From Halapricum desulfuricans (lineage in GTDB: Archaea; Halobacteriota; Halobacteria; Halobacteriales; Haloarculaceae): 64,000 bases of DNA. The translations under genes and the position numbers were made by a program. Within the stretch, counting starts at the first letter, position 1. Every line of letters begins with the position of its first letter. Shown here in pieces: positions 1-64,000 of the stretch. The notes beneath the pieces were generated by a model. It did not search any database. It had not been told where the DNA came from and saw nothing but the letters and a program-made list of their open reading frames with translations. The stretch lies in assembly GCF_017094465.1 (NCBI RefSeq), contig NZ_CP064791.1:620001-684000 (forward strand), read 5' to 3'.

Positions 1-353
1 AACGTGATCGCCACGATCAGAATCCCGGTCCACATGTGGATCCCGAACGCGACGTAGTAGCCGCCCCAGATGCCCGATTCGAGCAAGAAGTAGTTGCCCG
101 TCCAGATCGCCAGCCCGGTCCACAGTAACAGGAAAAACAGGATCGCCTGGATCCAGTGGCTCAGGCGGTTCCCTATCGAATGACGCTCGACCGACTGGCG
201 CTCGGCCGTCTCAAGCTGTGCGACCCTGTCGTCGGTCTCGATGATGTCGGACCTGGCTGTCCGCCAGAGCTGTCGGCCCCTGTCGAGCAGACTCGAGGCG
301 CCGTCGGAGCCGTCCGCCGGCGACTCGCCTCCGCCGTCAGTCGCTTCCGACAT
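1..353 (-). CDS. Hydrogenase cytochrome b subunit (3' end outside window)
   Basis: The first 117 or so residues of a membrane protein are visible. Residues 1-50 are hydrophilic and acidic; from about residue 60 comes a motif (NRLSHWIQAILFF) with a His before a hydrophobic helix, typical of the di-haem cytochrome b subunit of membrane hydrogenases and formate dehydrogenases (HyaC type). A second helix starts near residue 98 with the segment GIHMWTGILIV. The ATG lies inside the end of the large-subunit gene (17-base overlap), so translation is probably coupled. In this family the subunit anchors the hydrogenase dimer to the membrane and passes electrons to quinone. The gene runs off the window edge, so length and remaining haem ligands cannot be checked. 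Confidence 0.82.
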   Translation of the reverse strand, partial: MSEATDGGGESPADGSDGASSLLDRGRQLWRTARSDIIETDDRVAQLETAERQSVERHSIGNRLSHWIQAILFFLLLWTGLAIWTGNYFLLESGIWGGYYVAFGIHMWTGILIVAIT

Positions 354-1872
354 CGGTCATCCCCCCCGGCGACGCCGGTTTGAGTTCGGTTTCGTAGGAC
401 CCCTCCGGGCTGTCGACGTGGACCGAACAGGCCAGGCACGGGTCGAACGAGCGGATCGTCCGCATCACGTTGATCGGGTTCTCGATGTCCGCGACCTCGT
501 CGCCGACGATGGCTCCCTCGATGATCGATGGGTTGCCCTCGCCGTCCCGCGGCCCGATGTTCCACAGCGTCGGCGTGATGATCTGGTAGCGTTCGATCTC
601 CCCGTCCTCGACGTCCACGTAGTGAGAGAGCGTCCCCCGGGACGGTTCCCAGAGACCGACCCCCTTCCCGGTGTAATTGTCCGGGAAGTCGGCCATCAAT
701 GGCTCGTTCGGGTCGAACGCGTCCAGCAGATCGAGTACCCGGTCGCGGACGATCAGTACCTCCTGTGCGCGGGCGATGAGGCGGTTGAGCGTATTGCTCT
801 CGTCGAAACCCCCGCCCAGGTTCGCCCGGAGGTCGAACGGGTCGTACCCCGAGATCGTGAGCCTGGCGAGCGGTCCGACCTCCATCGTCTCGCCGTCGAA
901 TCTGGGTGCTTTCCCCCACGAGTAGGCGCCGTCTTTCTCGGGTTCCGGCTCCGGTGGTTGGGCCTCGGTCGGCTTCCCGGCCGATTCTTCGGTGTAGTAC
1001 GAGTACTCCGTGTCTTCGGAGATCGCAGCGACGATTTCGTCTTTCGTCATCGGTTCGAAGGACCCGTCGCGATACACGCCGCGCTTGAAGATCCGTTCGC
1101 CGGATTCGGGCTCCCTGAACAGTCCGTTGCTGTAGTAGCGGTTCGGCCCCGATCCGAGGTCGGCAGCGCCTTCTCTGGCCGCGGCCACGAGGATCGAAAC
1201 CACGTCGTGGAGCCCTTCCCCCAGTTCGGGATCGAACTCCCCGTTCTGGACGTTCTCGAGGACGTCCGGAACCGCATCCGTCGGTCCGAGCCAGTTGCTG
1301 ACCTCCCGGACGCGGGACTTGACGGTCTGTACCGTCGAGACGTCCGGATTCGTCGCGACCCCGCCGGGGACGAACGCGAGCGGGTGGGGAGCGCGCCCGC
1401 CGAACTCCGCCAGCGCTTGCATGAGTTTTCGCTGGTTTTCGAGTGCCCCCTGGTATCCATCGCCCTCGAGCGGATCGAGACGGTCGAATCCCGTGTCAGC
1501 GACTGCGTCGCTGTAGTCGGGACCGACGAGGGCGAACAGGTGAATCGCGTGGTTCCACAGGAAGAAGATGCCCTCGACCGCGTCCCGGAGAATCTTGGCG
1601 TGCTCCGGGATCCCGTCGAAGGCACCGGCGTTGATCGCCGCGTCTTCGGTCGCCCGCGACGAGCCGATCCGATGACAGATGAAACAGACGCCACAGACTT
1701 TTCCTGTGAGTTGTGCGGCGTCCCGTGGTGACCGACCGACGGTGATGATTTCGGCCCCTCGGAACATCTTCATCGTACTTTTGGCCTCCGCTATCTGTCC
1801 GTCCTCTACTTGCAGCTCCATCCCGTGGTGGCCTTCGATGCGTGTCGTCGGGTCGATTTTCACTTCTACCAT
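337..1872 (-). CDS. [NiFe] hydrogenase large (catalytic) subunit
   Basis: 511 residues. The two Ni-binding motifs are present: L1 near the N-terminus, with Cys60 and Cys63 followed by His67 (KVCGVCFICH), and L2 at the C-terminus with Cys479, Cys482 and His485 (DPCLACSVH). After His485 a tail of 26 residues remains; in this family such a tail is removed by a specific endopeptidase after Ni insertion. The early TRIEGH segment also fits the family. The gene lies 6 bases downstream of the small subunit and overlaps the cytochrome b gene, the classic small-large-cytochrome order of group 1 respiratory uptake hydrogenases. No hyp maturation genes are seen here; they may lie beyond the window start. 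The subgroup is not resolved. Confidence 0.93.
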   Translation of the reverse strand: MVEVKIDPTTRIEGHHGMELQVEDGQIAEAKSTMKMFRGAEIITVGRSPRDAAQLTGKVCGVCFICHRIGSSRATEDAAINAGAFDGIPEHAKILRDAVEGIFFLWNHAIHLFALVGPDYSDAVADTGFDRLDPLEGDGYQGALENQRKLMQALAEFGGRAPHPLAFVPGGVATNPDVSTVQTVKSRVREVSNWLGPTDAVPDVLENVQNGEFDPELGEGLHDVVSILVAAAREGAADLGSGPNRYYSNGLFREPESGERIFKRGVYRDGSFEPMTKDEIVAAISEDTEYSYYTEESAGKPTEAQPPEPEPEKDGAYSWGKAPRFDGETMEVGPLARLTISGYDPFDLRANLGGGFDESNTLNRLIARAQEVLIVRDRVLDLLDAFDPNEPLMADFPDNYTGKGVGLWEPSRGTLSHYVDVEDGEIERYQIITPTLWNIGPRDGEGNPSIIEGAIVGDEVADIENPINVMRTIRSFDPCLACSVHVDSPEGSYETELKPASPGGMTDVGSD

Positions 1873-1878
1873 AGTAGA

Positions 1879-3075
1879 TCACACCGATTTGTCGTCTCCG
1901 GCTTCCGCGTCCGGCTGCTCGTCGACGTCCGCCGTGAGTTCCGCATCGGCGGCGTCCGATTGGCCGCCGTTGCCGCCCTGTTCGGACTTCCCGTACCCCA
2001 TCGCTTTCCGGCCGGCGTGCGCACCGATACCGACCACACCGGCGCCGACCGCGGCTAGCCCGGCTGTCTCGACGTCGACGCCGAAGATGTTCTGTCGCTC
2101 GACTGATTTGTCCAGCGGCTGGAAGCGATCCCAGAACCCGGGCTCCATACAGCCGATACACGGCGCGCCCACGTTGAGACAGACGCTCGTCCCGTCGTTC
2201 CACAGCCGGGTCTGGTCGTCACAGTTCGTGTACGGTCCGGCACACCCCACCTGGTACAGACACCCCTCCTCGCCGGGTTTGTCCGCGAACTCGCCGCGGT
2301 CGAAATAGCCGCGCCACTTGCAGTTGTCGTGGACGAGCGGTTCGTAGAACGGCTTTGGTCGCTGATACCGGTCGAGATCCGGCTCGTGGCCGTTGAGGAC
2401 CGTCGCGATCGTCAAGAGTATGTAATCGGGATGCGGGGGACACCCCCCGAGATTGATGACCGGAAGCCCCGATCCGGCGGTGAAATTCGGGCCGAGCACG
2501 CCGGGTTGATAACGTTGCTCGAACTGGAGCCCCTTCGCTCCCGTGACGTTCTCGCCGACGTCGTGGAGATGATTCTTGTTTTCCGCCGCCGGCCAGCCGC
2601 CGAAGGCTGCACAGTTGCCCACGCCGACCACGTACTCGGCCTCGGGGGCCAACTCGTCGATCCAGTCGACGAGCGGCTTGCTCGTCCCGTCCGGTGTCTC
2701 GCCAAGCGTCGCGGCGGACGGAATCTCGGTCGGCACCGATCCCTCGAGGACGAGTATGTCCGGCGACTTGCTCATCGACTCGATGGCTGCCTCGCCGTGT
2801 TCCGCCATGAGCGTGGGGTGGAACGTCAGTTCCATCCGGAACTCGCTCAAGGTCTCCTCCAGGGTCGGATACTGTCCCTGGAGGAGTGATATCGTGCAAC
2901 CTGAACAGCTCTGTCCTTGTAGCCAGGCGACCTCGACAGGCCCGTCTGTCGCCTGCTGAAGCGCCTGCGCGATCTCGCCCGTGTGGCGCGAGATGACCGC
3001 CCCAGCTGACATTGTGCCAGCGAGCTTCAAGAAATTTCGCCTGGTCTGGCCGTTGTCGCTGCTGCGTATGGCCAT
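1879..3075 (-). CDS. [NiFe] hydrogenase small (Fe-S) subunit, Tat exported
   Basis: 398 residues from the ATG at 3075. A Tat signal (TRRNFLKLAG) begins at residue 11; a longer reading frame to 3126 would bury it, and a TATA-like box at about 3101-3109 supports the internal start. Cys57 and Cys60 (SCSGC) start the proximal cluster. Further Cys-rich segments (VGNCAAFGGWPAA, GGCPPHP, a Cys set in the middle, CLNVGAPCIGCMEPG) supply the other Fe-S ligands. A hydrophobic segment near the C-terminus (AGLAAVGAGVVGIG) is a likely membrane anchor, followed by an acidic tail. The protein should carry electrons from the NiFe site outside the membrane to cytochrome b. The signal on this subunit normally exports the folded dimer. 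Confidence 0.93.
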   Translation of the reverse strand: MAIRSSDNGQTRRNFLKLAGTMSAGAVISRHTGEIAQALQQATDGPVEVAWLQGQSCSGCTISLLQGQYPTLEETLSEFRMELTFHPTLMAEHGEAAIESMSKSPDILVLEGSVPTEIPSAATLGETPDGTSKPLVDWIDELAPEAEYVVGVGNCAAFGGWPAAENKNHLHDVGENVTGAKGLQFEQRYQPGVLGPNFTAGSGLPVINLGGCPPHPDYILLTIATVLNGHEPDLDRYQRPKPFYEPLVHDNCKWRGYFDRGEFADKPGEEGCLYQVGCAGPYTNCDDQTRLWNDGTSVCLNVGAPCIGCMEPGFWDRFQPLDKSVERQNIFGVDVETAGLAAVGAGVVGIGAHAGRKAMGYGKSEQGGNGGQSDAADAELTADVDEQPDAEAGDDKSV

Positions 3076-3099
3076 ACTGAGAAGAGAACTGCAAAGAAC

Positions 3100-3112
3100 A
3101 TTAAAAATAGAT
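3100..3112 (-). promoter_or_regulatory. TATA-like box of the hydrogenase operon
   Basis: On the minus strand an A/T-rich stretch reading CTATTTTTAATG sits about 26-35 bases before the ATG at 3075. This is the spacing expected for a haloarchaeal leaderless transcript. It also argues for 3075 as the true start of the small subunit. Confidence 0.55.
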
Positions 3113-3623
3113 ATAGATTCTTGCACTCTGAGAAGACCAGTTCAGTGTCGAGTCAAGGACTGTGTGAGAGTATCGGAGGAGTCCAGTGGTTTCGTCAGGA
3201 GAGTTGCGTTCCACCGTTCGGCAGAGGTCGGAACCCCCCGACTGGCGAAACTCCCGATGAGGAACCGTCGATGGGGTGACTAGATCGGACCTGGACCTCT
3301 ACAGACCGAATCTGGCGGAGGCCTGCTCGGGAGAAAGACGTCCATATCAGAGAGTATCCCGTCCGAAAGACGACATACGTGAGTACTACTGACGGGAAGA
3401 CACCGAAGCAGCACCCCGATTGGCGGCGACAGAGAGCCAAAGAGACGAGTGGTGTGGCCCGCATGCCCGAAAGCTGCCTGTACTAACGTTTCTACTTTTC
3501 GAGGTTTTCTCTACTGGTCGCTTACTGTGAGTACGCACCTGATTCGGCGTAATAACTGCTCTAAAGCGTCTCTACCCTTTACATACGCGGGGTTTGTGGG
3601 GTTCTGACGAGGTTGAGTAAATA
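3113..3623. other. Intergenic region, no convincing gene
   Basis: About 500 bases separate the divergent hydrogenase operon and the repeat protein. Only short frames without recognisable motifs occur. One 35-codon frame from the GTG at 3379 has no family features. The stretch before 3624 is A/T-richer and probably carries the promoter of the repeat protein, but no clear box was identified. Confidence 0.5.
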
Positions 3624-6413
3624 GTGATAGAAGATAGAGTAAAACGCACATCAGCAGTCGTGATATTCCTTGCGATCGGGGTAGCGACACTGACGGGCAC
3701 TGCGCTCGCGGCGGACGTCGCCGGCGAGCGGAACGCAGCCCAGACAGCATTGAATCAGACAGACGACTCGTTCAACGTTTCGAATATGAGCGTCGAGGAC
3801 GGTGAGAACGTCACTGTCACCGCCGACATCACCAATCCCGGAGCAGCGCCTGCGATCCAGGCGGTCGAACTCCGCATCGATGGTGAACTGATCGAGTACC
3901 GGCCTTGGGCACTCAACCCGGGAGAGACGGAACAGATCAGTTTCGACGTCGGGTCTGATCAGGTGAGCGAGGATAGCATTATCAGCGTGCAGACGCGCAT
4001 GCATGGCGAGGTAGCGATCTTCGGCGAGGCGACATCGCCTGAAGCATCGATCACCTTCGAGGATCAGACCAGCGACGGCGCGAACGTCACGATCGCAAAC
4101 GCCTCGAACTCCGAAACGCCGTATTACGGAGCCGTCTGGACGGTGAACAACGAGACTGGCGAACCTGAGACGCTGCTCGGTGCCACGCAAGTTACCGAAA
4201 ACGAGACGAGTAACCTCACAGTCGATTTCGAAGAGCCGATCGAGGAGAACCAGACGCTGGTCGCCGCCGTCCACCCTGACGAGGACGGTGACGCAGCGAC
4301 GATCGACCCGGTTGCCGAGGAAATCCTCGCCAGTGACACCGCCAACGTGACTGTCGAGATGGTCGAGCAGCCGCCCGAAGCCTCGATCACGTTCGAGGAT
4401 CAGACCAGCGACGGCGCGAACGTCACGATTGCAAACGCCTCGAACTCCGAAACGCCGTATTACGGAGCCGTCTGGACGGTGAACAACGAGACTGGCGAAC
4501 CTGAGACGCTCCTCGGAGCGACACAGGTTACCGAAAACGAAACGAGTAATCTCACGGTCTCCTTCGAGGAGCCGATCGAAGAGAACCAGACGCTCGTGGC
4601 CGCCGTCCACCCTGACGAGGACGGTAACGCCAGCACGGTCGACCCGGTTGCCGAGGAAATCCTCGCCAGTGACACCGCCAACGTGACTGTCGAGATGGTC
4701 GAGCAGCCGCCCGAAGCGTCGGTAACCTTCGAGGATCAGACCAGTGACGGTACCAGCGTCACGATCGCAAACATCTCGAACGACGAGACACCGTACTACG
4801 GAGCCGTCTGGACGGTGAACAACGAGACCGGTGAACCCGAGACGCTGCTCGGTGCCGCGCAGGTCAGCGACAACGAAACGAGTAATCTCACGGTCTCCTT
4901 CGAGGAGCCGATCGAAGAGAACCAGACGCTCGTGGCCGCCGTCCACCCTGACGAGGACGGTAACGCCAGCACGGTCGACCCGGTTGCCGACGAAATCCTC
5001 GCCAGTGACACCGCCAACGTGACTGTCGAGATGGTCGAACAGCCGCCCGAAGCGTCGGTAACCTTCGAGGATCAGACCAGTGACGGTACCAGCGTCACGA
5101 TCGCAAACATCTCGAACGACGAGACACCGTACTACGGAGCCGTCTGGACGGTGAACAACGAGATCGGTGAACCCGAGACGCTGCTCGGTGCCGCGCAGGT
5201 CAGCGACAACGAAACGAGTAATCTCACGGTCTCCTTCGAGGAGCCGATCGAAGAGAACCAGACGCTCGTGGCTGCTGTCCATCCTGACGAAGACGGCAAC
5301 GCCAGCACGGTCGACCCGGTTGCCGACGAAATCCTCGCCAGTGACACCGCCAACGTGACTGTCGAGATGGTCGAGCAGCCACCCGAAGCGTCGGTAACCC
5401 TCGAGGATCAGACCAGTGACGGCACCAGCGTCACGATCGCCGCCATCTCGAACGACGAGACGCCCTACTATGGGGCTGTCTGGACGGTAAATAACGAAAC
5501 TGGCGAACCTGAGACGCTGCTCGGTGCCGCGCAAGTTACCGAAAACGAGACGAGTAACCTCACAGTCGATTTCGAGGAACCGATCGAGGAGAACCAGACG
5601 CTCGTGGCCGCCGTCCACCCTGATGAGGACGGCAACGCCAGCACAGTCGACCCGATCACCGAGGCAATCCTCGCCAGTGACACCGCCAACGTGACTGTCG
5701 AAACGGTCGAGCAGCCACCCGAAGCGTCGATCACCTTCGAAGATCAGACCAGTGACGGTGCGAACGTCACGATCGCGAACGCCTCGAACGACGAAACACC
5801 GTACTACGGAGCCGTCTGGACGGTGAACAACTCGACCGGCGAGCCAGAGACGCTGCTCGGTGCGGCTCAGGTCAGCGATAACGAGACGAGTAACCTCACG
5901 GTCTCTTTCGAAGAACCGATCGAAGAGAACCAGACGCTGGTCGCCGCCGTCCACCCTGATGAGGACGGCAACGCCAGCACGGTCGACCCGATCACCGAGG
6001 CGATTCTCGCCAGTGACACCGCCAACGTGACTGTCGAAGCGGTCGAGCAACAGCCTGCGGCTTCGATCACCTTCGAAGACCAGACCAGTAATGGATCGAC
6101 CGTCGCTATCGCGAACGCGCTCTACGAACAACCACCGTTCTACGTCGCCGTATACGGCACCAACGCCACCGGCGACATGGTGCTGATCGGCCTCGAGCAA
6201 GTTATCGAATCCGAATCGAACGGGCTGACGGTGACACTCGATGAGCCACTCGCCGAAACCGGGACGCTCGTCTCCGGGATCCACCCGGACGCCGACGGTG
6301 AGTCCGGGACGATCAATCCGGTGACAGACAACTACCTGGCTATCGATATGGGCAACGTGACTGTCGATATCGACGATGCGAACGCGACGAGCGTTATCCA
6401 GGCTCCCCTGTAG
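3624..6413 (+). CDS. Secreted protein of seven tandem extracellular domains
   Basis: 929 residues from a GTG. Residues 1-29 form a Sec-type signal peptide (charged start, hydrophobic VVIFLAIGVATLTG, then ALA). Residues about 45-125 resemble a CARDB-like beta-sandwich (NPG and LNPGETEQI segments). From residue 140 come six nearly identical 112-residue units and a seventh diverged one. Each unit starts with a variant of SITFEDQTSDG and ends with NVTVE, a pattern like the haloarchaeal DUF7282-type extracellular domain (from memory). Each unit has several N-glycosylation sequons (NVT, NET, NLT, NQT). No PGF-CTERM or other anchor follows the last unit, so the protein is either released or held by other surface molecules. 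Function unknown; adhesion or surface coating is only a guess. Confidence 0.8.
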   Translation: MIEDRVKRTSAVVIFLAIGVATLTGTALAADVAGERNAAQTALNQTDDSFNVSNMSVEDGENVTVTADITNPGAAPAIQAVELRIDGELIEYRPWALNPGETEQISFDVGSDQVSEDSIISVQTRMHGEVAIFGEATSPEASITFEDQTSDGANVTIANASNSETPYYGAVWTVNNETGEPETLLGATQVTENETSNLTVDFEEPIEENQTLVAAVHPDEDGDAATIDPVAEEILASDTANVTVEMVEQPPEASITFEDQTSDGANVTIANASNSETPYYGAVWTVNNETGEPETLLGATQVTENETSNLTVSFEEPIEENQTLVAAVHPDEDGNASTVDPVAEEILASDTANVTVEMVEQPPEASVTFEDQTSDGTSVTIANISNDETPYYGAVWTVNNETGEPETLLGAAQVSDNETSNLTVSFEEPIEENQTLVAAVHPDEDGNASTVDPVADEILASDTANVTVEMVEQPPEASVTFEDQTSDGTSVTIANISNDETPYYGAVWTVNNEIGEPETLLGAAQVSDNETSNLTVSFEEPIEENQTLVAAVHPDEDGNASTVDPVADEILASDTANVTVEMVEQPPEASVTLEDQTSDGTSVTIAAISNDETPYYGAVWTVNNETGEPETLLGAAQVTENETSNLTVDFEEPIEENQTLVAAVHPDEDGNASTVDPITEAILASDTANVTVETVEQPPEASITFEDQTSDGANVTIANASNDETPYYGAVWTVNNSTGEPETLLGAAQVSDNETSNLTVSFEEPIEENQTLVAAVHPDEDGNASTVDPITEAILASDTANVTVEAVEQQPAASITFEDQTSNGSTVAIANALYEQPPFYVAVYGTNATGDMVLIGLEQVIESESNGLTVTLDEPLAETGTLVSGIHPDADGESGTINPVTDNYLAIDMGNVTVDIDDANATSVIQAPL
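4041..6056 (+). repeat. Six tandem 336-base coding repeats
   Basis: Units begin at 4041, 4377, 4713, 5049, 5385 and 5721, an exact 336-base period with no indels. Long stretches are identical at the DNA level, for instance units 3 and 4. A seventh, clearly diverged unit follows from 6057. The identity points to recent duplication or ongoing gene conversion. Confidence 0.95.
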
Positions 6414-6435
6414 CGATCGGCGGTACTTCCCAATC

Positions 6436-6450
6436 ACTCGTTTTTTCGTC
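6436..6450 (+). terminator. Possible T-run terminator of the repeat protein gene
   Basis: A run of six T (6441-6446) flanked by G/C-rich bases lies 28 bases after the stop codon. T-runs are the main archaeal termination signal. Not more than suggestive. Confidence 0.35.
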
Positions 6451-6813
6451 ACGCCTACCATCCGCCGCTCGCCGGATCGATCTCTCTGTCCAGCTTCGGG
6501 GACCGAACGTACGTCTTCGAGCACGCAGACGTCTCATACTGGTGGCTATCCCATTTCGAAATGATTCGACACGCCGTCGTGCCGGATATCTGTACGAACG
6601 TATAGCCACCAGTGTCAGTCGGAACTGCGTGCCATGCAGACCACGGCTGTGTGGGTGATCGCAGGGTTCTTTTTGCTCGTCTTCGACGCTGTGCTGGCCG
6701 TTGTGACAGTTTCTGTCGATATAGTCCTAGGAACCTGTCCCGTGCTTGTTCGTGTCGGGGGCAGCGCCTCTCACGTGACGTGCGTCAACGCCACGCACTG
6801 CGGCTCCGTTTGG
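6451..6813. other. Intergenic region between repeat protein and tRNA
   Basis: About 360 bases. One 78-codon frame (6634-6870) has a hydrophobic start but runs into the tRNA-Asp gene and through its promoter, so it was not called. No other motif seen. Confidence 0.4.
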
Positions 6814-6826
6814 AAAGCCTTAATAC
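6814..6826 (+). promoter_or_regulatory. BRE/TATA-like box of tRNA-Asp
   Basis: The sequence AAAGCCTTAATAC ends 30 bases before the tRNA 5' end, matching an archaeal BRE plus TATA element at the usual distance. Confidence 0.5.
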
Positions 6827-6855
6827 TAGGACCCCGGTACGAAGGAGTGCAGCAA

Positions 6856-6928
6856 GCCCGGATGGTGTAGTGGCCCATCATACGACCCTGTCACGGTCGT
6901 GACGCGGGTTCAAATCCCGCTCCGGGCG
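6856..6928 (+). tRNA. tRNA-Asp (anticodon GTC)
   Basis: A 73-base cloverleaf can be folded by eye. The acceptor stem pairs GCCCGGA with TCCGGGC, followed by a G discriminator base as is usual for tRNA-Asp. The anticodon stem pairs CGACC with GGTCG around the loop CTGTCAC, giving anticodon GTC at 6890-6892. The T-arm carries GGTTCAAATCC. CCA is not encoded. A TTTTT run at 6931-6935 follows as a likely terminator. Confidence 0.95.
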
Positions 6929-7032
6929 TACTTTTTCGGCGAGCAAACTGCGAGCCGTAAATGCGTTATAGACGGATTTGAACCCTGGCAGTCGCGCGCA
7001 GCGAACGAACGTGAGCGAGCACGTCTGCATCC

Positions 7033-7054
7033 GGTTCAAATCCCGCTCCGGGCG
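7033..7054 (+). repeat. 22-base copy of the tRNA-Asp 3' end (att-like site)
   Basis: These 22 bases repeat exactly positions 6907-6928 of the tRNA (T-arm, acceptor strand and discriminator). A displaced copy of a tRNA 3' end is the footprint of site-specific integration by a tyrosine recombinase. Only 104 bases lie between the copies and no integrase is nearby, so this is a scar or remnant, not an element. Confidence 0.75.
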
Positions 7055-7197
7055 CTTCTCTGCATTCAAATCCGTGAGCGACTGCGTTGGCGTGTCGCGC
7101 GCCACAGTTCTCGGGGCTTGCCGGCGGGACGCCCCCGACGAGTGCAGCACGTGTCGGAGTCCAGAACGTTAAGGGTACTCGTCACCGTTGGGTCAGT

Positions 7198-8388
7198 ATG
7201 GTCGATACTGCCGTCGTCCTGGCCGCTGGCGAGGGAACGCGATTGCGGCCGCTCACGCGCAACCGTCCCAAACCGATGCTCCCTGCGGCGAACCGTCCGA
7301 TACTCGAACACGTACTTGATGCGCTCGTCGACGCGGGTGCCGAGGATCTCGTTGTCGTCGTCGGCTACAAGCACGACCGCGTGCAGAACCACTTCGGGCC
7401 GACATACCGTGACGTTCCGATCACGTACGTCCGCCAGAACAAACAGCTCGGAACCGGTCACGCGCTGTTGCAGGCCCGCGAGCACGTCGAGGGGTCGATG
7501 CTCGTGGTTAACGGCGACTGTCTCATCGACAGCACACTTGTCGAGGACGTCTGCCGAGCGTTCGATCGGGGCGACGGCGAGCCGACGCTGGCGGTTCTCG
7601 AAGGTCCGGACGCCCGCCAGTACGGCGCGGTCACACTGCGAGACGGGCTTGTCCAGGAACTCATCGAGAAACCCCGGACCGACGAATACCGCCTGATCAA
7701 CGCCGGGATCTACGCGTTCGACGACGACATCTTCGGGGCGATCGACGACACGCCGCGCGAGGCGGGCGAACTCGCGCTGACGACGACGCTGTCGCGCGAA
7801 CTCGACGACGGACGGGTTCGCGGCGTCGAGACCGACGGCCTGTGGGTTGATGCCTCCTATCCCTGGGATCTGCTCGTCGTCGCAGCGGAGATCCTCGATT
7901 ATGGGCTGGCCGACGAGCCCGAGCGCGACGATCGCGTCTGGGTCGACGAGACGGCGATCGTCCACGACGACGCGACGCTACAGCCGCCGGTCGTGATCGG
8001 CCCGGACTGCGAGATCGGCCCCAGTGCAGTGGTTGGCCCGCATAGCGCGCTCGGGCGCAACGTCACGGTCGGTGCCAACGCGACCGTCGCGAACAGCGTG
8101 CTGGACGTGGACGCCCGCGTCGGGGCCGGATCGACGCTGCTGGATACAGTGACGGGCCAGCACGTCCGACTCGGTCCGAACAGCGTCGTCTCGGGCGGCC
8201 CCGCCGACGTCCGGGTCGGAAACGAGATATTCGAGGACGAGGATCTCGGGGCCGTGATCGCGGACCGCGTTCGCGCGGACGGAAACGTCGGGTTCGCACC
8301 CGGCTCGCTCGTCGGCCCGAACGCCCACCTCGACACCGGCGTGACGGTCGACGGACAGGTTCGTGAGGGCACGGAGGTGCGTCGCTGA
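7198..8388 (+). CDS. glmU: Bifunctional sugar-1-phosphate nucleotidyltransferase/acetyltransferase (GlmU-type)
   Basis: 396 residues from the ATG at 7198; the frame is open further upstream but that part overlaps the att-like repeat and has no homology features. The N-terminal domain starts VVLAAGEGTRLRPLT with a Lys in RPKPM, the nucleotidyltransferase signature. The C-terminal half, from about residue 255, shows hexapeptide-like repeats (IGPDCEIGPSAVVGPHS) of a left-handed beta helix acyltransferase. The family turns glucosamine-1-phosphate into UDP-N-acetylglucosamine, or a related sugar nucleotide, in the cytoplasm. The stop overlaps the start of glmS by one base, so the two are co-translated and supply the same pathway. 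Substrate specificity cannot be read from the sequence. Confidence 0.88.
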   Translation: MVDTAVVLAAGEGTRLRPLTRNRPKPMLPAANRPILEHVLDALVDAGAEDLVVVVGYKHDRVQNHFGPTYRDVPITYVRQNKQLGTGHALLQAREHVEGSMLVVNGDCLIDSTLVEDVCRAFDRGDGEPTLAVLEGPDARQYGAVTLRDGLVQELIEKPRTDEYRLINAGIYAFDDDIFGAIDDTPREAGELALTTTLSRELDDGRVRGVETDGLWVDASYPWDLLVVAAEILDYGLADEPERDDRVWVDETAIVHDDATLQPPVVIGPDCEIGPSAVVGPHSALGRNVTVGANATVANSVLDVDARVGAGSTLLDTVTGQHVRLGPNSVVSGGPADVRVGNEIFEDEDLGAVIADRVRADGNVGFAPGSLVGPNAHLDTGVTVDGQVREGTEVRR

Positions 8389-10178
8389 TGTGTGGGATCA
8401 TCGGCGCTGTCGGCCGCGGCGTGGAGACGCTGGACGTACTCGTCCACGGGCTCTCGAAGCTCGAATATCGAGGCTACGACTCGGCGGGAGTTGCGCTGGC
8501 CGACGAATCGGTCGATATCTGCAAGAAAGCGGGCGAGATCGACGAACTACGGGGCGCGCTGGAGGGGCGGTCGATCGACGGCAGCGTCGGGATCGGACAC
8601 ACGCGCTGGAGCACGCACGGGCCGCCGACCGACGAGAACGCTCACCCGCATCAGGACTGCTCGAGTGACGTTGCCGTCGTCCACAACGGGATCATCGAGA
8701 ACTACCAGGAGCTCCGTGACGAACTGGCCGCTGCGGGCCACACGTTCCGCTCGGATACGGACACGGAAGTCGTTCCGCACCTCGTCGAGGATGCACTCCG
8801 TGGCGGTGCCGATCCGGAGGCCGCCGTCCGGTCGGCTGTCGGCCGACTCGAAGGCAGCTACGCAGTCGCGGTCGTGATCGCCGGCGTCGATCGAATCTTC
8901 GCCGCACGCAACGATTCGCCGCTGGTGTTGGGCATTGACGATGATGCGTACTATCTCGCGAGTGACGTCCCCGCGTTTCGCGATCACACGGATCGCGTCG
9001 TCTACCTGGACGACGGCGAGTTCACCGTGCTCGGTCCCGACGGCTGGCGGGTCACGACGCTCGCGGGCGAGCCCGTCGAGAAGACGGTCGACACCGTCGA
9101 CTGGGATCCCGAAGAGACCGGCAAGAGCGGCTACGATCACTACATGCTCAAGGAGATCCACGAACAGCCCCGATCGCTCCGCCAGAGTCTCTCGGAGCGA
9201 GTCGACGAACTCGGCGGGTCGGTGGACATCGGCGAACTGGCGGATCTCAACCCGCGTGGCGTCCAGTTTGTCGCCGCCGGGACCTCCTATCACGCGGCAC
9301 TGTACGGGGCCGAGCTGTTCCGACAGGCTGGGATCCCCGCCCAGGCGTTCCGGAGCAGCGAATTCGCCACCTCGCCGCCACCGATCGGCGACGCGCTCGT
9401 GATCGGCGTCACACAGAGCGGAGAGACTGCTGACACGCTCTCGGCGCTTCGGGAGGCACAGCGCCGCGGTGCGCGCACGCTCGGCGTGACGAACGTCGTC
9501 GGCTCGACGGTCGCCCGGGAGTCCGATCACGTCTTCTACATCCGGGCCGGTCCGGAGATCGGCGTCGCCGCGACCAAGACCTTCGCCTCGCAACTGGCCT
9601 CGTTGAACCTGCTGGCACTCGGGATGACCAGCACCGACGGCACTCGCGAAATCATCAGCTCGCTCCGTGATCTCCCCGGACAAGTCCAGGAAGTGCTCGA
9701 CGGATCGGCCGCTCGCGAGGTCGCCGACACGTACGCGGCGTCCGATGCGTACTTCTTCATCGGCCGTGGATTGAACTATCCGGTCGCGCTCGAAGGCGCG
9801 CTGAAGATGAAGGAGATTACGTACAAACACGCGGAGGGCTTCGCCGCCGGTGGGCTGAAACACGGCCCGCTGGCGCTGGTGACCGACCAGACGCCCGTGT
9901 TCGCGGTCGTCACCGGCGACGACGAACTGGCGCAAAAGACCATCGGCAACGTCAAAGAGGTCGAAGCCCGCGACGCACCGGTGATTGCCGTCACTGACGG
10001 CAAAAGCGACGTCGAGCGATACGCCGACCACGTGCTCCGAATTCCCGAAGCGCATCCCCGCACTGCGGCCGTCCTCGCGAACGTCCAGCTCCAGCTCGTC
10101 TCCTATCACACCGCTTCGATTCTCGGTCGGTCGATCGACAAGCCACGCAACCTGGCGAAGAGCGTCACGGTCGAGTAA
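8388..10178 (+). CDS. glmS: Glutamine--fructose-6-phosphate aminotransferase (isomerizing)
   Basis: 596 residues, close to the family's usual length. The N-terminus is MCGIIGAVG with the catalytic Cys2 of the class II glutamine amidotransferase domain (residues 1 to about 220). Two SIS sugar-isomerase domains follow, with AAGTSYHA near residue 297, TQSGETADT and the second with GRGLNYPVALEGALKMKEITY. The C-terminus ends KPRNLAKSVTVE, typical of GlmS. It makes glucosamine-6-phosphate from fructose-6-phosphate and glutamine, feeding GlmU directly upstream. The product is a precursor for surface glycans and glycolipids. Confidence 0.97.
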   Translation: MCGIIGAVGRGVETLDVLVHGLSKLEYRGYDSAGVALADESVDICKKAGEIDELRGALEGRSIDGSVGIGHTRWSTHGPPTDENAHPHQDCSSDVAVVHNGIIENYQELRDELAAAGHTFRSDTDTEVVPHLVEDALRGGADPEAAVRSAVGRLEGSYAVAVVIAGVDRIFAARNDSPLVLGIDDDAYYLASDVPAFRDHTDRVVYLDDGEFTVLGPDGWRVTTLAGEPVEKTVDTVDWDPEETGKSGYDHYMLKEIHEQPRSLRQSLSERVDELGGSVDIGELADLNPRGVQFVAAGTSYHAALYGAELFRQAGIPAQAFRSSEFATSPPPIGDALVIGVTQSGETADTLSALREAQRRGARTLGVTNVVGSTVARESDHVFYIRAGPEIGVAATKTFASQLASLNLLALGMTSTDGTREIISSLRDLPGQVQEVLDGSAAREVADTYAASDAYFFIGRGLNYPVALEGALKMKEITYKHAEGFAAGGLKHGPLALVTDQTPVFAVVTGDDELAQKTIGNVKEVEARDAPVIAVTDGKSDVERYADHVLRIPEAHPRTAAVLANVQLQLVSYHTASILGRSIDKPRNLAKSVTVE

Positions 10179-10321
10179 CGGCCGCGACACCACTGCTGTT
10201 GCCAGCGTCACTCCATTTTCGCCGGACGCGCGTCGTGCCTCCACAGGCGAGCGGATCGAGTGCCTCGGAACCGTCCGGAAACCGTTGTGTTTCTTGTGCG
10301 TTCCTGTTCGATGGTCGGACG

Positions 10322-10441
10322 ATGCCCGAACCAGTCATGTGTCCCGAATGTGGATGGACAGGTACGAGATCGGACCCCGACCGATCCGAGGACGTCCAGC
10401 AGTGTCCGGTCTGCGATACGAACGTCGAGTTCGTCGACTAG
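10322..10441 (+). CDS. Small zinc-ribbon protein
   Basis: 39 residues. Two CxxC knuckles (CPEC at 7-10 and CPVC at 28-31) would bind one zinc ion. A longer frame would need a TTG start at 10199 and adds an unlikely basic segment, so the ATG at 10322 is preferred. Such mini zinc-finger proteins are common in haloarchaea; their partners are mostly unknown. It lies between glmS and a convergent TRAM gene. Confidence 0.6.
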   Translation: MPEPVMCPECGWTGTRSDPDRSEDVQQCPVCDTNVEFVD

Positions 10442-10516
10442 AGGCGGCGTTTTCGCCGACACGCAGCTGACGGCGCTCTGTCCGCCGGCCGCAGAATGAG
10501 AGTGCGATCGACCGGG

Positions 10517-10912
10517 TCAGATATCCTCTTCGATGATTTCGCCCACCGCGAAGTTGGACTTGACTTCCGAGATCTCGACCTTGACGCGGTCGCCGACTTC
10601 GGCACCGGGGACGATGATGACGTAGCCGCGCTCGACGCGCGCGATCCCGTCGCCCTGCTTGCCGATGTCCTCGATTTCGACGTAGCGGATCTCCCCGTTC
10701 TCGACCGGCGGCTGTGGCTCCGAGGGGGTCCCGGTTTCCGTCGTTTTCGCGTCGTCGTCCTCATCGCCTGCGATCAACGCGACGCGATAGGTCTCGTCCG
10801 GATCGATCGATCCGGTCTCGATCTCGCGGCGCGGCACCTCGATCACGTAGCGATCGTCTTCGGCTGATACGTCCGCACTGAACAGACACAGGAGTTTATC
10901 TGAGATCTCCAA
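10517..10912 (-). CDS. TRAM domain protein
   Basis: 131 residues. The start is a TTG at 10912: the protein then begins with EISDKLLCLFSADV, which matches the conserved start of haloarchaeal TRAM proteins, and a TATA-like stretch (TTTCATAATAG) lies about 35 bases upstream. Residues about 1-50 form a small conserved N-terminal part, an acidic linker follows, and residues about 72-131 are a TRAM domain (GDGIARVERGYVIIVPG and GDRVKVEI). TRAM domains bind RNA and occur alone in archaea, where some act as RNA chaperones. It is monocistronic and faces the zinc-ribbon gene. Confidence 0.85.
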   Translation of the reverse strand: MEISDKLLCLFSADVSAEDDRYVIEVPRREIETGSIDPDETYRVALIAGDEDDDAKTTETGTPSEPQPPVENGEIRYVEIEDIGKQGDGIARVERGYVIIVPGAEVGDRVKVEISEVKSNFAVGEIIEEDI

Positions 10913-10973
10913 GGGTAAACCACCGTTCGGTTGATTGTACCCCTCTATTATGAAAGTGCCGCCGAGCGCGGTC

Positions 10974-11648
10974 TCACTCACGCGGTTCCCACGGCGTCCC
11001 GTCGACCTGTTTTGGTCCCTCGGAGTCATAGACGACGATGCCGTCGCCGTCGACCGGGGTGTACTGCTCGCGAACCGCGATTGCCTCCTCGAGCTCTCGG
11101 ATTGCCCGTTCTTTGAGCGTTGCCGCGAGTGCCTCGGCGTCGGGCCTGGAGATATCCCGCCCCAACCCTTCGCATTCGTGGGCCCGGACGAGTCCCGCAC
11201 TATCGACCGCCTCGCCCATCGGCTGGCTCGTGCCACCGAGAGCGAGGCTAAACGGATAGGTCTGACAGATCAGCGGTCGGTTCTGGTGGACCGTACACGC
11301 ACCGACTCCGTCCTTTTCGCGGTAGAACGTACAGTCACCACAGTCGTCGGTCTGGAGCGCCCACTCGAAGGTCTCGCCTTCGGGCCCGTCGTCCCCCTCA
11401 GTCAGGCCGTACGGCATCGGTCTGGCGACGTCACGGAAGTCGTAGTCCTCGCTGTCCTGCAGCGTCCGGATCTCGTCGGGGAAGATGGTTGCCGTGTGTG
11501 GCTCGACTGCATCGCCGTCGTCCGGTGTTTCGGCCGTACAGCAGCCGCCACAGCGAGTACACTCGAAACCGATCGATTCGATGGCGTCGGCCAGTGCGCT
11601 CACGTCTAACTCGCGTGCACGGGCCAACTCGGCTTCGAGATCGTCCAT
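10974..11648 (-). CDS. YkgJ-type cysteine-cluster protein
   Basis: 224 residues from the ATG at 11648. Cysteines group as CTRCGGCC near residue 30, then CGDCTFY, CTVHQNRPLICQTYPF and HECEGLG, the pattern of the YkgJ/Fe-S oxidoreductase-like family (UPF0153), predicted to bind zinc or an Fe-S cluster. The C-terminal third is helical and charged. The exact role of this family is unknown. It is followed closely by the TRAM gene but with a separate promoter likely. Confidence 0.8.
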   Translation of the reverse strand: MDDLEAELARARELDVSALADAIESIGFECTRCGGCCTAETPDDGDAVEPHTATIFPDEIRTLQDSEDYDFRDVARPMPYGLTEGDDGPEGETFEWALQTDDCGDCTFYREKDGVGACTVHQNRPLICQTYPFSLALGGTSQPMGEAVDSAGLVRAHECEGLGRDISRPDAEALAATLKERAIRELEEAIAVREQYTPVDGDGIVVYDSEGPKQVDGTPWEPRE

Positions 11649-11703
11649 ATAGCCATCGAGCGGACCAGAACACAAAAGCGCCGCGTCCGCCGGCCGTTCC
11701 GGA

Positions 11704-11982
11704 CTATCGTTGATCGGCCAGAAAGTACACCTGCTTGCGTGCGTCCCGGAAGCTGTACCGCGAGCCGACCAGGTCGGCCTCGTCCAGGCGGTTCAGGGCG
11801 TATCGGACCGTCCGGTCGGGAAGCAGCGACGCCTCCGCGAGTTCTCCCTGTGACAGCGGCGGGCTGTCTTCTAGTACCTTCGCTACGAGCTTCGCGCTCG
11901 GCGGCAGCTCCTTGAGTCGGTCGCGAACGGTGCTGTCAGTGAAGCTAACCTCCGGGCGCACGCCTTCGGTAGTCGTACTCAT
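11704..11982 (-). CDS. Winged-helix transcriptional regulator (MarR-like)
   Basis: 92 residues. A winged helix spans about residues 25-88: PPSAKLVAKVLED, then LSQGELAEASLLPDRTVRYALNRLDEADLV as recognition helix and a wing ending in KQVYFLADQ. The family is a common small regulator in haloarchaea. A TATA-like AATATA lies about 30 bases before the start on the minus strand. Its target is unknown. Confidence 0.82.
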   Translation of the reverse strand: MSTTTEGVRPEVSFTDSTVRDRLKELPPSAKLVAKVLEDSPPLSQGELAEASLLPDRTVRYALNRLDEADLVGSRYSFRDARKQVYFLADQR

Positions 11983-12251
11983 ACACCCAACTCGATCACC
12001 GTCACTGGTAAAACTTGTCTATATTCATATGCAAAGAATACTATCTATATAAGGTCTATTGAGACTCCTGTGTGAGTTGCACCTTCATACCATACTGCCG
12101 AACGCACGCGAGGCCGTCCGCTCGCTGGTCCGTTTCGGATGGATCGCTGTGACGATTTTCCGCCCTGATCGCAGGCGGCCGACACGGAAGGGTCTTACAG
12201 CAATCCGTATCAGTATCGTTTTATTCCTACGCTGAGGACATTCCTGACACC
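11983..12251. other. Divergent promoter region
   Basis: About 270 bases between two divergent genes. A/T-rich stretches near 12022-12055 serve the minus-strand regulator, and TTTTATT at 12219-12225 sits about 30 bases before the methyltransferase start. No gene seen. Confidence 0.45.
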
Positions 12252-12956
12252 GTGAAAGGACAGGAGTGGTACCAGGCCGACGACATCGCCGAGGAGTACG
12301 AGGAGAAGCGCTTCTCGCGTGGTGGCCGCCTGATCGACCGGCGGGAGAAACAGGCTGTGTTAGATGCGATCGGACCGGTCGAGGATACCGATGTGCTGGA
12401 GATCGCCTGCGGGACGGGTCGGTTTACCGTGATGCTGGCTGAACGCGGTGCGGACGTCGTCGGACTGGACATTTCGGGCCCGATGCTCAAGCAGGGCCGT
12501 CAGAAGGCTCAGGCTGCCGGCGTCAGTGATCACCTCGAGCTCATGCGCGGCGACGCGGGCCGTCTGCCGTTCCCCGACGATCACTTCGACGCCGTGATCG
12601 CGATGCGGTTCTTCCATCTCGCCGATACGCCCGCGTCGTTCCTGAGTGAAATGCGTCGGGTCTCGCGTGAGGTCGTCTTCTTCGATACGTTCAATCGCTT
12701 CTCGACGCGTTCGATCTACAACTGGGCGCTGCCGATGGGGTCGCGGCTGTACTCGCGGTGGGAGGTCAACCGACTGCTCGACGACGTCGGACTACAACTG
12801 GTCAACGGCGAACACGATTTCGTCCTGCCGTACGGGTTCTACCGGCAGATTCCCAATAGCACGGCCTCGACGTTTCGGAAAATCGATACGACACTCGGAT
12901 CGCTACCCTTTGGCGATCGACTCGCGTCGGTCTCTTACTGGGCCTGCGAAGTCTGA
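12252..12956 (+). CDS. Class I SAM-dependent methyltransferase
   Basis: 234 residues from a GTG that lies about 30 bases after a TATA-like TTTTATT. Motif I for SAM binding is VLEIACGTGRFT (residues about 49-60), followed by the acidic end of strand 2 (VVGLDIS) and LPFPDDHFDAVIAMRFFHL, the pattern of the Methyltransf_11 group. The C-terminal part (NWALPMGSRLYSRWEVNRLL) is substrate-specific and not informative. Methyl acceptor unknown; UbiE/menaquinone-type or lipid substrates are possible but not shown. Confidence 0.82.
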   Translation: MKGQEWYQADDIAEEYEEKRFSRGGRLIDRREKQAVLDAIGPVEDTDVLEIACGTGRFTVMLAERGADVVGLDISGPMLKQGRQKAQAAGVSDHLELMRGDAGRLPFPDDHFDAVIAMRFFHLADTPASFLSEMRRVSREVVFFDTFNRFSTRSIYNWALPMGSRLYSRWEVNRLLDDVGLQLVNGEHDFVLPYGFYRQIPNSTASTFRKIDTTLGSLPFGDRLASVSYWACEV

Positions 12957-13048
12957 CCCACCGGCTCGTCAGCTGACTGTCCTGCACCTTCGAGCCACCG
13001 GACAGTGATGGACGTACTACTATCATCGTGGGCCGCATATGGCCGGCA

Positions 13049-14617
13049 ATGACGGATCTGGCCGATCTGGTGGCGCGCTCGCTCGATCCTGCCACGCGCG
13101 AGACGTTCGACAGCCGCGTCCGAGAGCAGACGGACTTCCTCTACCAGCAATTCGAGACGGGAGCACTGGATAACGACGGCTTCGCGATCGGGCTCGAGAT
13201 GGAGGTGTACGCGGTCGCCGGAGAACCCGGGAGCGGTGGCGGCCCCGTTCTCCCGACCGAACAGAGTCGGCTCCACCAGATCCCGGGGAGCATCTTCGAG
13301 GATACTGACGCGGTCAGCAAGGAGCTGGGCCTGCACAACGCCGAGATCAACACCGATCCGAATACGTTTGATTCGGCCGGCCTGGACGCGCAATCGACCG
13401 CGATCGAGATGGAAACCGCGAAGGCTCGTGCGGCCGCGGGCGAGGAGAACTGTGCGCTCGTTCTCGATGCGATGTGGACGATCCCGCCGGACCCTGCAAC
13501 CGTCGAGTATCTCTCGGCGACGACGGACATCGACGGCGTCAGGCTGGCGACGAACATGCGGACCGACCCGCGATACGTAGCGATCGACAACGATCTGCTC
13601 GAACGCGCCGACGGTTCGATCGAGCTGTCGGTCCCGGGGGTCGAGCAGTCGTTCCCTTCGATCCTCGTCGAATCGCTGGCCACGTCGATCCAACCGCACC
13701 TGCAGATCCCGCAGTCGGCGGCCTTCCCCGAGTATTACAACGTCGCGATCCGGACGATGGGGCCGCTCGTGGCGCTTGCGAGCAACTCCCCGTTTCTCCC
13801 TGCGGACCTCTACACCGACGTGGACGACCCCTTCGAACTGATCGAGCGGACCCATCACGAACTCCGGATCGCCGTTTTCGAGCAGTCAGTCAACGTCACG
13901 GAAAACCCGAAGGTGCGGGTCCCCGAGGATCTCGATACCGTGACCGAGGTCGTCGACCGGGTGCGCGAGGACGACGTCGTCGCGCCGTTTCTCAGCGACT
14001 GGCTCGATACCGGCGGCGGGGCCGAGTACACGGACAACTACTGGGAGTTCGAACACAAGCGCGGCACCTACTGGCGGTGGGTACGGTGTGTCATCGGTGG
14101 CGATCCCGTCGAGGGAGCCGGCGACGAACGCTCGGTTCGCATCGAGTACCGCCCGCTCCCCACACAGCCGACAGTCCCCGACGTCGTCGGCCTGCAGGCG
14201 CTGACAGCCGGGTTGATACGGGGGCTGGTCGCCGCCGAGCACCCGCTTGCTGACCTGCCGTGGCACGCCGCAGAATCGTCGTTCTACGCGGCCGCCCGGG
14301 ACGGGCTCGACGCCGATCTGGCCTGGCTGACCGCCGACGGCGAGCGGACGACCGACCCGGACGAGATATTCGCCGAGATATTCGAGTACGCCGAGTACGG
14401 ACTCGACGTCCAGGGGATCGACGAGCGGACGGCCGCGTCGTATCTCGACCCGATCCGAACGCGGTGGCGCACGGGGAGGACGCCTAGTGGCTGGAAGAAA
14501 GCCCGCGTTCGCGAGCACCTCCACGACGGAATCGATCTACCGACCGCGATCGAGCGGATGCAACGGGAGTACATCCGGCGGAGTCGCGAAACCGAGTCAT
14601 TCGCCGAGTGGATCTGA
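13049..14617 (+). CDS. GCS2 family glutamate-cysteine ligase-like protein
   Basis: 522 residues from the ATG at 13049. The segment GFAIGLEMEVYAV, then HNAEINTDP and a later NYWEFEHKRGTYWRWVR fit the carboxylate-amine ligase family 2 fold (glutamate-cysteine ligase and relatives). Haloarchaea use gamma-glutamylcysteine as their main thiol, and a shorter GCS2 protein makes it; this one is longer and may use a different amine or acid substrate. It is convergent with the kinase gene downstream (23 bases apart). Confidence 0.68.
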   Translation: MTDLADLVARSLDPATRETFDSRVREQTDFLYQQFETGALDNDGFAIGLEMEVYAVAGEPGSGGGPVLPTEQSRLHQIPGSIFEDTDAVSKELGLHNAEINTDPNTFDSAGLDAQSTAIEMETAKARAAAGEENCALVLDAMWTIPPDPATVEYLSATTDIDGVRLATNMRTDPRYVAIDNDLLERADGSIELSVPGVEQSFPSILVESLATSIQPHLQIPQSAAFPEYYNVAIRTMGPLVALASNSPFLPADLYTDVDDPFELIERTHHELRIAVFEQSVNVTENPKVRVPEDLDTVTEVVDRVREDDVVAPFLSDWLDTGGGAEYTDNYWEFEHKRGTYWRWVRCVIGGDPVEGAGDERSVRIEYRPLPTQPTVPDVVGLQALTAGLIRGLVAAEHPLADLPWHAAESSFYAAARDGLDADLAWLTADGERTTDPDEIFAEIFEYAEYGLDVQGIDERTAASYLDPIRTRWRTGRTPSGWKKARVREHLHDGIDLPTAIERMQREYIRRSRETESFAEWI

Positions 14618-14640
14618 CCGCCTCGAAACGACTTCCGTCC

Positions 14641-16065
14641 CTATCCGCCCGTTTCGGCGCGAGCGCTATCACTACTGACGATATCGACGTCGGTGATCTC
14701 GAACCGTGCGCCGCCGTGCTCGCTGTCCGTGATCTTGATCTCCCAGTCGTGTGCCTCGACGATCTGTCGGACGATCGCCAGCCCGAAGCCCGTCCCGTCG
14801 CGCTCCGTCGAGTAGCCCGTCTCGAAGACGGCTTCCCGGTCATCCGCGGGGATCCCGACGCCGTCGTCGGCGACGTACAAGCCGTCGTCCAGCCTGCCGA
14901 CCGTGACCGTCACGTCGGTGCCGCCGTGCTGGTCGGCGTTCCTGAACAGGTTCTCCAGCAGCGTCGTCAGGCGCTTCGGATCGGCCCGTACTGTCGGTGT
15001 CTCGTCGACGACGAGGGCGGCATTGCGCGTTTCGACGCTGTTCCAGCACTGCGTGACGACCTCCCGTAGCTGTACCGGCTCGATTTCACCGACGACCGCT
15101 CCCTGTTGGGCCAGCGACAGCAGATCCGTGATGAGATCGTCCATGCGTTCTAGTTCCACCTCGATATCTTCGAGATGAGGGCTGTCACAGTCGTCTCTGA
15201 CCAATTCCAGCCGACCGCTCGCCACGTTCAGCGGGTTCCGGAGGTCGTGCGAGACGAACCCGGCGAACTCCTCGAGGCGATCGCGCTTCTGTCTCAACTC
15301 CCGCTCCGTTTCTTTCAACTCGGACACGTCCCGACAGATCGCGATCGTGCCGTCCACGCGTCCGTTCTCGTCGTAGTGTGGATACCGAAGCGTCGAGAAC
15401 CATCGCTCGTCTCGTTTCGGGAACGCCGGCCGGATCTCGTACTGTAGTGCCGTCTCCTCTTCGATGACTCGCCTCTTGTTCGACTCGATCGTTTCGGCGG
15501 CGTGCTCGTCCATAAACGCGTACTCGTCAGTACCGATCAGGTCCGATTTCGACATGTCCGCGTAGTCCGCGACGGCCTCGTTGACGATCTCGAACTCGCC
15601 GTCCCGGTTCTGAAACATCACCGGATCGTCGAGTTCTTTGATGATGTCACCGAGCAATAGATTTCGCTTTTCGACGTGATACCGCTCGACCTCCGTTTTC
15701 ACGGCGTCGGCCAGTTCCGTTACCTGTGTGTCCTGTTTCCGCAGATATCGATTAGCACCGCGGTTCAGAGCCGAGATCGCAGCGTCTTCGCTGCTCTCCG
15801 AGGTGAACACGATAAACGGGATCTCGCTTGCTCGTTCCTCTCTGATGGTCTCCAGGAGTGACAGTCCGTCCCCTTCCGGGAGTCGGTATTCGGAGACGAC
15901 AGCGTCGTATTCCCGCTCGGCCAACCGATCGAGCGCCTCACTCGCCGACGGTACCGTCTCAGCCGCCAGTCGATCGTCCGCCCGTGATAGGGTCTCCCCG
16001 ATCGCCGTCGCAGCTTCGGGATCGTCGACGATAATCACTTCGAGCGACGGACTCATCTCCCCCAT
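14641..16065 (-). CDS. Receiver-PAS-histidine kinase with altered receiver
   Basis: 474 residues; a second ATG nine bases further in (16056) is also possible. Residues 8-125 are a receiver-like domain with the acidic pair (VDD), Thr88 and Lys110. However, the residue aligning with the phospho-acceptor Asp is Glu59 (VVSEYRLP). Residues about 135-255 form a PAS domain (GEFEIVNEAV to DVSELKETE). Then come HisKA with His273 (FVSHDLRNPLN), the N box (LENLFRNADQHGG), G1 (VADDGVGIP) and G2 (GTGFGLAI). No membrane segment is visible, so it should sense a cytoplasmic signal. No partner regulator lies nearby. Confidence 0.9.
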   Translation of the reverse strand: MGEMSPSLEVIIVDDPEAATAIGETLSRADDRLAAETVPSASEALDRLAEREYDAVVSEYRLPEGDGLSLLETIREERASEIPFIVFTSESSEDAAISALNRGANRYLRKQDTQVTELADAVKTEVERYHVEKRNLLLGDIIKELDDPVMFQNRDGEFEIVNEAVADYADMSKSDLIGTDEYAFMDEHAAETIESNKRRVIEEETALQYEIRPAFPKRDERWFSTLRYPHYDENGRVDGTIAICRDVSELKETERELRQKRDRLEEFAGFVSHDLRNPLNVASGRLELVRDDCDSPHLEDIEVELERMDDLITDLLSLAQQGAVVGEIEPVQLREVVTQCWNSVETRNAALVVDETPTVRADPKRLTTLLENLFRNADQHGGTDVTVTVGRLDDGLYVADDGVGIPADDREAVFETGYSTERDGTGFGLAIVRQIVEAHDWEIKITDSEHGGARFEITDVDIVSSDSARAETGG

Positions 16066-16209
16066 CTACACACTATCACTCTTTAAACGCCCGTATTCCG
16101 ATACCAGGTTTGATATTATCCGGCAACATGTCACCCCTCCGTCCTCTCTGACTGATCTCTTGACCACGACTATGGCGCTGTCTATCATCGGCAATATCGC
16201 GAATTGCCG

Positions 16210-17106
16210 CTAGATCCCATATACCGTCACAGTCCAGAAACTCTCGAAGGCCTGATCCAGTGCCGGTTCGGGGTCACCGGTGGCATCAACGGTAGCGGTC
16301 GCATCGGCAGCGTCGGCCACCGCACCGAGGACGCTTCGCTCACCGACGACGAAAAGCGGCGCGTCCGCCGGCCGTTCCTTGAGTGCTTCCTGACACCGTT
16401 CGAGGTGCGTGTCGATCTGTCCGTCGCGGATCCGCTCGAACCGCGACTGCGAGAACCCGCCCTTGGAGTGGTTGCTCTTGAGTTCGCTGTCGAACCCGTG
16501 AAAGGCCGTCCGTTTGCGCCCCTCGTAGACGCCCATCGCGAACAGGTCGGACCGGACGAGCGCGAGCGTGAACTCCCCCGTCGGCTCGAACCACGATCGA
16601 TCGATGTCGACGCTGTCGTCCCATTTCGCGAACGGCTCGGGCGGGTTCGGTACGTCGAAGGCGACGCTTACCATGCCGGCGTCATCGGTCACGGCCAGAC
16701 AGGGCGCGGCACGCGAGACCAGCGCCGCACGCTCGCCGAACCCGTCTCTGAGAGCCCGCGGGGTCCCGTGGTCGTCCGTAAGGACGGCCGTGAGGATGCT
16801 CTGTTCGTCCCCCTCGATCGAGAGCAGCCGGTCGAGGATCGCTTCGACTCGGGTCGGTGAGAATTGCTCACGCCGCCGATACTCGATCGAGCGCTCGCCC
16901 GCTTCGAGACGCTCGATTCGGTCCCGCAACTGCGTGATCTTGTCTTCGAGTTCGTTGACGCGTCGTTCGGCAGCCTGTCTGTCGGTGACGGCGTCCTTGC
17001 GACGCTTTCGCTCGGCATCGAGTTGTTCCGAAAGCTGGGACTTCTCGTCTTCGAGCGCTTCGATGCGCTCTTTGAGTTCGGCACGACCGAACAACTCGTC
17101 GAACAT
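16210..17106 (-). CDS. Vms1/ANKZF1-like peptidyl-tRNA hydrolase (VLRF1 domain)
   Basis: 298 residues from the ATG at 17106. Residues about 8-75 form a strong coiled coil. The rest is an eRF1-like fold; the loop NHSKGGFSQSRFER carries Gln220 in the place of the catalytic Gln of the GGQ-like loop of Vms1-type release factors. In eukaryotes Vms1 cuts nascent chains from tRNA on stalled 60S subunits; archaeal members are thought to do a similar ribosome-rescue job. The gene is 25 bases downstream of a DUF5802 gene and may share its transcript. Confidence 0.78.
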   Translation of the reverse strand: MFDELFGRAELKERIEALEDEKSQLSEQLDAERKRRKDAVTDRQAAERRVNELEDKITQLRDRIERLEAGERSIEYRRREQFSPTRVEAILDRLLSIEGDEQSILTAVLTDDHGTPRALRDGFGERAALVSRAAPCLAVTDDAGMVSVAFDVPNPPEPFAKWDDSVDIDRSWFEPTGEFTLALVRSDLFAMGVYEGRKRTAFHGFDSELKSNHSKGGFSQSRFERIRDGQIDTHLERCQEALKERPADAPLFVVGERSVLGAVADAADATATVDATGDPEPALDQAFESFWTVTVYGI

Positions 17107-17131
17107 ACCCGGGGTCGGGGCGCGAAGGCGC

Positions 17132-17491
17132 TTAAATCCCGGTCTGATCGGGCAGGGACTGTTCCATCTCGAGTAGCTGTGCGGCCCGATCGGCCTTCGC
17201 CAGGAAGACCTCCTTGAGTGCGGGCGGGTTCCGGACCCGCGTGCTGTCGTCGAGCACTTCCGGGGGGACGGCGAGCGTGTCCGCCGGAACGCCACTCCCG
17301 CCGTGGACCTGGAAGTGCCGGGTCCCGAGTTTCATCACGAGTGGCTTCCCCGATGCAATGGCTCTCTCGCCATCGTATAGTTGCGTGGCGATTTGCTCGT
17401 ACTGCTCGCGGCACAGCGCTGCCGACTGCTGGTCCTGGGGCTCGACGTACAGCCGTCCGAGATAATACCCCCGGGAGAACTGTTCGAACAT
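17132..17491 (-). CDS. DUF5802-type haloarchaeal protein
   Basis: 119 residues from the ATG at 17491, which gives the conserved start MFEQFSRGYYLGRLYVEP. Other recognisable segments are LVMKLGTRHFQVHG, GVPADTLAVP and the C-terminal PALKEVFLAKADRAAQLL. The family is widespread in haloarchaea and has no known function. It sits just before the Vms1-like gene. Confidence 0.78.
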   Translation of the reverse strand: MFEQFSRGYYLGRLYVEPQDQQSAALCREQYEQIATQLYDGERAIASGKPLVMKLGTRHFQVHGGSGVPADTLAVPPEVLDDSTRVRNPPALKEVFLAKADRAAQLLEMEQSLPDQTGI

Positions 17492-17695
17492 TCTATGCGT
17501 GTCTATCTCACACATGGATACGAATAAGTCTTCCGCGGCGTACGGTCGACCACGCTGAGCCACGCTTTGCCTAGTTGTAATCTATGTATAGCACATATTG
17601 AACTCTCTAAGCGATTTTGTGGGCGTCTCATTCGGTATTGAACAGTCCGAACGAACGTCCGGGTTTTTAGGCGATCCAGCCGAAGCATCGTCGTA

Positions 17696-18544
17696 ATGGC
17701 ACCCCGCTGGACCGTCGTGATCGTCGTCCTGCTGGCGGTTGCGGGAGTAGTGACACCGGCGATCGCGACGTCGGCTATCGATACCCGGGCCGAGCAACGC
17801 GACCCCTTCGATCCGCTACCGAGCAACGAAACCGTCGAGGCGAACGCCACGATGGGTAGTCAGATCAGCGCGTTCATGGAATCGTCCGCCGTCGCGGTCA
17901 GCAACAGCGTCGAGACAGGCATCTGGGTCCATCAGTTCAACGCCTCGGAGAACCGGACCGATATGGTCGACCGGCGGGCCACAGTCCTGGAGCGCCGGCT
18001 CGAAGCGCTCCGGGCGGAACTGAACGAGACCGGGTCGGGGAACGTCACTGATCCGTCCGATGCGAGGCGCCTCGCCGCGCTGCAGGCGCGGATCGACGCC
18101 CTCAATTCGACGCTGCAGCGGACCCAACAGGTCGCCAGTGAGGCCGGCGTGAACACGACTCGACTCGAACGCCTTCGGAACAACGCGTCCCGACTACACG
18201 GACAGGACGTCGCCCGGATGGCCCGAAACTTGACCACTGTCGGTCCGCCTGTCGACCGTGGCCCGCCGGCTAATCACGGACCTCCTGGAGAGGGCCCGCC
18301 AAATCAAAGCGGGAACGGCACGCACGGTCCGCCCGGTCACGATGACACGCACGGACAACCGACTGACCCCGAAAACGCCACGCAGAGAACGCCTTCCGAA
18401 CGCCCCGGCCGCACGAACGAAACGAACGGATCGGACTCCCACGCTCCGAAATCGAGCGACGATACCTCGGACGATCCTCCGGAAGGCCAGCCCGCCAGTC
18501 CGTCCACCGCTGACGAACGGGCGTCCGAGCGATCGAACGAGTAG
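17696..18544 (+). CDS. Exported coiled-coil protein with disordered glycan-prone tail
   Basis: 282 residues. Residues 1-25 are a signal peptide (VVIVVLLAVAGVVTPAIA). Residues about 65-170 are helical with heptad-like Leu/Ala spacing (RRATVLERRLEALRAEL) and several Asn-X-Ser/Thr sequons. From residue 180 the chain is Pro/Gly-rich (repeated GPP) and then acidic and Ser/Thr-rich, so disordered. No membrane anchor is visible. It resembles a haloarchaeal exported family that is often next to an ArsR-type regulator, as here; function unknown. A TTTTTA box lies about 32 bases before the ATG. Confidence 0.65.
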   Translation: MAPRWTVVIVVLLAVAGVVTPAIATSAIDTRAEQRDPFDPLPSNETVEANATMGSQISAFMESSAVAVSNSVETGIWVHQFNASENRTDMVDRRATVLERRLEALRAELNETGSGNVTDPSDARRLAALQARIDALNSTLQRTQQVASEAGVNTTRLERLRNNASRLHGQDVARMARNLTTVGPPVDRGPPANHGPPGEGPPNQSGNGTHGPPGHDDTHGQPTDPENATQRTPSERPGRTNETNGSDSHAPKSSDDTSDDPPEGQPASPSTADERASERSNE

Positions 18545-18619
18545 TTCGGCCATGGTGACCAGTCTCGGGATCCGGATTTAGGGAAAGCCTTTTATAGAAG
18601 AACTGGTTACATCAGGTGA

Positions 18620-19270
18620 ATGGACTCCGCCGAACTGCTCGATCTTCTGGGGAACGCGAACCGTCGGCGCATCCTCCGGCTGCTCGCGCGCAAACCCTGT
18701 TACGTGACGGAGATCAGTGAGTACATCGGCGTCAGTCCGAAGGCGGTTATCGATCACTTGCGAAAGCTCGAATCGGCCGGACTGATCGAGAGCCGGGTCG
18801 ACGAACAGCGCCGCAAGTACTTTTATATTGCCAGGGGGTTCCGCCTGGAGGTATCCGTCTCGCCGTACGAATACGGTGCCAAGAGCGCGTACCCGGCCAG
18901 TTCAGGGCTTGATCTCACCTCCTGTGAGCACCTCTCCGTGGATCTGGAGCCGAACGGTGAGTCGGATCTCGACTCGCTCGCGACCGATCTGCGCGAACTC
19001 GAGCGGCTCCGAAACGAACTGTCGCTCGCCCAGCGGTGGGTTCAGGGACGACTGACCGACGTCATGGAGCGAATCGGCGATCAGATCGACGGCGACGACC
19101 GCCTCACCGTCGAGGTGCTGTTGGCCCTCACCGACGGGGCGGCGACCCCACATCAACTCAGTCGTCGCGTGGACGCGCCGCCGGGGATCGTGCTCGACGT
19201 GTTACGATTGCTCGAAGTCGAGGACGTCGTCGAACGCGACGGCGAACAGTGGCTGTTGGCAGACACGTGA
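18620..19270 (+). CDS. ArsR-type regulator with two winged helices
   Basis: 216 residues. The N-terminal winged helix spans residues about 5-72 (LLGNANRRRILRLLARKPCYVTEIS and GVSPKAVIDHLRKLESAGLI). A middle part with coiled helices follows (LRELERLRNELSLAQRWVQGRL), and residues about 160-214 look like a second winged helix. A TATA box (TTTTATA, 18590-18596) lies about 25 bases before the start. It is 75 bases downstream of the exported coiled-coil gene and may control it. Confidence 0.82.
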   Translation: MDSAELLDLLGNANRRRILRLLARKPCYVTEISEYIGVSPKAVIDHLRKLESAGLIESRVDEQRRKYFYIARGFRLEVSVSPYEYGAKSAYPASSGLDLTSCEHLSVDLEPNGESDLDSLATDLRELERLRNELSLAQRWVQGRLTDVMERIGDQIDGDDRLTVEVLLALTDGAATPHQLSRRVDAPPGIVLDVLRLLEVEDVVERDGEQWLLADT

Positions 19271-19272
19271 TA

Positions 19273-19773
19273 TCACTCGATGTCCCGGGTCAGTCCGGCA
19301 CGGAGGTCACGACCGACGTAGTGGCCCAGCAGGCCGGCGATTCCGCTGGAACTGGCACCGACCGCGACGAGCGGTGCGCCGGGCCCGAACACCGCGATGG
19401 TGAAGTTGCTGAGTAGTATCGTCAGTGCCCCCGTCATCAGCGCCGCCGCGCCGACTTCGAGGTAGCGCCGGCTGTCGGATCCGACGCCGATCGCCCCGCC
19501 AGCGAGGAAGATGCCCACCAGCCCAGTGACGTTGTCCGGAATGAACGGTACGACGGCTCCGGAAGCGAACGCCAGTGCGACAGACAGCACCAGCGCGAGC
19601 GCGAACGTCTGTACCGAGAAGACACTCCCGATCCGATCCCCGATACGTCCCCGTATCCCGCCGCTGGTCTCGGTGTGTGTCTCGGTCGCGTCCGGCTGTT
19701 CGTCCATGATGGCGTCGAGATCGACCTCGCCGACCTCGTCCTCGCGGCTCAGCTGGTCGGTGCGCTCGGCCAT
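19273..19773 (-). CDS. Membrane protein with four helices
   Basis: 166 residues from the ATG at 19773. The first 55 residues are acidic and hydrophilic. Four hydrophobic segments follow (TFALALVLSVALAF, VTGLVGIFLAGGAIG, GAAALMTGALTILL and a glycine-rich last one). The arrangement resembles DUF456-like or glycine-zipper membrane proteins of haloarchaea. No enzymatic motif. It is convergent with the ArsR gene, two bases away. Confidence 0.6.
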   Translation of the reverse strand: MAERTDQLSREDEVGEVDLDAIMDEQPDATETHTETSGGIRGRIGDRIGSVFSVQTFALALVLSVALAFASGAVVPFIPDNVTGLVGIFLAGGAIGVGSDSRRYLEVGAAALMTGALTILLSNFTIAVFGPGAPLVAVGASSSGIAGLLGHYVGRDLRAGLTRDIE

Positions 19774-19877
19774 GGCTCGTGGTTGACGGGCCAGGTTGAT
19801 AGGAATTTGCTCTCCGGCGTTTCGGATGCCCGTCGCCAAGAGATGGTTTCAAGTCCGCGCGAGCGGTAACCCGATCC

Positions 19878-21122
19878 ATGCAACCAGGCGACCGGGTTCA
19901 CGTCGACCGCGGCGAGCAGTCCTACGACGGGGTGTTGTTGCCCTCCTCGACGGACGACAATCTCGTGATCAAACTCGACAGCGGCTACAACGTCGGGATC
20001 GACCGTGAGGCCGCCGACGTCGATGTCCAGGAAGCGGGCGTCTACGACATCGAGGGTGCACAGGCCGAGGAGAGCGCATCCGAGATCTCCTTCGACGAGG
20101 ATCTCCCGACGATCTCGCTCATCTCGACCGGCGGGACGATCGCCTCGACGGTCGACTACCGCACCGGCGCTGTGACCGCACAGTTCGACGCCGAAGACGT
20201 GCTCCGTGCCGTACCCGAACTCGCGGGGCTGGCCAACTACCGCGGGCGGGTGGTCGCGAACATCCTCTCGGAGAACATGACGCCCGACGTCTGGCAGGAC
20301 CTGGCCGAGGCCATCCACGAGGAGATCCAGGCGGGCGCGGACGGCGTCGTCGTCATGCACGGTACCGACACGATGCAGTTCTCCGCGAGCGCGATGGCGT
20401 TCATGCTGGAGACGCCGGTCCCGATCGTCTTCACCGGCAGCCAGCGCTCGGCCGACCGTCCCTCCTCGGACAACGTGATGAACGCCGTCTGCGCGGTCGA
20501 GGCCGCGAAAAGCGACGCCGCGGAGGTCATGATCTGCATGCACGCGGACGCGTCCGACGAGGTCTGCGCGCTCCACCGTGGGACGCGCGCCCGCAAGAAC
20601 CACACCTCGCGTCGAGACGCCTTCGGAACCGTCGGCGCGGAACCGCTCGGCGAAGTCGTCTACGAGGACCGCCAGGTCTCGTTCCGCCGCGAGTACCGCG
20701 AGCGCGGCGAGGCCAATCTCGAACTGGCCGCTGATCTCGAAACCGAGGTCGAACTGGTGAAGTTCACGCCCGGGACCGATCCGGCCGTGCTCGAAGCCTA
20801 CGACGACAAGGCCGGAATCGTCCTGGAGGGGACCGGACTCGGCCACGTCAACACAGACTGGATCGAGTACGTCGACGATCTCATCGACGACGGGACGCAC
20901 GTCGTCATGACAAGTCAGTGTCTGGACGGACGAGTCTGTGATCGCGTCTACGATACGGGCCGCGACCTGCTCGATGCCGGCGTGATCGAAGGCGAAGACA
21001 TGCTACCTGGAACGGCAAAGGTCAAACTCATGTGGGCGCTTGCCAACGCCGAAGACATCGAGGAGACGATGGGGACCGAACTCGCGGGCGAGATCCAGGA
21101 CCGATCCGTTCCCTGGACGTAA
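19878..21122 (+). CDS. gatD: Glu-tRNA(Gln) amidotransferase subunit D
   Basis: 414 residues, the usual length for archaeal GatD. A small N-terminal barrel (residues 1-70) precedes the asparaginase-type domain. The catalytic Thr motifs are ISTGGTIAS (residues about 82-90) and VVMHGTDTM. GatD releases ammonia from glutamine or asparagine for GatE, which converts Glu-tRNA(Gln) to Gln-tRNA(Gln). GatE is not in the window, which is normal. This is a marker of archaeal translation. Confidence 0.96.
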   Translation: MQPGDRVHVDRGEQSYDGVLLPSSTDDNLVIKLDSGYNVGIDREAADVDVQEAGVYDIEGAQAEESASEISFDEDLPTISLISTGGTIASTVDYRTGAVTAQFDAEDVLRAVPELAGLANYRGRVVANILSENMTPDVWQDLAEAIHEEIQAGADGVVVMHGTDTMQFSASAMAFMLETPVPIVFTGSQRSADRPSSDNVMNAVCAVEAAKSDAAEVMICMHADASDEVCALHRGTRARKNHTSRRDAFGTVGAEPLGEVVYEDRQVSFRREYRERGEANLELAADLETEVELVKFTPGTDPAVLEAYDDKAGIVLEGTGLGHVNTDWIEYVDDLIDDGTHVVMTSQCLDGRVCDRVYDTGRDLLDAGVIEGEDMLPGTAKVKLMWALANAEDIEETMGTELAGEIQDRSVPWT

Positions 21123-21164
21123 CTTTCCGTCTCGACGCGTTCGCGAGAATGGCCGTCTAGCGCT

Positions 21165-21734
21165 CTATCCGTCGCCCTGCGGGTCCTCGACGACGACTTC
21201 GCCGTCGACGACGTCGACGTTGATCAGCGTCTTGACGTCGTAGTCGGTGTCGTCGAGGTTGTTCTCGCCGCCGACCTTCTTGATCACGGCGACGATGTCG
21301 ACGATTTCGGCGCCGATCTCCTCGAGCGCGCCGGTGATGCCGGCGAGCGTCCCGCCGGTCGAGAGCACGTCGTCGAGCACGAGCACCTTGTCGCCCTCGT
21401 AGACGTCGTTGACGTACATCTCGCTCTCTGAGTAGCCGGTCACCTGCTGGAGCGAGACCTCCCCTTCGAGGCCGTACTTGCGCTTGCGGATGACGACCAG
21501 GGGGATGTCGGTCATCAGCGAGAGCGCCGTCGAGATGTGGATCCCCATCGCGGCGGGCGTGACGATCTTGTCGACGTCTTCCAGTTCCGCCTTGCGGATG
21601 ATCCTGATGACGATCTCGCGCAGCAGTTCCGGTTCGAGCATCGGGACGCCGTCGCTGATCGGGTGGACGAAGTAATGGTAGCCGTCCTTTTCGATGATCG
21701 GCGCGTCGAGCATCGACTGCCTGAGGCGGTCCAT
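21165..21734 (-). CDS. hpt: Hypoxanthine/guanine-type phosphoribosyltransferase
   Basis: 189 residues, the usual length for archaeal Hpt. The PRPP-binding motif is [13 protein letters not shown] (residues about 118-130), preceded by [10 protein letters not shown] and [11 protein letters not shown]. It salvages purine bases with PRPP; archaeal members have variously been called hypoxanthine or adenine enzymes, so the base is uncertain. A TTTTTAA box (21757-21763) lies about 25 bases before the ATG. Confidence 0.9.
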
Positions 21735-21779
21735 GTCCGCGCTACTCCCCCAGCCGTTAAAAACTGCCCGTCACGAGGC

Positions 21780-22061
21780 GACCGTGTTTATGCCTCCCAC
21801 CTATCGAATAGTAGTCATATTTTTAAGACGTGCAAGATAGAAGGCGCGTATACAGCAATCAGTCAATTCGTGCTCTCGGTTGCGATCGGCGAGTTCGACG
21901 CCCAACTCGAGAGAACGGCCGCGAGCGGGACGCTGGTTCGAAACGTGGACGGGGAACGGACGAGGCGATCTCCGAGTAAGAGGCCACAGTTGACTCGCTG
22001 GTCCGTATTCCTCAGACAACGCGGTTTGAGATCGAAGTCATCTCCCTCTGAGATTTCTTTG
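21780..22061. other. Degenerate region next to remnants
   Basis: About 280 bases with no intact gene. Short frames on both strands carry no recognisable motif. It borders two gene remnants and is probably decayed coding DNA. Confidence 0.4.
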
Positions 22062-22334
22062 ATGATATCGTACACGAACTGGAAATGCTACGCCTCGGGG
22101 AAGAACCCCGGTGGCTTCGGCGTCTTCTGGTTCGAGAAGGTCGATCTGGCGAACGAAGAGATAGCCATCTGCAACGGGAGCGACTTCGACACGCCCGAAA
22201 TCTGGGACTACCTCAACGACGAGGGCCGGACCGCTGGCGTGATGAACATGCTCTCGACGTACCCATCCCAGCCGATCGAGGGGTTCATGATCTTCGGTGG
22301 ACCGGACGCCGTCGAGGGCGAGTACCGCTCGCTG
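22062..22334 (+). pseudogene. Remnant of an alkaline phosphatase/nucleotide pyrophosphatase superfamily gene
   Basis: About 90 codons read through in one frame. They include YTNWKCYASGKNPGGFGVFWF, then FDTPEIWDYLNDEG and GPDAVEGEYRS. This is an internal part of haloarchaeal AlkP-superfamily phosphodiesterase-like proteins, with the family's order of motifs (substrate-threonine region TNWK followed by KNPG-FGVFWF). No start codon region, metal-site N-terminus or C-terminal half is present. The match stops abruptly at about 22334, where a remnant on the other strand begins. Confidence 0.62.
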
Positions 22335-22518
22335 CCAGTTCTTCTCACGGACGAGGGACTTCCCGCAGGCTCTGATGTAGGCGTCGCGATCTTCGAGGGC
22401 CTCGTGGGGCAACAGAGGGATCCCCGTCGATCGTCGGCCCGTCGCGTTCGATGCTCAGGACATCAAGTAGGGTGGGCATGATGTCGACCTGGCGGATCTG
22501 CGTGTCGATTTTAGGCAT
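22332..22518 (-). pseudogene. Remnant of a sulfatase C-terminal domain, frameshifted
   Basis: Reading the minus strand from 22518 gives a segment ending TQIRQVDIMPTLLDVLSIE and then DGPTIDG, the typical C-terminal sulfatase block. A shift of frame is needed near 22420 to continue with LPHEALEDRDAYIRACGKS and VREKNWQR. The fragment ends where the plus-strand AlkP remnant begins. A stop codon directly precedes the ATG, so the fragment is cut on both sides. Both remnants are of kinds common in surface-polysaccharide gene clusters. Confidence 0.6.
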
Positions 22519-22688
22519 CTAAACACGACTGAGTCAAAGTATTCGAAGCGGCTTCTGTCCGAGAGCGACCGCCGCACCGGAGCGAACTGGCACGAAGCTA
22601 TCGCTGTCTCACGGAAAAGGTTCCAAGAATGATATGATTGGAATTTAGCTACGATAATTTTTAGTGATTGGACGAAAAATAACACAAT

Positions 22689-23255
22689 ATGGAACCCTCC
22701 CGGAGACAATGCCTCGGTATGGTGTCGACAGCTGTAGGAGCCTCTCTAGCCGGCTGTGAGTCTATCTCTCTCATGAATAGTAAATCGTCAGGCGGGGATC
22801 GGTGCCCAGAATCGATACTACAATGGTGGCCTCTGGAGGTCCACGAAAGCCCGTATCACGGTTTCAGCTTGCAAGTTGAACCGAGAGAAGTTGGGGCAAA
22901 CGAAGACTTCGTTGTCGAACTCGAAAACACATCTGGAGATCCGAAGACCGTTGGTCGGAGATTTAAATTCGATATTCAGACGGAGGTAGATGGGGTGTGG
23001 CGTTCGATATACGAGAAGACGTCCGAGTTCAGCTACGCGAAGTTCGCTCTCGGACTGGAAGCCGGAGAATCGATGCGTTGGTCGTTCAATTCATCGAGTA
23101 TGAATCATCAGAAGCCTGTCATTTTTTCAAATTGTGCAGAGATTGTGGACGGGAAGTATCGGTTCGTGTTTTCTGGGACGCTTGCCCATAATGAAGATCA
23201 AGATCAAAACGGAGACGCTATAGCGACAACCTTCTCCATTTCAACCAATCAATAA
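22689..23255 (+). CDS. Orphan lipoprotein, lower G+C
   Basis: 188 residues. The N-terminus has twin Arg (SRRQCLGMVSTAVGA) and a lipobox LAGC, so Tat export and lipid attachment at the Cys near residue 23 are likely. The rest is a beta-rich domain of about 140 residues (FSLQVEPREVGANEDFVVEL, then FVFSGTLAHNE) resembling an immunoglobulin-like fold. No family was recognised. Base composition is visibly richer in A/T than the neighbours, and it lies between gene remnants and a truncated toxin gene, suggesting acquired DNA. Confidence 0.7.
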   Translation: MEPSRRQCLGMVSTAVGASLAGCESISLMNSKSSGGDRCPESILQWWPLEVHESPYHGFSLQVEPREVGANEDFVVELENTSGDPKTVGRRFKFDIQTEVDGVWRSIYEKTSEFSYAKFALGLEAGESMRWSFNSSSMNHQKPVIFSNCAEIVDGKYRFVFSGTLAHNEDQDQNGDAIATTFSISTNQ

Positions 23256-23375
23256 TAGTAATAGGGCCAGCGACGGCGCGAACAGCGGTTCGGTTTTGTG
23301 CTCGTCAAGAAACTCAGCAGTCACGTCCACGCCGTCGAGGTAGTCCAGCAAGAACGACGTATCGAGAACGATCAT
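23241..23375 (-). pseudogene. Truncated VapC-type PIN toxin
   Basis: 44 codons starting MIVLDTSFLLDYLDG, the typical first strand and first acidic site (Asp5) of a PIN-domain VapC. The homologous stretch continues to about residue 38 (LFAPSLAL) and then runs out into the end of the lipoprotein gene. A full VapC has about 130 residues, so three of the four acidic catalytic positions are missing. The ATG overlaps the antitoxin stop (ATGA), as in intact vapBC operons. Confidence 0.75.
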
Positions 23376-23596
23376 CGCTCCGCTCGCTCCCGAAGATCAC
23401 CGTCCAGTTCTCCCCGGACCCGTTCGACTTCCTCGCGAAAGCCCTCGACGTCGCTCATCGCGCCGAACCCCTTCATCACGTCACGCTCGTCGCCGGTAAT
23501 CCGCAGTATCGTGTCAGTAAAACTCTCGTCGTCGCGCTTGTGGGCCCTGAGGCGCTCGTAGGCCTCTTCGGTGATGGTCAGCGTCTTCGTCCCCAT
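23372..23596 (-). CDS. VapB-like antitoxin
   Basis: 74 residues from the ATG at 23596. The start GTKTLTITEEAYERLRAHKR is the ribbon-helix-helix-like beginning of haloarchaeal VapB antitoxins, followed by ESFTDTILRITGDERDV and an acidic helical tail that would bind the toxin. The gene looks intact, while its toxin partner is cut short. A dyad directly before the start is a likely autoregulatory operator. Confidence 0.82.
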   Translation of the reverse strand: MGTKTLTITEEAYERLRAHKRDDESFTDTILRITGDERDVMKGFGAMSDVEGFREEVERVRGELDGDLRERAER

Positions 23597-23621
23597 ACGT
23601 GTACGTTTAGACATACACGTA
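23596..23621 (-). promoter_or_regulatory. Operator-like dyad before the antitoxin gene
   Basis: Perfect 8-base arms TACGTGTA (23596-23603) and TACACGTA (23614-23621) with a 10-base spacer abut the antitoxin start codon. Toxin-antitoxin operons are usually repressed by their own antitoxin at such dyads. Confidence 0.6.
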
Positions 23622-23654
23622 CTTAGTTGTCCGGCGAGGGGCCGCAAGTATGCC

Positions 23655-24677
23655 CTACTCCGCAGCGAGCACGACCTCGCGCACGTCATCGACGCCGGCC
23701 CGTCGGACGACCGCCCGAACGACATCCTGCGCGCCGGCGAGGTTGTCCGAGTCGCCGTCGAGCACGAGCAGGCGGGCGTCCTTGCCCTCGTTGATCTCGC
23801 CCGCGTTCAGGCCGACGATGTCGGCACCCGCCCAGGTCGCCATACCGAGCACGTCGCGAGCGGAGACGTCCGCGAGCTTGTTGGCGAACTCCATCTCGCG
23901 GAACATCGACGGACTGTTGAGAAAGACGTTGTCGGTCCCCAGCGCGACGGTCGTCCGGTCGAGCAACTCGCGGATCGGCGGGACGCCGACCCCGGTGACG
24001 AGATTCGAGCGCGGGCAGACGACGACCGGGGTTGCCTCGTCGTCGAGTCGCTGGTAGTGAATGGGCTCGGGATGGACCATGTGCACGAGGAAATCCGGGT
24101 CGAGGTCCATCGCGGGGTTGATGTCGGCGCTGTCGCGCTCGCCCGCGTGGATGCCGAACAGCTTGTCGGCCCGCCGGGTCGCGTTTCGCTCGGCGTCGAA
24201 ATCCGCGTCACGAGCGCCGCTCGCGCCGAACCCGTCGCTCGCGTGCATCGCATCGACGGTTTCGCGGCCGAGGACGACGCTCTCGATTGCGAGCCCCTCA
24301 AGCGCGTCTTCGAGCATCTCGACGCCCTCGACGCCGCCCTCGCGGAACTCGATGAACGCGCCAGTGCCCGACTGTTCCATGAACTGCAGCGAACGCCGCA
24401 TGGCCGAGACGGTCTCCTCGCGTGAGGCTTCCCGCAGGAGTCGGTGTTTCAGCCCGTCCGGGGGCGCGACGAGTTCGTCCAGCGAGAGTCCCGCCCCTGC
24501 CTCCTTGGCGATCGAGTCGCCGATGTGGGTGTGGGCGTTGACGAACGCCGGCAGCACGATCGCATCGCTGTCGGTGGCGGTCTCCTCGACGGCCGCGATC
24601 TCGCCGTCCTCGATTACCACTCGGCCCTCGATCGGCTCGAACGCCCGCCCCGTCAGAATCGTTCCTTCGATGTCCAT
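23655..24677 (-). CDS. Amidohydrolase family protein (cytosine deaminase-like)
   Basis: 340 residues from the ATG at 24677. The metal motif is NAHTHIGDS near residue 48, followed by FGIHAGE, a central His in VHMVHPEP and GTDNVFLNSP for the last metal-binding Asp. The C-terminal LVLDGDSDN closes the composite beta-barrel. This is the metal-dependent hydrolase pattern of the ATZ/TRZ and cytosine deaminase group. The substrate is probably a ring-amino compound, but this is not certain. Confidence 0.82.
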   Translation of the reverse strand: MDIEGTILTGRAFEPIEGRVVIEDGEIAAVEETATDSDAIVLPAFVNAHTHIGDSIAKEAGAGLSLDELVAPPDGLKHRLLREASREETVSAMRRSLQFMEQSGTGAFIEFREGGVEGVEMLEDALEGLAIESVVLGRETVDAMHASDGFGASGARDADFDAERNATRRADKLFGIHAGERDSADINPAMDLDPDFLVHMVHPEPIHYQRLDDEATPVVVCPRSNLVTGVGVPPIRELLDRTTVALGTDNVFLNSPSMFREMEFANKLADVSARDVLGMATWAGADIVGLNAGEINEGKDARLLVLDGDSDNLAGAQDVVRAVVRRAGVDDVREVVLAAE

Positions 24678-24708
24678 ACGGGTCAGTGGGTCGGCCCGGC
24701 CTTGAACC

Positions 24709-25932
24709 CTACTGGAACTCGTCCAGTGTCGCGTGGATCCCGGACCGGACGTCGCTGACCAGCGTCTCCTCGACGTCGAGGCCGAGCACCCGCACGGCGG
24801 CGTCACCGACCCGATCCTGCGCGTCCCGGGGTGCGTAGACGCCGAGTCGCCACTGGTCGTACTGGGCGGCCCGCAGCGCCTGCACCAGCGTCGACTGCTC
24901 TTCGAGTCGGCGGACCTCCCCGCCGACGATCACCCGACTGGAGGTCTCTTTCAGCTCCGGTTTCTCTGGCACGTCGAGGATCACGTGCCCGGGATCGATG
25001 TCGGCCTCCGTGGCGATATCGTCCTCCAGCCGGCGGATCTCGTCGTGATCTGCATCGAGCAGATCGTCGGGCACGGCGTCCATCTCCGCCCAGACCGCGC
25101 GCTTGAACAGGTCGCGGTAGCTCAGCCGCTCGCCGTAGCCCTCGGTCGCGTCGTTCGACCGCAGCGCGACCAGCAGGTCCTTGTCGTCCATCCGGCGGAG
25201 TCGCTCCGGATCGACGGCCGTCTCCGCGAGCAGGCGCTCGGCCCCGCGTCGCAACATCGCCTTCGCGATCCGGGCGACGTGGTGGTTGTACACCGTCGGC
25301 GTCATCAGCGCGCGAGCGAGCAGGAGACTCTCGGCGGTCTGAACGTTGCCCGCCGCCAGCACGAGGTCACCGTCGACGAATCGCAACTCCCGGACCAGCC
25401 GGCCGTGGTCGATCGTCCCGTAGGGAACGCCGGTGTGGTGGGCGTCCCGCGCGAGGTAGTCCATCCGGTCGACGTCCAGTTCGCCGGAGACGAGTTGCCC
25501 GAGTTCCCCTTCGCCGGCCACCATATCCGCCACTCGATCGGGATTGAGACCGTGTTCGGAGAGGATCCGGGCGACCGCACCTCCACCGAGCAGGTCGTGG
25601 ACCTCGTCGTGGTACTTGCCGGTGTGGCGATGGATGAGGTCCTCGACGTTGTGGCTATACGGGCCGTGACCCACGTCGTGGAGCAGAGCCGCCGCGCGGA
25701 CCCGTTCGGCCTGCTGGCCCTCGATGCCGAGATGCGAGAGCGCGCGGCTGGCCAGGTGGTAGACCCCCAGCGAGTGCTCGAAGCGGGTGTGGTTCGCGGA
25801 GGGGTAGACGAGCGTCACAGTCCCCAACTGAGAGATGTGTCGGAGTCGCTGGAGCGGCGCGGTGTCGAGCAGGTCCAGCGCGACGCCCTCGACCTCGATG
25901 TAGTCGTGGACGCTGTCCTTGATCGTCTTCAT
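24709..25932 (-). CDS. HD-domain phosphohydrolase (SAMHD1/dGTPase-like)
   Basis: 407 residues. The metal-binding set is His in HTRFEHSLGV, the HD pair in LLHDVGHGPYSH and the late Asp in SGELDVDRMDYLARD. This arrangement is that of the SAMHD1-like dNTP triphosphohydrolases, not of the Rel/Spo HD proteins. Family members in prokaryotes regulate dNTP pools or have unknown nucleotide substrates. The start MKTIKDSVHDYIEVEG is conserved. Confidence 0.88.
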   Translation of the reverse strand: MKTIKDSVHDYIEVEGVALDLLDTAPLQRLRHISQLGTVTLVYPSANHTRFEHSLGVYHLASRALSHLGIEGQQAERVRAAALLHDVGHGPYSHNVEDLIHRHTGKYHDEVHDLLGGGAVARILSEHGLNPDRVADMVAGEGELGQLVSGELDVDRMDYLARDAHHTGVPYGTIDHGRLVRELRFVDGDLVLAAGNVQTAESLLLARALMTPTVYNHHVARIAKAMLRRGAERLLAETAVDPERLRRMDDKDLLVALRSNDATEGYGERLSYRDLFKRAVWAEMDAVPDDLLDADHDEIRRLEDDIATEADIDPGHVILDVPEKPELKETSSRVIVGGEVRRLEEQSTLVQALRAAQYDQWRLGVYAPRDAQDRVGDAAVRVLGLDVEETLVSDVRSGIHATLDEFQ

Positions 25933-25973
25933 CGTCCGGACGTACGGTCGCTCCCGACAAAAGGCTCGGCCAG

Positions 25974-26492
25974 CTACGCGACCGACTGCAACAGCCCGAG
26001 CAATCCCTCGCGGGTCGCGTTACCGGCTTTGACGGCTTCGTCGGGCGTCCGCCCGCTCTTCGAGACGGTCGTGATCGCTTCGTCCGGTCCGTAGCCGCGG
26101 GCGGAGACGAGCCAGGCCGCCAGGACGTGCCCCGTCCGGCCGATGCCGGCCAGACAGTGGACGACGATCGATTCGCCGACACTGTCGGCCTGCTCCAGCA
26201 CCGCAAGCGCTTCCCGGAGTGTGGCTTTGTCGGCGAGTTGGTGGTCAGTGATCGGAACGTGTGCGACGCGCCCGGGGCCGAAGACGTCCCGATACCGATC
26301 GAGGTCGATGCCCGTTCGCTCTAGTTGGGCATCGGTCAGCAGACAGAGGACGCGCTCGACCTCGCGCTCGCGGACGAACTCCAGCCACTCACCGACCGGG
26401 TCCTCGCTATCGGCACGCCAGGTCGGGGCCGCGGAGCCGTAGACGATCGATTCCTCGGGGGCGGCGGGACCGAACCGATAGGGTGCGGCCAT
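25974..26492 (-). CDS. Dual-specificity (PTP-like) phosphatase
   Basis: 172 residues. The P-loop VHCLAGIGRTG at about residues 111-121 holds the catalytic Cys and Arg of cysteine phosphatases. An upstream Asp in ITDHQLAD is a candidate general acid. It resembles small archaeal dual-specificity phosphatases. It may share transcription with the HD hydrolase downstream. Confidence 0.86.
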   Translation of the reverse strand: MAAPYRFGPAAPEESIVYGSAAPTWRADSEDPVGEWLEFVREREVERVLCLLTDAQLERTGIDLDRYRDVFGPGRVAHVPITDHQLADKATLREALAVLEQADSVGESIVVHCLAGIGRTGHVLAAWLVSARGYGPDEAITTVSKSGRTPDEAVKAGNATREGLLGLLQSVA

Positions 26493-26574
26493 CGCTTTCC
26501 CGTAGGGGGTCCGGCCACCGCAACACTTCGACGGTGGCGAAAGCCTTTCTCACCCACCTCCCGTGTGGCCGACT

Positions 26575-27573
26575 ATGGTGACGTTTCTCTCGGGCGGGAC
26601 CGGCACGCCCAAGCTGCTCGCCGGGGCCGACGCCGTCTTCGCTCCCCAGGAGACGACCGTCGTGGCCAACACCGGCGACGACATCGAACTCGGGGGCCAC
26701 CTCGTCTGTCCGGACGTCGATACGGTACTGTTTCTGGAGGGGGATCTCCTCGATCGCGACTCCTGGTGGGGGATCGAGGGGGACACGGCCGCGACCCACG
26801 AGCGACTCCAGGTACTGGCCGAGGCTGCCGGCCTCGATAGCGGCCCGCGCTACCTCCCCGACGACAAGCAGACTGCGGGTCGTGAGATCGCCCGCTGGCG
26901 TCGCTTCTCGGCGGTCGCGGAGTTCATGCACATCGGCGACGACGACCGAGCGATCCACCTGACGCGGACGGGATTGCTCGACGAGGGCCACACGCTCACG
27001 GACGCGACGGCGACGCTGGCGGCGGCGCTGGGCGCCGACCGGACGGTCCTGCCGATGAGCGACGACCCCGTCGCGAGTCTCGTCCACACGCCCGACGGGA
27101 TCCAGCACTTCCAGGAGTGGTGGGTCGCCCACGACGGCGACCCGCCGGTCGAGGACGTCGAGTTCAGGGGTGCAACCGAGGCCGAGCCGACCGACGCCGT
27201 GCTCGACGCGCTCGGGGAACCAGTCGTGATCGGCCCCTCGAACCCCGTCACGAGCATCGGGCCGATGGTCGCAATGGATCGGTTCCGGGCGGCCCTGGAG
27301 TCGACGCCGGTCGTGGCAGTCTCGCCGTTCGTCGAGGACCGGGTGTTCTCCGGGCCGGCCGCGAAGCTGATGGCCGCTACCGGTCGCGACCCCTCGACAG
27401 CGGGGACCGCCGAGGCCTACCCCTTCGCGGACGCGTTCGTCCTCGACAGCGACGACGGGACGGAGCTCGATCGGCCAGTCGTTCGGACTGACACGGCGAT
27501 GGAGACTGACGACGACGCCGAGCGTGTCGCCCGTGCCGTCGAGCGGGCCCTGTCGGAGGTGCGATCGGTATGA
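26575..27573 (+). CDS. cofD: 2-phospho-L-lactate transferase
   Basis: 332 residues from the ATG at 26575, giving the conserved start [15 protein letters not shown]. Other family segments are [19 protein letters not shown] (first 60 residues), [19 protein letters not shown] and [13 protein letters not shown]. CofD joins a phospholactyl group to the deazaflavin Fo, forming coenzyme F420-0. The stop overlaps the next start (ATGA), so it is co-translated with the CitG-like gene. Confidence 0.95.
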
Positions 27574-28409
27574 GAACCGCCGCACAGAACGCCGAACTGG
27601 CGCTCCTGCTGGAAGTCGCGGGGACGCCCAAGCCCGGCAACGTCGACCGCGAGCGGGAGTACGAAGACCTCCGGTTCGAGCACTTCCTGGCCGGCGCGGT
27701 CGGCGCACAGGAGGGCTTACGGATGGCCGGCCGGGTCGACGGTCCGCCGGTCGGCGAAGCCTTCGAGCAGGCCATCGCGGGTATGCGCGACCAGCGCGGC
27801 GGTAACACACAGTTCGGGGCGCTGCTGTTGCTCGCCCCGCTGGTCCGGGCCGCAGCGGACGGGAACCTCACGCGGTCGGGCGCGAGCGACGTCGCCGAGT
27901 CGACGACCGTCACCGACGCGGCGGGGTTCTATCGCGCCTTCGAGCACGTGGCGGTCTCCGTCGAGGACCCGCCCGCCGATATGGACGATCTCGACGTTCG
28001 CCGCGGCAGCGATGCCGTGCCGGCGCTGCACGCCCGTGACCTGTCACTCTACGATGTGATGGACCGCTCGGCCGATCGCGACGGCGTCGCCCGCGAGTGG
28101 ACCGGCGGGTTTGAACGGAGCTTCGGTGCGGCAGCACGGATGGAAGCGCTCGCCGGCCCGATGACCGAGCGGGTGGCGAGGGTCTTCCTCGAACTGCTGG
28201 CCGACGAACCCGACACGTTCGTCGCGATCAACCACGACGAGGCGACGGCCGAGCGCGTCAGCGAACGAGCGCGAGCCGCGCTTGAGGGCGACGAGGATCC
28301 GGACGCGCTGGCCGAGGAGCTGGTCGATCGCGGCATCAATCCGGGCACGACGGCCGATATCACGGCCGCGGGATTGTTCGTCGCACTCGAAGGGGGGCTG
28401 GCGATATGA
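27570..28409 (+). CDS. CitG-like triphosphoribosyl-dephospho-CoA synthase family protein
   Basis: 279 residues. The family signature is [14 protein letters not shown] near residues 25-38, plus [16 protein letters not shown] in the middle. Bacterial CitG makes the prosthetic-group precursor of citrate lyase, but no citrate lyase is seen here; archaeal homologues probably act on another nucleotide-type cofactor. It overlaps cofD and the DUF447 gene by four bases on each side, which points to a shared pathway. Confidence 0.82.
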
Positions 28410-28990
28410 GCAACGAGCACGGCGAGACCGCGGCGTGGCCGGTCGAACTCCGCGGGGTCACCGAGTCGATCGTCACCACGCGCGGTCCGAACGACCGCTG
28501 GAACGTCGCCGCGCTCGGACTGCACGCCGGCGACCCGGTCACGGCCCGGACCTGGGGGCGGACGCGCACGCGGCGGAACGTCGAGGCACGCGGACGGGGG
28601 TACGTCCAGTTCGCGCCGGACCCGGTCGCCTTCGCCGAGGCGGCGCTGACGATCCGCGAGGAGTCCGAGCCGATCCTCGACAGTGCCGACGCCTGGGCCG
28701 AAGTCGAATTCGATCGGCGCGAGAGCGGAACCGAAGGCGACACTGAGTGGGTCGACTGGGCGCTCCGTCCGGTCGAGAGTCGGGTCGAGCGCCGCGGCGT
28801 CCGGACGACCAACCGCGGCTATTACGCCGTCGTCGAGGCGACCGTCGCGGCCTCGCGGCTCGGCGTCGAGGCCTACGACCAGCAACGGCTCCGCCAGCGG
28901 CTCGACTATTTCGAGGGCGTCGTCGAGACCTGCGGCGGCCCACCGGAGCGCGAGGCCTTCGAGATCGTTCGCGCGAATGCCGAATGGTAG
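28406..28990 (+). CDS. DUF447 family protein
   Basis: 194 residues. The segments [19 protein letters not shown] and [18 protein letters not shown] are typical of DUF447, a family with an FMN-binding split-barrel-like fold. The C-terminal half has the [14 protein letters not shown] region. DUF447 and CitG-like genes recur together near genes for C1-carrier or redox cofactors in archaea, as far as I recall, so a cofactor-related role is likely but unproven. Confidence 0.8.
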
Positions 28991-29030
28991 CACGTATGTC
29001 AATCCCGGCAGATCAGTGTCGCTTCGAATC

Positions 29031-29037
29031 CTTTTTG
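29031..29037 (+). promoter_or_regulatory. T-rich TATA-like element before S17e
   Basis: CTTTTTG lies about 27-33 bases before the S17e ATG. It would give the ribosomal protein its own start site separate from the cofD operon. Confidence 0.4.
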
Positions 29038-29063
29038 AGCACTGTCCGGTTACGTGGGGTCAC

Positions 29064-29255
29064 ATGGCGATCAAACCGGCCTACGTCAAGAAGACGGCAA
29101 CGATCCTGATGGAGAAATACCCCGACGCGTTCGGCTCGGACTTCGAGCACAACAAGGACGTCGTCAGCGAACTCACCAACATCGAGTCCAAGGGCGTCCG
29201 CAACCGGATCGCGGGCTACGTCACGCGCAAGCAGAACCGCCCCGTCGAAGCCTGA
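29064..29255 (+). CDS. rps17e: 30S ribosomal protein S17e
   Basis: 63 residues, the normal archaeal length. The start [20 protein letters not shown] and the middle segment [20 protein letters not shown] are diagnostic. A longer in-frame extension to 28683 overlaps DUF447 and is rejected. Small-subunit ribosomal protein of archaea and eukaryotes. Confidence 0.97.
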
Positions 29256-29284
29256 GTCGGCTTGCTGTCGGCCTGTTCTGTGTT

Positions 29285-29974
29285 CTATTCTCGCTCTTCG
29301 ATCGCGTCGCGGTAGACGCGCTTGATCGTCTCGGTCCCGTCGATATTCTCGCGTCGCTCGTCGAGGACGATCTTTCCTTCGTGCATGACCGTCAGCCGAT
29401 CCAGTACCGACGCGAACGCGTCGATCCGGTGGCTCGAGACGACCACCGCGTTGCCCGCCGCGGCGTAGGCTTCCAGGAACGCGAGCAGCGACTCGCGGGT
29501 CACGTCGTCGAGATCCGCGAGCGGTTCGTCGAGTACCAGGAAATCCGGCTCTTTCAGCAGCGACAGCGCCAGATCCAGTTGCTTGCTGTAGCCGCCGGAC
29601 AGCTCTGACGCCCGCCGGTGGAGCACCTGCGGTAGCTTGAACACCTCGATCACCTCCTTGACCCACTCGAAGTCCGGATCGCCGGCGATCGCGCGGAACA
29701 CGTCGAGGTTCTCTCGCACGGTGAGCCCGTCGTAGAACGCCGGTTCCTGGAAGCCTGCACCGATTCGGTCGCTGTCCGGCCGGCTGACGGAGCCCTCGGT
29801 GGGCCGGGTCAGGCCGAGCAGGACGCGAATCAGCGTCGATTTGCCCGAACCGTTCGGGCCGGCCAGACAGTGAACGTCGCCGGGCTCGATCGACAGGTCG
29901 ACCCCCTTGACGGCCACGACCGGGCCGTAGTCTTTCGTCAGGTTCTCGACGGCAAATCGGTCCGCCACAGTCAA
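29285..29974 (-). CDS. ABC transporter ATP-binding protein (ABC-2 exporter type)
   Basis: 229 residues. Walker A GPNGSGKST (residues about 39-47), signature LSGGYSKQ, Walker B FLVLDEPLADLDD and the switch His (SSHRID) are all present. It overlaps the permease gene upstream by four bases, forming a two-gene exporter. Substrate unknown. Confidence 0.93.
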   Translation of the reverse strand: MTVADRFAVENLTKDYGPVVAVKGVDLSIEPGDVHCLAGPNGSGKSTLIRVLLGLTRPTEGSVSRPDSDRIGAGFQEPAFYDGLTVRENLDVFRAIAGDPDFEWVKEVIEVFKLPQVLHRRASELSGGYSKQLDLALSLLKEPDFLVLDEPLADLDDVTRESLLAFLEAYAAAGNAVVVSSHRIDAFASVLDRLTVMHEGKIVLDERRENIDGTETIKRVYRDAIEERE

Positions 29975-31038
29975 TCACCCCTCCGATAGAGCACGATCGT
30001 GGCCTCCAGGACGACCAGCGAGGCGAGCGCGGTCACGCCGAGTATCGCGAAGTAATCCGCGTACAGCCCCAGTGGTACGTCCTTGAGCATCTCGCTGCGG
30101 ACGATGATCGTCGTGTAGTGTAGCGGCACGGCCCGGACGATCTCCTTTCGGATCGGCGAGAAGAAGCCGGCCGGGTAGATCAGCCCGCCGAACGCGACCA
30201 GCCCGAACAGGACGATCACCGAGAGAAACCGGCCGACAGTCCTGAAGCGGGTCAGAAACATGATCGCCATCGCGACGGCCGCCATCGCGAGAAACGACAC
30301 CAGGAGCGCGGCGACGAGCCCGACCGAGATCGGCGTGACGGCATAGCCCAGCTCCCACGTGACCAGTCCGAACATCGCGATGGGCACGAGCATGAGCAGT
30401 GTGAAATACAGCAGTTTCGCCGCCACGAGCGATTCCAGCGAGGAATCGGTCCGGATACGCTGGATCGCGCGCGACTCGCTGGCCAGGTTGTAGGGGACGT
30501 AGGTGAACGCAAACAGCGTGAGCGTCGCGACCAGCAGGATCGGGATCAGATACTCCGACAGCGAGCGCGACTGGCCGATCACGTGGCGCTCGACCGTGAT
30601 CGACGTCGAGGCGCCCGACTGCAACCGGTAGTTGAGCACGCTCACCATCGCGTTCGAGGGCTGGTCGAACAGGACCATGCTCCCCTCGACTGTGAGGTTC
30701 AGTTGTGACTCCTGAGAGTCGTTCAACACGCCGGGCGGCACAGTGACGACGGCGTAGACCTCCTCGCGATGGAGCGCGTCCATCGCCGCGGCCTCCGAGT
30801 CGTATCGGACCGGCTGGGCGAACGTGACGGTCGCGGCATCGACGAGTTCGAGACTCCCGTCGTCAGTCGCCTCCGACTCCGGCACGACCGCGACAGGCGC
30901 CTCCTGGGGGATGACGTGTTGAAACGTGACGCTCGCGTACCCGGCGGTCGCAGGCAACACCAGCAACAGCACGACCAGTGCAGCCACATTGTGCTTGCTC
31001 CAGCGCAGTTCTTTGCGCAACAGGGCTCGCAGGCTCAC
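29971..31038 (-). CDS. ABC-2 type transporter permease
   Basis: 355 residues. One helix near residues 17-37 is followed by a long extracellular part (to about residue 165) and then five to six helices, the ABC-2 pattern (NatB/CcmB-like). The extracellular loop has a few sequons (NDSQ, NLTV). It is co-transcribed with the ATPase. ABC-2 exporters move lipids, glycans, drugs or Na+; nothing here decides between them. Confidence 0.86.
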   Translation of the reverse strand: MSLRALLRKELRWSKHNVAALVVLLLVLPATAGYASVTFQHVIPQEAPVAVVPESEATDDGSLELVDAATVTFAQPVRYDSEAAAMDALHREEVYAVVTVPPGVLNDSQESQLNLTVEGSMVLFDQPSNAMVSVLNYRLQSGASTSITVERHVIGQSRSLSEYLIPILLVATLTLFAFTYVPYNLASESRAIQRIRTDSSLESLVAAKLLYFTLLMLVPIAMFGLVTWELGYAVTPISVGLVAALLVSFLAMAAVAMAIMFLTRFRTVGRFLSVIVLFGLVAFGGLIYPAGFFSPIRKEIVRAVPLHYTTIIVRSEMLKDVPLGLYADYFAILGVTALASLVVLEATIVLYRRGD

Positions 31039-31108
31039 GGCGACTCGTCTGCGAGTGACAGGAGCAGGGTGAAAAGCGTTGCCGGTTCGACGTGATCTTC
31101 TATGCCAG

Positions 31109-31441
31109 TCAGCGATCTCGTTCGCCGCGCTTGATCGGGCCGTCCCATCCTTCCAGGCCGCCGGCGAGGCTCGCGACTGGCGTGTCTGTGACCCCTTCGT
31201 AGGAGGTGATCAAACGGGCGGCCTGCACGCTGGATTCGCCGTGGGGACAGACGGTGACGATCCGGTCGGCGTCGGCGTCTAGTTCGTCGATACGGTCGAT
31301 GAGTCGGCTAAAGGGCAGGTTCCTGCTACCCGGGATGTGTCCGCGCTCGAAGGCAACGGGCTGTCGGATATCGACGATCTCGACGTCAACGTCGGAATCG
31401 AGCAGATCCGAGAGTTCCGACGCGCTGATTTCGCCATCCAT
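31109..31441 (-). CDS. Rhodanese-domain protein
   Basis: 110 residues from the ATG at 31441 (a GTG at 31456 is also possible). One rhodanese domain: VEIVDIRQPVAFERGHIPGS and the active loop with Cys in VCPHGESS, ending GGLEGWDGP. Single-domain rhodaneses carry sulfane sulfur. Which sulfur pathway it serves is not shown. Confidence 0.88.
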   Translation of the reverse strand: MDGEISASELSDLLDSDVDVEIVDIRQPVAFERGHIPGSRNLPFSRLIDRIDELDADADRIVTVCPHGESSVQAARLITSYEGVTDTPVASLAGGLEGWDGPIKRGERDR

Positions 31442-31512
31442 ACGTCCGTTCAGCACCCACTGCGGGAAATCCGCTACGGAAGCGGATTCGGCCGGACGAC
31501 TCGCAATCGCGA

Positions 31513-32052
31513 CTACAGCACCCCTTCCTCTTTCGCGAGCAGCAACCCTTCGATGGTCGCGTCGTTGGCGGGCGATTCCCGGGCTCGCTCCAGCGCTTCT
31601 TCGATCGGGACGGGGCGCACTTCGAGGAACTCGTTGTCGTCGTAGCTGGGTTCGACCGGTTCCAGCCCCTCGGCGAAGACGATCCCGCGTTTGTGCCGGA
31701 GGACGCCCGTCGCCGTCCAGAACGTCTCCAGCAGTGCGGTGCCGGACGGATCGAACCCGGTCTCCTCGCGGAGTTCGCGCGCGCCGGCGGTCGTGAACGA
31801 CTCGCCGTCCTCGACGATACCGGCGGGGAGTTCCAGACAGTGCTCGCCGATCGCGGGTCGGTACTGTTCGACCATCACGACGGTGTCGTCGGTCACGGGC
31901 ACGACGACCGCGGCGGCGGGCAACTCCGCCCAGTAGTAGCGCTTCCGCGAGCCGTCGGGCTGTTCGACCAGGTCGTAGCCGCCGGTGTACCAGCCGGTCT
32001 CGTACTCGGTCCGTGATTCGACGACCGGCCAGTCGTGGCGTTCGTCGCTCAT
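31513..32052 (-). CDS. NUDIX hydrolase (ADP-ribose pyrophosphatase-like)
   Basis: 179 residues. The NUDIX box runs from GIVEDGESFTTAGARELREE to TGF (residues about 78-100), with the ELPAG lead and the later TGVLRHKRGIVF. This is the ADP-ribose/sugar-nucleotide pyrophosphatase branch. It overlaps the upstream small membrane gene by four bases and forms an operon with DUF5809 and DUF5810 genes. Confidence 0.88.
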   Translation of the reverse strand: MSDERHDWPVVESRTEYETGWYTGGYDLVEQPDGSRKRYYWAELPAAAVVVPVTDDTVVMVEQYRPAIGEHCLELPAGIVEDGESFTTAGARELREETGFDPSGTALLETFWTATGVLRHKRGIVFAEGLEPVEPSYDDNEFLEVRPVPIEEALERARESPANDATIEGLLLAKEEGVL

Positions 32053-32480
32053 GGTCGTTGTGTCACGCTCAACCGGTAAAACGTGACGTTCTCGCCGGTC
32101 GCGTTCGTTCGGACGTAGACCGCGTCCCCGTCGGCCGCGTCGGGATAGTTCGAGCGGAGCGCGTCGAGTTCGTCGAACGGCGAGTGGGTGAACGCCCCTT
32201 TGATCCCGAGCGGTCCCGTCCAGTACGGATCAGCGGCACCCGTTCCGTTCCCGGCGTCGGACAGTGCGGCCGTGGTGTACTCGTAGCGCCGCTCCGAGAG
32301 GGTCGCCGCCTCGACTGCCGCGTTTCGCTGGTCGATCGACAGCTCGTCCGACTCGACCTGCGTGGCCGTCAGATAGTAGGGATCGCCGCTCTTGAGCAGG
32401 CCAGGCAGCGCTCCCAGTGCCAACAGCAGGACGACCACCACGAGCACGCCGATCAGGAAGTTCCGGGCGATCGGACGCAC
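32049..32480 (-). CDS. Membrane-anchored haloarchaeal protein
   Basis: 143 residues from a GTG at 32480, one base after the stop of the DUF5809 gene. A single helix (residues 8-28, GVLVVVVLLLALGALPGLL) anchors an external domain of about 115 residues with two sequons (NGT, NAT/NVT). No known family recognised. It overlaps the NUDIX gene by four bases. Confidence 0.65.
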   Translation of the reverse strand: MRPIARNFLIGVLVVVVLLLALGALPGLLKSGDPYYLTATQVESDELSIDQRNAAVEAATLSERRYEYTTAALSDAGNGTGAADPYWTGPLGIKGAFTHSPFDELDALRSNYPDAADGDAVYVRTNATGENVTFYRLSVTQRP

Positions 32481-32481
32481 G

Positions 32482-32907
32482 TCAGTCCTCCCGGAGCATC
32501 GTCCGATATATCTCGCCGAACGCCTGTCTGCGGAGCGTTCCGACGGCGGCCTCGCGCTGACTCTGGAAGGTCGCCGCGACCGCAGTCCCCGCGAACGGGG
32601 CGGCGTGCCAGACGACCCGGTCGACGTTGGCGTTGCCGATCTCCCGGATCTCGTAGTCGGGATGGGCGTCACACCACGCCTCGAACTCCTCGCGAGTGCC
32701 GACCGTGACCGCCAGCGACTCGGCGAAGAGGGCGTCACGCGCGGTCTCGACCACCTCGCTCGTCACGCGCTCGCGGTACTCTTCCTGGCCCATCTCCATC
32801 GCCTTTGCGACCTCTTTGACGACGACCTGTGCGGTCGATCCCAGCGTCTCGTAGCGTTCGCGTGCCGCCGCGGCCGTCTCGGGCTCGAACGACCCCTCTG
32901 TCTCCAT
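32482..32907 (-). CDS. DUF5809-type haloarchaeal protein
   Basis: 141 residues. Helical N-terminal part (ETAAAARERYETLGSTAQVV) and a mixed C-terminal half with NVDRVVWHAAPFAGTAVAA. This matches my memory of the haloarchaea-specific DUF5809 family. No catalytic motif. It is second in the conserved order DUF5810, DUF5809, membrane protein, NUDIX. Confidence 0.68.
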   Translation of the reverse strand: METEGSFEPETAAAARERYETLGSTAQVVVKEVAKAMEMGQEEYRERVTSEVVETARDALFAESLAVTVGTREEFEAWCDAHPDYEIREIGNANVDRVVWHAAPFAGTAVAATFQSQREAAVGTLRRQAFGEIYRTMLRED

Positions 32908-32931
32908 ACCTGCCTCTGGGGGTTGGAGTCC

Positions 32932-33306
32932 CTACTCGGTTTCGCCGTCCGACTCGTCCATCCGACGGGTCAGTTCCCGCGCGTCTTCGAGGATCGCCCG
33001 CGCCTCGTCGTCGAGTGTCTCGCCGTCCCCGACTGCCCGCCTGTCGATTCCGGGATTCTGGCGGTTTGCGTGGCCGCGATCACCGGTGTCAACCTCGTCG
33101 ATCGGGTGGTCGGTCTCCTCGACGGCATCGATATCGCGCAGCCGTGCTGCCAGCGCCTCGTCGTCGTCCTCGCCCCAGTTCGGCGTGTGCTCGTCCAGCC
33201 ACTCCTCGTGGTCGGTCCCGCGGATGAGGGCGGTAAACGCCATGTGGTTCGCCAGGTGCTCAGCGTCGGCCTGCGGCTCCGCACAGACGGGACAAAGGTA
33301 GGCCAT
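32932..33306 (-). CDS. DUF5810-type zinc-binding protein
   Basis: 124 residues from the ATG at 33306. The start MAYLCPVCAEPQADAEHLAN includes a CxxC and His residues that form a C2H2-like zinc site, followed by HMAFTALIRGTDHEEWLDEH. The rest is acidic and probably flexible. Fits the haloarchaeal DUF5810 family as I recall it; function unknown. Confidence 0.7.
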   Translation of the reverse strand: MAYLCPVCAEPQADAEHLANHMAFTALIRGTDHEEWLDEHTPNWGEDDDEALAARLRDIDAVEETDHPIDEVDTGDRGHANRQNPGIDRRAVGDGETLDDEARAILEDARELTRRMDESDGETE

Positions 33307-33420
33307 GTACGAGCCGACGGTATCCAGCGCCAAAGGAGTTCACACGGTCGGTTGTCCGTCTGTTCCGGATCGGTCGACCGTCTCGAGCGATCGGATCGCA
33401 AATCGTCACAACAGACCGTG

Positions 33421-34707
33421 TCAGTCGTCGGAGGTCTGCAGGAACTGTTCGATCGCGAACGGCTCGTTCTCGCCCTCGACGGCCAGCACGTCCAGGGCGG
33501 TCACGACCGCATCGACGCCGAGCAGCCCCGAGAGACTCGGCTCGGTCCGCCCGTCGTCGCCCGAGACGAGTTCCTTCACGTAGAGGCCGCCCTCGCCGTC
33601 GAGTTCGACTGTCGCGTGGGCCTCGTCGTCCAGTTCGCCCTCGATCTCGTAGACTTCGCGGGTCCGGTCGATGTCGGCCCGTCGGTGATCCACTCGCTGG
33701 GGGGTCCGCTGGGTGATCGTCGCACCTCGCAGGGCGTCCAGCGCCTCGTGCAACTCCTCTTCGCTCACGGGCTCGTCGAACTCCACGGCCATCCGGTAGG
33801 TCTTGGCGGCGTCGTGTTGCTTGACGCGCTCGACCATCTCGTAGGTCGGGATCGCCAGGTCGGTGACCTCGACTTTGCCGTCGGCGAACTCGTTGATCTC
33901 CGCCTCCAACTGTGCGGGATCGACCTCTCTGGCGTGGGGATCTTCGACCTCGATGACGAACGGACGCCCGGTCCCGAGCATGAGTGCGTCGACGTCTTCG
34001 CGGCCGGCACCGTGGAACGTCGCCGACTCGCCCTCGTAGGCCTCGACGACCGGCGGCGCGGTCAGTTGCTCGACGCTCTCGTCGTAGCGAAAGCCCGTCC
34101 CGTCACAGCCGGGACACTCCGCGCCGCGTTTCAGGCCCGTGCCGCCACACTCATTACAGGGCCACTTCGTCTGGGGGATATCGCGTTCGAGTTTCCTGTA
34201 GCGGCCGTAGACGAACGCGGAGTTGACCTGCAACTCGACCTCGTCGGTGCCGAGATCGAGCAACAACTGGATGTCCGGGCGACCGAAGTCCACCTCGGCG
34301 CCGACCTCCTGGCCGAAGCGCTTGCCGACTTCCCTGTTGAGTTCGGATTTCAGTTGCTCGCCGGCGTCTTCCGCCAGGCTCACGTCCTCCCGCAGCAGCC
34401 GGTCGTTCTCCTCCAGCATCGGCGGGACGCGCGTCCCGACCTGGTAGGTGTCGAACTCGTAGTCGGTGACGGCCTGTACTGCGCGATCAGTCCAGATATC
34501 GATGCGATCGGATTCGCCCTCACAGACCCAACACTCCTCCGGGGGTTCGTACGGTTCGTCGGCTTCGAGGGCGACAGTCGTTCGCAAGGCACGGCCCCGC
34601 TCGGCGTTGCTGAGGCCGAAGCTCCGATCGGCGACCAGGCGGCCGAGACACGCGTCACAGACCGGGCCGGTCGCGATCGCGTCCCGAGCGATATCGAGGA
34701 CAGTCAT
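33421..34707 (-). CDS. pus10: tRNA pseudouridine(54/55) synthase Pus10
   Basis: 428 residues. An N-terminal zinc motif (CDACLGRL, then CWVC) and a second Cys set (CNECGGTGLK, CPGCDGTGF) surround a THUMP-like part. The catalytic Asp lies in GREDVDALMLGTGRPFV. It modifies U54 and/or U55 in the T-arm of archaeal tRNAs. The gene is alone on its strand and is followed by the DUF5810 operon. Confidence 0.93.
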   Translation of the reverse strand: MTVLDIARDAIATGPVCDACLGRLVADRSFGLSNAERGRALRTTVALEADEPYEPPEECWVCEGESDRIDIWTDRAVQAVTDYEFDTYQVGTRVPPMLEENDRLLREDVSLAEDAGEQLKSELNREVGKRFGQEVGAEVDFGRPDIQLLLDLGTDEVELQVNSAFVYGRYRKLERDIPQTKWPCNECGGTGLKRGAECPGCDGTGFRYDESVEQLTAPPVVEAYEGESATFHGAGREDVDALMLGTGRPFVIEVEDPHAREVDPAQLEAEINEFADGKVEVTDLAIPTYEMVERVKQHDAAKTYRMAVEFDEPVSEEELHEALDALRGATITQRTPQRVDHRRADIDRTREVYEIEGELDDEAHATVELDGEGGLYVKELVSGDDGRTEPSLSGLLGVDAVVTALDVLAVEGENEPFAIEQFLQTSDD

Positions 34708-34947
34708 TGCCCTGTCTTCGCCCGCCTGGACGTAATTCGCTTTCGAGTCACAAGCGTCGGTCGTCTCCCGTCCCCGATAGGAGTAACATATTCCGATACC
34801 GGAGACGATAGCTCGACCGCGGTTCGGCCGGTAACACGTTCTCCAGCCACGAAATGGGGATGTATCGGCCGAAATCTGCGTACAGAGACGCCGCAGCGGT
34901 TGCCAGCAACTGTCCCCATAAACGAATCAATCCCGTTAGGTTCGGTA

Positions 34948-35961
34948 ATGACGCCACGAGAGACTCGGATATCGCGACGGGCGTATCTCGCGGGAGCGAC
35001 GACGGCGACTGTGGGGCTCGCTGGCTGCTCCGTCCTCGGCAGTGACAGCGGCGATCTGACCGTCGCACATATGCCGATATTCCCCGACTTGCAGTACTTC
35101 GTGATGGACGATCAGGGGTATTTCGACGACATCGACCGGACGGTCAACGGCGAGGAGTTCACCGACGGCCCGTCGATCATCAAGGCCTACAGCGGCGGCG
35201 ACATCGACATCGCGATGTTCGGTATCGTCCCGGCGATGATTCTCATCGACCGGGGGCTGCCTGCGAAGGTGACGGCGACGAACATCAAGGAGCCGATGGC
35301 GATTCTCACCCACGAGGAGTTCGGCCCGCTGTGGGACGAACACGGTAGCGACGCCTTCGACGTCTGGCGCGAGCAGCGTGGCGAGCCGTTCCAGTTCGGC
35401 ACGTTCCCGCAGGGGTCGGTGCCCGACATCCTACTGCGCTACTGGCTCGACCAAGAGGGCGTCGATCCCGAGAGCGACGTCCAGATCACCGAGATAAACG
35501 GCGCGAACGCCGTCTGGCAGGCGATCGCCAACGACGAAATCGACGGCACGTCGATCATGGAGCCGGTACCGACCCGCGTCGCCGAGGAGTCGGTCCCCTA
35601 CGAGACCTTCAGGACGGCCGCCCAGATCATGCCCGGCCAGCCCGCGGCCGTGACGCTGATGAGCGACGAGATCCGCGACACCGACGTCGCGACGCAGTTC
35701 CTCGACGCCCACGTCCGGGCGACTGAGTACATTCAGGACAACCCCGAGCCGACGGCCGACATCGTCGAGAGCGGGATCGGATTAGACTCCGATCGGGCGC
35801 TGTCGGCCCTGCAGGGGCCGCTGTCGAACTTCGTCACCGACCCGCGCGAGATCGAGAACGGGACGGAGATCTTCTCTGAGTTCGCCGCTCGCACGGGCAA
35901 ACTCGACCAGCAACTGTCCCTCGAGGAGATCTTCGATTACAGCGTCTACGAGGCGCTCTAA
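34948..35961 (+). CDS. SsuA/TauA-type ABC substrate-binding lipoprotein
   Basis: 337 residues from the ATG at 34948; the frame is open far upstream but only as an antisense shadow. A Tat signal (SRRAYLAGATTATVGLAGC) ends in a lipobox. The mature part has NMT1/THI5-like features: PSIIKAYSGGDIDIAMFG and ALL-alpha segments with repeated binding-cleft loops (FPQGSVPDILLRYWL). It captures a small anionic or amine ligand outside the cell for the permease and ATPase that follow. The ligand (sulfonate, nitrate, taurine, pyrimidine precursor) is not identifiable. Confidence 0.87.
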   Translation: MTPRETRISRRAYLAGATTATVGLAGCSVLGSDSGDLTVAHMPIFPDLQYFVMDDQGYFDDIDRTVNGEEFTDGPSIIKAYSGGDIDIAMFGIVPAMILIDRGLPAKVTATNIKEPMAILTHEEFGPLWDEHGSDAFDVWREQRGEPFQFGTFPQGSVPDILLRYWLDQEGVDPESDVQITEINGANAVWQAIANDEIDGTSIMEPVPTRVAEESVPYETFRTAAQIMPGQPAAVTLMSDEIRDTDVATQFLDAHVRATEYIQDNPEPTADIVESGIGLDSDRALSALQGPLSNFVTDPREIENGTEIFSEFAARTGKLDQQLSLEEIFDYSVYEAL

Positions 35962-35963
35962 CG

Positions 35964-36767
35964 ATGGCAACCGACGTCAGCAACGAACTCGAACGGACCG
36001 ACAATCTCGGACCGATCGTCGAGGCTATCGATCCCAGGCGGCTGCTGTTGGGGCTACTCGGACTCGCCGGGTTCGTCGGTCTCTGGTGGTTCGGATCGAC
36101 GCTCCAGCCCGCGTACATTCTCCCGTCGCCGCTGGCGGTCGCCGTGACTGTCCAGTCGGAGATCGCGTCCGGGACGATGCAGACCGCGCTGCTCGACAGC
36201 GTCGTCCACTGGCTCCCGGGGACGGTCGTGGGCACCACGCTCGGCGTCGCTGCCGGCGTCGCCCTCGGCTGGAGTCGGGTGCTGGACGAGGCGCTGACGC
36301 CAGTCGTCCGGGTGCTCCGGCCGGTCCCACCGCTGGCGCTGATCGGCTTCGCGATCGCGTGGTTCGGGATCGGGCACGCCGGCGCGGCGTTCATCATCGC
36401 GATCGGCGCGTTCTGGATCAACTTCTACGCTGCCTACGGCGGCGTCGAGGGCGTCTCCGACGACCTGCTCGACGTCGCTCGCAGTCTGGGCGTCGAGCGT
36501 CAGATCGGTCTCGTTCGGGCGGTCGTCCTGCCGGCGTCGCTGCCCGAGATCATGACCGGGATTCGGACGGGTATCGGTCGCTGCTGGATGCTCGTCGTCG
36601 CGGCGGAGATCTTCGGCGCGCCGGGGATCGGCCGCCAGATATTCCGGTCGGCCAACTCCCTGCAGGTCGATCGCGTGATCGCGTACATCCTCGTGTTGAG
36701 CGTGATGTTCCTGCTGGTCGATACCGCGTTCCGACTGCTCCAGCGGAGGGTCCTGTCATGGCGGTAG
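35964..36767 (+). CDS. SsuC/TauC-type ABC permease
   Basis: 267 residues with about six helices. The EAA-type loop is visible as VARSLGVERQIGLVRAVVLP followed by PEIMTGIRTGIGR, which contacts the ATPase. It starts 2 bases after the binding-protein gene and overlaps the ATPase gene by 10 bases. Confidence 0.9.
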   Translation: MATDVSNELERTDNLGPIVEAIDPRRLLLGLLGLAGFVGLWWFGSTLQPAYILPSPLAVAVTVQSEIASGTMQTALLDSVVHWLPGTVVGTTLGVAAGVALGWSRVLDEALTPVVRVLRPVPPLALIGFAIAWFGIGHAGAAFIIAIGAFWINFYAAYGGVEGVSDDLLDVARSLGVERQIGLVRAVVLPASLPEIMTGIRTGIGRCWMLVVAAEIFGAPGIGRQIFRSANSLQVDRVIAYILVLSVMFLLVDTAFRLLQRRVLSWR

Positions 36768-37516
36768 GTGCCGACGCGAATCGCGTCACTGTCGAGGACG
36801 TCTCGATGGTCTACGACGGCTCGAACGGTCCCGTCGAAGCACTGCGGAAGGTGTCCTTTGACGTCGAGCCCGGCGAGTTCGTGACGATCGTCGGCCCCTC
36901 CGGCTGTGGGAAGACGACGCTCTTTCGGATCATCGCCGGGCTACAGACGCCCACCGAGGGTGCAGTTCGGCTGGACGGCGACCCCATCGACGGCCCTGGC
37001 CCGGAACTGGGGATCGTCTTCCAGGAGTACCACCTCTTCCCGTGGCGGACGGTCGCCGGCAACGTCGGGTTCGGGCTCGAACAGACCGGCATGCCGACGG
37101 ACCAGCGGCGCGAGCGGGTGGGAGAACTACTGGAACTGGTCGGGCTCGAGGGGTTCGCCGACAGCTACCCGAAGGACCTCTCCGGCGGGATGAAACAGCG
37201 CGTCGCGCTCGCTCGCGCGCTGGCTCCCGATCCCGACCTGCTGCTCATGGACGAGCCGTTCGGCGCCGTCGACGCCCAGACCCGGACGATGCTACAGGCG
37301 GAACTGCTCGACATCTGGGAAGCAACCGGCAAGACCGTACTCTTTGTCACCCACGATATCGAGGAAGCGGTCAAACTCGGTGACAGAGTCGTCGTGATGG
37401 ACAGAGAACCGGGTCGTGTCCAAGAGGTCCTCGATATCGATCTCGAACGGCCGCGTTCGCGCTCCGATCGCGCCTTCGGTCGCTACTACGAGGAGATCCT
37501 CGACCGAATCGGGTAG
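36758..37516 (+). CDS. SsuB/TauB-type ABC ATPase
   Basis: 252 residues. Walker A GPSGCGKTT, Q-loop VFQEYHLFPW, signature LSGGMKQR, Walker B LLLMDEPFGAVDA and switch His (VTHDIEE) are complete. The end DLERPRSRSD followed by YYEEIL is typical of nitrate/sulfonate/taurine ATPases. Third gene of a complete three-gene importer. Confidence 0.93.
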   Translation: MAVGADANRVTVEDVSMVYDGSNGPVEALRKVSFDVEPGEFVTIVGPSGCGKTTLFRIIAGLQTPTEGAVRLDGDPIDGPGPELGIVFQEYHLFPWRTVAGNVGFGLEQTGMPTDQRRERVGELLELVGLEGFADSYPKDLSGGMKQRVALARALAPDPDLLLMDEPFGAVDAQTRTMLQAELLDIWEATGKTVLFVTHDIEEAVKLGDRVVVMDREPGRVQEVLDIDLERPRSRSDRAFGRYYEEILDRIG

Positions 37517-37582
37517 CTGCTCGATCGAATTAGGACGAGTTCGAGAGACGGTGGCTCGGTGTAAACGCTTCGTCACACGGGG

Positions 37583-37618
37583 CTCAGTGGGGGTAACTGC
37601 TCGTCATCGCCACCATAC
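37583..37618 (+). repeat. Direct repeat, left copy
   Basis: A segment containing CTCAGTGGGG and AACTGCTCGTCATCGCCACC. A near-identical copy lies at 38917-38950 on the same strand. The core AACTGCTCGTCATC(G/A)CCACC differs by one base. The two copies bracket the MNT-HEPN gene pair. Confidence 0.8.
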
Positions 37619-37704
37619 TTCGATAATACTTCGTAGCTCAAAAGGAATCCGTTCTGGTTCGAACTACCACAACTATTTTACATCTCGTTGCACAGAATCA
37701 GACA

Positions 37705-38394
37705 GTGTCCGAAGAAGCGAAACAACAACTGGCGGTCTGCATCGACGTTCATCCCTCAGGCGACACCGATATCTTCCGGATCAGAGCGGCTGATGAGGTA
37801 CTCCATTTCCTCGCCGATGCCCACGAGACGGAGTTCACCATTCCCGAACTCGTGGACGCGACGGCAGCCGCTCGCTCGACAGTTTGGCGGGCCGTCGACC
37901 TGCTCGATGCGCTCGGCGTGGTTCGAATCCGCGAGACGCCACAGCGCAACTACGTCTCGATCGATCCCGGGCGACTGCAGAAGGACGATCCAGTCCTCGC
38001 GGTCGAGCAGATCGAGTTCCACGACCCGATCAGAGCGTTCGTCGATCGTGTCCGCGACAGTATCGACGACAGCGACGAGATCTCAGATCTAATCGGTATC
38101 GTCGTCTTCGGGAGCGTTGCTCGGGGTGAGGCGGACAGACAGAGCGATATCGACCTATTCGTCGTCGTCGACGGCGACCGGACGAGCGCTCGCCGGCTCG
38201 TAACGGGGGTCGCAACCGATCTCGCTGGAGAGCGATTCGACGGCCACAGGTTTGCTTTCGAGCCGTACGTTGAGTCGGTCGAAAGCGCGAAGCGCTCTGG
38301 ACCGAAGCTCAGAGAGATATTCGAGGAGGGAATCACAGTGGTCAGTAGCAAGCAACTGCAGTCGATACGAAAGGAGGTGTTCGCGGGTGAGTAG
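37705..38394 (+). CDS. MNT-type nucleotidyltransferase antitoxin with winged helix
   Basis: 229 residues from a GTG; TATTTTA (37674-37680) lies about 25 bases upstream. Residues about 25-90 form a winged helix (FTIPELVDATAAARSTVWRA). From about residue 128 comes a minimal nucleotidyltransferase: Gly136-Ser137 (VFGSVARGEADRQ) and Asp148/Asp150 (SDIDLFVV). In HepT-MntA type systems the MNT antitoxin AMPylates a Tyr of its HEPN toxin. The HEPN gene follows with an 8-base overlap. The added winged helix could repress the operon. Confidence 0.87.
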   Translation: MSEEAKQQLAVCIDVHPSGDTDIFRIRAADEVLHFLADAHETEFTIPELVDATAAARSTVWRAVDLLDALGVVRIRETPQRNYVSIDPGRLQKDDPVLAVEQIEFHDPIRAFVDRVRDSIDDSDEISDLIGIVVFGSVARGEADRQSDIDLFVVVDGDRTSARRLVTGVATDLAGERFDGHRFAFEPYVESVESAKRSGPKLREIFEEGITVVSSKQLQSIRKEVFAGE

Positions 38395-38875
38395 TACTCG
38401 TATCGAACAACTTGTCGATGACGCACAGGCTGCGTTCGATCGCCGTCCGACGGATATCGAACCGGGACTGGACGTTTCGAGTGCTGCACTTCTCCAACTC
38501 CGGAAGGCGTGTCGGTTACTCGCTGGTGCAGACGCGCTTCAGGAGCAGGGATACTACACGCTCGTCATCGAGGCTTCTTTCGTCACGATGGAGAGAACAG
38601 TGGAGTTTCGCCTCCTCGAACGCGGGAAGATGGAGCCGACAGATCTCCCTGGGACACATCCGGGCGTGTACGGCGAAGCGGCATCGGCTGGTATCTTCTC
38701 GGAGACGATGGCGAACGACCTCGCGGATCTGTGGCGTGACCACCGTGCGAAGACGTACTATCAGGATGGACTTGCAGCGGCAGAACGCGCGGCAAGTATG
38801 TATGCACTCGCACAGGAGGTCCATGAGTTCGTCGTTGGCCGTTCCTCACAGGGCCACGAATGCCTCTGTATCTAA
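38387..38875 (+). CDS. HEPN-domain protein (toxin partner)
   Basis: 162 residues from a GTG at 38387 inside the end of the MNT gene. All-helical: KACRLLAGADALQEQGYYTL and FVTMERTVEFRLLERG, then a C-terminal helix AASMYALAQEVHEFVV. The segment expected to hold the RNase motif Rx4-6H reads WRDHRAKTYYQDG (Arg117, His119, Arg120, Tyr124, Tyr125), with no His at the usual distance after an Arg. It is therefore a variant HEPN or uses a different active site. Pairing with the MNT gene argues for a toxin-antitoxin system. Confidence 0.82.
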   Translation: MSSTRIEQLVDDAQAAFDRRPTDIEPGLDVSSAALLQLRKACRLLAGADALQEQGYYTLVIEASFVTMERTVEFRLLERGKMEPTDLPGTHPGVYGEAASAGIFSETMANDLADLWRDHRAKTYYQDGLAAAERAASMYALAQEVHEFVVGRSSQGHECLCI

Positions 38876-38916
38876 GGAAGTGTCTTGGGCGACGAACGTA
38901 TTAATAGAAACTGTGC

Positions 38917-38950
38917 CTCAGTGGGGCAACTGCTCGTCATCACCACCACG
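38917..38950 (+). repeat. Direct repeat, right copy
   Basis: Second copy of the repeat at 37583-37618, 42 bases after the HEPN stop codon. Copies are about 1.33 kb apart. Confidence 0.8.
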
Positions 38951-39045
38951 AGACCGTAGATTATCGTGCCGGAAAAACTCGTCTATCGGGGCGAAGGTCG
39001 GACGCGGTCCGAAACCGACACTAGCAGGGAGACCGTATTGCCCGT

Positions 39046-39603
39046 ATGGAGCGAACACCGGAGTCATTCGCCGGGGCGATTTCGTCCGGTGACGCCGATC
39101 GCGTCAACGACGCGATCGACGAGATCGAATCAGCCGATTCGGTCGATCGCGTATCGATCTATCCGGACCTGTTCGAGGCGTGTTACCCGGTATACGACAG
39201 CGACGACGGCTACGTTCGACAGTCCGTCGTTCGGTTCCTGCGTGATGCTTACCCGATGCTCGAAATCCGGATCGCCACGAGCGATACCGAGCAGGTCGGT
39301 GGATACACGATTGGCGACCTCGGCGCAGGCAGGGAGCGTCTCGTCGAAATCCTGCTCGAAGCACTCGAAGACGATGACGGACGGGTTCGTCGGGCTGCTG
39401 TCGACGGTTTCGAGACGCTCAGTGTCACATTCAACGTAGCGGAACTGGATGCCGAGAAGCGGGCGCTGCTTGCCACACTAGACGACCTCATCGAGGAGCT
39501 GCCCGAACAAAAGGCCGAACACGCCAAAAGCGCGAAACAGTCCGTCAAGCGGCTCGGACTCGTCGGCAGTCTGCTCACTGACCTCGATATTGATTCGTCG
39601 TGA
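39046..39603 (+). CDS. HEAT-repeat-like protein
   Basis: 185 residues, acidic and helical. Paired helices such as DGYVRQSVVRFLRDAYP and DDGRVRRAAVDGFETLSVTF resemble HEAT or PBS-lyase-like repeats. No signal peptide or catalytic motif. Function unknown; it may mediate protein contacts. It follows the right copy of the direct repeat. Confidence 0.6.
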   Translation: MERTPESFAGAISSGDADRVNDAIDEIESADSVDRVSIYPDLFEACYPVYDSDDGYVRQSVVRFLRDAYPMLEIRIATSDTEQVGGYTIGDLGAGRERLVEILLEALEDDDGRVRRAAVDGFETLSVTFNVAELDAEKRALLATLDDLIEELPEQKAEHAKSAKQSVKRLGLVGSLLTDLDIDSS

Positions 39604-39683
39604 GCGTACGGACTGGAGAGTCTTGCATGGACGGTGAGACCGGAAGAGGCATTTTTTGCTGACAACTACGACGAACGGATACG

Positions 39684-40094
39684 ATGCAAGTCTGTGTGCC
39701 GACTCGCGGCGACGGGGGGCTCGACGCTGACGTGTCACACCACTTCGGTCGGGCGCCGACCTACACGGTCTACGATACCGAGACCGGATCCGTCGAAGTG
39801 CACGACAACGATAGCGACCATCGCGGCGGAAGCGGCTCACCGCCGGAGACAGTCGCCGATACCGGCGCCGACGCGCTCGTCTGTGTCCACGTCGGCGCGC
39901 GAGCGAGCGACCAGTTCCACGCGATGGACTTTCCCATTTACTGTGGTGCTGACGGAACTGTCCGAGAGGCAGTGCAGCGTTTCCAGGACGACGACCTGGA
40001 GCGGGAACTTCCAGGGGAGGACAACTGCAGAGACGACCACGATCACGACGGCCACGGCCACAATCACGAACACGATGGTGGTGACAAGCAATGA
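39684..40094 (+). CDS. NifX/NafY-like cofactor-binding protein with His-rich tail
   Basis: 136 residues. The first 105 residues match the dinitrogenase iron-molybdenum cofactor fold (MTH1175 type): CVPTRGDGGLDADVSHHFGR, then GADALVCVHVG and GADGTVREAVQRF. Such proteins occur widely in archaea without nitrogenase and may bind Fe-S or other metal clusters. The tail has many His and Asp (HDHDGHGHNHEH), a likely metal-binding region. The stop overlaps the MBL gene (ATGA). Confidence 0.85.
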   Translation: MQVCVPTRGDGGLDADVSHHFGRAPTYTVYDTETGSVEVHDNDSDHRGGSGSPPETVADTGADALVCVHVGARASDQFHAMDFPIYCGADGTVREAVQRFQDDDLERELPGEDNCRDDHDHDGHGHNHEHDGGDKQ

Positions 40095-40873
40095 CGCGGG
40101 TGACGATCCTCTCCGATAACGAGGTGGGCGGTTCCCGCCCCAAGGGACTGCGAGCCGAGTGGGGCTTTGCCGCCGATGTCGGTGGCGTCCTCTTCGATAC
40201 CGGACAGACTGGTATCGCGGCCGACAACGCCGACAAACTCGGGTTGGGGCCATACGAAACGCTCGTCCTCAGTCACGGCCACTACGACCACACGAAGGGG
40301 CTGCCGGCGTTCGTCGACGACGCAGAGGAGATCTACGTCCACCCGGACGCGTTCGAGCCGAAATATCACGGCGTGGAGTCCATCGGGCTGCCGTACACCC
40401 GCGAATGGATCGAGTCCCACGCGACAGTCAACACGCACCGCGATCCGGTCGAAATAACCGATAGGATTTATGCCCTCGGCGAGATCCCGCGGCGCTATCC
40501 CGACAGTTCGACGGGCGAGATCCGCGATACCGATGGGACATCTCGGCCAGACCCGGTCCACGACGATCAGCCACTAGTCGTGACAGGTGAGGGGGGGCTT
40601 GGTCTGGTCCTCGGGTGTTGTCACGCCGGACTCCGGAACACGATCGAGCACGCCGAAGACGTGTTCGACCGTCCCGTGCAGACTGTCCTCGGAGGGACGC
40701 ACCTCCGTTCGCCCGACCCCGACGAACTCGACGAAATCGTCGCGTGGGTCGCCGAACGCGTCGAACGGATCGCACCCACGCACTGTACCGGCCACGACGC
40801 CCGCCGAAAGCTCGAAGACGCCTTTGGCGAGGACTACGAGCGCGTCGGCGTCGGCTCGACGGTCGAGCTGTGA
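40091..40873 (+). CDS. MBL-fold metallo-hydrolase
   Basis: 260 residues. The metal motif is LSHGHYDHTKGL (HxHxDH, residues about 60-71); further ligands are His in CCHAG and GTHLRS and the final THCTGHDA. It resembles the archaeal group named after the beta-ribofuranosylaminobenzene phosphate (dihydropterin) synthase-like MBL proteins. It is translationally coupled to the NifX-like gene, so both probably serve one metal- or cofactor-related task. Confidence 0.85.
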   Translation: MTRVTILSDNEVGGSRPKGLRAEWGFAADVGGVLFDTGQTGIAADNADKLGLGPYETLVLSHGHYDHTKGLPAFVDDAEEIYVHPDAFEPKYHGVESIGLPYTREWIESHATVNTHRDPVEITDRIYALGEIPRRYPDSSTGEIRDTDGTSRPDPVHDDQPLVVTGEGGLGLVLGCCHAGLRNTIEHAEDVFDRPVQTVLGGTHLRSPDPDELDEIVAWVAERVERIAPTHCTGHDARRKLEDAFGEDYERVGVGSTVEL

Positions 40874-40884
40874 CGTACCTCGAA

Positions 40885-40897
40885 TACCAATTTGGTA
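40885..40897 (+). promoter_or_regulatory. Operator-like palindrome TACCAA-T-TTGGTA
   Basis: A perfect inverted repeat with 6-base arms and one central base. It lies just upstream of a TATA-like GGATTATGC (about 40907) and of the winged-helix gene start at 40940. A binding site for the winged-helix or DtxR-like regulator encoded next is plausible. Confidence 0.5.
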
Positions 40898-40939
40898 CTA
40901 GCAAAAGGATTATGCTTACGGACGACAAACGGTCGGGTG

Positions 40940-41272
40940 ATGGCACCCAGACACGGAAACGGCGGCAAGGCGGGCACTGGACAGTCGAACCGACGTGGCG
41001 GCTGCGGCGGTGGAGCCGGCGGAAAGCACCGCGAGCGACGACGCGATCGTGTCCGCGACGAGGACGGACAGTTCGTCGAGACGGTCGACGGGGAGACCGT
41101 GCTGAGCGTCTTCGAGGCCGTCGCCGGACCGGTCGTCACGACGACGGACGTCTCGGACGTGCTCGGCGTGAGCACCGAGTCGGCCCGCCAGAAGCTCAAC
41201 GACCTCGTCGGGGGCGGAAAACTCCGGCGGCGCAAGACCGGCCGGACGGTCGTCTACTGGCGGGTCGAATGA
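40940..41272 (+). CDS. Winged-helix DNA-binding protein with Gly/Arg-rich start
   Basis: 110 residues from the ATG at 40940 (upstream in-frame codons overlap the promoter). Residues 1-40 are rich in Gly, Arg and Lys (RRGGCGGGAGGKHRERRRD), unusual among these acidic proteins. Residues about 52-110 form a winged helix (TTTDVSDVLGVSTESARQKL) ending VVYWRVE. A DNA-binding regulator, possibly of this operon; it precedes the DtxR-like gene by 16 bases. Confidence 0.72.
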   Translation: MAPRHGNGGKAGTGQSNRRGGCGGGAGGKHRERRRDRVRDEDGQFVETVDGETVLSVFEAVAGPVVTTTDVSDVLGVSTESARQKLNDLVGGGKLRRRKTGRTVVYWRVE

Positions 41273-41288
41273 CCGAACGGGGGCAACG

Positions 41289-41741
41289 ATGACCGAGTAT
41301 CCGCCGGCGATCGACACGGAACTGCCGGTCAGTCCCGGTGAAGGCCGGTATCTCTGCGGACTGCTGTACCGGACACTGCTGGACGAACCGCCGATCGGCA
41401 ACGGGGAACTCGCGGAGTACCTCGGCGTGAGCGGCGCCAGCGTCTCCGAGATGATCGACGCGTTCGACGAGGCCGGCCTCGTCGAGTACGAGCCCTACCG
41501 AGGTGCCACGCTGACCGACGACGGCGAGCGACTCGCCCGGGAGATTCTCTGGCGACGCTGTGTCGTCAGTCGGTTCTTCGAGCGCATCAGCGGTGTCGAG
41601 CTGGCGGACGACCAGGCGTACAAGATCGGCTGTCTCCTGGACGAAGCGGATGTCGAAGCCCTTGCTCGACAGGCCGACCAGCCCTGCCGAATCCGGTGTC
41701 GGGCCGACAGTGCCGAGGACTGCGCGGAGCTGGCTGTGTGA
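41289..41741 (+). CDS. DtxR/MntR-like metal-dependent regulator
   Basis: 150 residues. The winged helix at residues about 18-75 (NGELAEYLGVSGASVSEMI and FDEAGLVEYEPYRGATLTDD) is followed by a dimerisation part (LWRRCVVSRFFERISGV) typical of DtxR/IdeR/MntR. The C-terminal end has Cys residues (CRIRCRADSAEDC). It probably senses Fe or Mn and may act on the palindrome at 40885. Confidence 0.8.
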   Translation: MTEYPPAIDTELPVSPGEGRYLCGLLYRTLLDEPPIGNGELAEYLGVSGASVSEMIDAFDEAGLVEYEPYRGATLTDDGERLAREILWRRCVVSRFFERISGVELADDQAYKIGCLLDEADVEALARQADQPCRIRCRADSAEDCAELAV

Positions 41742-41796
41742 CTACGGGGGCGTTTCCCGACGGGATGTTTCTCGTGTCGAGCCAACCACCCCATCC

Positions 41797-41839
41797 GCCG
41801 GCTGTCCGTTCGTGAAGACATTCGACCCATCGAGCGGTC
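41797..41839 (+). repeat. Imperfect 43-base inverted repeat, left arm
   Basis: Begins GCCGGCTGTCCGTTCGTG. The right arm, on the other strand at 42214-42256, matches at 38 of 43 positions by eye (five substitutions, no gap). Confidence 0.8.
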
Positions 41840-42213
41840 AATTCGCTCGAAATATGACGGAATTATTATACTAGCGTGCGGATAGCCGTCCGGTTTCCGG
41901 CATTTATATACTCATGACGACCGCCAATAGCGGATATTTTTGTCTGTTCTCGCGACTATTGATGCCTCAAACGGTATAATAACATGAATAGGATGTATTC
42001 TATTTGTGTGAATCCGGCAGTCCCCAAGCTATCACTTATACGATGATCTACAGTAGATACAAGTAGTTTCGGTTGGACCTACGATCAATGCCAGACATAA
42101 ACAGGCATGAAACGCGCTTGAGCGCTCGTCCCGGGAATGTCGCTCACGCCACAACCGACGTATCCGACGCCACCGTAGCTGATACCGCCCGCTGCGCCGT
42201 TTCGATCGGACCC

Positions 42214-42256
42214 GACCACTCGATGAGTCGAACGTCCGCACGAACGGACAGCCGGC
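42214..42256 (-). repeat. Imperfect 43-base inverted repeat, right arm
   Basis: Reverse-complement partner of 41797-41839. About 374 bases lie between the arms. This arm ends 52 bases before the lctP start and would be inside its leader if transcription starts near the upstream TATA-like boxes. Confidence 0.8.
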
Positions 42257-42308
42257 ACCACGAGACACGGGATTCGCGCGACCCGGGCCAGAGAGCGGTG
42301 GGGTACTG

Positions 42309-44027
42309 ATGGTCGGGACGCTCACGCTGGCAGCGCTGGCGGCGACTCCGATCGCGGCGGCCTTCGCGCTGCTTGTGGTGTTCCGGTGGTCGGCAGCACG
42401 GGCGATGGGCGTCGGCTGGATCATCGTGACGGTTCTCGGGCTTGCGTACTGGCAGATGGACCCGTCGTGGTGGCTCGCGTCCGCGGTCTACGGCGGACTG
42501 TCGGCCATCGACATCATCCTGATCGTCTTCGGGGCGATCCTGCTGATGAACTACCTGGACATCAGCGGTGCGATCTCGACGATCCGGTGGCACTTCAGCG
42601 GCATCGCGACCGACAGGCGGATCCAGTTGCTGTTGATCGGGCTCGGGTTCATCACGATCATCGAGGGCGTGGCCGGTTTCGGGACGCCGGGAGCGCTGGC
42701 CGCACCGCTGTTGATCGGGCTGGGGTTCCCGCCGCTGGGCGCGGCCGTGTTCGCGCTGTTTTTCAACGCCCCGAACCCGCAGTTCGGTGCCGCGGGGACG
42801 CCGATCCTCGGCGGCGTCAACGCGGTCATCGGCGAAGGGAAGCTCGCGGAAGCGACCGAACCGATCACGCAGGCCGAGTTTCAGGCCCTGGTCTCGGGGT
42901 ACTCGGGCGTCGTCACCGGTCTGACCTTCTCGTTTTGGGGCGTGCTGGGGATCTTCCTGCTCGTGTACTGGTTCGGAGACGAACACGAGCGGTCGCTGCG
43001 GGGCGCGGCCCGCGCGACCGCGCCGGTTGCGCCGTTCGCGGTCGTGCTCGGTGTCGTTGCCGGACTGACCCAGTGGTCGATCGCGTGGTTTGTCGGTACC
43101 GAACTCCCGTCGATCGTCGCTGGCTTCGTCGTCTTCGGGCTCGGGCTCGCCATGGCCGATCGGGGGATATTCGTTCCTGACGAGCCCTGGACGTTCCCCG
43201 AGCGCGAGAGCTGGTCGGACGAGTGGCTCGGCGGGCTGAGTCTCGACAGTATCTCCGGCGACGAACCGAAAAAGGAGATGCCCGTGCTCCTGGCCTGGAC
43301 GCCGTACCTGCTCGTCGGCGTGATCCTGCTGATCACCCGCTGGCCGACGCTCGATCTCGTTGCTACCCTGCAAGAGTTTACGGTCGGCATCCCGGCCGTG
43401 CTCGGGTACAGCGATCTCTCGTGGAACCTGCAGTATCTCTACCTGCCCGGAACGATGCCGTTCATCCCGGTCGCGATTCTGACGGGCTTTCTCTACCGGA
43501 TGGACAGCTCGGACACGGTCGAGGCCTGGCGCGAATCGGTCCGGCAGATCGCCCCGGCCGCGGTGACACTGGTAATCGTCGTCTCGCTGACCCAGATCCT
43601 GATCCAGTCGGGTGCCGACCCCGCCAGTGCCCGTTTCGACGCGGGGATGATGGACGCGCTCTCGCAAGCCGTCGCGTTCGGTGCTGGAGCGGCACTGCCG
43701 GCGGTCGCTCCCTGGATCGGTGCGCTCGGCGGCTTCGTCACGGGATCGAACACCGTCTCGGACATCCTGTTCGCCGCGCTCCAGTACGACGCGGCCGAGC
43801 AAGTCGGCGTTTCCCGGTCGATCGTCGTCGCGCTCCAGAACGTCGGCGGCGGCATCGGGAACATGATCTCCGTCCAGAACATTGCTGCCATCTCCGGCGT
43901 GGTCGGGATGACCGGCCGCGAGGGCGATATCCTACGCAAGACGGTTGTCCCGACGATCCTCTTCGCGCTGTTCGCCGGCGCAGTCGGGATGGTGCTAGTG
44001 TATGTCGTCGCGCCCGGGGCGTTCTAA
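42309..44027 (+). CDS. lctP: L-lactate permease family transporter
   Basis: 572 residues with about 12-14 helices. Diagnostic segments are IEGVAGFGTPGALAAPLLIG, FNAPNPQFGAAGTP and, late, GGFVTGSNTVSDILF, all typical of LctP/GlcA. It imports lactate (possibly glycolate) with protons or sodium. The D-lactate dehydrogenase gene begins 27 bases after its stop, so both belong to one operon. Confidence 0.93.
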   Translation: MVGTLTLAALAATPIAAAFALLVVFRWSAARAMGVGWIIVTVLGLAYWQMDPSWWLASAVYGGLSAIDIILIVFGAILLMNYLDISGAISTIRWHFSGIATDRRIQLLLIGLGFITIIEGVAGFGTPGALAAPLLIGLGFPPLGAAVFALFFNAPNPQFGAAGTPILGGVNAVIGEGKLAEATEPITQAEFQALVSGYSGVVTGLTFSFWGVLGIFLLVYWFGDEHERSLRGAARATAPVAPFAVVLGVVAGLTQWSIAWFVGTELPSIVAGFVVFGLGLAMADRGIFVPDEPWTFPERESWSDEWLGGLSLDSISGDEPKKEMPVLLAWTPYLLVGVILLITRWPTLDLVATLQEFTVGIPAVLGYSDLSWNLQYLYLPGTMPFIPVAILTGFLYRMDSSDTVEAWRESVRQIAPAAVTLVIVVSLTQILIQSGADPASARFDAGMMDALSQAVAFGAGAALPAVAPWIGALGGFVTGSNTVSDILFAALQYDAAEQVGVSRSIVVALQNVGGGIGNMISVQNIAAISGVVGMTGREGDILRKTVVPTILFALFAGAVGMVLVYVVAPGAF

Positions 44028-44054
44028 CTCGAACAGACAACCGCATCCAACACA

Positions 44055-47000
44055 ATGTCACAGAAAACACATTCCGACGGCGTCACGGATCCGGCAGTCG
44101 ATCCCCGCGCCGATTACGATTACCAGAGTACAGCAGTCGACCAGGAACGTCTCGTCGCGGACCTCCGGGCGCGCGTCAACGGCGACGTCCGGTTTGACAC
44201 CTATAGCCGACAGCTGTTCGCGACGGACGCGAGCGCCTACGAGCAACTGCCGATCGGTGTCGTCTCGCCGACGTCGACGGGAGACGTCGTCACAGTGATG
44301 GAGTACTGTGCCGAGGAGGGGATTCCCGTGCTCCCGCGCGGCGGCGGGACGAGTCTCGCCGGCCAGGCGGTCAACGAGGCCGTCGTCCTGGATTTCAAAC
44401 ACTACATGGACGAGTTGCTCGAGATCGATCCCGATGCGGCGACGGCGCGTGCCCAGCCAGGTGTCACGATCGCCCATCTCGACCAGGCGCTCGAACCGCA
44501 CGACCTCAAGTTCGCCCCCGATCCTGCGTGGGGCGAAAAGAGCGTTCTCGGCGGTGCGATCGGCAACAACACGACCGGTGCACACTCGCTGAAGTACGGC
44601 AAGACCGACGCCTACATCGAGGAATGTGAGGTCGTGCTCGCCGACGGCACCAGGACGACGCTCGGCTGGGTCGACGTCGACTCGCTGTCTGACCGTGCGC
44701 GGGCGGCCGAAGAAGACGGCTCCCCGATCGAGGCCCGGCTGTACGCCGAGGTCGATCGGATCCTCACCGAGGACGCCGAGGAAATCGAGCAACGGTACCC
44801 CGACCTGAAGCGAAACGTCTCGGGGTACAATCTCGACATGCTGATAGAAAACGCTCGCGAGCGAGGCGAGGTCAACCTCGCACGGTTGCTGGCCGGCAGC
44901 GAGGGGACGCTCGCGATCGTCACCGAGGCGACCGTCTCGCTGGAACCGATTCCGAACGAGACGGCGGTTGTACTGTTGACCTACGACGGCGTGATCCCCG
45001 CAATGCGCGACGTCGCTCCGATTCTCGAACACGATCCGTCCGCCGTCGAGGTGATGGACGATGTCTTCCTGGACCTGGCGCGGGACACGTCCGAGTTCTC
45101 GGACCTCGTCGCGACGCTGCCCGAGGGAACCGACTCGACGCTGCTGGTCGAGTTCTACGCCGAGACCCCCGAGCAAGCCAGAGAGAAAGTCGCCGACCTG
45201 CTCGCCGACCGGCTTCCCGGCCACGACGGGGCGGCTGATCCGCCCGCTGACGTCAGCGACTCCGACGACGTCTACGCCAGCGACGCGCTGGAAGCCTACG
45301 ACGACGAGCGACAGGCGAAGTTCTGGAAGATGCGAAAGGCCGGGCTACCGATCCTGCTCTCGCGCACGACCGACGAGAAACACTGGCCGTTCGTCGAGGA
45401 CACGGCGGTCCCGCCCGAGAACCTGCCGGAGTACGTCACCGGCATGCGAGAGATCTTCGACGAGCACGACACCTTCGCCGCGTACTACGCCCACGCCGGC
45501 CCCGGCGTGTTGCACATTCGGCCCCTGCTGAACCTCAAGGCCGAGGACGGCGTCGAAACGATGCGGGAGATGGCCGATCAGATCACCGATCTGGTCATCG
45601 AACACGGCGGCTCGGTCTCCGGCGAGCACGGCGACGGCCGGGCCCGCACGAAGTGGAACCGGAAACTCTACGGCGAGGACCTCTGGGAGACGTTCCGGGA
45701 CCTCAAGTCGGCGTTCGATCCCGACTGGTTGCTCAATCCCGGGAGCGTCTGCGGGGACTTCGACCCCGGTGAGAACCTCCGGTACGACGCCTCCTCCACC
45801 TTCGATGCCGACTTCGAGCCCGTCCTGAACTGGGACAACGACAACGGGTTCCAGGGGATGGTCGAACTCTGTCACGGCTGTGGCGGGTGTACCGGCCACC
45901 AGGACACCACCGGCGGCGTGATGTGTCCGACGTATCGCGCGGCTGACGAGGAGATCACGAGTACGCGCGGACGGGCGAACATGCTCCGGTCGGCGATGAA
46001 CGGGAACCTGCCCGAGGATCCCTTCGACGACGAGTTCGTCCACGAGGTGATGGGTCTCTGTATCGGCTGCAAGGGCTGCAAGAACGACTGTCCCAGCGGC
46101 GTCGACATGGCCAAGCTCAAAGCCGAAGTGGTCCACGAGTATCATCAGCGCGAGGGGACGAGTCTACGTGACAACCTGTTCGCGAACGTCGAGACGGTCC
46201 TCTGGCTCGGGAGCACCTTCGCACCGCTCTCGAACTGGGCGATGCAGGTTCCCGGCAGCGGACTGGTGATGGAGAAGGTCCTGGGGATCGCCCAGGAGCG
46301 TGATCTCCCGTCGTTCCACCGGACGACGTTCAGAGACTGGATGGACGGACGCGGCGGAACGCGCGTGCCCGAGTCCGAGGCGACGCGAAAGGCACTGCTG
46401 ATAGCCGACCCGTACACGAACTACAGCCACCCGTACGTCGGGAAGGCCGCCGTCCGTGTTCTCGAAGCCGCCGGCGTCCACGTCACGGTGCCCGACGACA
46501 TCTCTGACAGCGGCCGACCGGCGTTCTCCAAGAGCATGCTCGATCACGCTCGGACAACTGCCGAGGAGAACGTCCGGGCACTGGAGCCGTACGTTGAGGA
46601 CGGCTGGGATATAGTCACGGTCGAGCCGTCCGACGCCGTGATGTACCAGTCAGATTACCTGGATCTGGTGCCGTCCGACGCGACTGCGCGCGTCGCGGCC
46701 AACGCGTACGGTGTCTCTGAGTATATCGATATCTACGAACTTGGTGAGCGAATCGACTTCGACGCGCCAGCGGAGTCGCTGGCCTATCACGGCCACTGCC
46801 AGCAGAAGGCGACGAAAAAAGACAACCACGCGGCGGCAGTTCTGCGACAGGCCGGCTACGAGGTCGATGCCGTCGACTCGGCGTGCTGTGGCATGGCTGG
46901 CTCGTTCGGGTACGAAGCCGAACACGTCTCGATGAGCAAGGCGATCGGATCGATACTGTTCGACCAGCTCGACGACTCGCCGGCCAACCAGCCCGTCGCC

Positions 47001-47084
47001 CCCGGTGCGTCGTGTCGCTCCCAGCTCGAAGATTACGATGGTGAGCCGCCCCACCCGATCGAAAAGCTCGCCGACGCCCTCTAG
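44055..47084 (+). CDS. dld: D-lactate dehydrogenase, FAD and Fe-S fusion
   Basis: 1009 residues. Residues about 45-290 form the FAD-binding PCMH fold (LPRGGGTSLAGQAVN, GNNTTGAHSLKYGKT), followed by the FAD-oxidase C-terminal domain (GSVSGEHGDGRARTKWN). From residue 606 come two ferredoxin-type Cys sets (CHGCGGC and, near 669, CIGCKGCKNDCP). The last third carries CCG-type motifs (HGHCQQKA and SACCGMAGSFGYE). It is thus a GlcD-GlcF-like single chain that oxidises D-lactate or glycolate and hands electrons to a quinone or other carrier. The neighbour lctP supports lactate. Confidence 0.92.
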   Translation: MSQKTHSDGVTDPAVDPRADYDYQSTAVDQERLVADLRARVNGDVRFDTYSRQLFATDASAYEQLPIGVVSPTSTGDVVTVMEYCAEEGIPVLPRGGGTSLAGQAVNEAVVLDFKHYMDELLEIDPDAATARAQPGVTIAHLDQALEPHDLKFAPDPAWGEKSVLGGAIGNNTTGAHSLKYGKTDAYIEECEVVLADGTRTTLGWVDVDSLSDRARAAEEDGSPIEARLYAEVDRILTEDAEEIEQRYPDLKRNVSGYNLDMLIENARERGEVNLARLLAGSEGTLAIVTEATVSLEPIPNETAVVLLTYDGVIPAMRDVAPILEHDPSAVEVMDDVFLDLARDTSEFSDLVATLPEGTDSTLLVEFYAETPEQAREKVADLLADRLPGHDGAADPPADVSDSDDVYASDALEAYDDERQAKFWKMRKAGLPILLSRTTDEKHWPFVEDTAVPPENLPEYVTGMREIFDEHDTFAAYYAHAGPGVLHIRPLLNLKAEDGVETMREMADQITDLVIEHGGSVSGEHGDGRARTKWNRKLYGEDLWETFRDLKSAFDPDWLLNPGSVCGDFDPGENLRYDASSTFDADFEPVLNWDNDNGFQGMVELCHGCGGCTGHQDTTGGVMCPTYRAADEEITSTRGRANMLRSAMNGNLPEDPFDDEFVHEVMGLCIGCKGCKNDCPSGVDMAKLKAEVVHEYHQREGTSLRDNLFANVETVLWLGSTFAPLSNWAMQVPGSGLVMEKVLGIAQERDLPSFHRTTFRDWMDGRGGTRVPESEATRKALLIADPYTNYSHPYVGKAAVRVLEAAGVHVTVPDDISDSGRPAFSKSMLDHARTTAEENVRALEPYVEDGWDIVTVEPSDAVMYQSDYLDLVPSDATARVAANAYGVSEYIDIYELGERIDFDAPAESLAYHGHCQQKATKKDNHAAAVLRQAGYEVDAVDSACCGMAGSFGYEAEHVSMSKAIGSILFDQLDDSPANQPVAPGASCRSQLEDYDGEPPHPIEKLADAL

Positions 47085-47099
47085 AGCGGGGCTTTGATG

Positions 47100-47775
47100 A
47101 TCGACAAAAAAGCGCTGCTTTCCGAGAAAGTGCCAGATATGGCCGCGTTCTTCGGGCGGGTCGATACAGGGTAGCTCCGCCAGCGCCGGCTGCAGTGCAT
47201 TCCACCATCCCTCAGCAGTCTCAAACTCGGCCGGATGGTCCGGATAGACGTCGGTGAGAAAGTCAGATTTCTTCGCTGCCGGGTGTTTGCGGAGATACTC
47301 GTATGCGGCGACGAGCGCCTGCTGGCACGCCTCGAGTGTTGTGCCCGCCCCGGGCAGATCGACCTGTGTCACCAGTTCTTTGACCCGTGATTCCACGGGC
47401 TTGTGGTCTGGTGTGGTTTCAATCGGAATCCACCAGACGCGGCCTCTGGAGCCCACTTTCGCGTCCGGAGTATGTCCCGATCAACGAGTTCGTTGAGTTT
47501 GTTGTGCGTGGTCCGGCGAGAACAGTCAACGAAGTTAGTGTTTGAGAACGGTGGAATATCCGGCCCTATCGGTGTCGACAGAACGTGGCACTGAGTGACG
47601 GCGCGTATTCACAGCCTGAAGGCCGTGGTATTGCGCCTGCTCCGCCTATAATGTCGTCCGCGGTCAGTGGACGGGCCCGGTCATCCCGCCGCTCGAACAC
47701 ATCGAGAACCTCGCTGAGCGGGATCCGCCCGCTGTCTGTCGCAAGCTGCTCACGCTCGGGACCATACACAAACAT
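47100..47775 (-). pseudogene. Broken winged-helix regulator gene
   Basis: Minus-strand pieces join to one haloarchaeal winged-helix protein. The N-terminal piece from 47775 reads MFVYGPEREQLATDSGRIPL and on to RPLTADDI (about 47650). After some 120 bases of unrelated sequence the helix-turn-helix continues as CSRRTTHNKLNELVDRDIL (about 47528-47465). A further frame shift near 47456 leads to GSRGRVWWIPIE and a C-terminal domain ending near WHFLGK. At least one insertion and one frame shift separate the pieces, so the gene is inactive. Its end meets the dld stop. Confidence 0.72.
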
Positions 47776-47825
47776 CCCCTAAGAAGGCCCAAAAGCGCTT
47801 CTCTGCCCGAATAATAAGATGGTTA

Positions 47826-48230
47826 TCACTTCCTGTCGCCGCTCTCGAACAGTCCACAGTCGGCAACCGGATCTGTCGCGAACGTCTCGACGGCGTTCCG
47901 ACAGTCAGTGTACGCCTGATCGACCTGCGCCTCCATCCGCTCGGCGACGACGGCCGGATCGGCGGCCTCGTAGACCGATCGTTGACAGGTGCTATCTCTG
48001 ATGATCTTCGATTCGACCAGCCGGTGTGCCTCCAGTGTATCGACGATGCGGTAGGCTGTCGTCAGTGCACAGTCGAGCTCGTCCGCGAGCTCCTGGACGC
48101 TCATCGGCTCGTCGCTCTCACAGAGGGCGGCGTAGGCAGTCCGCTCGGAACCGTTGAGCCCGAACACGATTGCCAGCGCCTGATCCGGGTCTGGCTCGGC
48201 GGCGGCCACCTCCTGAAAGGACTGCGGCAT
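47826..48230 (-). CDS. TrmB/MarR-like winged-helix regulator
   Basis: 134 residues from the ATG at 48230 (a GTG nine bases upstream is possible). The winged helix spans about residues 25-90: FGLNGSERTAYAALCESDEP, SVQELADELDCALTTAYRIV and the wing RSVYEAADP. A C-terminal helix pair follows with two Cys. A divergent ArsR gene starts 106 bases away, and the two may share control. Confidence 0.78.
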   Translation of the reverse strand: MPQSFQEVAAAEPDPDQALAIVFGLNGSERTAYAALCESDEPMSVQELADELDCALTTAYRIVDTLEAHRLVESKIIRDSTCQRSVYEAADPAVVAERMEAQVDQAYTDCRNAVETFATDPVADCGLFESGDRK

Positions 48231-48335
48231 TGTCTGCACTTGCTCGGTGTCGACTTTGTATCTGTCTATCCGGATATCCGAATCAATCTCCGAGTAGCAA
48301 CACGTATTGGTCCCTCGGCGATAGTACAGCCAACC

Positions 48336-48671
48336 ATGGCCGATCTCCGTGACGATTTGGTCTACGAGCGCCAGGCTGATCTCTGCCAGGTGTTCTCGAA
48401 TCCGAAACGCCTCAAGCTCCTCGAACTGCTCCAGAGTGGCGACGAGTATAGCGTCTCACAGCTCCAGGGCGCGACGGATCTGCCGCAGTCGACGGTCTCG
48501 CGTCATCTGCAGCTCATGCGCGATCGTGGCGTCGTCCACAAGCGCGACGACGGCGTACACAGTTACTACGCGCTCGCTGACGACCGGATCGCGACGAGTA
48601 TGGGTCTCATGCGCGAAATCCTGGCCGATCAACTCGAACGCGAGCCCGGCGCTCCGTCAGTCCAGCCGTAG
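48336..48671 (+). CDS. ArsR-type winged-helix regulator
   Basis: 111 residues from the ATG at 48336. Canonical ArsR fold: ADLCQVFSNPKRLKLLELLQ, SVSQLQGATDLPQSTVSRHL and the wing RDDGVHSYYALAD. No metal-binding Cys pair in the recognition region. It lies 101 bases upstream of the KaiC-like ATPase gene and in the same direction. Confidence 0.86.
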   Translation: MADLRDDLVYERQADLCQVFSNPKRLKLLELLQSGDEYSVSQLQGATDLPQSTVSRHLQLMRDRGVVHKRDDGVHSYYALADDRIATSMGLMREILADQLEREPGAPSVQP

Positions 48672-48772
48672 CGGCCTCGTTCGTCGAGAACCCTGACTGT
48701 TCCTGTGATCGCCACAAGGCCGTGGAATCGCGCGACAGGTTCAAGCGCACGACTCCGGTACAGTGCGTGCAA

Positions 48773-49525
48773 ATGGCTGAGACGTTTGCCCTCGATCAAG
48801 AGTGGTTACGTGACGTATTGCCGGATGGACTCCCGATCGGTGAAACGACCGTCGTGTCCGGGCCCGGCGGTTCGGGCAAGCCACTTGTCGGATTCGCTGT
48901 TGTCAAGTCCTGGCTCGAATCCGGCGGTAGCGTGGTCTTCCTGCTGACAAATTCCGGCCGAGAGTTCGTCGCCGAGACGATGGCCGAGCTGTACAACTTC
49001 GATGTCGATGCGTACCCGGACCGGCTCCGATTCGTGAATTTCGATCCAGAGGTGGAGGCCAGCGTCGGCGGGATGGACGCCGACAGCCGGCCGATCACGG
49101 CGAACCTGCTCGAACCCGCTGTCTGGGAGCGAGCACTTTCGACAGCGATCGACAGCGTCGCCGACGACCGCGTGCTCGTGTTCGGAAGCGCGCTGAACCT
49201 GTTTTTGTTCTCGCCGACCTATGCCGACGACAGCATCGAAGCGTTCGTCGAGACCGTCGAACGCGACGACGACCACACGTACCTGTTTACCGTCAGTACG
49301 TCCGCGTTCGAAGCGGAGATCGCTCGCGTCGAGGACGCCTCGGATACGGTACTGATGACGGAGATGCCAGACGATCAGCTGTACTTGCGCGGCGAACGAT
49401 CCGATTCGGTCACGGTCTCGACTGACGACGTTCCGGTCCCGTTCACCCCGGAGCAACTCGCGACGATCAAATCCGTCTCCGAACAGACTCGGACGAGCCT
49501 CATCCCGACGCTGAAAGAGCTATAG
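48773..49525 (+). CDS. RecA/KaiC-like ATPase (HTR-like protein)
   Basis: 250 residues from the ATG at 48773. The P-loop region reads VSGPGGSGKPLVGFAV (residues about 29-44): the residue after the Lys is Pro, where Walker A normally has Ser or Thr. A Walker B-like strand is VLVFGSALNLFLF, again without the usual acidic end. The fold otherwise looks like single-domain KaiC/GvpD-type proteins of haloarchaea, often next to an ArsR gene as here. ATP hydrolysis is doubtful; a signalling role is a guess. Confidence 0.72.
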   Translation: MAETFALDQEWLRDVLPDGLPIGETTVVSGPGGSGKPLVGFAVVKSWLESGGSVVFLLTNSGREFVAETMAELYNFDVDAYPDRLRFVNFDPEVEASVGGMDADSRPITANLLEPAVWERALSTAIDSVADDRVLVFGSALNLFLFSPTYADDSIEAFVETVERDDDHTYLFTVSTSAFEAEIARVEDASDTVLMTEMPDDQLYLRGERSDSVTVSTDDVPVPFTPEQLATIKSVSEQTRTSLIPTLKEL

Positions 49526-49575
49526 GGGTCCCGCGACCGTCACTGTGAAAGGTCCCGCCCTCGTTTCGATCAGCG

Positions 49576-50397
49576 ATGGAAGTCACGCTGCTGGGGACCG
49601 GTGACACGACGGGGACACCGACCGTCGGCTGTGACTGCGACACCTGCGAGCGTGCCCGTTCGATGGGTGTCGAGCGCACCCGCTTCTCGGTGCACGTCGA
49701 GTCGGCGTCCGGAGGGACGCTGTTGATCGATTTCAGCCCCGATTTCCGGTATCAATTCCTGCGCGAGGACTGTGATCCGCCGGACGCTGCGGTCGTCACG
49801 CACATTCATTTCGATCACCTCGACGGACTGGGGAACGTCTACCGGCTCGTCGACGAGTTACCGGTGTACGCGACCGACGAGACCGATCCGACGACCGGCG
49901 AGAGCGTCGCTCAGACCGTTCGGGGGCGCTACGACTATCTCGATGCGGTGTCCGTCGAACCGACAGCGCCCTTCGAGACGGTCGAGACGGCTGGCCTGGA
50001 ACTGACGCTCGTCCCCGTCGATCACCCGCCGCTTCTGTGTTACGGCCTGCTCGTCGAGGATTCCGAGACTGGCAGCCGACTCGCGCTCTCGGGCGATACC
50101 AGCTACGCGATTCCCGACCGATCGCTTGACGTCCTTTCGGGGGCGGATCTCCTGCTGGCTGACGGCATCGTCCCCGCGGAAAACTGCGAGTATCACCCGA
50201 TGGGCGGTCGCCACCACGACGACGCGGGCGTCCCCCGGACCTTCGGCGACAAGCACATGACCATCGAAGGGGCCCGCCAGCTCGGTGACCGACTCGACGC
50301 GACCGAGACGCGGCTCGTCCACCTCTCGCATTACATTCCTGCCGACCGAGCGTTCGCCGAGGATATGGCCGTCGACGGGGCGCGCTTCGAGTTGTGA
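49576..50397 (+). CDS. PhnP-like MBL-fold hydrolase
   Basis: 273 residues. The N-terminal Cys motif GCDCDTCERAR and the metal motif THIHFDHLDGLG (HxHxDH) are those of the PhnP/lipoate-associated MBL group. Further ligands: Asp in LALSGDTSY and His in LVHLSHYIP. PhnP cleaves cyclic ribose phosphates; no C-P lyase genes are present, so the substrate here may be another cyclic phosphodiester. Confidence 0.85.
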   Translation: MEVTLLGTGDTTGTPTVGCDCDTCERARSMGVERTRFSVHVESASGGTLLIDFSPDFRYQFLREDCDPPDAAVVTHIHFDHLDGLGNVYRLVDELPVYATDETDPTTGESVAQTVRGRYDYLDAVSVEPTAPFETVETAGLELTLVPVDHPPLLCYGLLVEDSETGSRLALSGDTSYAIPDRSLDVLSGADLLLADGIVPAENCEYHPMGGRHHDDAGVPRTFGDKHMTIEGARQLGDRLDATETRLVHLSHYIPADRAFAEDMAVDGARFEL

Positions 50398-50436
50398 TCG
50401 TGGGACGGTCGTCGGGATTTGGATGGACGGGCCGGC

Positions 50437-51405
50437 CTACCCGAACCGGTCCAGCCCCGCCTGTCGCCGCTGGTGTCCCTTCGGGTCGCGCACCCAGGCG
50501 CTGTGTTCCGCCCGCTCGGTCATGCGGTCGAACGCGGGCGGCTCAGCGGAGCCGTGTCCCGGACACTCCGGGCCGCACTCGGCGGCCGGTTCCACGATCC
50601 GATCGTGATAGGTACAGTACGGCACGGTCGCGTCCCGCGAGTCGTCGTCGGGATCGCAGTTCGCACACGCCGGCAGTTCCGCTGGCCGCCAGCCTTTGCC
50701 GTAGGCCCGCTCGGCCAGCCGCCGCCGAGCCCGTCGTTTCGCCTCCGGATCGACCGTCCGGATCTCCGTCCGCCCGGGGCGTTCCGCGATGATATCGATC
50801 CCGCCCGCCGAGGGATCGAGCGGTGTCGGTTCCCTGATCACCTCACGCTCGTTGCGCTCGGGATCGAACCGCCAGATCCCCACCGGATCGGGGATCCGGT
50901 TGCGGTGCGCGCCAGTCACGTAGGAGGCTGTCGCCAGGATCACCTCGTCAAACAGCCCCAGCGCCACGTCCTGTCGGAGCTGGCGTTGTAGCTCGCCCGG
51001 CCGATCCAGGTCGGGCTTGTTCTCGATGCCGACCAGCCGGTCGAACCACGCACCGGGATAGCGTGCGGTCTGTCGCACTCGCAGGGTGCCGCCCCGCCGT
51101 TCGCGCTCGAAGAATCCGATTTCGACGCCGCGATCGATCCGCGATCGCGCCCGTTCCGGCCGCAGATCCGGGAAGACGCGCCGCCAGTCACGCGCCTGGC
51201 CGACGCCGACGTCCGCCTCGATGAGTCGATCCGGGATCGTCCGATCGGTGATGGTCGTCCGCTGGTCGAACCCCGGCCCGGGTTCGAGCACGACCGTGTC
51301 GATGATGCGGCGCCCGTGGATGCTCGCACCGAGCTGGCGGCTAACCACCCGCTCGTCGGATTCAAGCGCCGCACACAGCGCCAGTTCGAACCCGTACTCG
51401 CGCAC
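50437..51405 (-). CDS. DUF5787-type haloarchaeal protein
   Basis: 322 residues from a GTG at 51405, where the conserved REYGFELALCAALE begins. The middle part has RQTARYPGAWFDRLVGIENK and DEVILATASYVTG, reminiscent of a nuclease-like core (E/D-x-K pattern in IENKPD). A C-terminal Cys/His cluster (CANCDPDDD, CTYHD, CGPECPGH) should bind zinc. Function unknown. Confidence 0.75.
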   Translation of the reverse strand: MREYGFELALCAALESDERVVSRQLGASIHGRRIIDTVVLEPGPGFDQRTTITDRTIPDRLIEADVGVGQARDWRRVFPDLRPERARSRIDRGVEIGFFERERRGGTLRVRQTARYPGAWFDRLVGIENKPDLDRPGELQRQLRQDVALGLFDEVILATASYVTGAHRNRIPDPVGIWRFDPERNEREVIREPTPLDPSAGGIDIIAERPGRTEIRTVDPEAKRRARRRLAERAYGKGWRPAELPACANCDPDDDSRDATVPYCTYHDRIVEPAAECGPECPGHGSAEPPAFDRMTERAEHSAWVRDPKGHQRRQAGLDRFG

Positions 51406-51446
51406 GCCTGGACGTTGCCCGCCACGCGCAAAAGCGTCTCGCCGTG

Positions 51447-51482
51447 TATACCGGGTTCTGTAACCCCGTATATATGGGGGTT
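51447..51482. promoter_or_regulatory. Overlapping dyads in the DUF5787/etfB divergent region
   Basis: TATACCGGGTT (51447-51457) pairs with AACCCCGTATA (51462-51472) with one mismatch, and AACCCC (51462-51467) pairs with GGGGTT (51477-51482) around GTATATATG. The two alternative dyads share the middle strand. Confidence 0.5.
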
Positions 51483-51641
51483 GGTGACATGGCCATCGGG
51501 AACGAGATCTTTGTCGAAATACGGCTTGCAAGAGTCAACATCGGCCTGAAATGTCTTTTCGGGCGCGGTTCCCACGCGCTGAGAATGTGGCGGTCGTTTA
51601 CTAACATAACGCTCTGAGTAGCGAACGAAGAGCTACCCCAC

Positions 51642-51658
51642 ACCCGATATATGGGGGT
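51642..51658. promoter_or_regulatory. Second copy of the CCC-TATAT-GGG dyad before etfB
   Basis: ACCCGATATATGGGGGT resembles the dyad at 51462-51482 (CCCC, TATAT core, GGGG). It ends 7 bases before the etfB start codon, too close to serve as the TATA box of a leaderless transcript, so an operator is more likely. Confidence 0.5.
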
Positions 51659-51664
51659 CATACA

Positions 51665-52444
51665 ATGACAGATGGATGGAACATAGTCGTCTGCGTCAAG
51701 CAGGTACCCGATGCGGACGACGTTTCTATAGACCCGGAGACGGGACGGTTGAATCGCTCCGACGCCGAGGCCGTGATGAACGCGCCGGACTACAACGCGG
51801 TCGAAGCGGCGCTGGAACTGCGCGACGAGGTCGGCGGAACGGTGACGGCCCTCTCGATGGGGCCGCCGAACGCCGACGCGGTGTTGCGTGTGGCCGTCGG
51901 GATGGGTGCCGACGACGGCGTCCTCCTGTCCGATCCGGCCTTCGGTGGCAGTGACACCTGGCCGACGAGCCTGGCACTGGCCCGCGGGGCCGAGGAACTG
52001 GATGCTGACGTGGTCCTCGGCGGCGAGGAGACGACGGACTCCTCGACTGGCCAGGTCCCGCCGGGGATCGCCGCCCACAACGGCTGGGCACAGCTCACAT
52101 ACGTCGAGGAGCTCGAACCCCGGCCCGACGGGGACAAACTCGTCGCGAAGCGTGACGTGGAAGGCGGCTACGAGAAAGTCGCCGCCGAACTGCCGGTCGT
52201 CGTCGCGATGGGCTTCGGCGAGAACGATCCCCGTCCTGCGGGGCTACACCGCAAGATCTTCGCCGAGGCCGACTTCGAGCCCGAGACCTGGACGGCCGAG
52301 GATCTCGGCGTCGAGGACGAGGTCGGACTCTCCGTCTCGCCGACGCAGGTCGGCGGCATGGACACCGCGGATCCGGTCCCGCGCGAACAGGAGGTCGTCG
52401 ACGAGACCGACGAACTCGCCGAGCAGATAGCGGAGGTGCTCTGA
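51665..52444 (+). CDS. fixA: Electron transfer flavoprotein beta subunit (FixA)
   Basis: 259 residues. EtfB features: VVCVKQVPDADDVSIDPETG at the N-terminus, MNAPDYNAVEAALELRDE and LGGEETTDSSTGQVPPGIAA. In FixAB-type proteins this subunit carries the bifurcating FAD or AMP site. First gene of a four-gene fixABCX operon; the next start follows after one base. Confidence 0.95.
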   Translation: MTDGWNIVVCVKQVPDADDVSIDPETGRLNRSDAEAVMNAPDYNAVEAALELRDEVGGTVTALSMGPPNADAVLRVAVGMGADDGVLLSDPAFGGSDTWPTSLALARGAEELDADVVLGGEETTDSSTGQVPPGIAAHNGWAQLTYVEELEPRPDGDKLVAKRDVEGGYEKVAAELPVVVAMGFGENDPRPAGLHRKIFAEADFEPETWTAEDLGVEDEVGLSVSPTQVGGMDTADPVPREQEVVDETDELAEQIAEVL

Positions 52445-52445
52445 G

Positions 52446-53474
52446 ATGGCAGCCACGAGCGACACCAGTGCCGATATCGAGGCACACGACGACGTCTGGG
52501 TGTTCGTCGAACAGCACGACGGCGAGATCGCGAACGTCGCCTGGGAACTGCTGAGCAAGGGTCGAGATCTGGCCGACGAGCGCGGCGAGGACCTCGTCGC
52601 CCTGGTGATGGGTGCGGATCTCGACGAGACGGACATCCCCGAGCAGTGTATCGCCCGCGGGGCCGACACAGTGCTGATCGCCGACGATCCGGTGTTCGAG
52701 CCCTATCGGTCGGACCCCTACGGCGAGCAGTTCCGCCACCTCGTCGAGACGCGCAAGCCCGCCGTCGCGCTGATCGGCGGGACCCACACCGGTCGGGACT
52801 TCGCCGGCCGCGTGGCGGTGCCGACACACGCAGGCCTGACCGCCGACTGCACCGAACTGGAGATGGAAGACGGTCGCTACGAGATGCGCCGGCCGGCCTT
52901 CGGCGGGGACGCGCTGGCGACGATCATCTGTCCCGAGCACCGACCGCAGATGTCGACCGTCCGACCCGGGGTGTTCCCGGCTGCGGAACCCGAGGAGGGC
53001 CGCGAGGGCGAGGTCGAGACCGTCGAGGTCGTCGTCGACGAGGACGAGACGATGACCGAGGTACTCGAGCGCGAGGTCGGCGACGTCGCCGACATCACCG
53101 ACGCCGATATCGTCGTCGCCGGCGGGATGGGCGCCGAGGGCGACTTCGAGCCGCTGTGGGAGCTGGCTGACCTCCTCGGCGGTGAGGTCGCAGCGACCCG
53201 TGACGCCGTCGAAGAGGGCTGGATCGAACCGGCCCGACAGGTCGGCCAGACCGGCAAGACCGTCCGACCGAAGCTGTACGTCGCGGCCGGGATCTCGGGT
53301 GCGATCCAGCATCTCGAAGGGATGGACGATAGCGAGACGGTGATCGCGATCAACACCGATCCCAACGCACCGATCTTCGACAACGCTGACTACGGTATCG
53401 TCGGTGACCTCCACGAGGTCATTCCCGAATTGATCGAGTACTTCGAGGAGAACGAGGAGGCGATTCCGGCATGA
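52446..53474 (+). CDS. fixB: Electron transfer flavoprotein alpha subunit (FixB)
   Basis: 342 residues. The FAD-binding C-terminal block is TRDAVEEGWIEPARQVGQTG and, later, GISGAIQHLEGMDDSETVIA with INTDPNAPIFDNADYG. The N-terminal part (VWVFVEQHDGEIANVAWELL) is standard. It overlaps fixC by four bases. Confidence 0.95.
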   Translation: MAATSDTSADIEAHDDVWVFVEQHDGEIANVAWELLSKGRDLADERGEDLVALVMGADLDETDIPEQCIARGADTVLIADDPVFEPYRSDPYGEQFRHLVETRKPAVALIGGTHTGRDFAGRVAVPTHAGLTADCTELEMEDGRYEMRRPAFGGDALATIICPEHRPQMSTVRPGVFPAAEPEEGREGEVETVEVVVDEDETMTEVLEREVGDVADITDADIVVAGGMGAEGDFEPLWELADLLGGEVAATRDAVEEGWIEPARQVGQTGKTVRPKLYVAAGISGAIQHLEGMDDSETVIAINTDPNAPIFDNADYGIVGDLHEVIPELIEYFEENEEAIPA

Positions 53475-54799
53475 GCGAGACTCCGAACTACGATAACATG
53501 TACGACGCAATCGTCGTCGGCGCGGGACTGGCCGGGTCGACGGCTGCACTGACGATGGCTCGCGACGGGCTAGACGTGATTATGATCGAGCGTGGTCCGT
53601 CGCCGGGCACGAAGAACGTCTTCGGCGGCGTCCTGTACACGCCGCGGATCCGCGAGCTGACGGACTTCGAGGACGCCCCGAAGGAACGGTACGTCTCCAA
53701 GAAGACCTACAGCATGCTCAGCGAGGAGGGCGACGAGACCTCGATGTCGATCGCGCCCTCGTCCTGGCGCGAGGAGCCCCACAACAACTCCTGGATGGTA
53801 CTGCGTGGGGACTTCGACGAGTGGTTCGCCGAGCAGGCCGTCGAGGCAGGTTCGATGCTGGTCACCGAGACGACGGTGACCGATCTCATCAAGGAGAACG
53901 GTGAGATCGTCGGTGTCGAGACCGATCGTCCCGACGGCGAGTTGCGCGCACCGATGGTCGTTCTCGCGGAGGGTGCCAACTCACTGGTCAGCGAGGCCGC
54001 CGATCTCAAAGATCGGGACGACCGGGACAACGTCGCCGTCTCGGTCAAGGAGGTCCGGAAGTACGACCGCGAGAAGCTGGAAGACCGCTTCCACATCGAC
54101 GGCGACGCCGGGCTGGCCGCACACTACTTCGGTGACGGGGCCTGTGGCGACGCCGTCGGTGGTGGCTTCCTGTACACCAACAAGCGGACAATCTCGCTCG
54201 GCGTCGTCTACTCGATTGAGGACGCCGCTCGCGACGACAAGACGCCCGACGAAGTGCTGGAGGAGTTCAAGCAGCATCCCGCCGTCGCGCCGCTGGTGCG
54301 TGGCGGCCGGATGGTCGAGTACTCCGCCCACGCGATTCCCGAAGGCGGCCCCGACTCGATGCCCGACTTGGTCCACGACGGTGCGGTCATTGTCGGCGAC
54401 GCGGCCGGCCTCGTGCTCAACAGCGGGGTCCACCTGGAAGGGACGAACATGGCCGTCGAGAGCGGCTACCACGCCGGTCGGGCCGTCGCCGATGCGCTGG
54501 CGCAGGGTCGGACTGACGAGGCCGCGCTGGCGAGCTACGAGACCGACCTCCGGAACTCCTACGTCGTCGAGAACCTAGAGCACTACGGCTGGTTCATGGA
54601 CACCGCCGCCGAGGAGAAGGAGTTCCTGTTCGACGATCTGCCGCGGGCGCTCGGACGGGCCGGCGACGCGTACTTCAAGATGGACAACACGCCGAAAGAT
54701 GAGCACGTCTCGGAGGCCAAGAGCCACATCCTCGATGCCACCGGCGGCTGGCTCGGCGCCGCCAAGAAAGCCTGGAAGTTCCGCAAGATGCTATCATAA
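53471..54799 (+). CDS. fixC: FixC, ETF:quinone oxidoreductase-like flavoprotein
   Basis: 442 residues. N-terminal dinucleotide motif AIVVGAGLAGSTAALTMARD, then FGGVLYTPRI typical of FixC, and VIVGDAAGLVLNSGVHLEG. The protein receives electrons from EtfAB and passes them to quinone at the membrane. It lies between fixB and fixX with tight spacing. Confidence 0.94.
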   Translation: MSETPNYDNMYDAIVVGAGLAGSTAALTMARDGLDVIMIERGPSPGTKNVFGGVLYTPRIRELTDFEDAPKERYVSKKTYSMLSEEGDETSMSIAPSSWREEPHNNSWMVLRGDFDEWFAEQAVEAGSMLVTETTVTDLIKENGEIVGVETDRPDGELRAPMVVLAEGANSLVSEAADLKDRDDRDNVAVSVKEVRKYDREKLEDRFHIDGDAGLAAHYFGDGACGDAVGGGFLYTNKRTISLGVVYSIEDAARDDKTPDEVLEEFKQHPAVAPLVRGGRMVEYSAHAIPEGGPDSMPDLVHDGAVIVGDAAGLVLNSGVHLEGTNMAVESGYHAGRAVADALAQGRTDEAALASYETDLRNSYVVENLEHYGWFMDTAAEEKEFLFDDLPRALGRAGDAYFKMDNTPKDEHVSEAKSHILDATGGWLGAAKKAWKFRKMLS

Positions 54800-54801
54800 C
54801 A

Positions 54802-55128
54802 ATGAGTACCGCAAAACCCAACGTTCCGGACACCCCTGAGGTAGAGCGCGAATCGATCGAAGACCGCCTGTACACGGTCAAGTACAGCGACAGCGGCGAG
54901 AGTCACCTCGACGTCAAAGTCGAGGGGATCTGCGAGGAGAAGTGTACGAACTACGAATGTGTCAACGCCTGCCCCGCTGATGTCTGGCGAGCGGAGGAGG
55001 GCGGCGTTCCGATGATCGCCTACGAGAATTGTCTCGAGTGTGGTACCTGTCGGTTCGCCTGCCCGCACGGCAACGTCGAGTGGGAGTACCCCGAGACCGG
55101 TAACGGGGTCTCCTACAAGTTCGGATAA
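54802..55128 (+). CDS. fixX: FixX, ferredoxin-like protein
   Basis: 108 residues. A Cys set for a [4Fe-4S] cluster: CVNACP and CLECGTCRFACP, with extra Cys in CEEKCTNYE. The end GNVEWEYPETGNGVSYKFG is conserved in FixX. It links FixC to FixAB electron flow. With it, the four-part electron-bifurcating complex is complete. Confidence 0.94.
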   Translation: MSTAKPNVPDTPEVERESIEDRLYTVKYSDSGESHLDVKVEGICEEKCTNYECVNACPADVWRAEEGGVPMIAYENCLECGTCRFACPHGNVEWEYPETGNGVSYKFG

Positions 55129-55325
55129 CGGCCCCCATTTCATACTGCCAGTTGTCCGTCACTCAAGACTGTCAGCACCGGAGTGGCAAGTCTCTGCACA
55201 GAGTTCCGGCGGGACATACACCTGGTGCGTAACTCTGTTGGTCCTGTGTCGCGTGTATATCCGCAATTCTTGGGAGTACAGGAGCAACGTTAACCTGCTC
55301 TTGGTGCAATGACTAAGGTGGGATC

Positions 55326-55487
55326 ATGGAAGCCAATCTCGGCATAGCACTCCTCGGACTTGGTGCAATCGGCACTGCATTCTCCAGTATCGGGCTGATT
55401 GCAAATCGAAGGTTCGGGTGGTTGCTAGGTCTGACGGTCATGTTGACTGCAATTTTCGGGGCAATGGCTGTTGGTCTCATAGGTTGA
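55326..55487 (+). CDS. Small two-helix membrane protein
   Basis: 53 residues, ATG to TGA. Two hydrophobic stretches (IALLGLGAIGTAFSSIGLIA and GLTVMLTAIFGAMAVGLIG) flank a short basic turn (NRRFG). CGTTAAC at about 55288-55294 could be part of a promoter 35 bases upstream. Composition (Gly/Ala/Leu/Ile) is that of a membrane micro-protein. No homologue recognised. Confidence 0.5.
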   Translation: MEANLGIALLGLGAIGTAFSSIGLIANRRFGWLLGLTVMLTAIFGAMAVGLIG

Positions 55488-55547
55488 CGAATCGTCGGGA
55501 CCGGTGACCGTCCCACCACTGGTACACCCCCGAATCTTTATGATGAT

Positions 55548-56009
55548 CTACAGCAGCCTCTCGAATTGAATTAACTCGTACTCGCCGAACGACCGTCGGC
55601 CCTGTTCTTCGAAGCCGTGTGCCGGGTAGAACTCCGTGGCCGCCTGCTGGCGGCGGGCCGTCTCCGCGAGCAGTCGCGTCGCACCGCGCTCGCGGGCGGC
55701 CCGCTCCAGCCGATCCAGCAGCGCCGAACCGAGTCCCGAGCGCTGGTAGTCGGGATCGACGCGCATCCGGAACACCTCGGCCGTCTCGCCGTCGATCGTG
55801 AGCCCGCCCATGCCGACGATGTCGCCGCCGAGATCCGCGACGAGGAACTCCCCGCCCGAATCGAGATACTCGGACTCGATTCGGCGAAGGTCGTCGATCC
55901 CGGGCACGTCCTCGGGATCGGTCCCCTCGGCGGCCATCGCCCGCTCGTTCAGCGCCAGCACGGCGTCGGTGTCGCCGGGTTCGAACCGGCGGATCGTGGC
56001 GTCGGTCAT
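55548..56009 (-). CDS. GNAT family N-acetyltransferase
   Basis: 153 residues from the ATG at 56009. Acetyl-CoA motif MRVDPDYQRSGLGSALLDRL (Q/R-x-x-G-x-G/A) and the C-terminal FYPAHGFEEQGRR are typical. The acceptor is unknown. The gene follows the nicotinamidase-like gene in the same direction. Confidence 0.88.
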   Translation of the reverse strand: MTDATIRRFEPGDTDAVLALNERAMAAEGTDPEDVPGIDDLRRIESEYLDSGGEFLVADLGGDIVGMGGLTIDGETAEVFRMRVDPDYQRSGLGSALLDRLERAARERGATRLLAETARRQQAATEFYPAHGFEEQGRRSFGEYELIQFERLL

Positions 56010-56076
56010 CGAGATGGCTGTCCCCGTATGCCGAGACGACCACTCACGCTCGGGGATCGACTGACAACCATCGCGA

Positions 56077-56649
56077 TCACCCGAACTCGATGTCCTCGCG
56101 CGTGGTGACTTCGCCGAACAGAAAGTCGGCATGCTCCAGCGCGTACTCGCGGTGTCCGTCCTCGATCGCGCCGACGGCGTCTTCCAGCAGGATCGGTCGG
56201 TAGTCACGCAAGCCGGCGCTTGCGGCCGTCTGCAGGACACAGACGTTCGCCAGCGTCCCGACGATCACCAGGTCGTCGATCCCGCGGGCGTTCAGCCACC
56301 CTTCCAGTTCGGTCTGATAGAACGCATCGTAGGTGTGCTTCTCGACGACCAGATCCGCGTCGTCGGGATCGAGTTCGTCGACGAGTTCGGCCTCCCAGGA
56401 ACCTTCCAGCACGTGCTCGCCCCAGCGCTCGAACTCGTCGTAGTAGTGGGCGTCCTCGAACTGCTCGGGCGGATGGACGTCCCGCGTGAATACGACGGTC
56501 GCACCCGCGTCGCTGGCCTGATCGACTAGGTCGACGCAGGGCTCGATGGCGTCTTCGCTGCCGGGCGCGTAGAGGGTCCCGTCGGGATGGCAGAACCCGT
56601 TTTGCATGTCGACGACCACGACCGCTGTCGAATCGGGATCCAGACGCAT
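56077..56649 (-). CDS. Cysteine hydrolase (nicotinamidase/isochorismatase-like)
   Basis: 190 residues from the ATG at 56649. Catalytic triad candidates: Asp in VVVDMQNGF, Lys in VEKHTYDAFY and Cys in GTLANVCVLQTA. Metal-type residues follow the first block (CHPDGTLY). Nicotinamidase activity would feed nicotinate to the phosphoribosyltransferase at 59820, but other amidase or isochorismatase-like activities are possible. Confidence 0.85.
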   Translation of the reverse strand: MRLDPDSTAVVVVDMQNGFCHPDGTLYAPGSEDAIEPCVDLVDQASDAGATVVFTRDVHPPEQFEDAHYYDEFERWGEHVLEGSWEAELVDELDPDDADLVVEKHTYDAFYQTELEGWLNARGIDDLVIVGTLANVCVLQTAASAGLRDYRPILLEDAVGAIEDGHREYALEHADFLFGEVTTREDIEFG

Positions 56650-56698
56650 ATCGACACGTACGTCCCTCTCAGGGGATAGTTGTGCCGAATTGGATGTG

Positions 56699-56707
56699 TT
56701 TTTATAT
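56699..56707 (+). promoter_or_regulatory. TATA box of the surface protein gene
   Basis: TTTTTATAT lies 22-30 bases before the ATG at 56729, the expected distance for a leaderless haloarchaeal promoter. It supports that start over the longer frame. Confidence 0.6.
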
Positions 56708-56728
56708 CTGAACGTCGTGGCACGATAT

Positions 56729-58393
56729 ATGCGTCCCCGCACTGTCCTACTGATCGTCCTCGTCGGGGTGCTTGCGGTGGGTTCTGCCTCTCTTTCCGCC
56801 GGCGCCGCGAGTCACGGTCACGCCGCCGAGCAGGTACCGGTCCAGTCGTCTGCGGACACGGAACCGCCGGATCCGCCCGGCGACCCCCTCGGTTGGGAGA
56901 ACGGTTACTGGTACAACGAATCGATCGACGTGACGCCCGATGACGGTCTCAACGAGAGTGAACTCGACGCCGTCGTCGCGCGTTCGATGGCTCGTGTCGA
57001 GTCCGTCCGCGGTATCGAGTTCAACGGGACCGTCCCGGTCGAGGTAATCAGCCGGGCGGCGTTCAGCGACAACCGGAGCGTCAGCGACACGAACACCTCG
57101 ACGGCCAACCGGATCCATCAGAACGTCAAGTGGGAGGCGATGTTCTCGATCGGTGAAGACGAAAACGCCCTCTCCTCGTTCCGGTCGACCCAGACGGCGA
57201 CGATCGGTGGCTACTACAGTCCCGGCGACGACCGGATCGTGATCGTCTCGGAGAACGCGACCACCCCGAAAATGGACGAGGTCACGCTCTCCCAGGAACT
57301 GTTTCACGCCCTGCAGGACCAGAAACTCGAAATCTCCTTCAACCGATCGACCCGGGAGGGACTCAACGCGGCCAACGGGATCATTGAAGGTGATGGCAAT
57401 CTCGTCGACCAGATTTACCAGACCAACTGTGGTGACGACTGGAACTGTGTAACTCCAAGTAGCGACGATTCCAGCGGTGGCGGTGACACGAGCGACATCA
57501 ATTACGGGATCTACCTGACGCAGTATCAGCCGTACAACGACGGCCCGGCGTTCGTCCAGCAGATCCGCTCTGAGGGTGGCTGGGAAGCAGTCAACGACGT
57601 CTACGACAATCCGCCGACCAGCACCGAGCAGGTCATCCATCCCGAGAAATACCCTGACGAAGGCCCAGTAAATATTACGTTCACTGATTCGAGTAGCGAC
57701 GAATGGTCTGTGCCAGACTTGGGCAACGGGAGCGTCGACTACGCCCGCTTCGGCCAGGCCGGGCTGAGCGCGATGTTCCTGCGGCCGGCGGTCGCGTCAC
57801 AATACAGCGATGTTCCCGTTTTGCGTCCCGAACAGATATTTACTGACCGTCGGACGCTCAACTACGGTCTCGACGTCACGAACGGCTGGGGCAACGACCG
57901 GCTCTACCCCTACGCCACGAATGAGTCGGCGGAAACCAACGAGACCGGGTACGTCTGGCAGATCGAGTGGGACACGGTCGACGACGCCGGTGCGTTCGCC
58001 GACGCGTACGTCGAGTTGCTTGAGTACTACGGTGCCGAATCGGTCCCCGAGAACGAGAGCACTTACCGGGTCTCTGACGACGAACCGTTCGGTGACGCGT
58101 TCTACGTCGGACACGACGGGCAGACGGTGACGATCGTCAACGGGCCAACTGTCGCCGATCTGTCGGAGATCCGTGCTGGCGTGGCACCAGCGAACGAAAC
58201 GGACCCAGACGAGACGACTGAGTCAGACGAGACGAACACGGACACCGATGAGACGACTGAGTCAGACGAGACGGCGGGACCAGATGGGGCGACGACGGAC
58301 ACCGGTGATGGATTCGGTCCGGGCTTTAGTGTCGCCGTCGCGTTGCTCGCAGTGCTTGCCAGCGCCGCCGTCGCAGTTCGACGCCACACGTAG
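56729..58393 (+). CDS. Hvo_1808-type surface protein with PGF C-terminal anchor
   Basis: 554 residues. Signal peptide at residues 1-27 (VLLIVLVGVLAVGSASLSAG). The core, about 60-470, is shared with the next gene. At residues 187-196 it reads SQELFHALQD where the paralogue has HELVH, so the first His of a zinc HExxH motif is Gln189 here; the later EGDGNLVDQIY corresponds to EGDANYVQDRY. A Thr/Asp/Glu-rich linker (residues about 480-525) precedes DGFGPGFSVAVALLAVL and VRR, a PGF-CTERM signal for archaeosortase processing and lipid anchoring. Several sequons suggest N-glycosylation. Confidence 0.82.
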   Translation: MRPRTVLLIVLVGVLAVGSASLSAGAASHGHAAEQVPVQSSADTEPPDPPGDPLGWENGYWYNESIDVTPDDGLNESELDAVVARSMARVESVRGIEFNGTVPVEVISRAAFSDNRSVSDTNTSTANRIHQNVKWEAMFSIGEDENALSSFRSTQTATIGGYYSPGDDRIVIVSENATTPKMDEVTLSQELFHALQDQKLEISFNRSTREGLNAANGIIEGDGNLVDQIYQTNCGDDWNCVTPSSDDSSGGGDTSDINYGIYLTQYQPYNDGPAFVQQIRSEGGWEAVNDVYDNPPTSTEQVIHPEKYPDEGPVNITFTDSSSDEWSVPDLGNGSVDYARFGQAGLSAMFLRPAVASQYSDVPVLRPEQIFTDRRTLNYGLDVTNGWGNDRLYPYATNESAETNETGYVWQIEWDTVDDAGAFADAYVELLEYYGAESVPENESTYRVSDDEPFGDAFYVGHDGQTVTIVNGPTVADLSEIRAGVAPANETDPDETTESDETNTDTDETTESDETAGPDGATTDTGDGFGPGFSVAVALLAVLASAAVAVRRHT

Positions 58394-58460
58394 GCGCACG
58401 TTGTGGTTGTTCGACACGTCGTCCGGAACGCCTTTGCTCAGGAGTCCCCTACGACGGCCA

Positions 58461-59771
58461 ATGCGACGGCACCTCGCGATTCTGGCGCTCGCGGCTGCGC
58501 TCGTGATCGCGGGGTGTATCTCACCACCTGCGACTACGGACGATATCGGCGTCGAGAACGGATACCGATACGACGCTGACATCGCGGTCACGACCGGCGA
58601 CGGCCTCAATGAGAGCGAACGCGAGGCCGTCGTCGGACGCGCGATGGCACGCGTCGAGTACATCCGCGGCCACGAGTTCCAGGAGACCGTCGACGTACGG
58701 GTCATCTCCCGGGCGGAGTACCGCAACCGCACCAATGACGCTTCGGACGCTGCAAATCTGACCGCCCGACAGCGATGGAACGAACAGGTCTGGGAGGCGT
58801 TGCACATCATCGGCGAGGGCGAGACGTATCCCGAGGCGCGGGCGACCAACCGCGGCTCGTCAGTGGTGGGGTACTACTCGCCGGGGGACGGGGAGATCGT
58901 CCTCGTCAGCGACTCGGCGACGCCGCGGGTGGCCCGCGGGACGCTCGTCCACGAACTCGTCCACGCGTTACAGGACCAACACCTCTCCCTCGGGGAGACG
59001 CGCCAGTTGCAGGACGAGCAACTCGCCGTCTGGAGTCTCATCGAAGGCGACGCCAACTACGTCCAGGACCGCTACGAACGTCTCTGTGGGGTGACCTGGG
59101 AGTGCATCGAGACGCCCCGAGCAGCCCCCGTTCGATCGGGCTCGTTCAATCAGGGACTGTTCCTGGTGAGCTATCTCCCCTACGCCGAAGGGCCCGAGTT
59201 CGTCGAGGCATTGCGCGAGCGTGGCGACTGGCGTGCTGTCGACGACGGGTACGGACGGTTCCCCGCGAGCACCGAACAGGTCATCCATCCCGACCGCTAT
59301 CCCGGCGACGAACCGGCGACCGTGCCTATTCCTGATCGCTCGAACAGTGGATGGGAGCAGTTTGACGACCTCGACCGTCCGGGCCATGACACCGTCGGCG
59401 AGGGATCGATCTACGCGATGTTCGCCGCGACCGGCGTGATCGACCGCAGCGGGGCAGCGCAGTACGACTACGACCATCCGCTGTCGAGCGGCTGGGCGGG
59501 CGATCGGATCGTCCCCTACCACAACGGTAGCGGCGGCTACGGCTACGTGTGGCGAGTTCGCTGGGCGACTCCCGGCGAGGCCCGTGCGTTCGCCGAGGGG
59601 TACCGGACGCTTCTCGACCGTCGGGGCGCCGATCGAATCGGTGACGGTCGATACCGTATCGGGGACGGCGGATTCGCCGACGCGTTCCGGATCTCGCGGG
59701 ACGGACAGACGGTGACGATCGTCAACGCTCCGACCGCTCCCGGCCTCGATGCCGTCCACGCGCCGTCGTGA
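58461..59771 (+). CDS. Hvo_1808-type lipoprotein, putative metallopeptidase
   Basis: 436 residues. Signal peptide with lipobox (ALVIAGC), so anchored by its N-terminal lipid. It is a paralogue of the gene upstream (same GYYSPGD and STEQVIHP blocks). HELVHALQDQ gives His164-Glu165-His168, and LIEGDANY about 30 residues later offers Glu195 as third ligand, the pattern of gluzincin-type zinc peptidases. Hvo_1808 proteins have no proven activity, so peptidase function is inferred. Probably co-transcribed with its paralogue (67 bases apart). Confidence 0.82.
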   Translation: MRRHLAILALAAALVIAGCISPPATTDDIGVENGYRYDADIAVTTGDGLNESEREAVVGRAMARVEYIRGHEFQETVDVRVISRAEYRNRTNDASDAANLTARQRWNEQVWEALHIIGEGETYPEARATNRGSSVVGYYSPGDGEIVLVSDSATPRVARGTLVHELVHALQDQHLSLGETRQLQDEQLAVWSLIEGDANYVQDRYERLCGVTWECIETPRAAPVRSGSFNQGLFLVSYLPYAEGPEFVEALRERGDWRAVDDGYGRFPASTEQVIHPDRYPGDEPATVPIPDRSNSGWEQFDDLDRPGHDTVGEGSIYAMFAATGVIDRSGAAQYDYDHPLSSGWAGDRIVPYHNGSGGYGYVWRVRWATPGEARAFAEGYRTLLDRRGADRIGDGRYRIGDGGFADAFRISRDGQTVTIVNAPTAPGLDAVHAPS

Positions 59772-59819
59772 CGGGGATGGAATAGGTCCCTTTTTTCATC
59801 TGCAGCCGGTAGCTCGCGT

Positions 59820-60977
59820 ATGACCGATAGTGGCCCGTTCGACTTTCTCGGGGTGGACGCGATCCGTGCGGAGCGAGCGACCGACGCGTACTTCGACCGC
59901 ACGGTCGAGGCGCTCGAACACGCGGGCAAGGATCCCCACGTCGTCGCCGAAGTGACCGCCGACCAGTTTCCCGACGGCGAGTTCGAGGTGCTGGCCGGGC
60001 TGAAGGACCTCGCGCATCTCTTCGAGGGCTACGAGGTGGACGTCGAGGCACTGCCGGAAGGGCAACTGTTCGACGGCGGTCCGGTCGCCCGGATCGAAGG
60101 CGATTATCTGGAGTTCTGTCGGCTGGAGACGGCGTTGCTCGGGTTTCTGTCACACGCCAGCGCCATTGCGACCAACGCCTTGCGAGCGCGGCGGGCCGCG
60201 CCGGACTCGACGGTGCTGAGCTTCGGCTCGCGACACGTCCATCCCGCGATCGCGCCGGTCGTCGAGCGGGGCGCCCTGATCGGCGGCCTCGACGGCATCT
60301 CCAACGTCGCTGCCGGCGAGATGATCGGCCGGGAGGCCGGGGGGACGATGCCCCACGCGCTGGTGCTTTCCTTCGGCCGAGGTAACCAGGAAGCGGCCTG
60401 GCGGGCGTTCGACGAGGCTGTCGGCCCCGACGTGCCCCGTGTCGCGCTCTGTGACACCTTCACCGACGAGGTCGACGAGACGCTTCGCGCCGTCGAGACT
60501 ATCGAGGACATCGACAGCGTCCGCCTCGACACGACCGGTTCCCGGCGTGGCGACTTCAGACACATCATCAAGGAGGTCCGGTGGGAACTGGACGCACGGG
60601 GTCACGACGATATCGGTGTCTTCGTCAGCGGCGGCCTCGGGCCCGACCAGTTGCGCGAGCTTCGGGACGTTGCCGACGGGTTCGGCGTCGGCGGGTACGT
60701 CAGCAACGCGGACCCGGTCGATTTCGCACTGGACATCGTCGAGGTCGACGGACAGCCCACTTCCAAGCGCGGCAAGCTCGCCGGCGTGAAAGACGTCTAC
60801 CGGACCCCGGACGGCGGTCATCACGTCGCGCTCGCGGACCGGCCCGGCCCCGTCGACGGCGAGTCACTCATGGAGCCGCTGGTCCGGGACGGCGAGATCG
60901 TCCGGGAGTTCGATATCGAGAACGCCGCGCGGCTGGCCAGTCAGGACGCCGACGCTGTCGGGTTCGCAAGCGAGTGA
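59820..60977 (+). CDS. pncB: Nicotinate phosphoribosyltransferase
   Basis: 385 residues. Family blocks: FEGYEVDVEALPEGQLF, FLSHASAIATNALRARRAAP, FGSRHVHPAI and VRLDTTGSRRGDFRHIIKE with the phosphate-binding VFVSGGLGPDQLREL. It forms nicotinate mononucleotide from nicotinate and PRPP in NAD salvage. A T-run (59791-59796) 24-29 bases before the start could be its promoter or the end of the upstream transcript. Confidence 0.9.
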   Translation: MTDSGPFDFLGVDAIRAERATDAYFDRTVEALEHAGKDPHVVAEVTADQFPDGEFEVLAGLKDLAHLFEGYEVDVEALPEGQLFDGGPVARIEGDYLEFCRLETALLGFLSHASAIATNALRARRAAPDSTVLSFGSRHVHPAIAPVVERGALIGGLDGISNVAAGEMIGREAGGTMPHALVLSFGRGNQEAAWRAFDEAVGPDVPRVALCDTFTDEVDETLRAVETIEDIDSVRLDTTGSRRGDFRHIIKEVRWELDARGHDDIGVFVSGGLGPDQLRELRDVADGFGVGGYVSNADPVDFALDIVEVDGQPTSKRGKLAGVKDVYRTPDGGHHVALADRPGPVDGESLMEPLVRDGEIVREFDIENAARLASQDADAVGFASE

Positions 60978-61058
60978 TACGGACTGTTGTACCGATCTGC
61001 CACGACGATCGCACTCTTGTGATCGATGCGGAACAGTCCGTCTGAGAGAATTGGGCCG

Positions 61059-61613
61059 CTACTGGTGTCCGACCGGCTCGTCCGGGTAGTCCTTTTCGCC
61101 GACTTCGATCGGAACGTCCAGCCAGTTCTCCATCGGGATCAGCGGACATTCGTAGGCCTTGTTGTATGCGCACGTCGGGTTGTACGCCTCGTTGAGATCC
61201 AGGATCCACGTTCCGTCCGCAGTCCTGTGCTCGCCCACCTCGAGATCGATGTACCGGCCCGCGCCGTAGGTCTCCTCGTCGTTGGTCTCGTCGCGAAACG
61301 GCACCCACAGACGGTCTTCGCCGCCGACCGGCTGGTAGGCCTGTAGCGTCAGCTCCTCGCCGTCGACCTCGAACCGGAACTCACCGTAGCGAACGTACTC
61401 CTGTGAGCCGTCGGCGGTCGTCTCGACGGTTATGTGCTCCTTGTCGTCGTGTTCGTGTAGTTCGAGTTCGAACCGATACGCCGGGTCGATCGGGTAATAC
61501 TCCAGTCCCGCGAAATCGGCGTGGTTCGGAATCGGCGACCGCGGATGTGAGCCGAAATACTGTTCTTTCTGTTCGCGCTGCTGTTCGAGTTCGCTTTGCC
61601 AGTCGTCGCTCAT
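61059..61613 (-). CDS. DUF1684 family protein
   Basis: 184 residues. The start WQSELEQQREQKEQYFGSH, then FVPF-like LWVPFRDETNDEETYGAGRY and DLNEAYNPTCAYNKAYECPL are the DUF1684 signature. Usually found in bacteria and haloarchaea; no function is known. Conserved Cys residues near the C-terminus (NPTCAY, YECPL) may bind metal. Confidence 0.85.
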   Translation of the reverse strand: MSDDWQSELEQQREQKEQYFGSHPRSPIPNHADFAGLEYYPIDPAYRFELELHEHDDKEHITVETTADGSQEYVRYGEFRFEVDGEELTLQAYQPVGGEDRLWVPFRDETNDEETYGAGRYIDLEVGEHRTADGTWILDLNEAYNPTCAYNKAYECPLIPMENWLDVPIEVGEKDYPDEPVGHQ

Positions 61614-61849
61614 ATTCCGTGGTACGGTGAGGGGCCAGTTTACTCTTCCGACTGTTGTGCGTTATTTGGACAATACTGTCTGGGCCGACCGAAATCCGTG
61701 GGAGCGACAGCGTGACGCGGGTTCTGTGCCCGTTCTCAAAGCTGTGTGGCTGCTCCGGTACTTTGAGGATTCGGACTGTCGGTCCAGCGTTCGACGCCGC
61801 TCGTGTGCTTCGGCGGTGTTTCGCGTTCGAGAGGGGGGATCCGCGTCGA

Positions 61850-63181
61850 TCACTCGTCCCACGCGTCGGGCCAGATATCGGCCGCTCGCATACTGGGCTC
61901 GGCATCCGACAGATCGTCTCTGAGCCGCTGTGGGTCGATCCGATCGAGGTCCGTCCCGACCAACTCGCGAACGAGCAGCGTCACCAACATTGCGTGCTCG
62001 CGGAGCGTCCGTTGATCGACCTTGTCCCTGGTGTCCGCCCGCGTGTGCGTCCACCCTCGTTTCCAGGTGCCGGTCTCGTCGTTCGCCTGGCTGTGCACCT
62101 GCAGCGCCGGGATGCCCCGGCGGAGAAACGGCCAGTGATCGCTGTAGGGATGGGGCCGGTCCTGGACCTCCAGCGGATGGCCGACCGCCGCAAACGCCTC
62201 TTCCGCAAGTGCGCCGAGTTCGTCACTACCGTGTGTCAGCGCCTGAATCGTCCGCTCCCGTCCGACTCCGTCGAGGTTGACGACCGCATGCACGTCCTCG
62301 GGATCGACGCTTGCCGCCAGGGTCTCGCTGCCCTGTAGCCCCAGTTCCTCACACCCGACCAGCGCGATCTCGACGCCGCGGTCGAGTTCCAGTTCCCGCA
62401 GTGCGTCGACGACGGACAGAGATACGGCGACGCCGCAGCCGTTGTCCAGCGCCCCCTCCGCGACGTCGTGGGCGTCGTAGTGAGCGACCAGGAGCACGGA
62501 CGCGTCGGTCTCGGGACCGAACCGGCCGCGGACGTTCTGGCTCGTTCCCGGTTCGACCGACGCGGTGACGTTCAGCCTGGCGGCCGCCCCGTTTCGAGCG
62601 TAGTCACGGAGCCACTCGCCGGTCTCGTGGCTGACTCCCACCGCGGGCAAGGTGTCGCCGACCCGGAGCGAGCCGGTCGGCGGGAGCTGTCCGGGCCGGT
62701 GATTCGCGAAGATGAACCCCGCGGCGCCGCGTTCGGCCGCGTGACCGATCTTCTCGGTCCGGTGGACGAACCGATCGGCCGACGGCGGCGTGGCCGCACT
62801 CGCGACGACGATCGCGTCCTCCACGTCGTTTTCGTCGAGTTCCTCGGGCGTGCCGTACCCGACATCCACCAGTGGTGCCTCGACGGTCGCCTCCGGGCAG
62901 TACGGCAGCGCTCGCGCCTCGAAGGTTCGCTCGCGGTCCTTGCTGTGGACGTGGACCAATAGCGATGTCTCCCCGCGCGTCCACTCCGGGATCGCGAACG
63001 ACTCCTGGCGGACGTCCTCGACGCCGAGTGCTTCGAGCTCGTCACGCAGGAACTCCGCCGCCCGCTTTTCGCCCGGATGCCCCCCGAGTCTGTCCTCGAA
63101 TTCCGCCAGCGTCGTCACCACGCGCCAGGGGCGGTCGGACTGCCAGATCGTCCCGAGACGGCGCGTCACCCGTTCGTCCAT
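61850..63181 (-). CDS. M28 family metallopeptidase
   Basis: 443 residues from the ATG at 63181. Zinc ligands and catalytic residues can be assigned: His and Asp in VAHYDAHD, Asp in GALDNGCGV, Glu pair in VGCEELGLQGS, Asp in VVNLDGVGRE and the last His in YSDHWPF. A PA-like insert (ATPPSADRFVHRTEKIGHAA) lies between. No signal peptide is seen, so an intracellular aminopeptidase is likely. It shares orientation with the M48 gene upstream. Confidence 0.88.
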   Translation of the reverse strand: MDERVTRRLGTIWQSDRPWRVVTTLAEFEDRLGGHPGEKRAAEFLRDELEALGVEDVRQESFAIPEWTRGETSLLVHVHSKDRERTFEARALPYCPEATVEAPLVDVGYGTPEELDENDVEDAIVVASAATPPSADRFVHRTEKIGHAAERGAAGFIFANHRPGQLPPTGSLRVGDTLPAVGVSHETGEWLRDYARNGAAARLNVTASVEPGTSQNVRGRFGPETDASVLLVAHYDAHDVAEGALDNGCGVAVSLSVVDALRELELDRGVEIALVGCEELGLQGSETLAASVDPEDVHAVVNLDGVGRERTIQALTHGSDELGALAEEAFAAVGHPLEVQDRPHPYSDHWPFLRRGIPALQVHSQANDETGTWKRGWTHTRADTRDKVDQRTLREHAMLVTLLVRELVGTDLDRIDPQRLRDDLSDAEPSMRAADIWPDAWDE

Positions 63182-63258
63182 GGCGAATGCGTCGAACGGG
63201 TGGACCAAAAAACTCCCCTGCGCGGATGACACGGTCGCGTCGTTGCGTCCGATCGCAG

Positions 63259-64000
63259 TCAAGACAACTCCGGGCGAGTTAGGGACTCATCCTCTCCCCC
63301 TTCCAGTTCGGCGGCGACCGACTGCAGACGCTCTATCCGCCGGTCGGTCGGCGGGTGTGACCGAAGCTTGATCGTGAGTCCGTCGTCGTCCGCCGACTCG
63401 TCGCGGGAGAATCCGTACGGGAGCAGGCACAGCCCTTCGACGAGGCTGTCCATCGACCGGAGATCCGTTTCGGGGCTCGATTCGACCGCATCGTCGAGCT
63501 TCCGGAGCGCGCTGGCGAGTGCCTCCGGTTCCCCGGTCAGCATCGCCCCTGCCCGGTCGGCCGCGAACTCCCGGTCCCGGGAGAGCCGGTGAGTGAGGTA
63601 GACGACTGGCGTCGCCAGGACCCCCAGACCGACGCCACCGAGCACGAGCGAGAGGCCCGCCGCGACCAACAGTGACACGGGCGAGGTCGGATCCGTCCAG
63701 CCCGCCGCAACGATCAGCGCGAACAGCACCGCGCCACCGAAGAGGTTCGCCCGCAGCCAGCGCGGGAGCCCGGCGACAGGCCGATCGCTCGCCAGTGCCG
63801 GCAGAAACGTCGCCAGGGTCATCACCGTCGCGTCCCGGTTCTGGAGATGCGCGAGTTCGTGTGCCAGCACCGCGTCCAGTTCCGCGTCGGTGAGTTGTTC
63901 GCGCAACCCGCTGCTGAGGACGATCATCGGATCGCCGCCGCCGACCGAAAAGCAGTTGGGCGTCGTCGAGTCGATCAGCCCGACCGCCGGCGGCTGGCGA
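63259..64000 (-). CDS. M48 family (HtpX-like) membrane metalloprotease, 5' end outside window
   Basis: The visible part starts before SVGGGDPMIVLSSGLREQL, the typical lead to the zinc motif. HELAH is in LAHELAHLQNRDA, and two helices follow (LFGGAVLFALIVAAG and LLVAAGLSLVLGG). The third ligand region is REFAADRAGAML. The start and first helices lie beyond base 64000. HtpX-like proteases handle misfolded membrane proteins under stress. Confidence 0.88.
   Translation of the reverse strand, partial: RQPPAVGLIDSTTPNCFSVGGGDPMIVLSSGLREQLTDAELDAVLAHELAHLQNRDATVMTLATFLPALASDRPVAGLPRWLRANLFGGAVLFALIVAAGWTDPTSPVSLLVAAGLSLVLGGVGLGVLATPVVYLTHRLSRDREFAADRAGAMLTGEPEALASALRKLDDAVESSPETDLRSMDSLVEGLCLLPYGFSRDESADDDGLTIKLRSHPPTDRRIERLQSVAAELEGGEDESLTRPELS

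Follow-up and report, generated by a model that had tools for sequence, protein, structure and literature searches.

A histidine or a glutamine as predicted first metal ligand in the gluzincin-like Hvo_1808 family of surface proteins

The name of the Hvo_1808 family of surface proteins, taken from the model NF038145, carries no function, and none is assigned in the literature that we searched, where Hvo_1808 itself is named as a lipobox test protein (PMC2945643). The window analysed here, a stretch of 64,000 nucleotides from Halapricum desulfuricans (contig NZ_CP064791.1, positions 620,001 to 684,000 of the forward strand), encodes two members of this family in head-to-tail order, with an intergenic gap of 67 bases, and raises the question of what it means that one of them carries HExxH and its neighbour QExxH at the putative metal site. 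An initial annotation had cast the HExxH protein as an active peptidase on the cell surface and the QExxH protein as its inactive partner or inhibitor. We found no report of the fold, the metal site or the split between Gln and His in this family in the literature searched.

The tandem pair and its predicted fold

The features of the two genes, in window positions, are as follows.

56729-58393, forward strand: gene A, a 554-residue Hvo_1808 family protein of the QExxH type with a PGF-CTERM-like tail (translation, NF038145, A-clade in the trees)
57293-57307, forward strand: QELFH of gene A, residues 189-193, beginning with Q189 (Q139, E140 and H143 in domain numbering)
57386-57409, forward strand: EGDGNLVD of gene A, with the putative third-ligand Glu220 in EGDG (codon 57386-57388; E170 in domain numbering) and the Gln-associated G173, N174 and D177
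58310-58387, forward strand: C-terminal segment of gene A resembling a PGF-CTERM sorting signal (TIGR04126)
58461-59771, forward strand: gene B, a 436-residue Hvo_1808 family protein of the HExxH type with a lipobox (translation, NF038145, B-clade)
58506-58517, forward strand: lipobox IAGC of gene B, with Cys19 (motif)
58950-58964, forward strand: HELVH of gene B, H164-H168
59043-59054, forward strand: EGDA of gene B, with the putative third-ligand Glu195 (codon 59043-59045) and Ala198 at Glu+3

Both products are full-length NF038145 proteins, matching the entire model (positions 1-432) at 558.6 bits for gene A and 492.3 bits for gene B against a cut-off of 200, and they are 42% identical to each other. 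The paralogous surface pair, with its starts, ends and motifs as annotated, is confirmed. In gene B, H164, E165, H168 and E195 complete the gluzincin motif of HExxH plus a downstream Glu. In gene A this motif is incomplete, with Gln189 in place of the first His and Glu190, His193 and Glu220 present. The spacing from the first to the third ligand position is 31 residues in both. The same genome encodes a third family member (G000:C1:1847862-1849052; L003:1324-2877), with HELVH, HVLQHQ and a PGF-CTERM tail, which lies on the opposite strand to a reading frame that resembles thioredoxin reductase (a name given from reading the sequence) and belongs to a long-branched subclade also present in three other genomes (G001-G003). 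The nearest named relative found is Halorhabdus salina, in which three tandem A-clade members, one with His and two with Gln (L034:2300-7572), occupy the place where the A-B pair would be; another genome (G114) has three glutamine-type members in tandem.

AlphaFold2 models built with 58 aligned sequences reached a pLDDT of 92.4 and a pTM of 0.91 for gene B, and 93.7 and 0.92 for gene A. In both models one helix carries the HExxH or QExxH motif, and the helix after it the third-ligand Glu. After re-alignment with VIA-align 2, the best match of the N-terminal domain of both is a putative hydrolase from Chloroflexus, 3cmn (Z 10.1 and 11.7), followed by M1 aminopeptidases (up to Z 7.4 and 7.8), M9 collagenases (up to 6.5 and 7.3) and M4 enzymes. 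To our knowledge, no function has been established for 3cmn. Chains of the M1, M9, M4 and M32 families match both models and those of M2 and M30 the model of gene A, at Z values of about 5-8, where, by the tool's own note on values below 8, resemblance may be merely a common arrangement. The C-terminal domains match the soluble domains of PknH and TiME, TM1622 and the C-domain of RseB at Z 5-7. A sequence search of solved structures returned nothing significant, the similarity even to 3cmn being insignificant (E 0.56), and the Pfam assignments DUF6782, M9 and M78 were rejected as weak matches, all below their cut-offs. A gluzincin fold nevertheless seems likely to us, since many separate gluzincin families match the same stretch and this goes together with the HExxH...Glu pattern. 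Both proteins thus resemble, in their models, an N-terminal gluzincin-type metallopeptidase domain followed by a C-terminal domain like PsbP or the RseB C-domain. For gene B, the invariant HExxH and downstream Glu together with these fold matches support the annotated gluzincin-type site.

Among characterized gluzincins, the clostridial collagenases ColG, ColH and ColT (M9) share with the family HExxHxxQ, an Ala at Glu+3 in the histidine-types and a fold match at Z 6-7. Their ligand Glu lies 28-30 residues past the second His, compared with 27 here. They differ in their other accessory domains, and sequence does not place the present proteins among them, as gene B scores 12.5 bits with the M9 model PF01752, below the cut-off of 26. 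The glutamine-types depart from the collagenases further, altering both the first ligand and the Ala.

Histidine and glutamine across the family

The two motifs were aligned over 122 distinct relatives found by similarity, a set from which matches with E above 1e-20, three short domains and near-duplicates had been left out. Only two residues occur in the first-ligand column, His 90 times and Gln 32 times, so that the difference between genes A and B is not a chance one; the catalytic Glu, the second His and the third-ligand Glu are each present in 122 of 122. A larger set of 198 (127 His, 71 Gln; domains below 340 residues or 120 bits and near-duplicates left out) gives the same pattern. Its added glutamine genes come mostly from a DNA pattern requiring QE..H, [FY] at position 142 and EGD, and counts at these residues are therefore biased in the larger set and unbiased in the smaller; the scan of genome contigs, which used gene A as query, favours glutamine-types as well. 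Of 292 genomes 51 show the glutamine pattern, as do 19 of 76 genera.

In the trees, the B-clade has His throughout (59 of 59), and the A-clade mixes the two states. The A-clade tree was built from 91 of 114 A-clade rows remaining after an 82% redundancy cut, to which 8 of the 83 B-clade rows were added as an outgroup; it leaves out a distant relative from a Chloroflexota MAG (L066:5659-7155), which carries HEYTHALQDQ and EGDA and scores 150.9 bits with NF038145, under the cut-off. A quick version of this tree implies 10 changes between Gln and His and the bootstrap version 11, at least 5 of which are forced by strongly supported branches. A single origin of Gln, found in 0% of 200 bootstrap trees, was rejected. 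If Gln could not revert, 15 gains would be needed as against 11 changes, and every one of 40 bootstrap trees would need 1-7 steps more, by parsimony counts; apparent returns from Gln to His are seen on the tree. Weaker relatives of about 20-90 bits, below the family cut-off (for example at G007:C2:709872, G017:C1:1764370 and G024:C8:248163), match the active-site region and positions 332-423 and apparently form a distant sister family.

The exchange of the ligand does not occur in isolation. A scan of 428 columns for states that accompany Gln over the nine supported independent pairs of the quick tree placed D177 at 8.6 of 9 pairs, Phe or Tyr at 142 at 7.5 (sign test p 0.016), G173 at 6.4, S138 at 5.8 and N174 at 4.5; no pair ran in the opposite direction for any of these five. 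Columns 185 and 26 scored 5.1 and 5.4. The five pairs left on the bootstrap tree, with which p 0.05 is unreachable, gave 4.9 for D177, 3.9 for F/Y142, 2.8 for G173 and 2.7 for S138, and there some distant columns (243, 26, 117 and 122) rank equally high. Within the set of 122, F/Y142 is found in 31 of 32 glutamine-types and in none of the 90 histidine-types, G173 in 28 of 32 and again none of 90, and S138 in 29 of 32 compared with 3 of 90. In the set of 198, position 173 (Glu+3) is Ala in 122 of 127 histidine-types and Gly in 58 of 71 glutamine-types. Asn174 is present in all 53 glutamine representatives of a separate tabulation. Gln146 is invariant in the rows tabulated (122 of 122 similarity-found relatives, 99 of 99 rows of that second tabulation). 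Columns 143-172 are coupled to Gln in at most about 3.6 of 9 pairs, which argues against a single gene-conversion tract; conversion of the whole site is on these grounds not favoured, though a patchwork of conversions is possible. Two close relatives from Haladaptatus with opposite states (L045:5980-7503 with Gln, L064:5980-7503 with His) differ at S138/G, Y142/L and G173/S.

Because G173, N174 and D177 stand at Glu+3, +4 and +7, and the Gln has S138 on one side and F/Y142 on the other, all five should be placed at or close to the helix faces that make up the site. In collagenases the Ala at Glu+3 sits 4.4 Å below the zinc, and the two His are supported by a Gln one turn past HExxH and by a Glu one turn past the gluzincin ligand (PMC3711286). 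By position count, not superposed coordinates, these residues map to 173, 146 and 174 here.

Possible roles of the glutamine-type protein

Glutamine genes are under purifying selection, with dN/dS of 0.12-0.33 in nine genome pairs, next to 0.11-0.51 for their histidine partners. A histidine gene lies directly downstream in 28 of the 53 glutamine-bearing genomes and upstream in the same tandem array in two more, and 11 of the 53 have no histidine member above the cut-offs used; obligatory tandem pairing was rejected. Among these 11 is Halobacterium salinarum (G051), where the glutamine-type is the only family member found in the genome. For 7 of the 11 the search ended at E 1e-45, so that weaker relatives are possible there; the other four were searched to E 0.001, with none found in two (G010, G033) and weaker relatives below the family cut-off in two (G006, G038). 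A-clade members with His occupy the same tandem position.

Metal binding, catalysis, metal identity and substrate are inferred. With the catalytic Glu, the second His and the third-ligand Glu kept, A most likely still binds a metal, and the repeated swap of Gln and His together with few neighbouring changes suggests a re-tuned site and not a dead enzyme. We consider it moderately probable that A is such a selected, re-tuned metal-site protein rather than a dead inhibitor of B. Its first metal ligand would be Gln, accompanied by an altered shell (Ser just before it, Phe or Tyr three residues on, and Gly, Asn and Asp at Glu+3, +4 and +7); it would still hold a metal, in a changed geometry or with a changed preference, and would act alone, as a hydrolase or as a metal-gated binding protein. 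What speaks against a re-tuned site is that the His ligand is truly lost in A. Glutamine is a weaker metal ligand, and a hydrogen-bond network of Gln, Glu and His in a metal-free protein could also retain these residues. The QExxH case that we found described as active is VMP3 of Volvox carteri, the original paper on which is reportedly that of Heitzer and Hallmann from 2002. This extracellular metalloproteinase, with QExxH at its metal site, is reported to be active and to favour copper (PMC7717551); it differs from the Hvo_1808 family in its metzincin-type QEXXHXXGXXH, with a His and not a distant Glu as third ligand, and belongs to an unrelated fold class.

That the A-types are instead pseudopeptidases, acting as partners or inhibitors of the HExxH protein encoded next to them in the manner of M16 alpha/beta subunits, appears unlikely, though it deserves serious consideration. 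The loss of the first ligand, the Gly that replaces the Ala under the metal in most glutamine-types and the frequent position of A directly before a histidine gene all fit a partner, and among prokaryotic M16 peptidases there are known two-gene operons of an active and an inactive member (PMC11266112). Yet the seven ADAM-type pseudopeptidases listed there with Gln in place of the first His have lost the catalytic Glu in all cases and the second His in five, whereas both residues are invariant in the Hvo_1808 family, Glu140 being kept in 32 of 32 similarity-found glutamine-types. The genomes without a histidine member, the apparent returns to His and the His-bearing A-clade members in the same tandem position also count against a partner. 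Low dN/dS, the genomes without a histidine member, the loss of Glu in the listed pseudopeptidases and the activity of VMP3 are what lead us to favour a re-tuned site over a dead partner.

A different possibility, and one that we think distinctly improbable, is that A has become metal-free, its former active site closed into a pocket for a peptide or other ligand, with Glu170 and His143 holding Gln139 in place. Such a pocket would account for the Gln, the conserved Glu and His and the tuned neighbours without catalysis, but it leaves the invariant Glu140 with no obvious role, and several of the Q/H interchanges would each have to restore a zinc enzyme. We give hardly any credence to Gln as a passing decay state of a redundant duplicate. 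One base change in the genetic code suffices to turn His into Gln, but dN/dS of the glutamine genes is as low as that of their partners, the pattern is spread over many genomes and genera, and not one of the 122 similarity-found relatives has a residue other than His or Gln in the column. The initial annotation's reading of A, an inactive partner of B or its inhibitor, is not supported as a general model, given the invariance of the other site residues, dN/dS as low as that of B, recurrent coupled switching between His and Gln, and the 11 genomes that have no histidine member above the cut-offs. Its view of B holds as far as motif and fold matches indicate a gluzincin-type metallopeptidase, most likely an active zinc peptidase, but not in setting A beside it as the inactive counterpart.

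Surface anchors and genomic neighbourhood

The annotated difference in anchors is real for this pair. Gene A ends in GPGF, a hydrophobic stretch and RR, scoring just below the cut-off of the PGF-CTERM model TIGR04126 (23.2 bits, E 3.8e-5; cut-off 24.5), and a gene for the cognate ArtA is present in the genome (TIGR04125, 288.6 bits, cut-off 75). Across the family, the anchors are not linked to the exchange of Gln and His. By a rough regular-expression assignment, glutamine-types comprise 32 with a lipobox, 29 with PGF-CTERM and 10 with neither assigned; histidine-types of the A-clade 23, 8 and 13; and B-clade members 59, 11 and 12, plus one with both. Histidine-types thus mostly have lipoboxes and glutamine-types have either anchor about equally often; the idea that the anchor defines the type was rejected. 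In Hvo_1808, a C19S change in the lipobox still allowed processing and cell association, at a lower amount (PMC2945643).

The pair is flanked by two conserved genes.

56077-56649, reverse strand: divergent amidohydrolase of the isochorismatase family (PF00857, 177.8 bits), which we take to be PncA-like from this Pfam match and the triad residues
59820-60977, forward strand: pncB, nicotinate phosphoribosyltransferase, co-directional and downstream (NF006415, 511.5 bits, cut-off 243)

The nicotinamidase profile PRK11609 scores 43.7 bits on the PncA-like gene, below its cut-off of 174. In a sample of 59 genomes from 32 genera, drawn from the haloarchaeal class, every genome has pncB and 57 have the PncA-like gene; the latter lies divergently within 1.5 kb of the family gene or genes in 48 of the 59, and pncB within 1.5 kb downstream in 47. 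What is new here is that the Hvo_1808 family is found in all 59 genomes and that in 43 of them, representing 24 genera, it has a divergent PncA-like gene on one side and pncB on the other, as at 56077-60977 in the window; we saw no description of this neighbourhood in the literature searched. In one genome (G032, contig C29) the PncA-like gene and pncB are 617 bases apart and the family gene is on another contig. Downstream of pncB in the window, an M28-family peptidase with a PA domain is encoded on the reverse strand (61850-63262); this gene, fixC, fixX, an acetyltransferase and the gene at 61059 had no match in the 33 named loci L034-L066. The conserved gene order suggests that the family may be linked to NAD salvage, or that it shares an operon with these genes.

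Present in every genome of the haloarchaeal sample and in most of them adjacent to NAD-salvage genes, the family has no function assigned in the literature searched. A wider picture, which we put forward tentatively and would call doubtful as a whole, is that of a gluzincin family whose metal site toggles between two forms, His/His/Glu with zinc and Gln/His/Glu with a second shell of its own, the latter probably tuned to another metal such as copper; the family would work at the cell surface and be connected with the NAD salvage of the flanking pncA and pncB. Some ten changes in ligand identity, accompanied by changes at a few recurring neighbour positions, provide natural sequence pairs for testing how a gluzincin selects its metal, and the two close Haladaptatus relatives in opposite states are one such pair. 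If true, the toggling between His and Gln would be a natural evolutionary series on how a metalloenzyme changes its metal.
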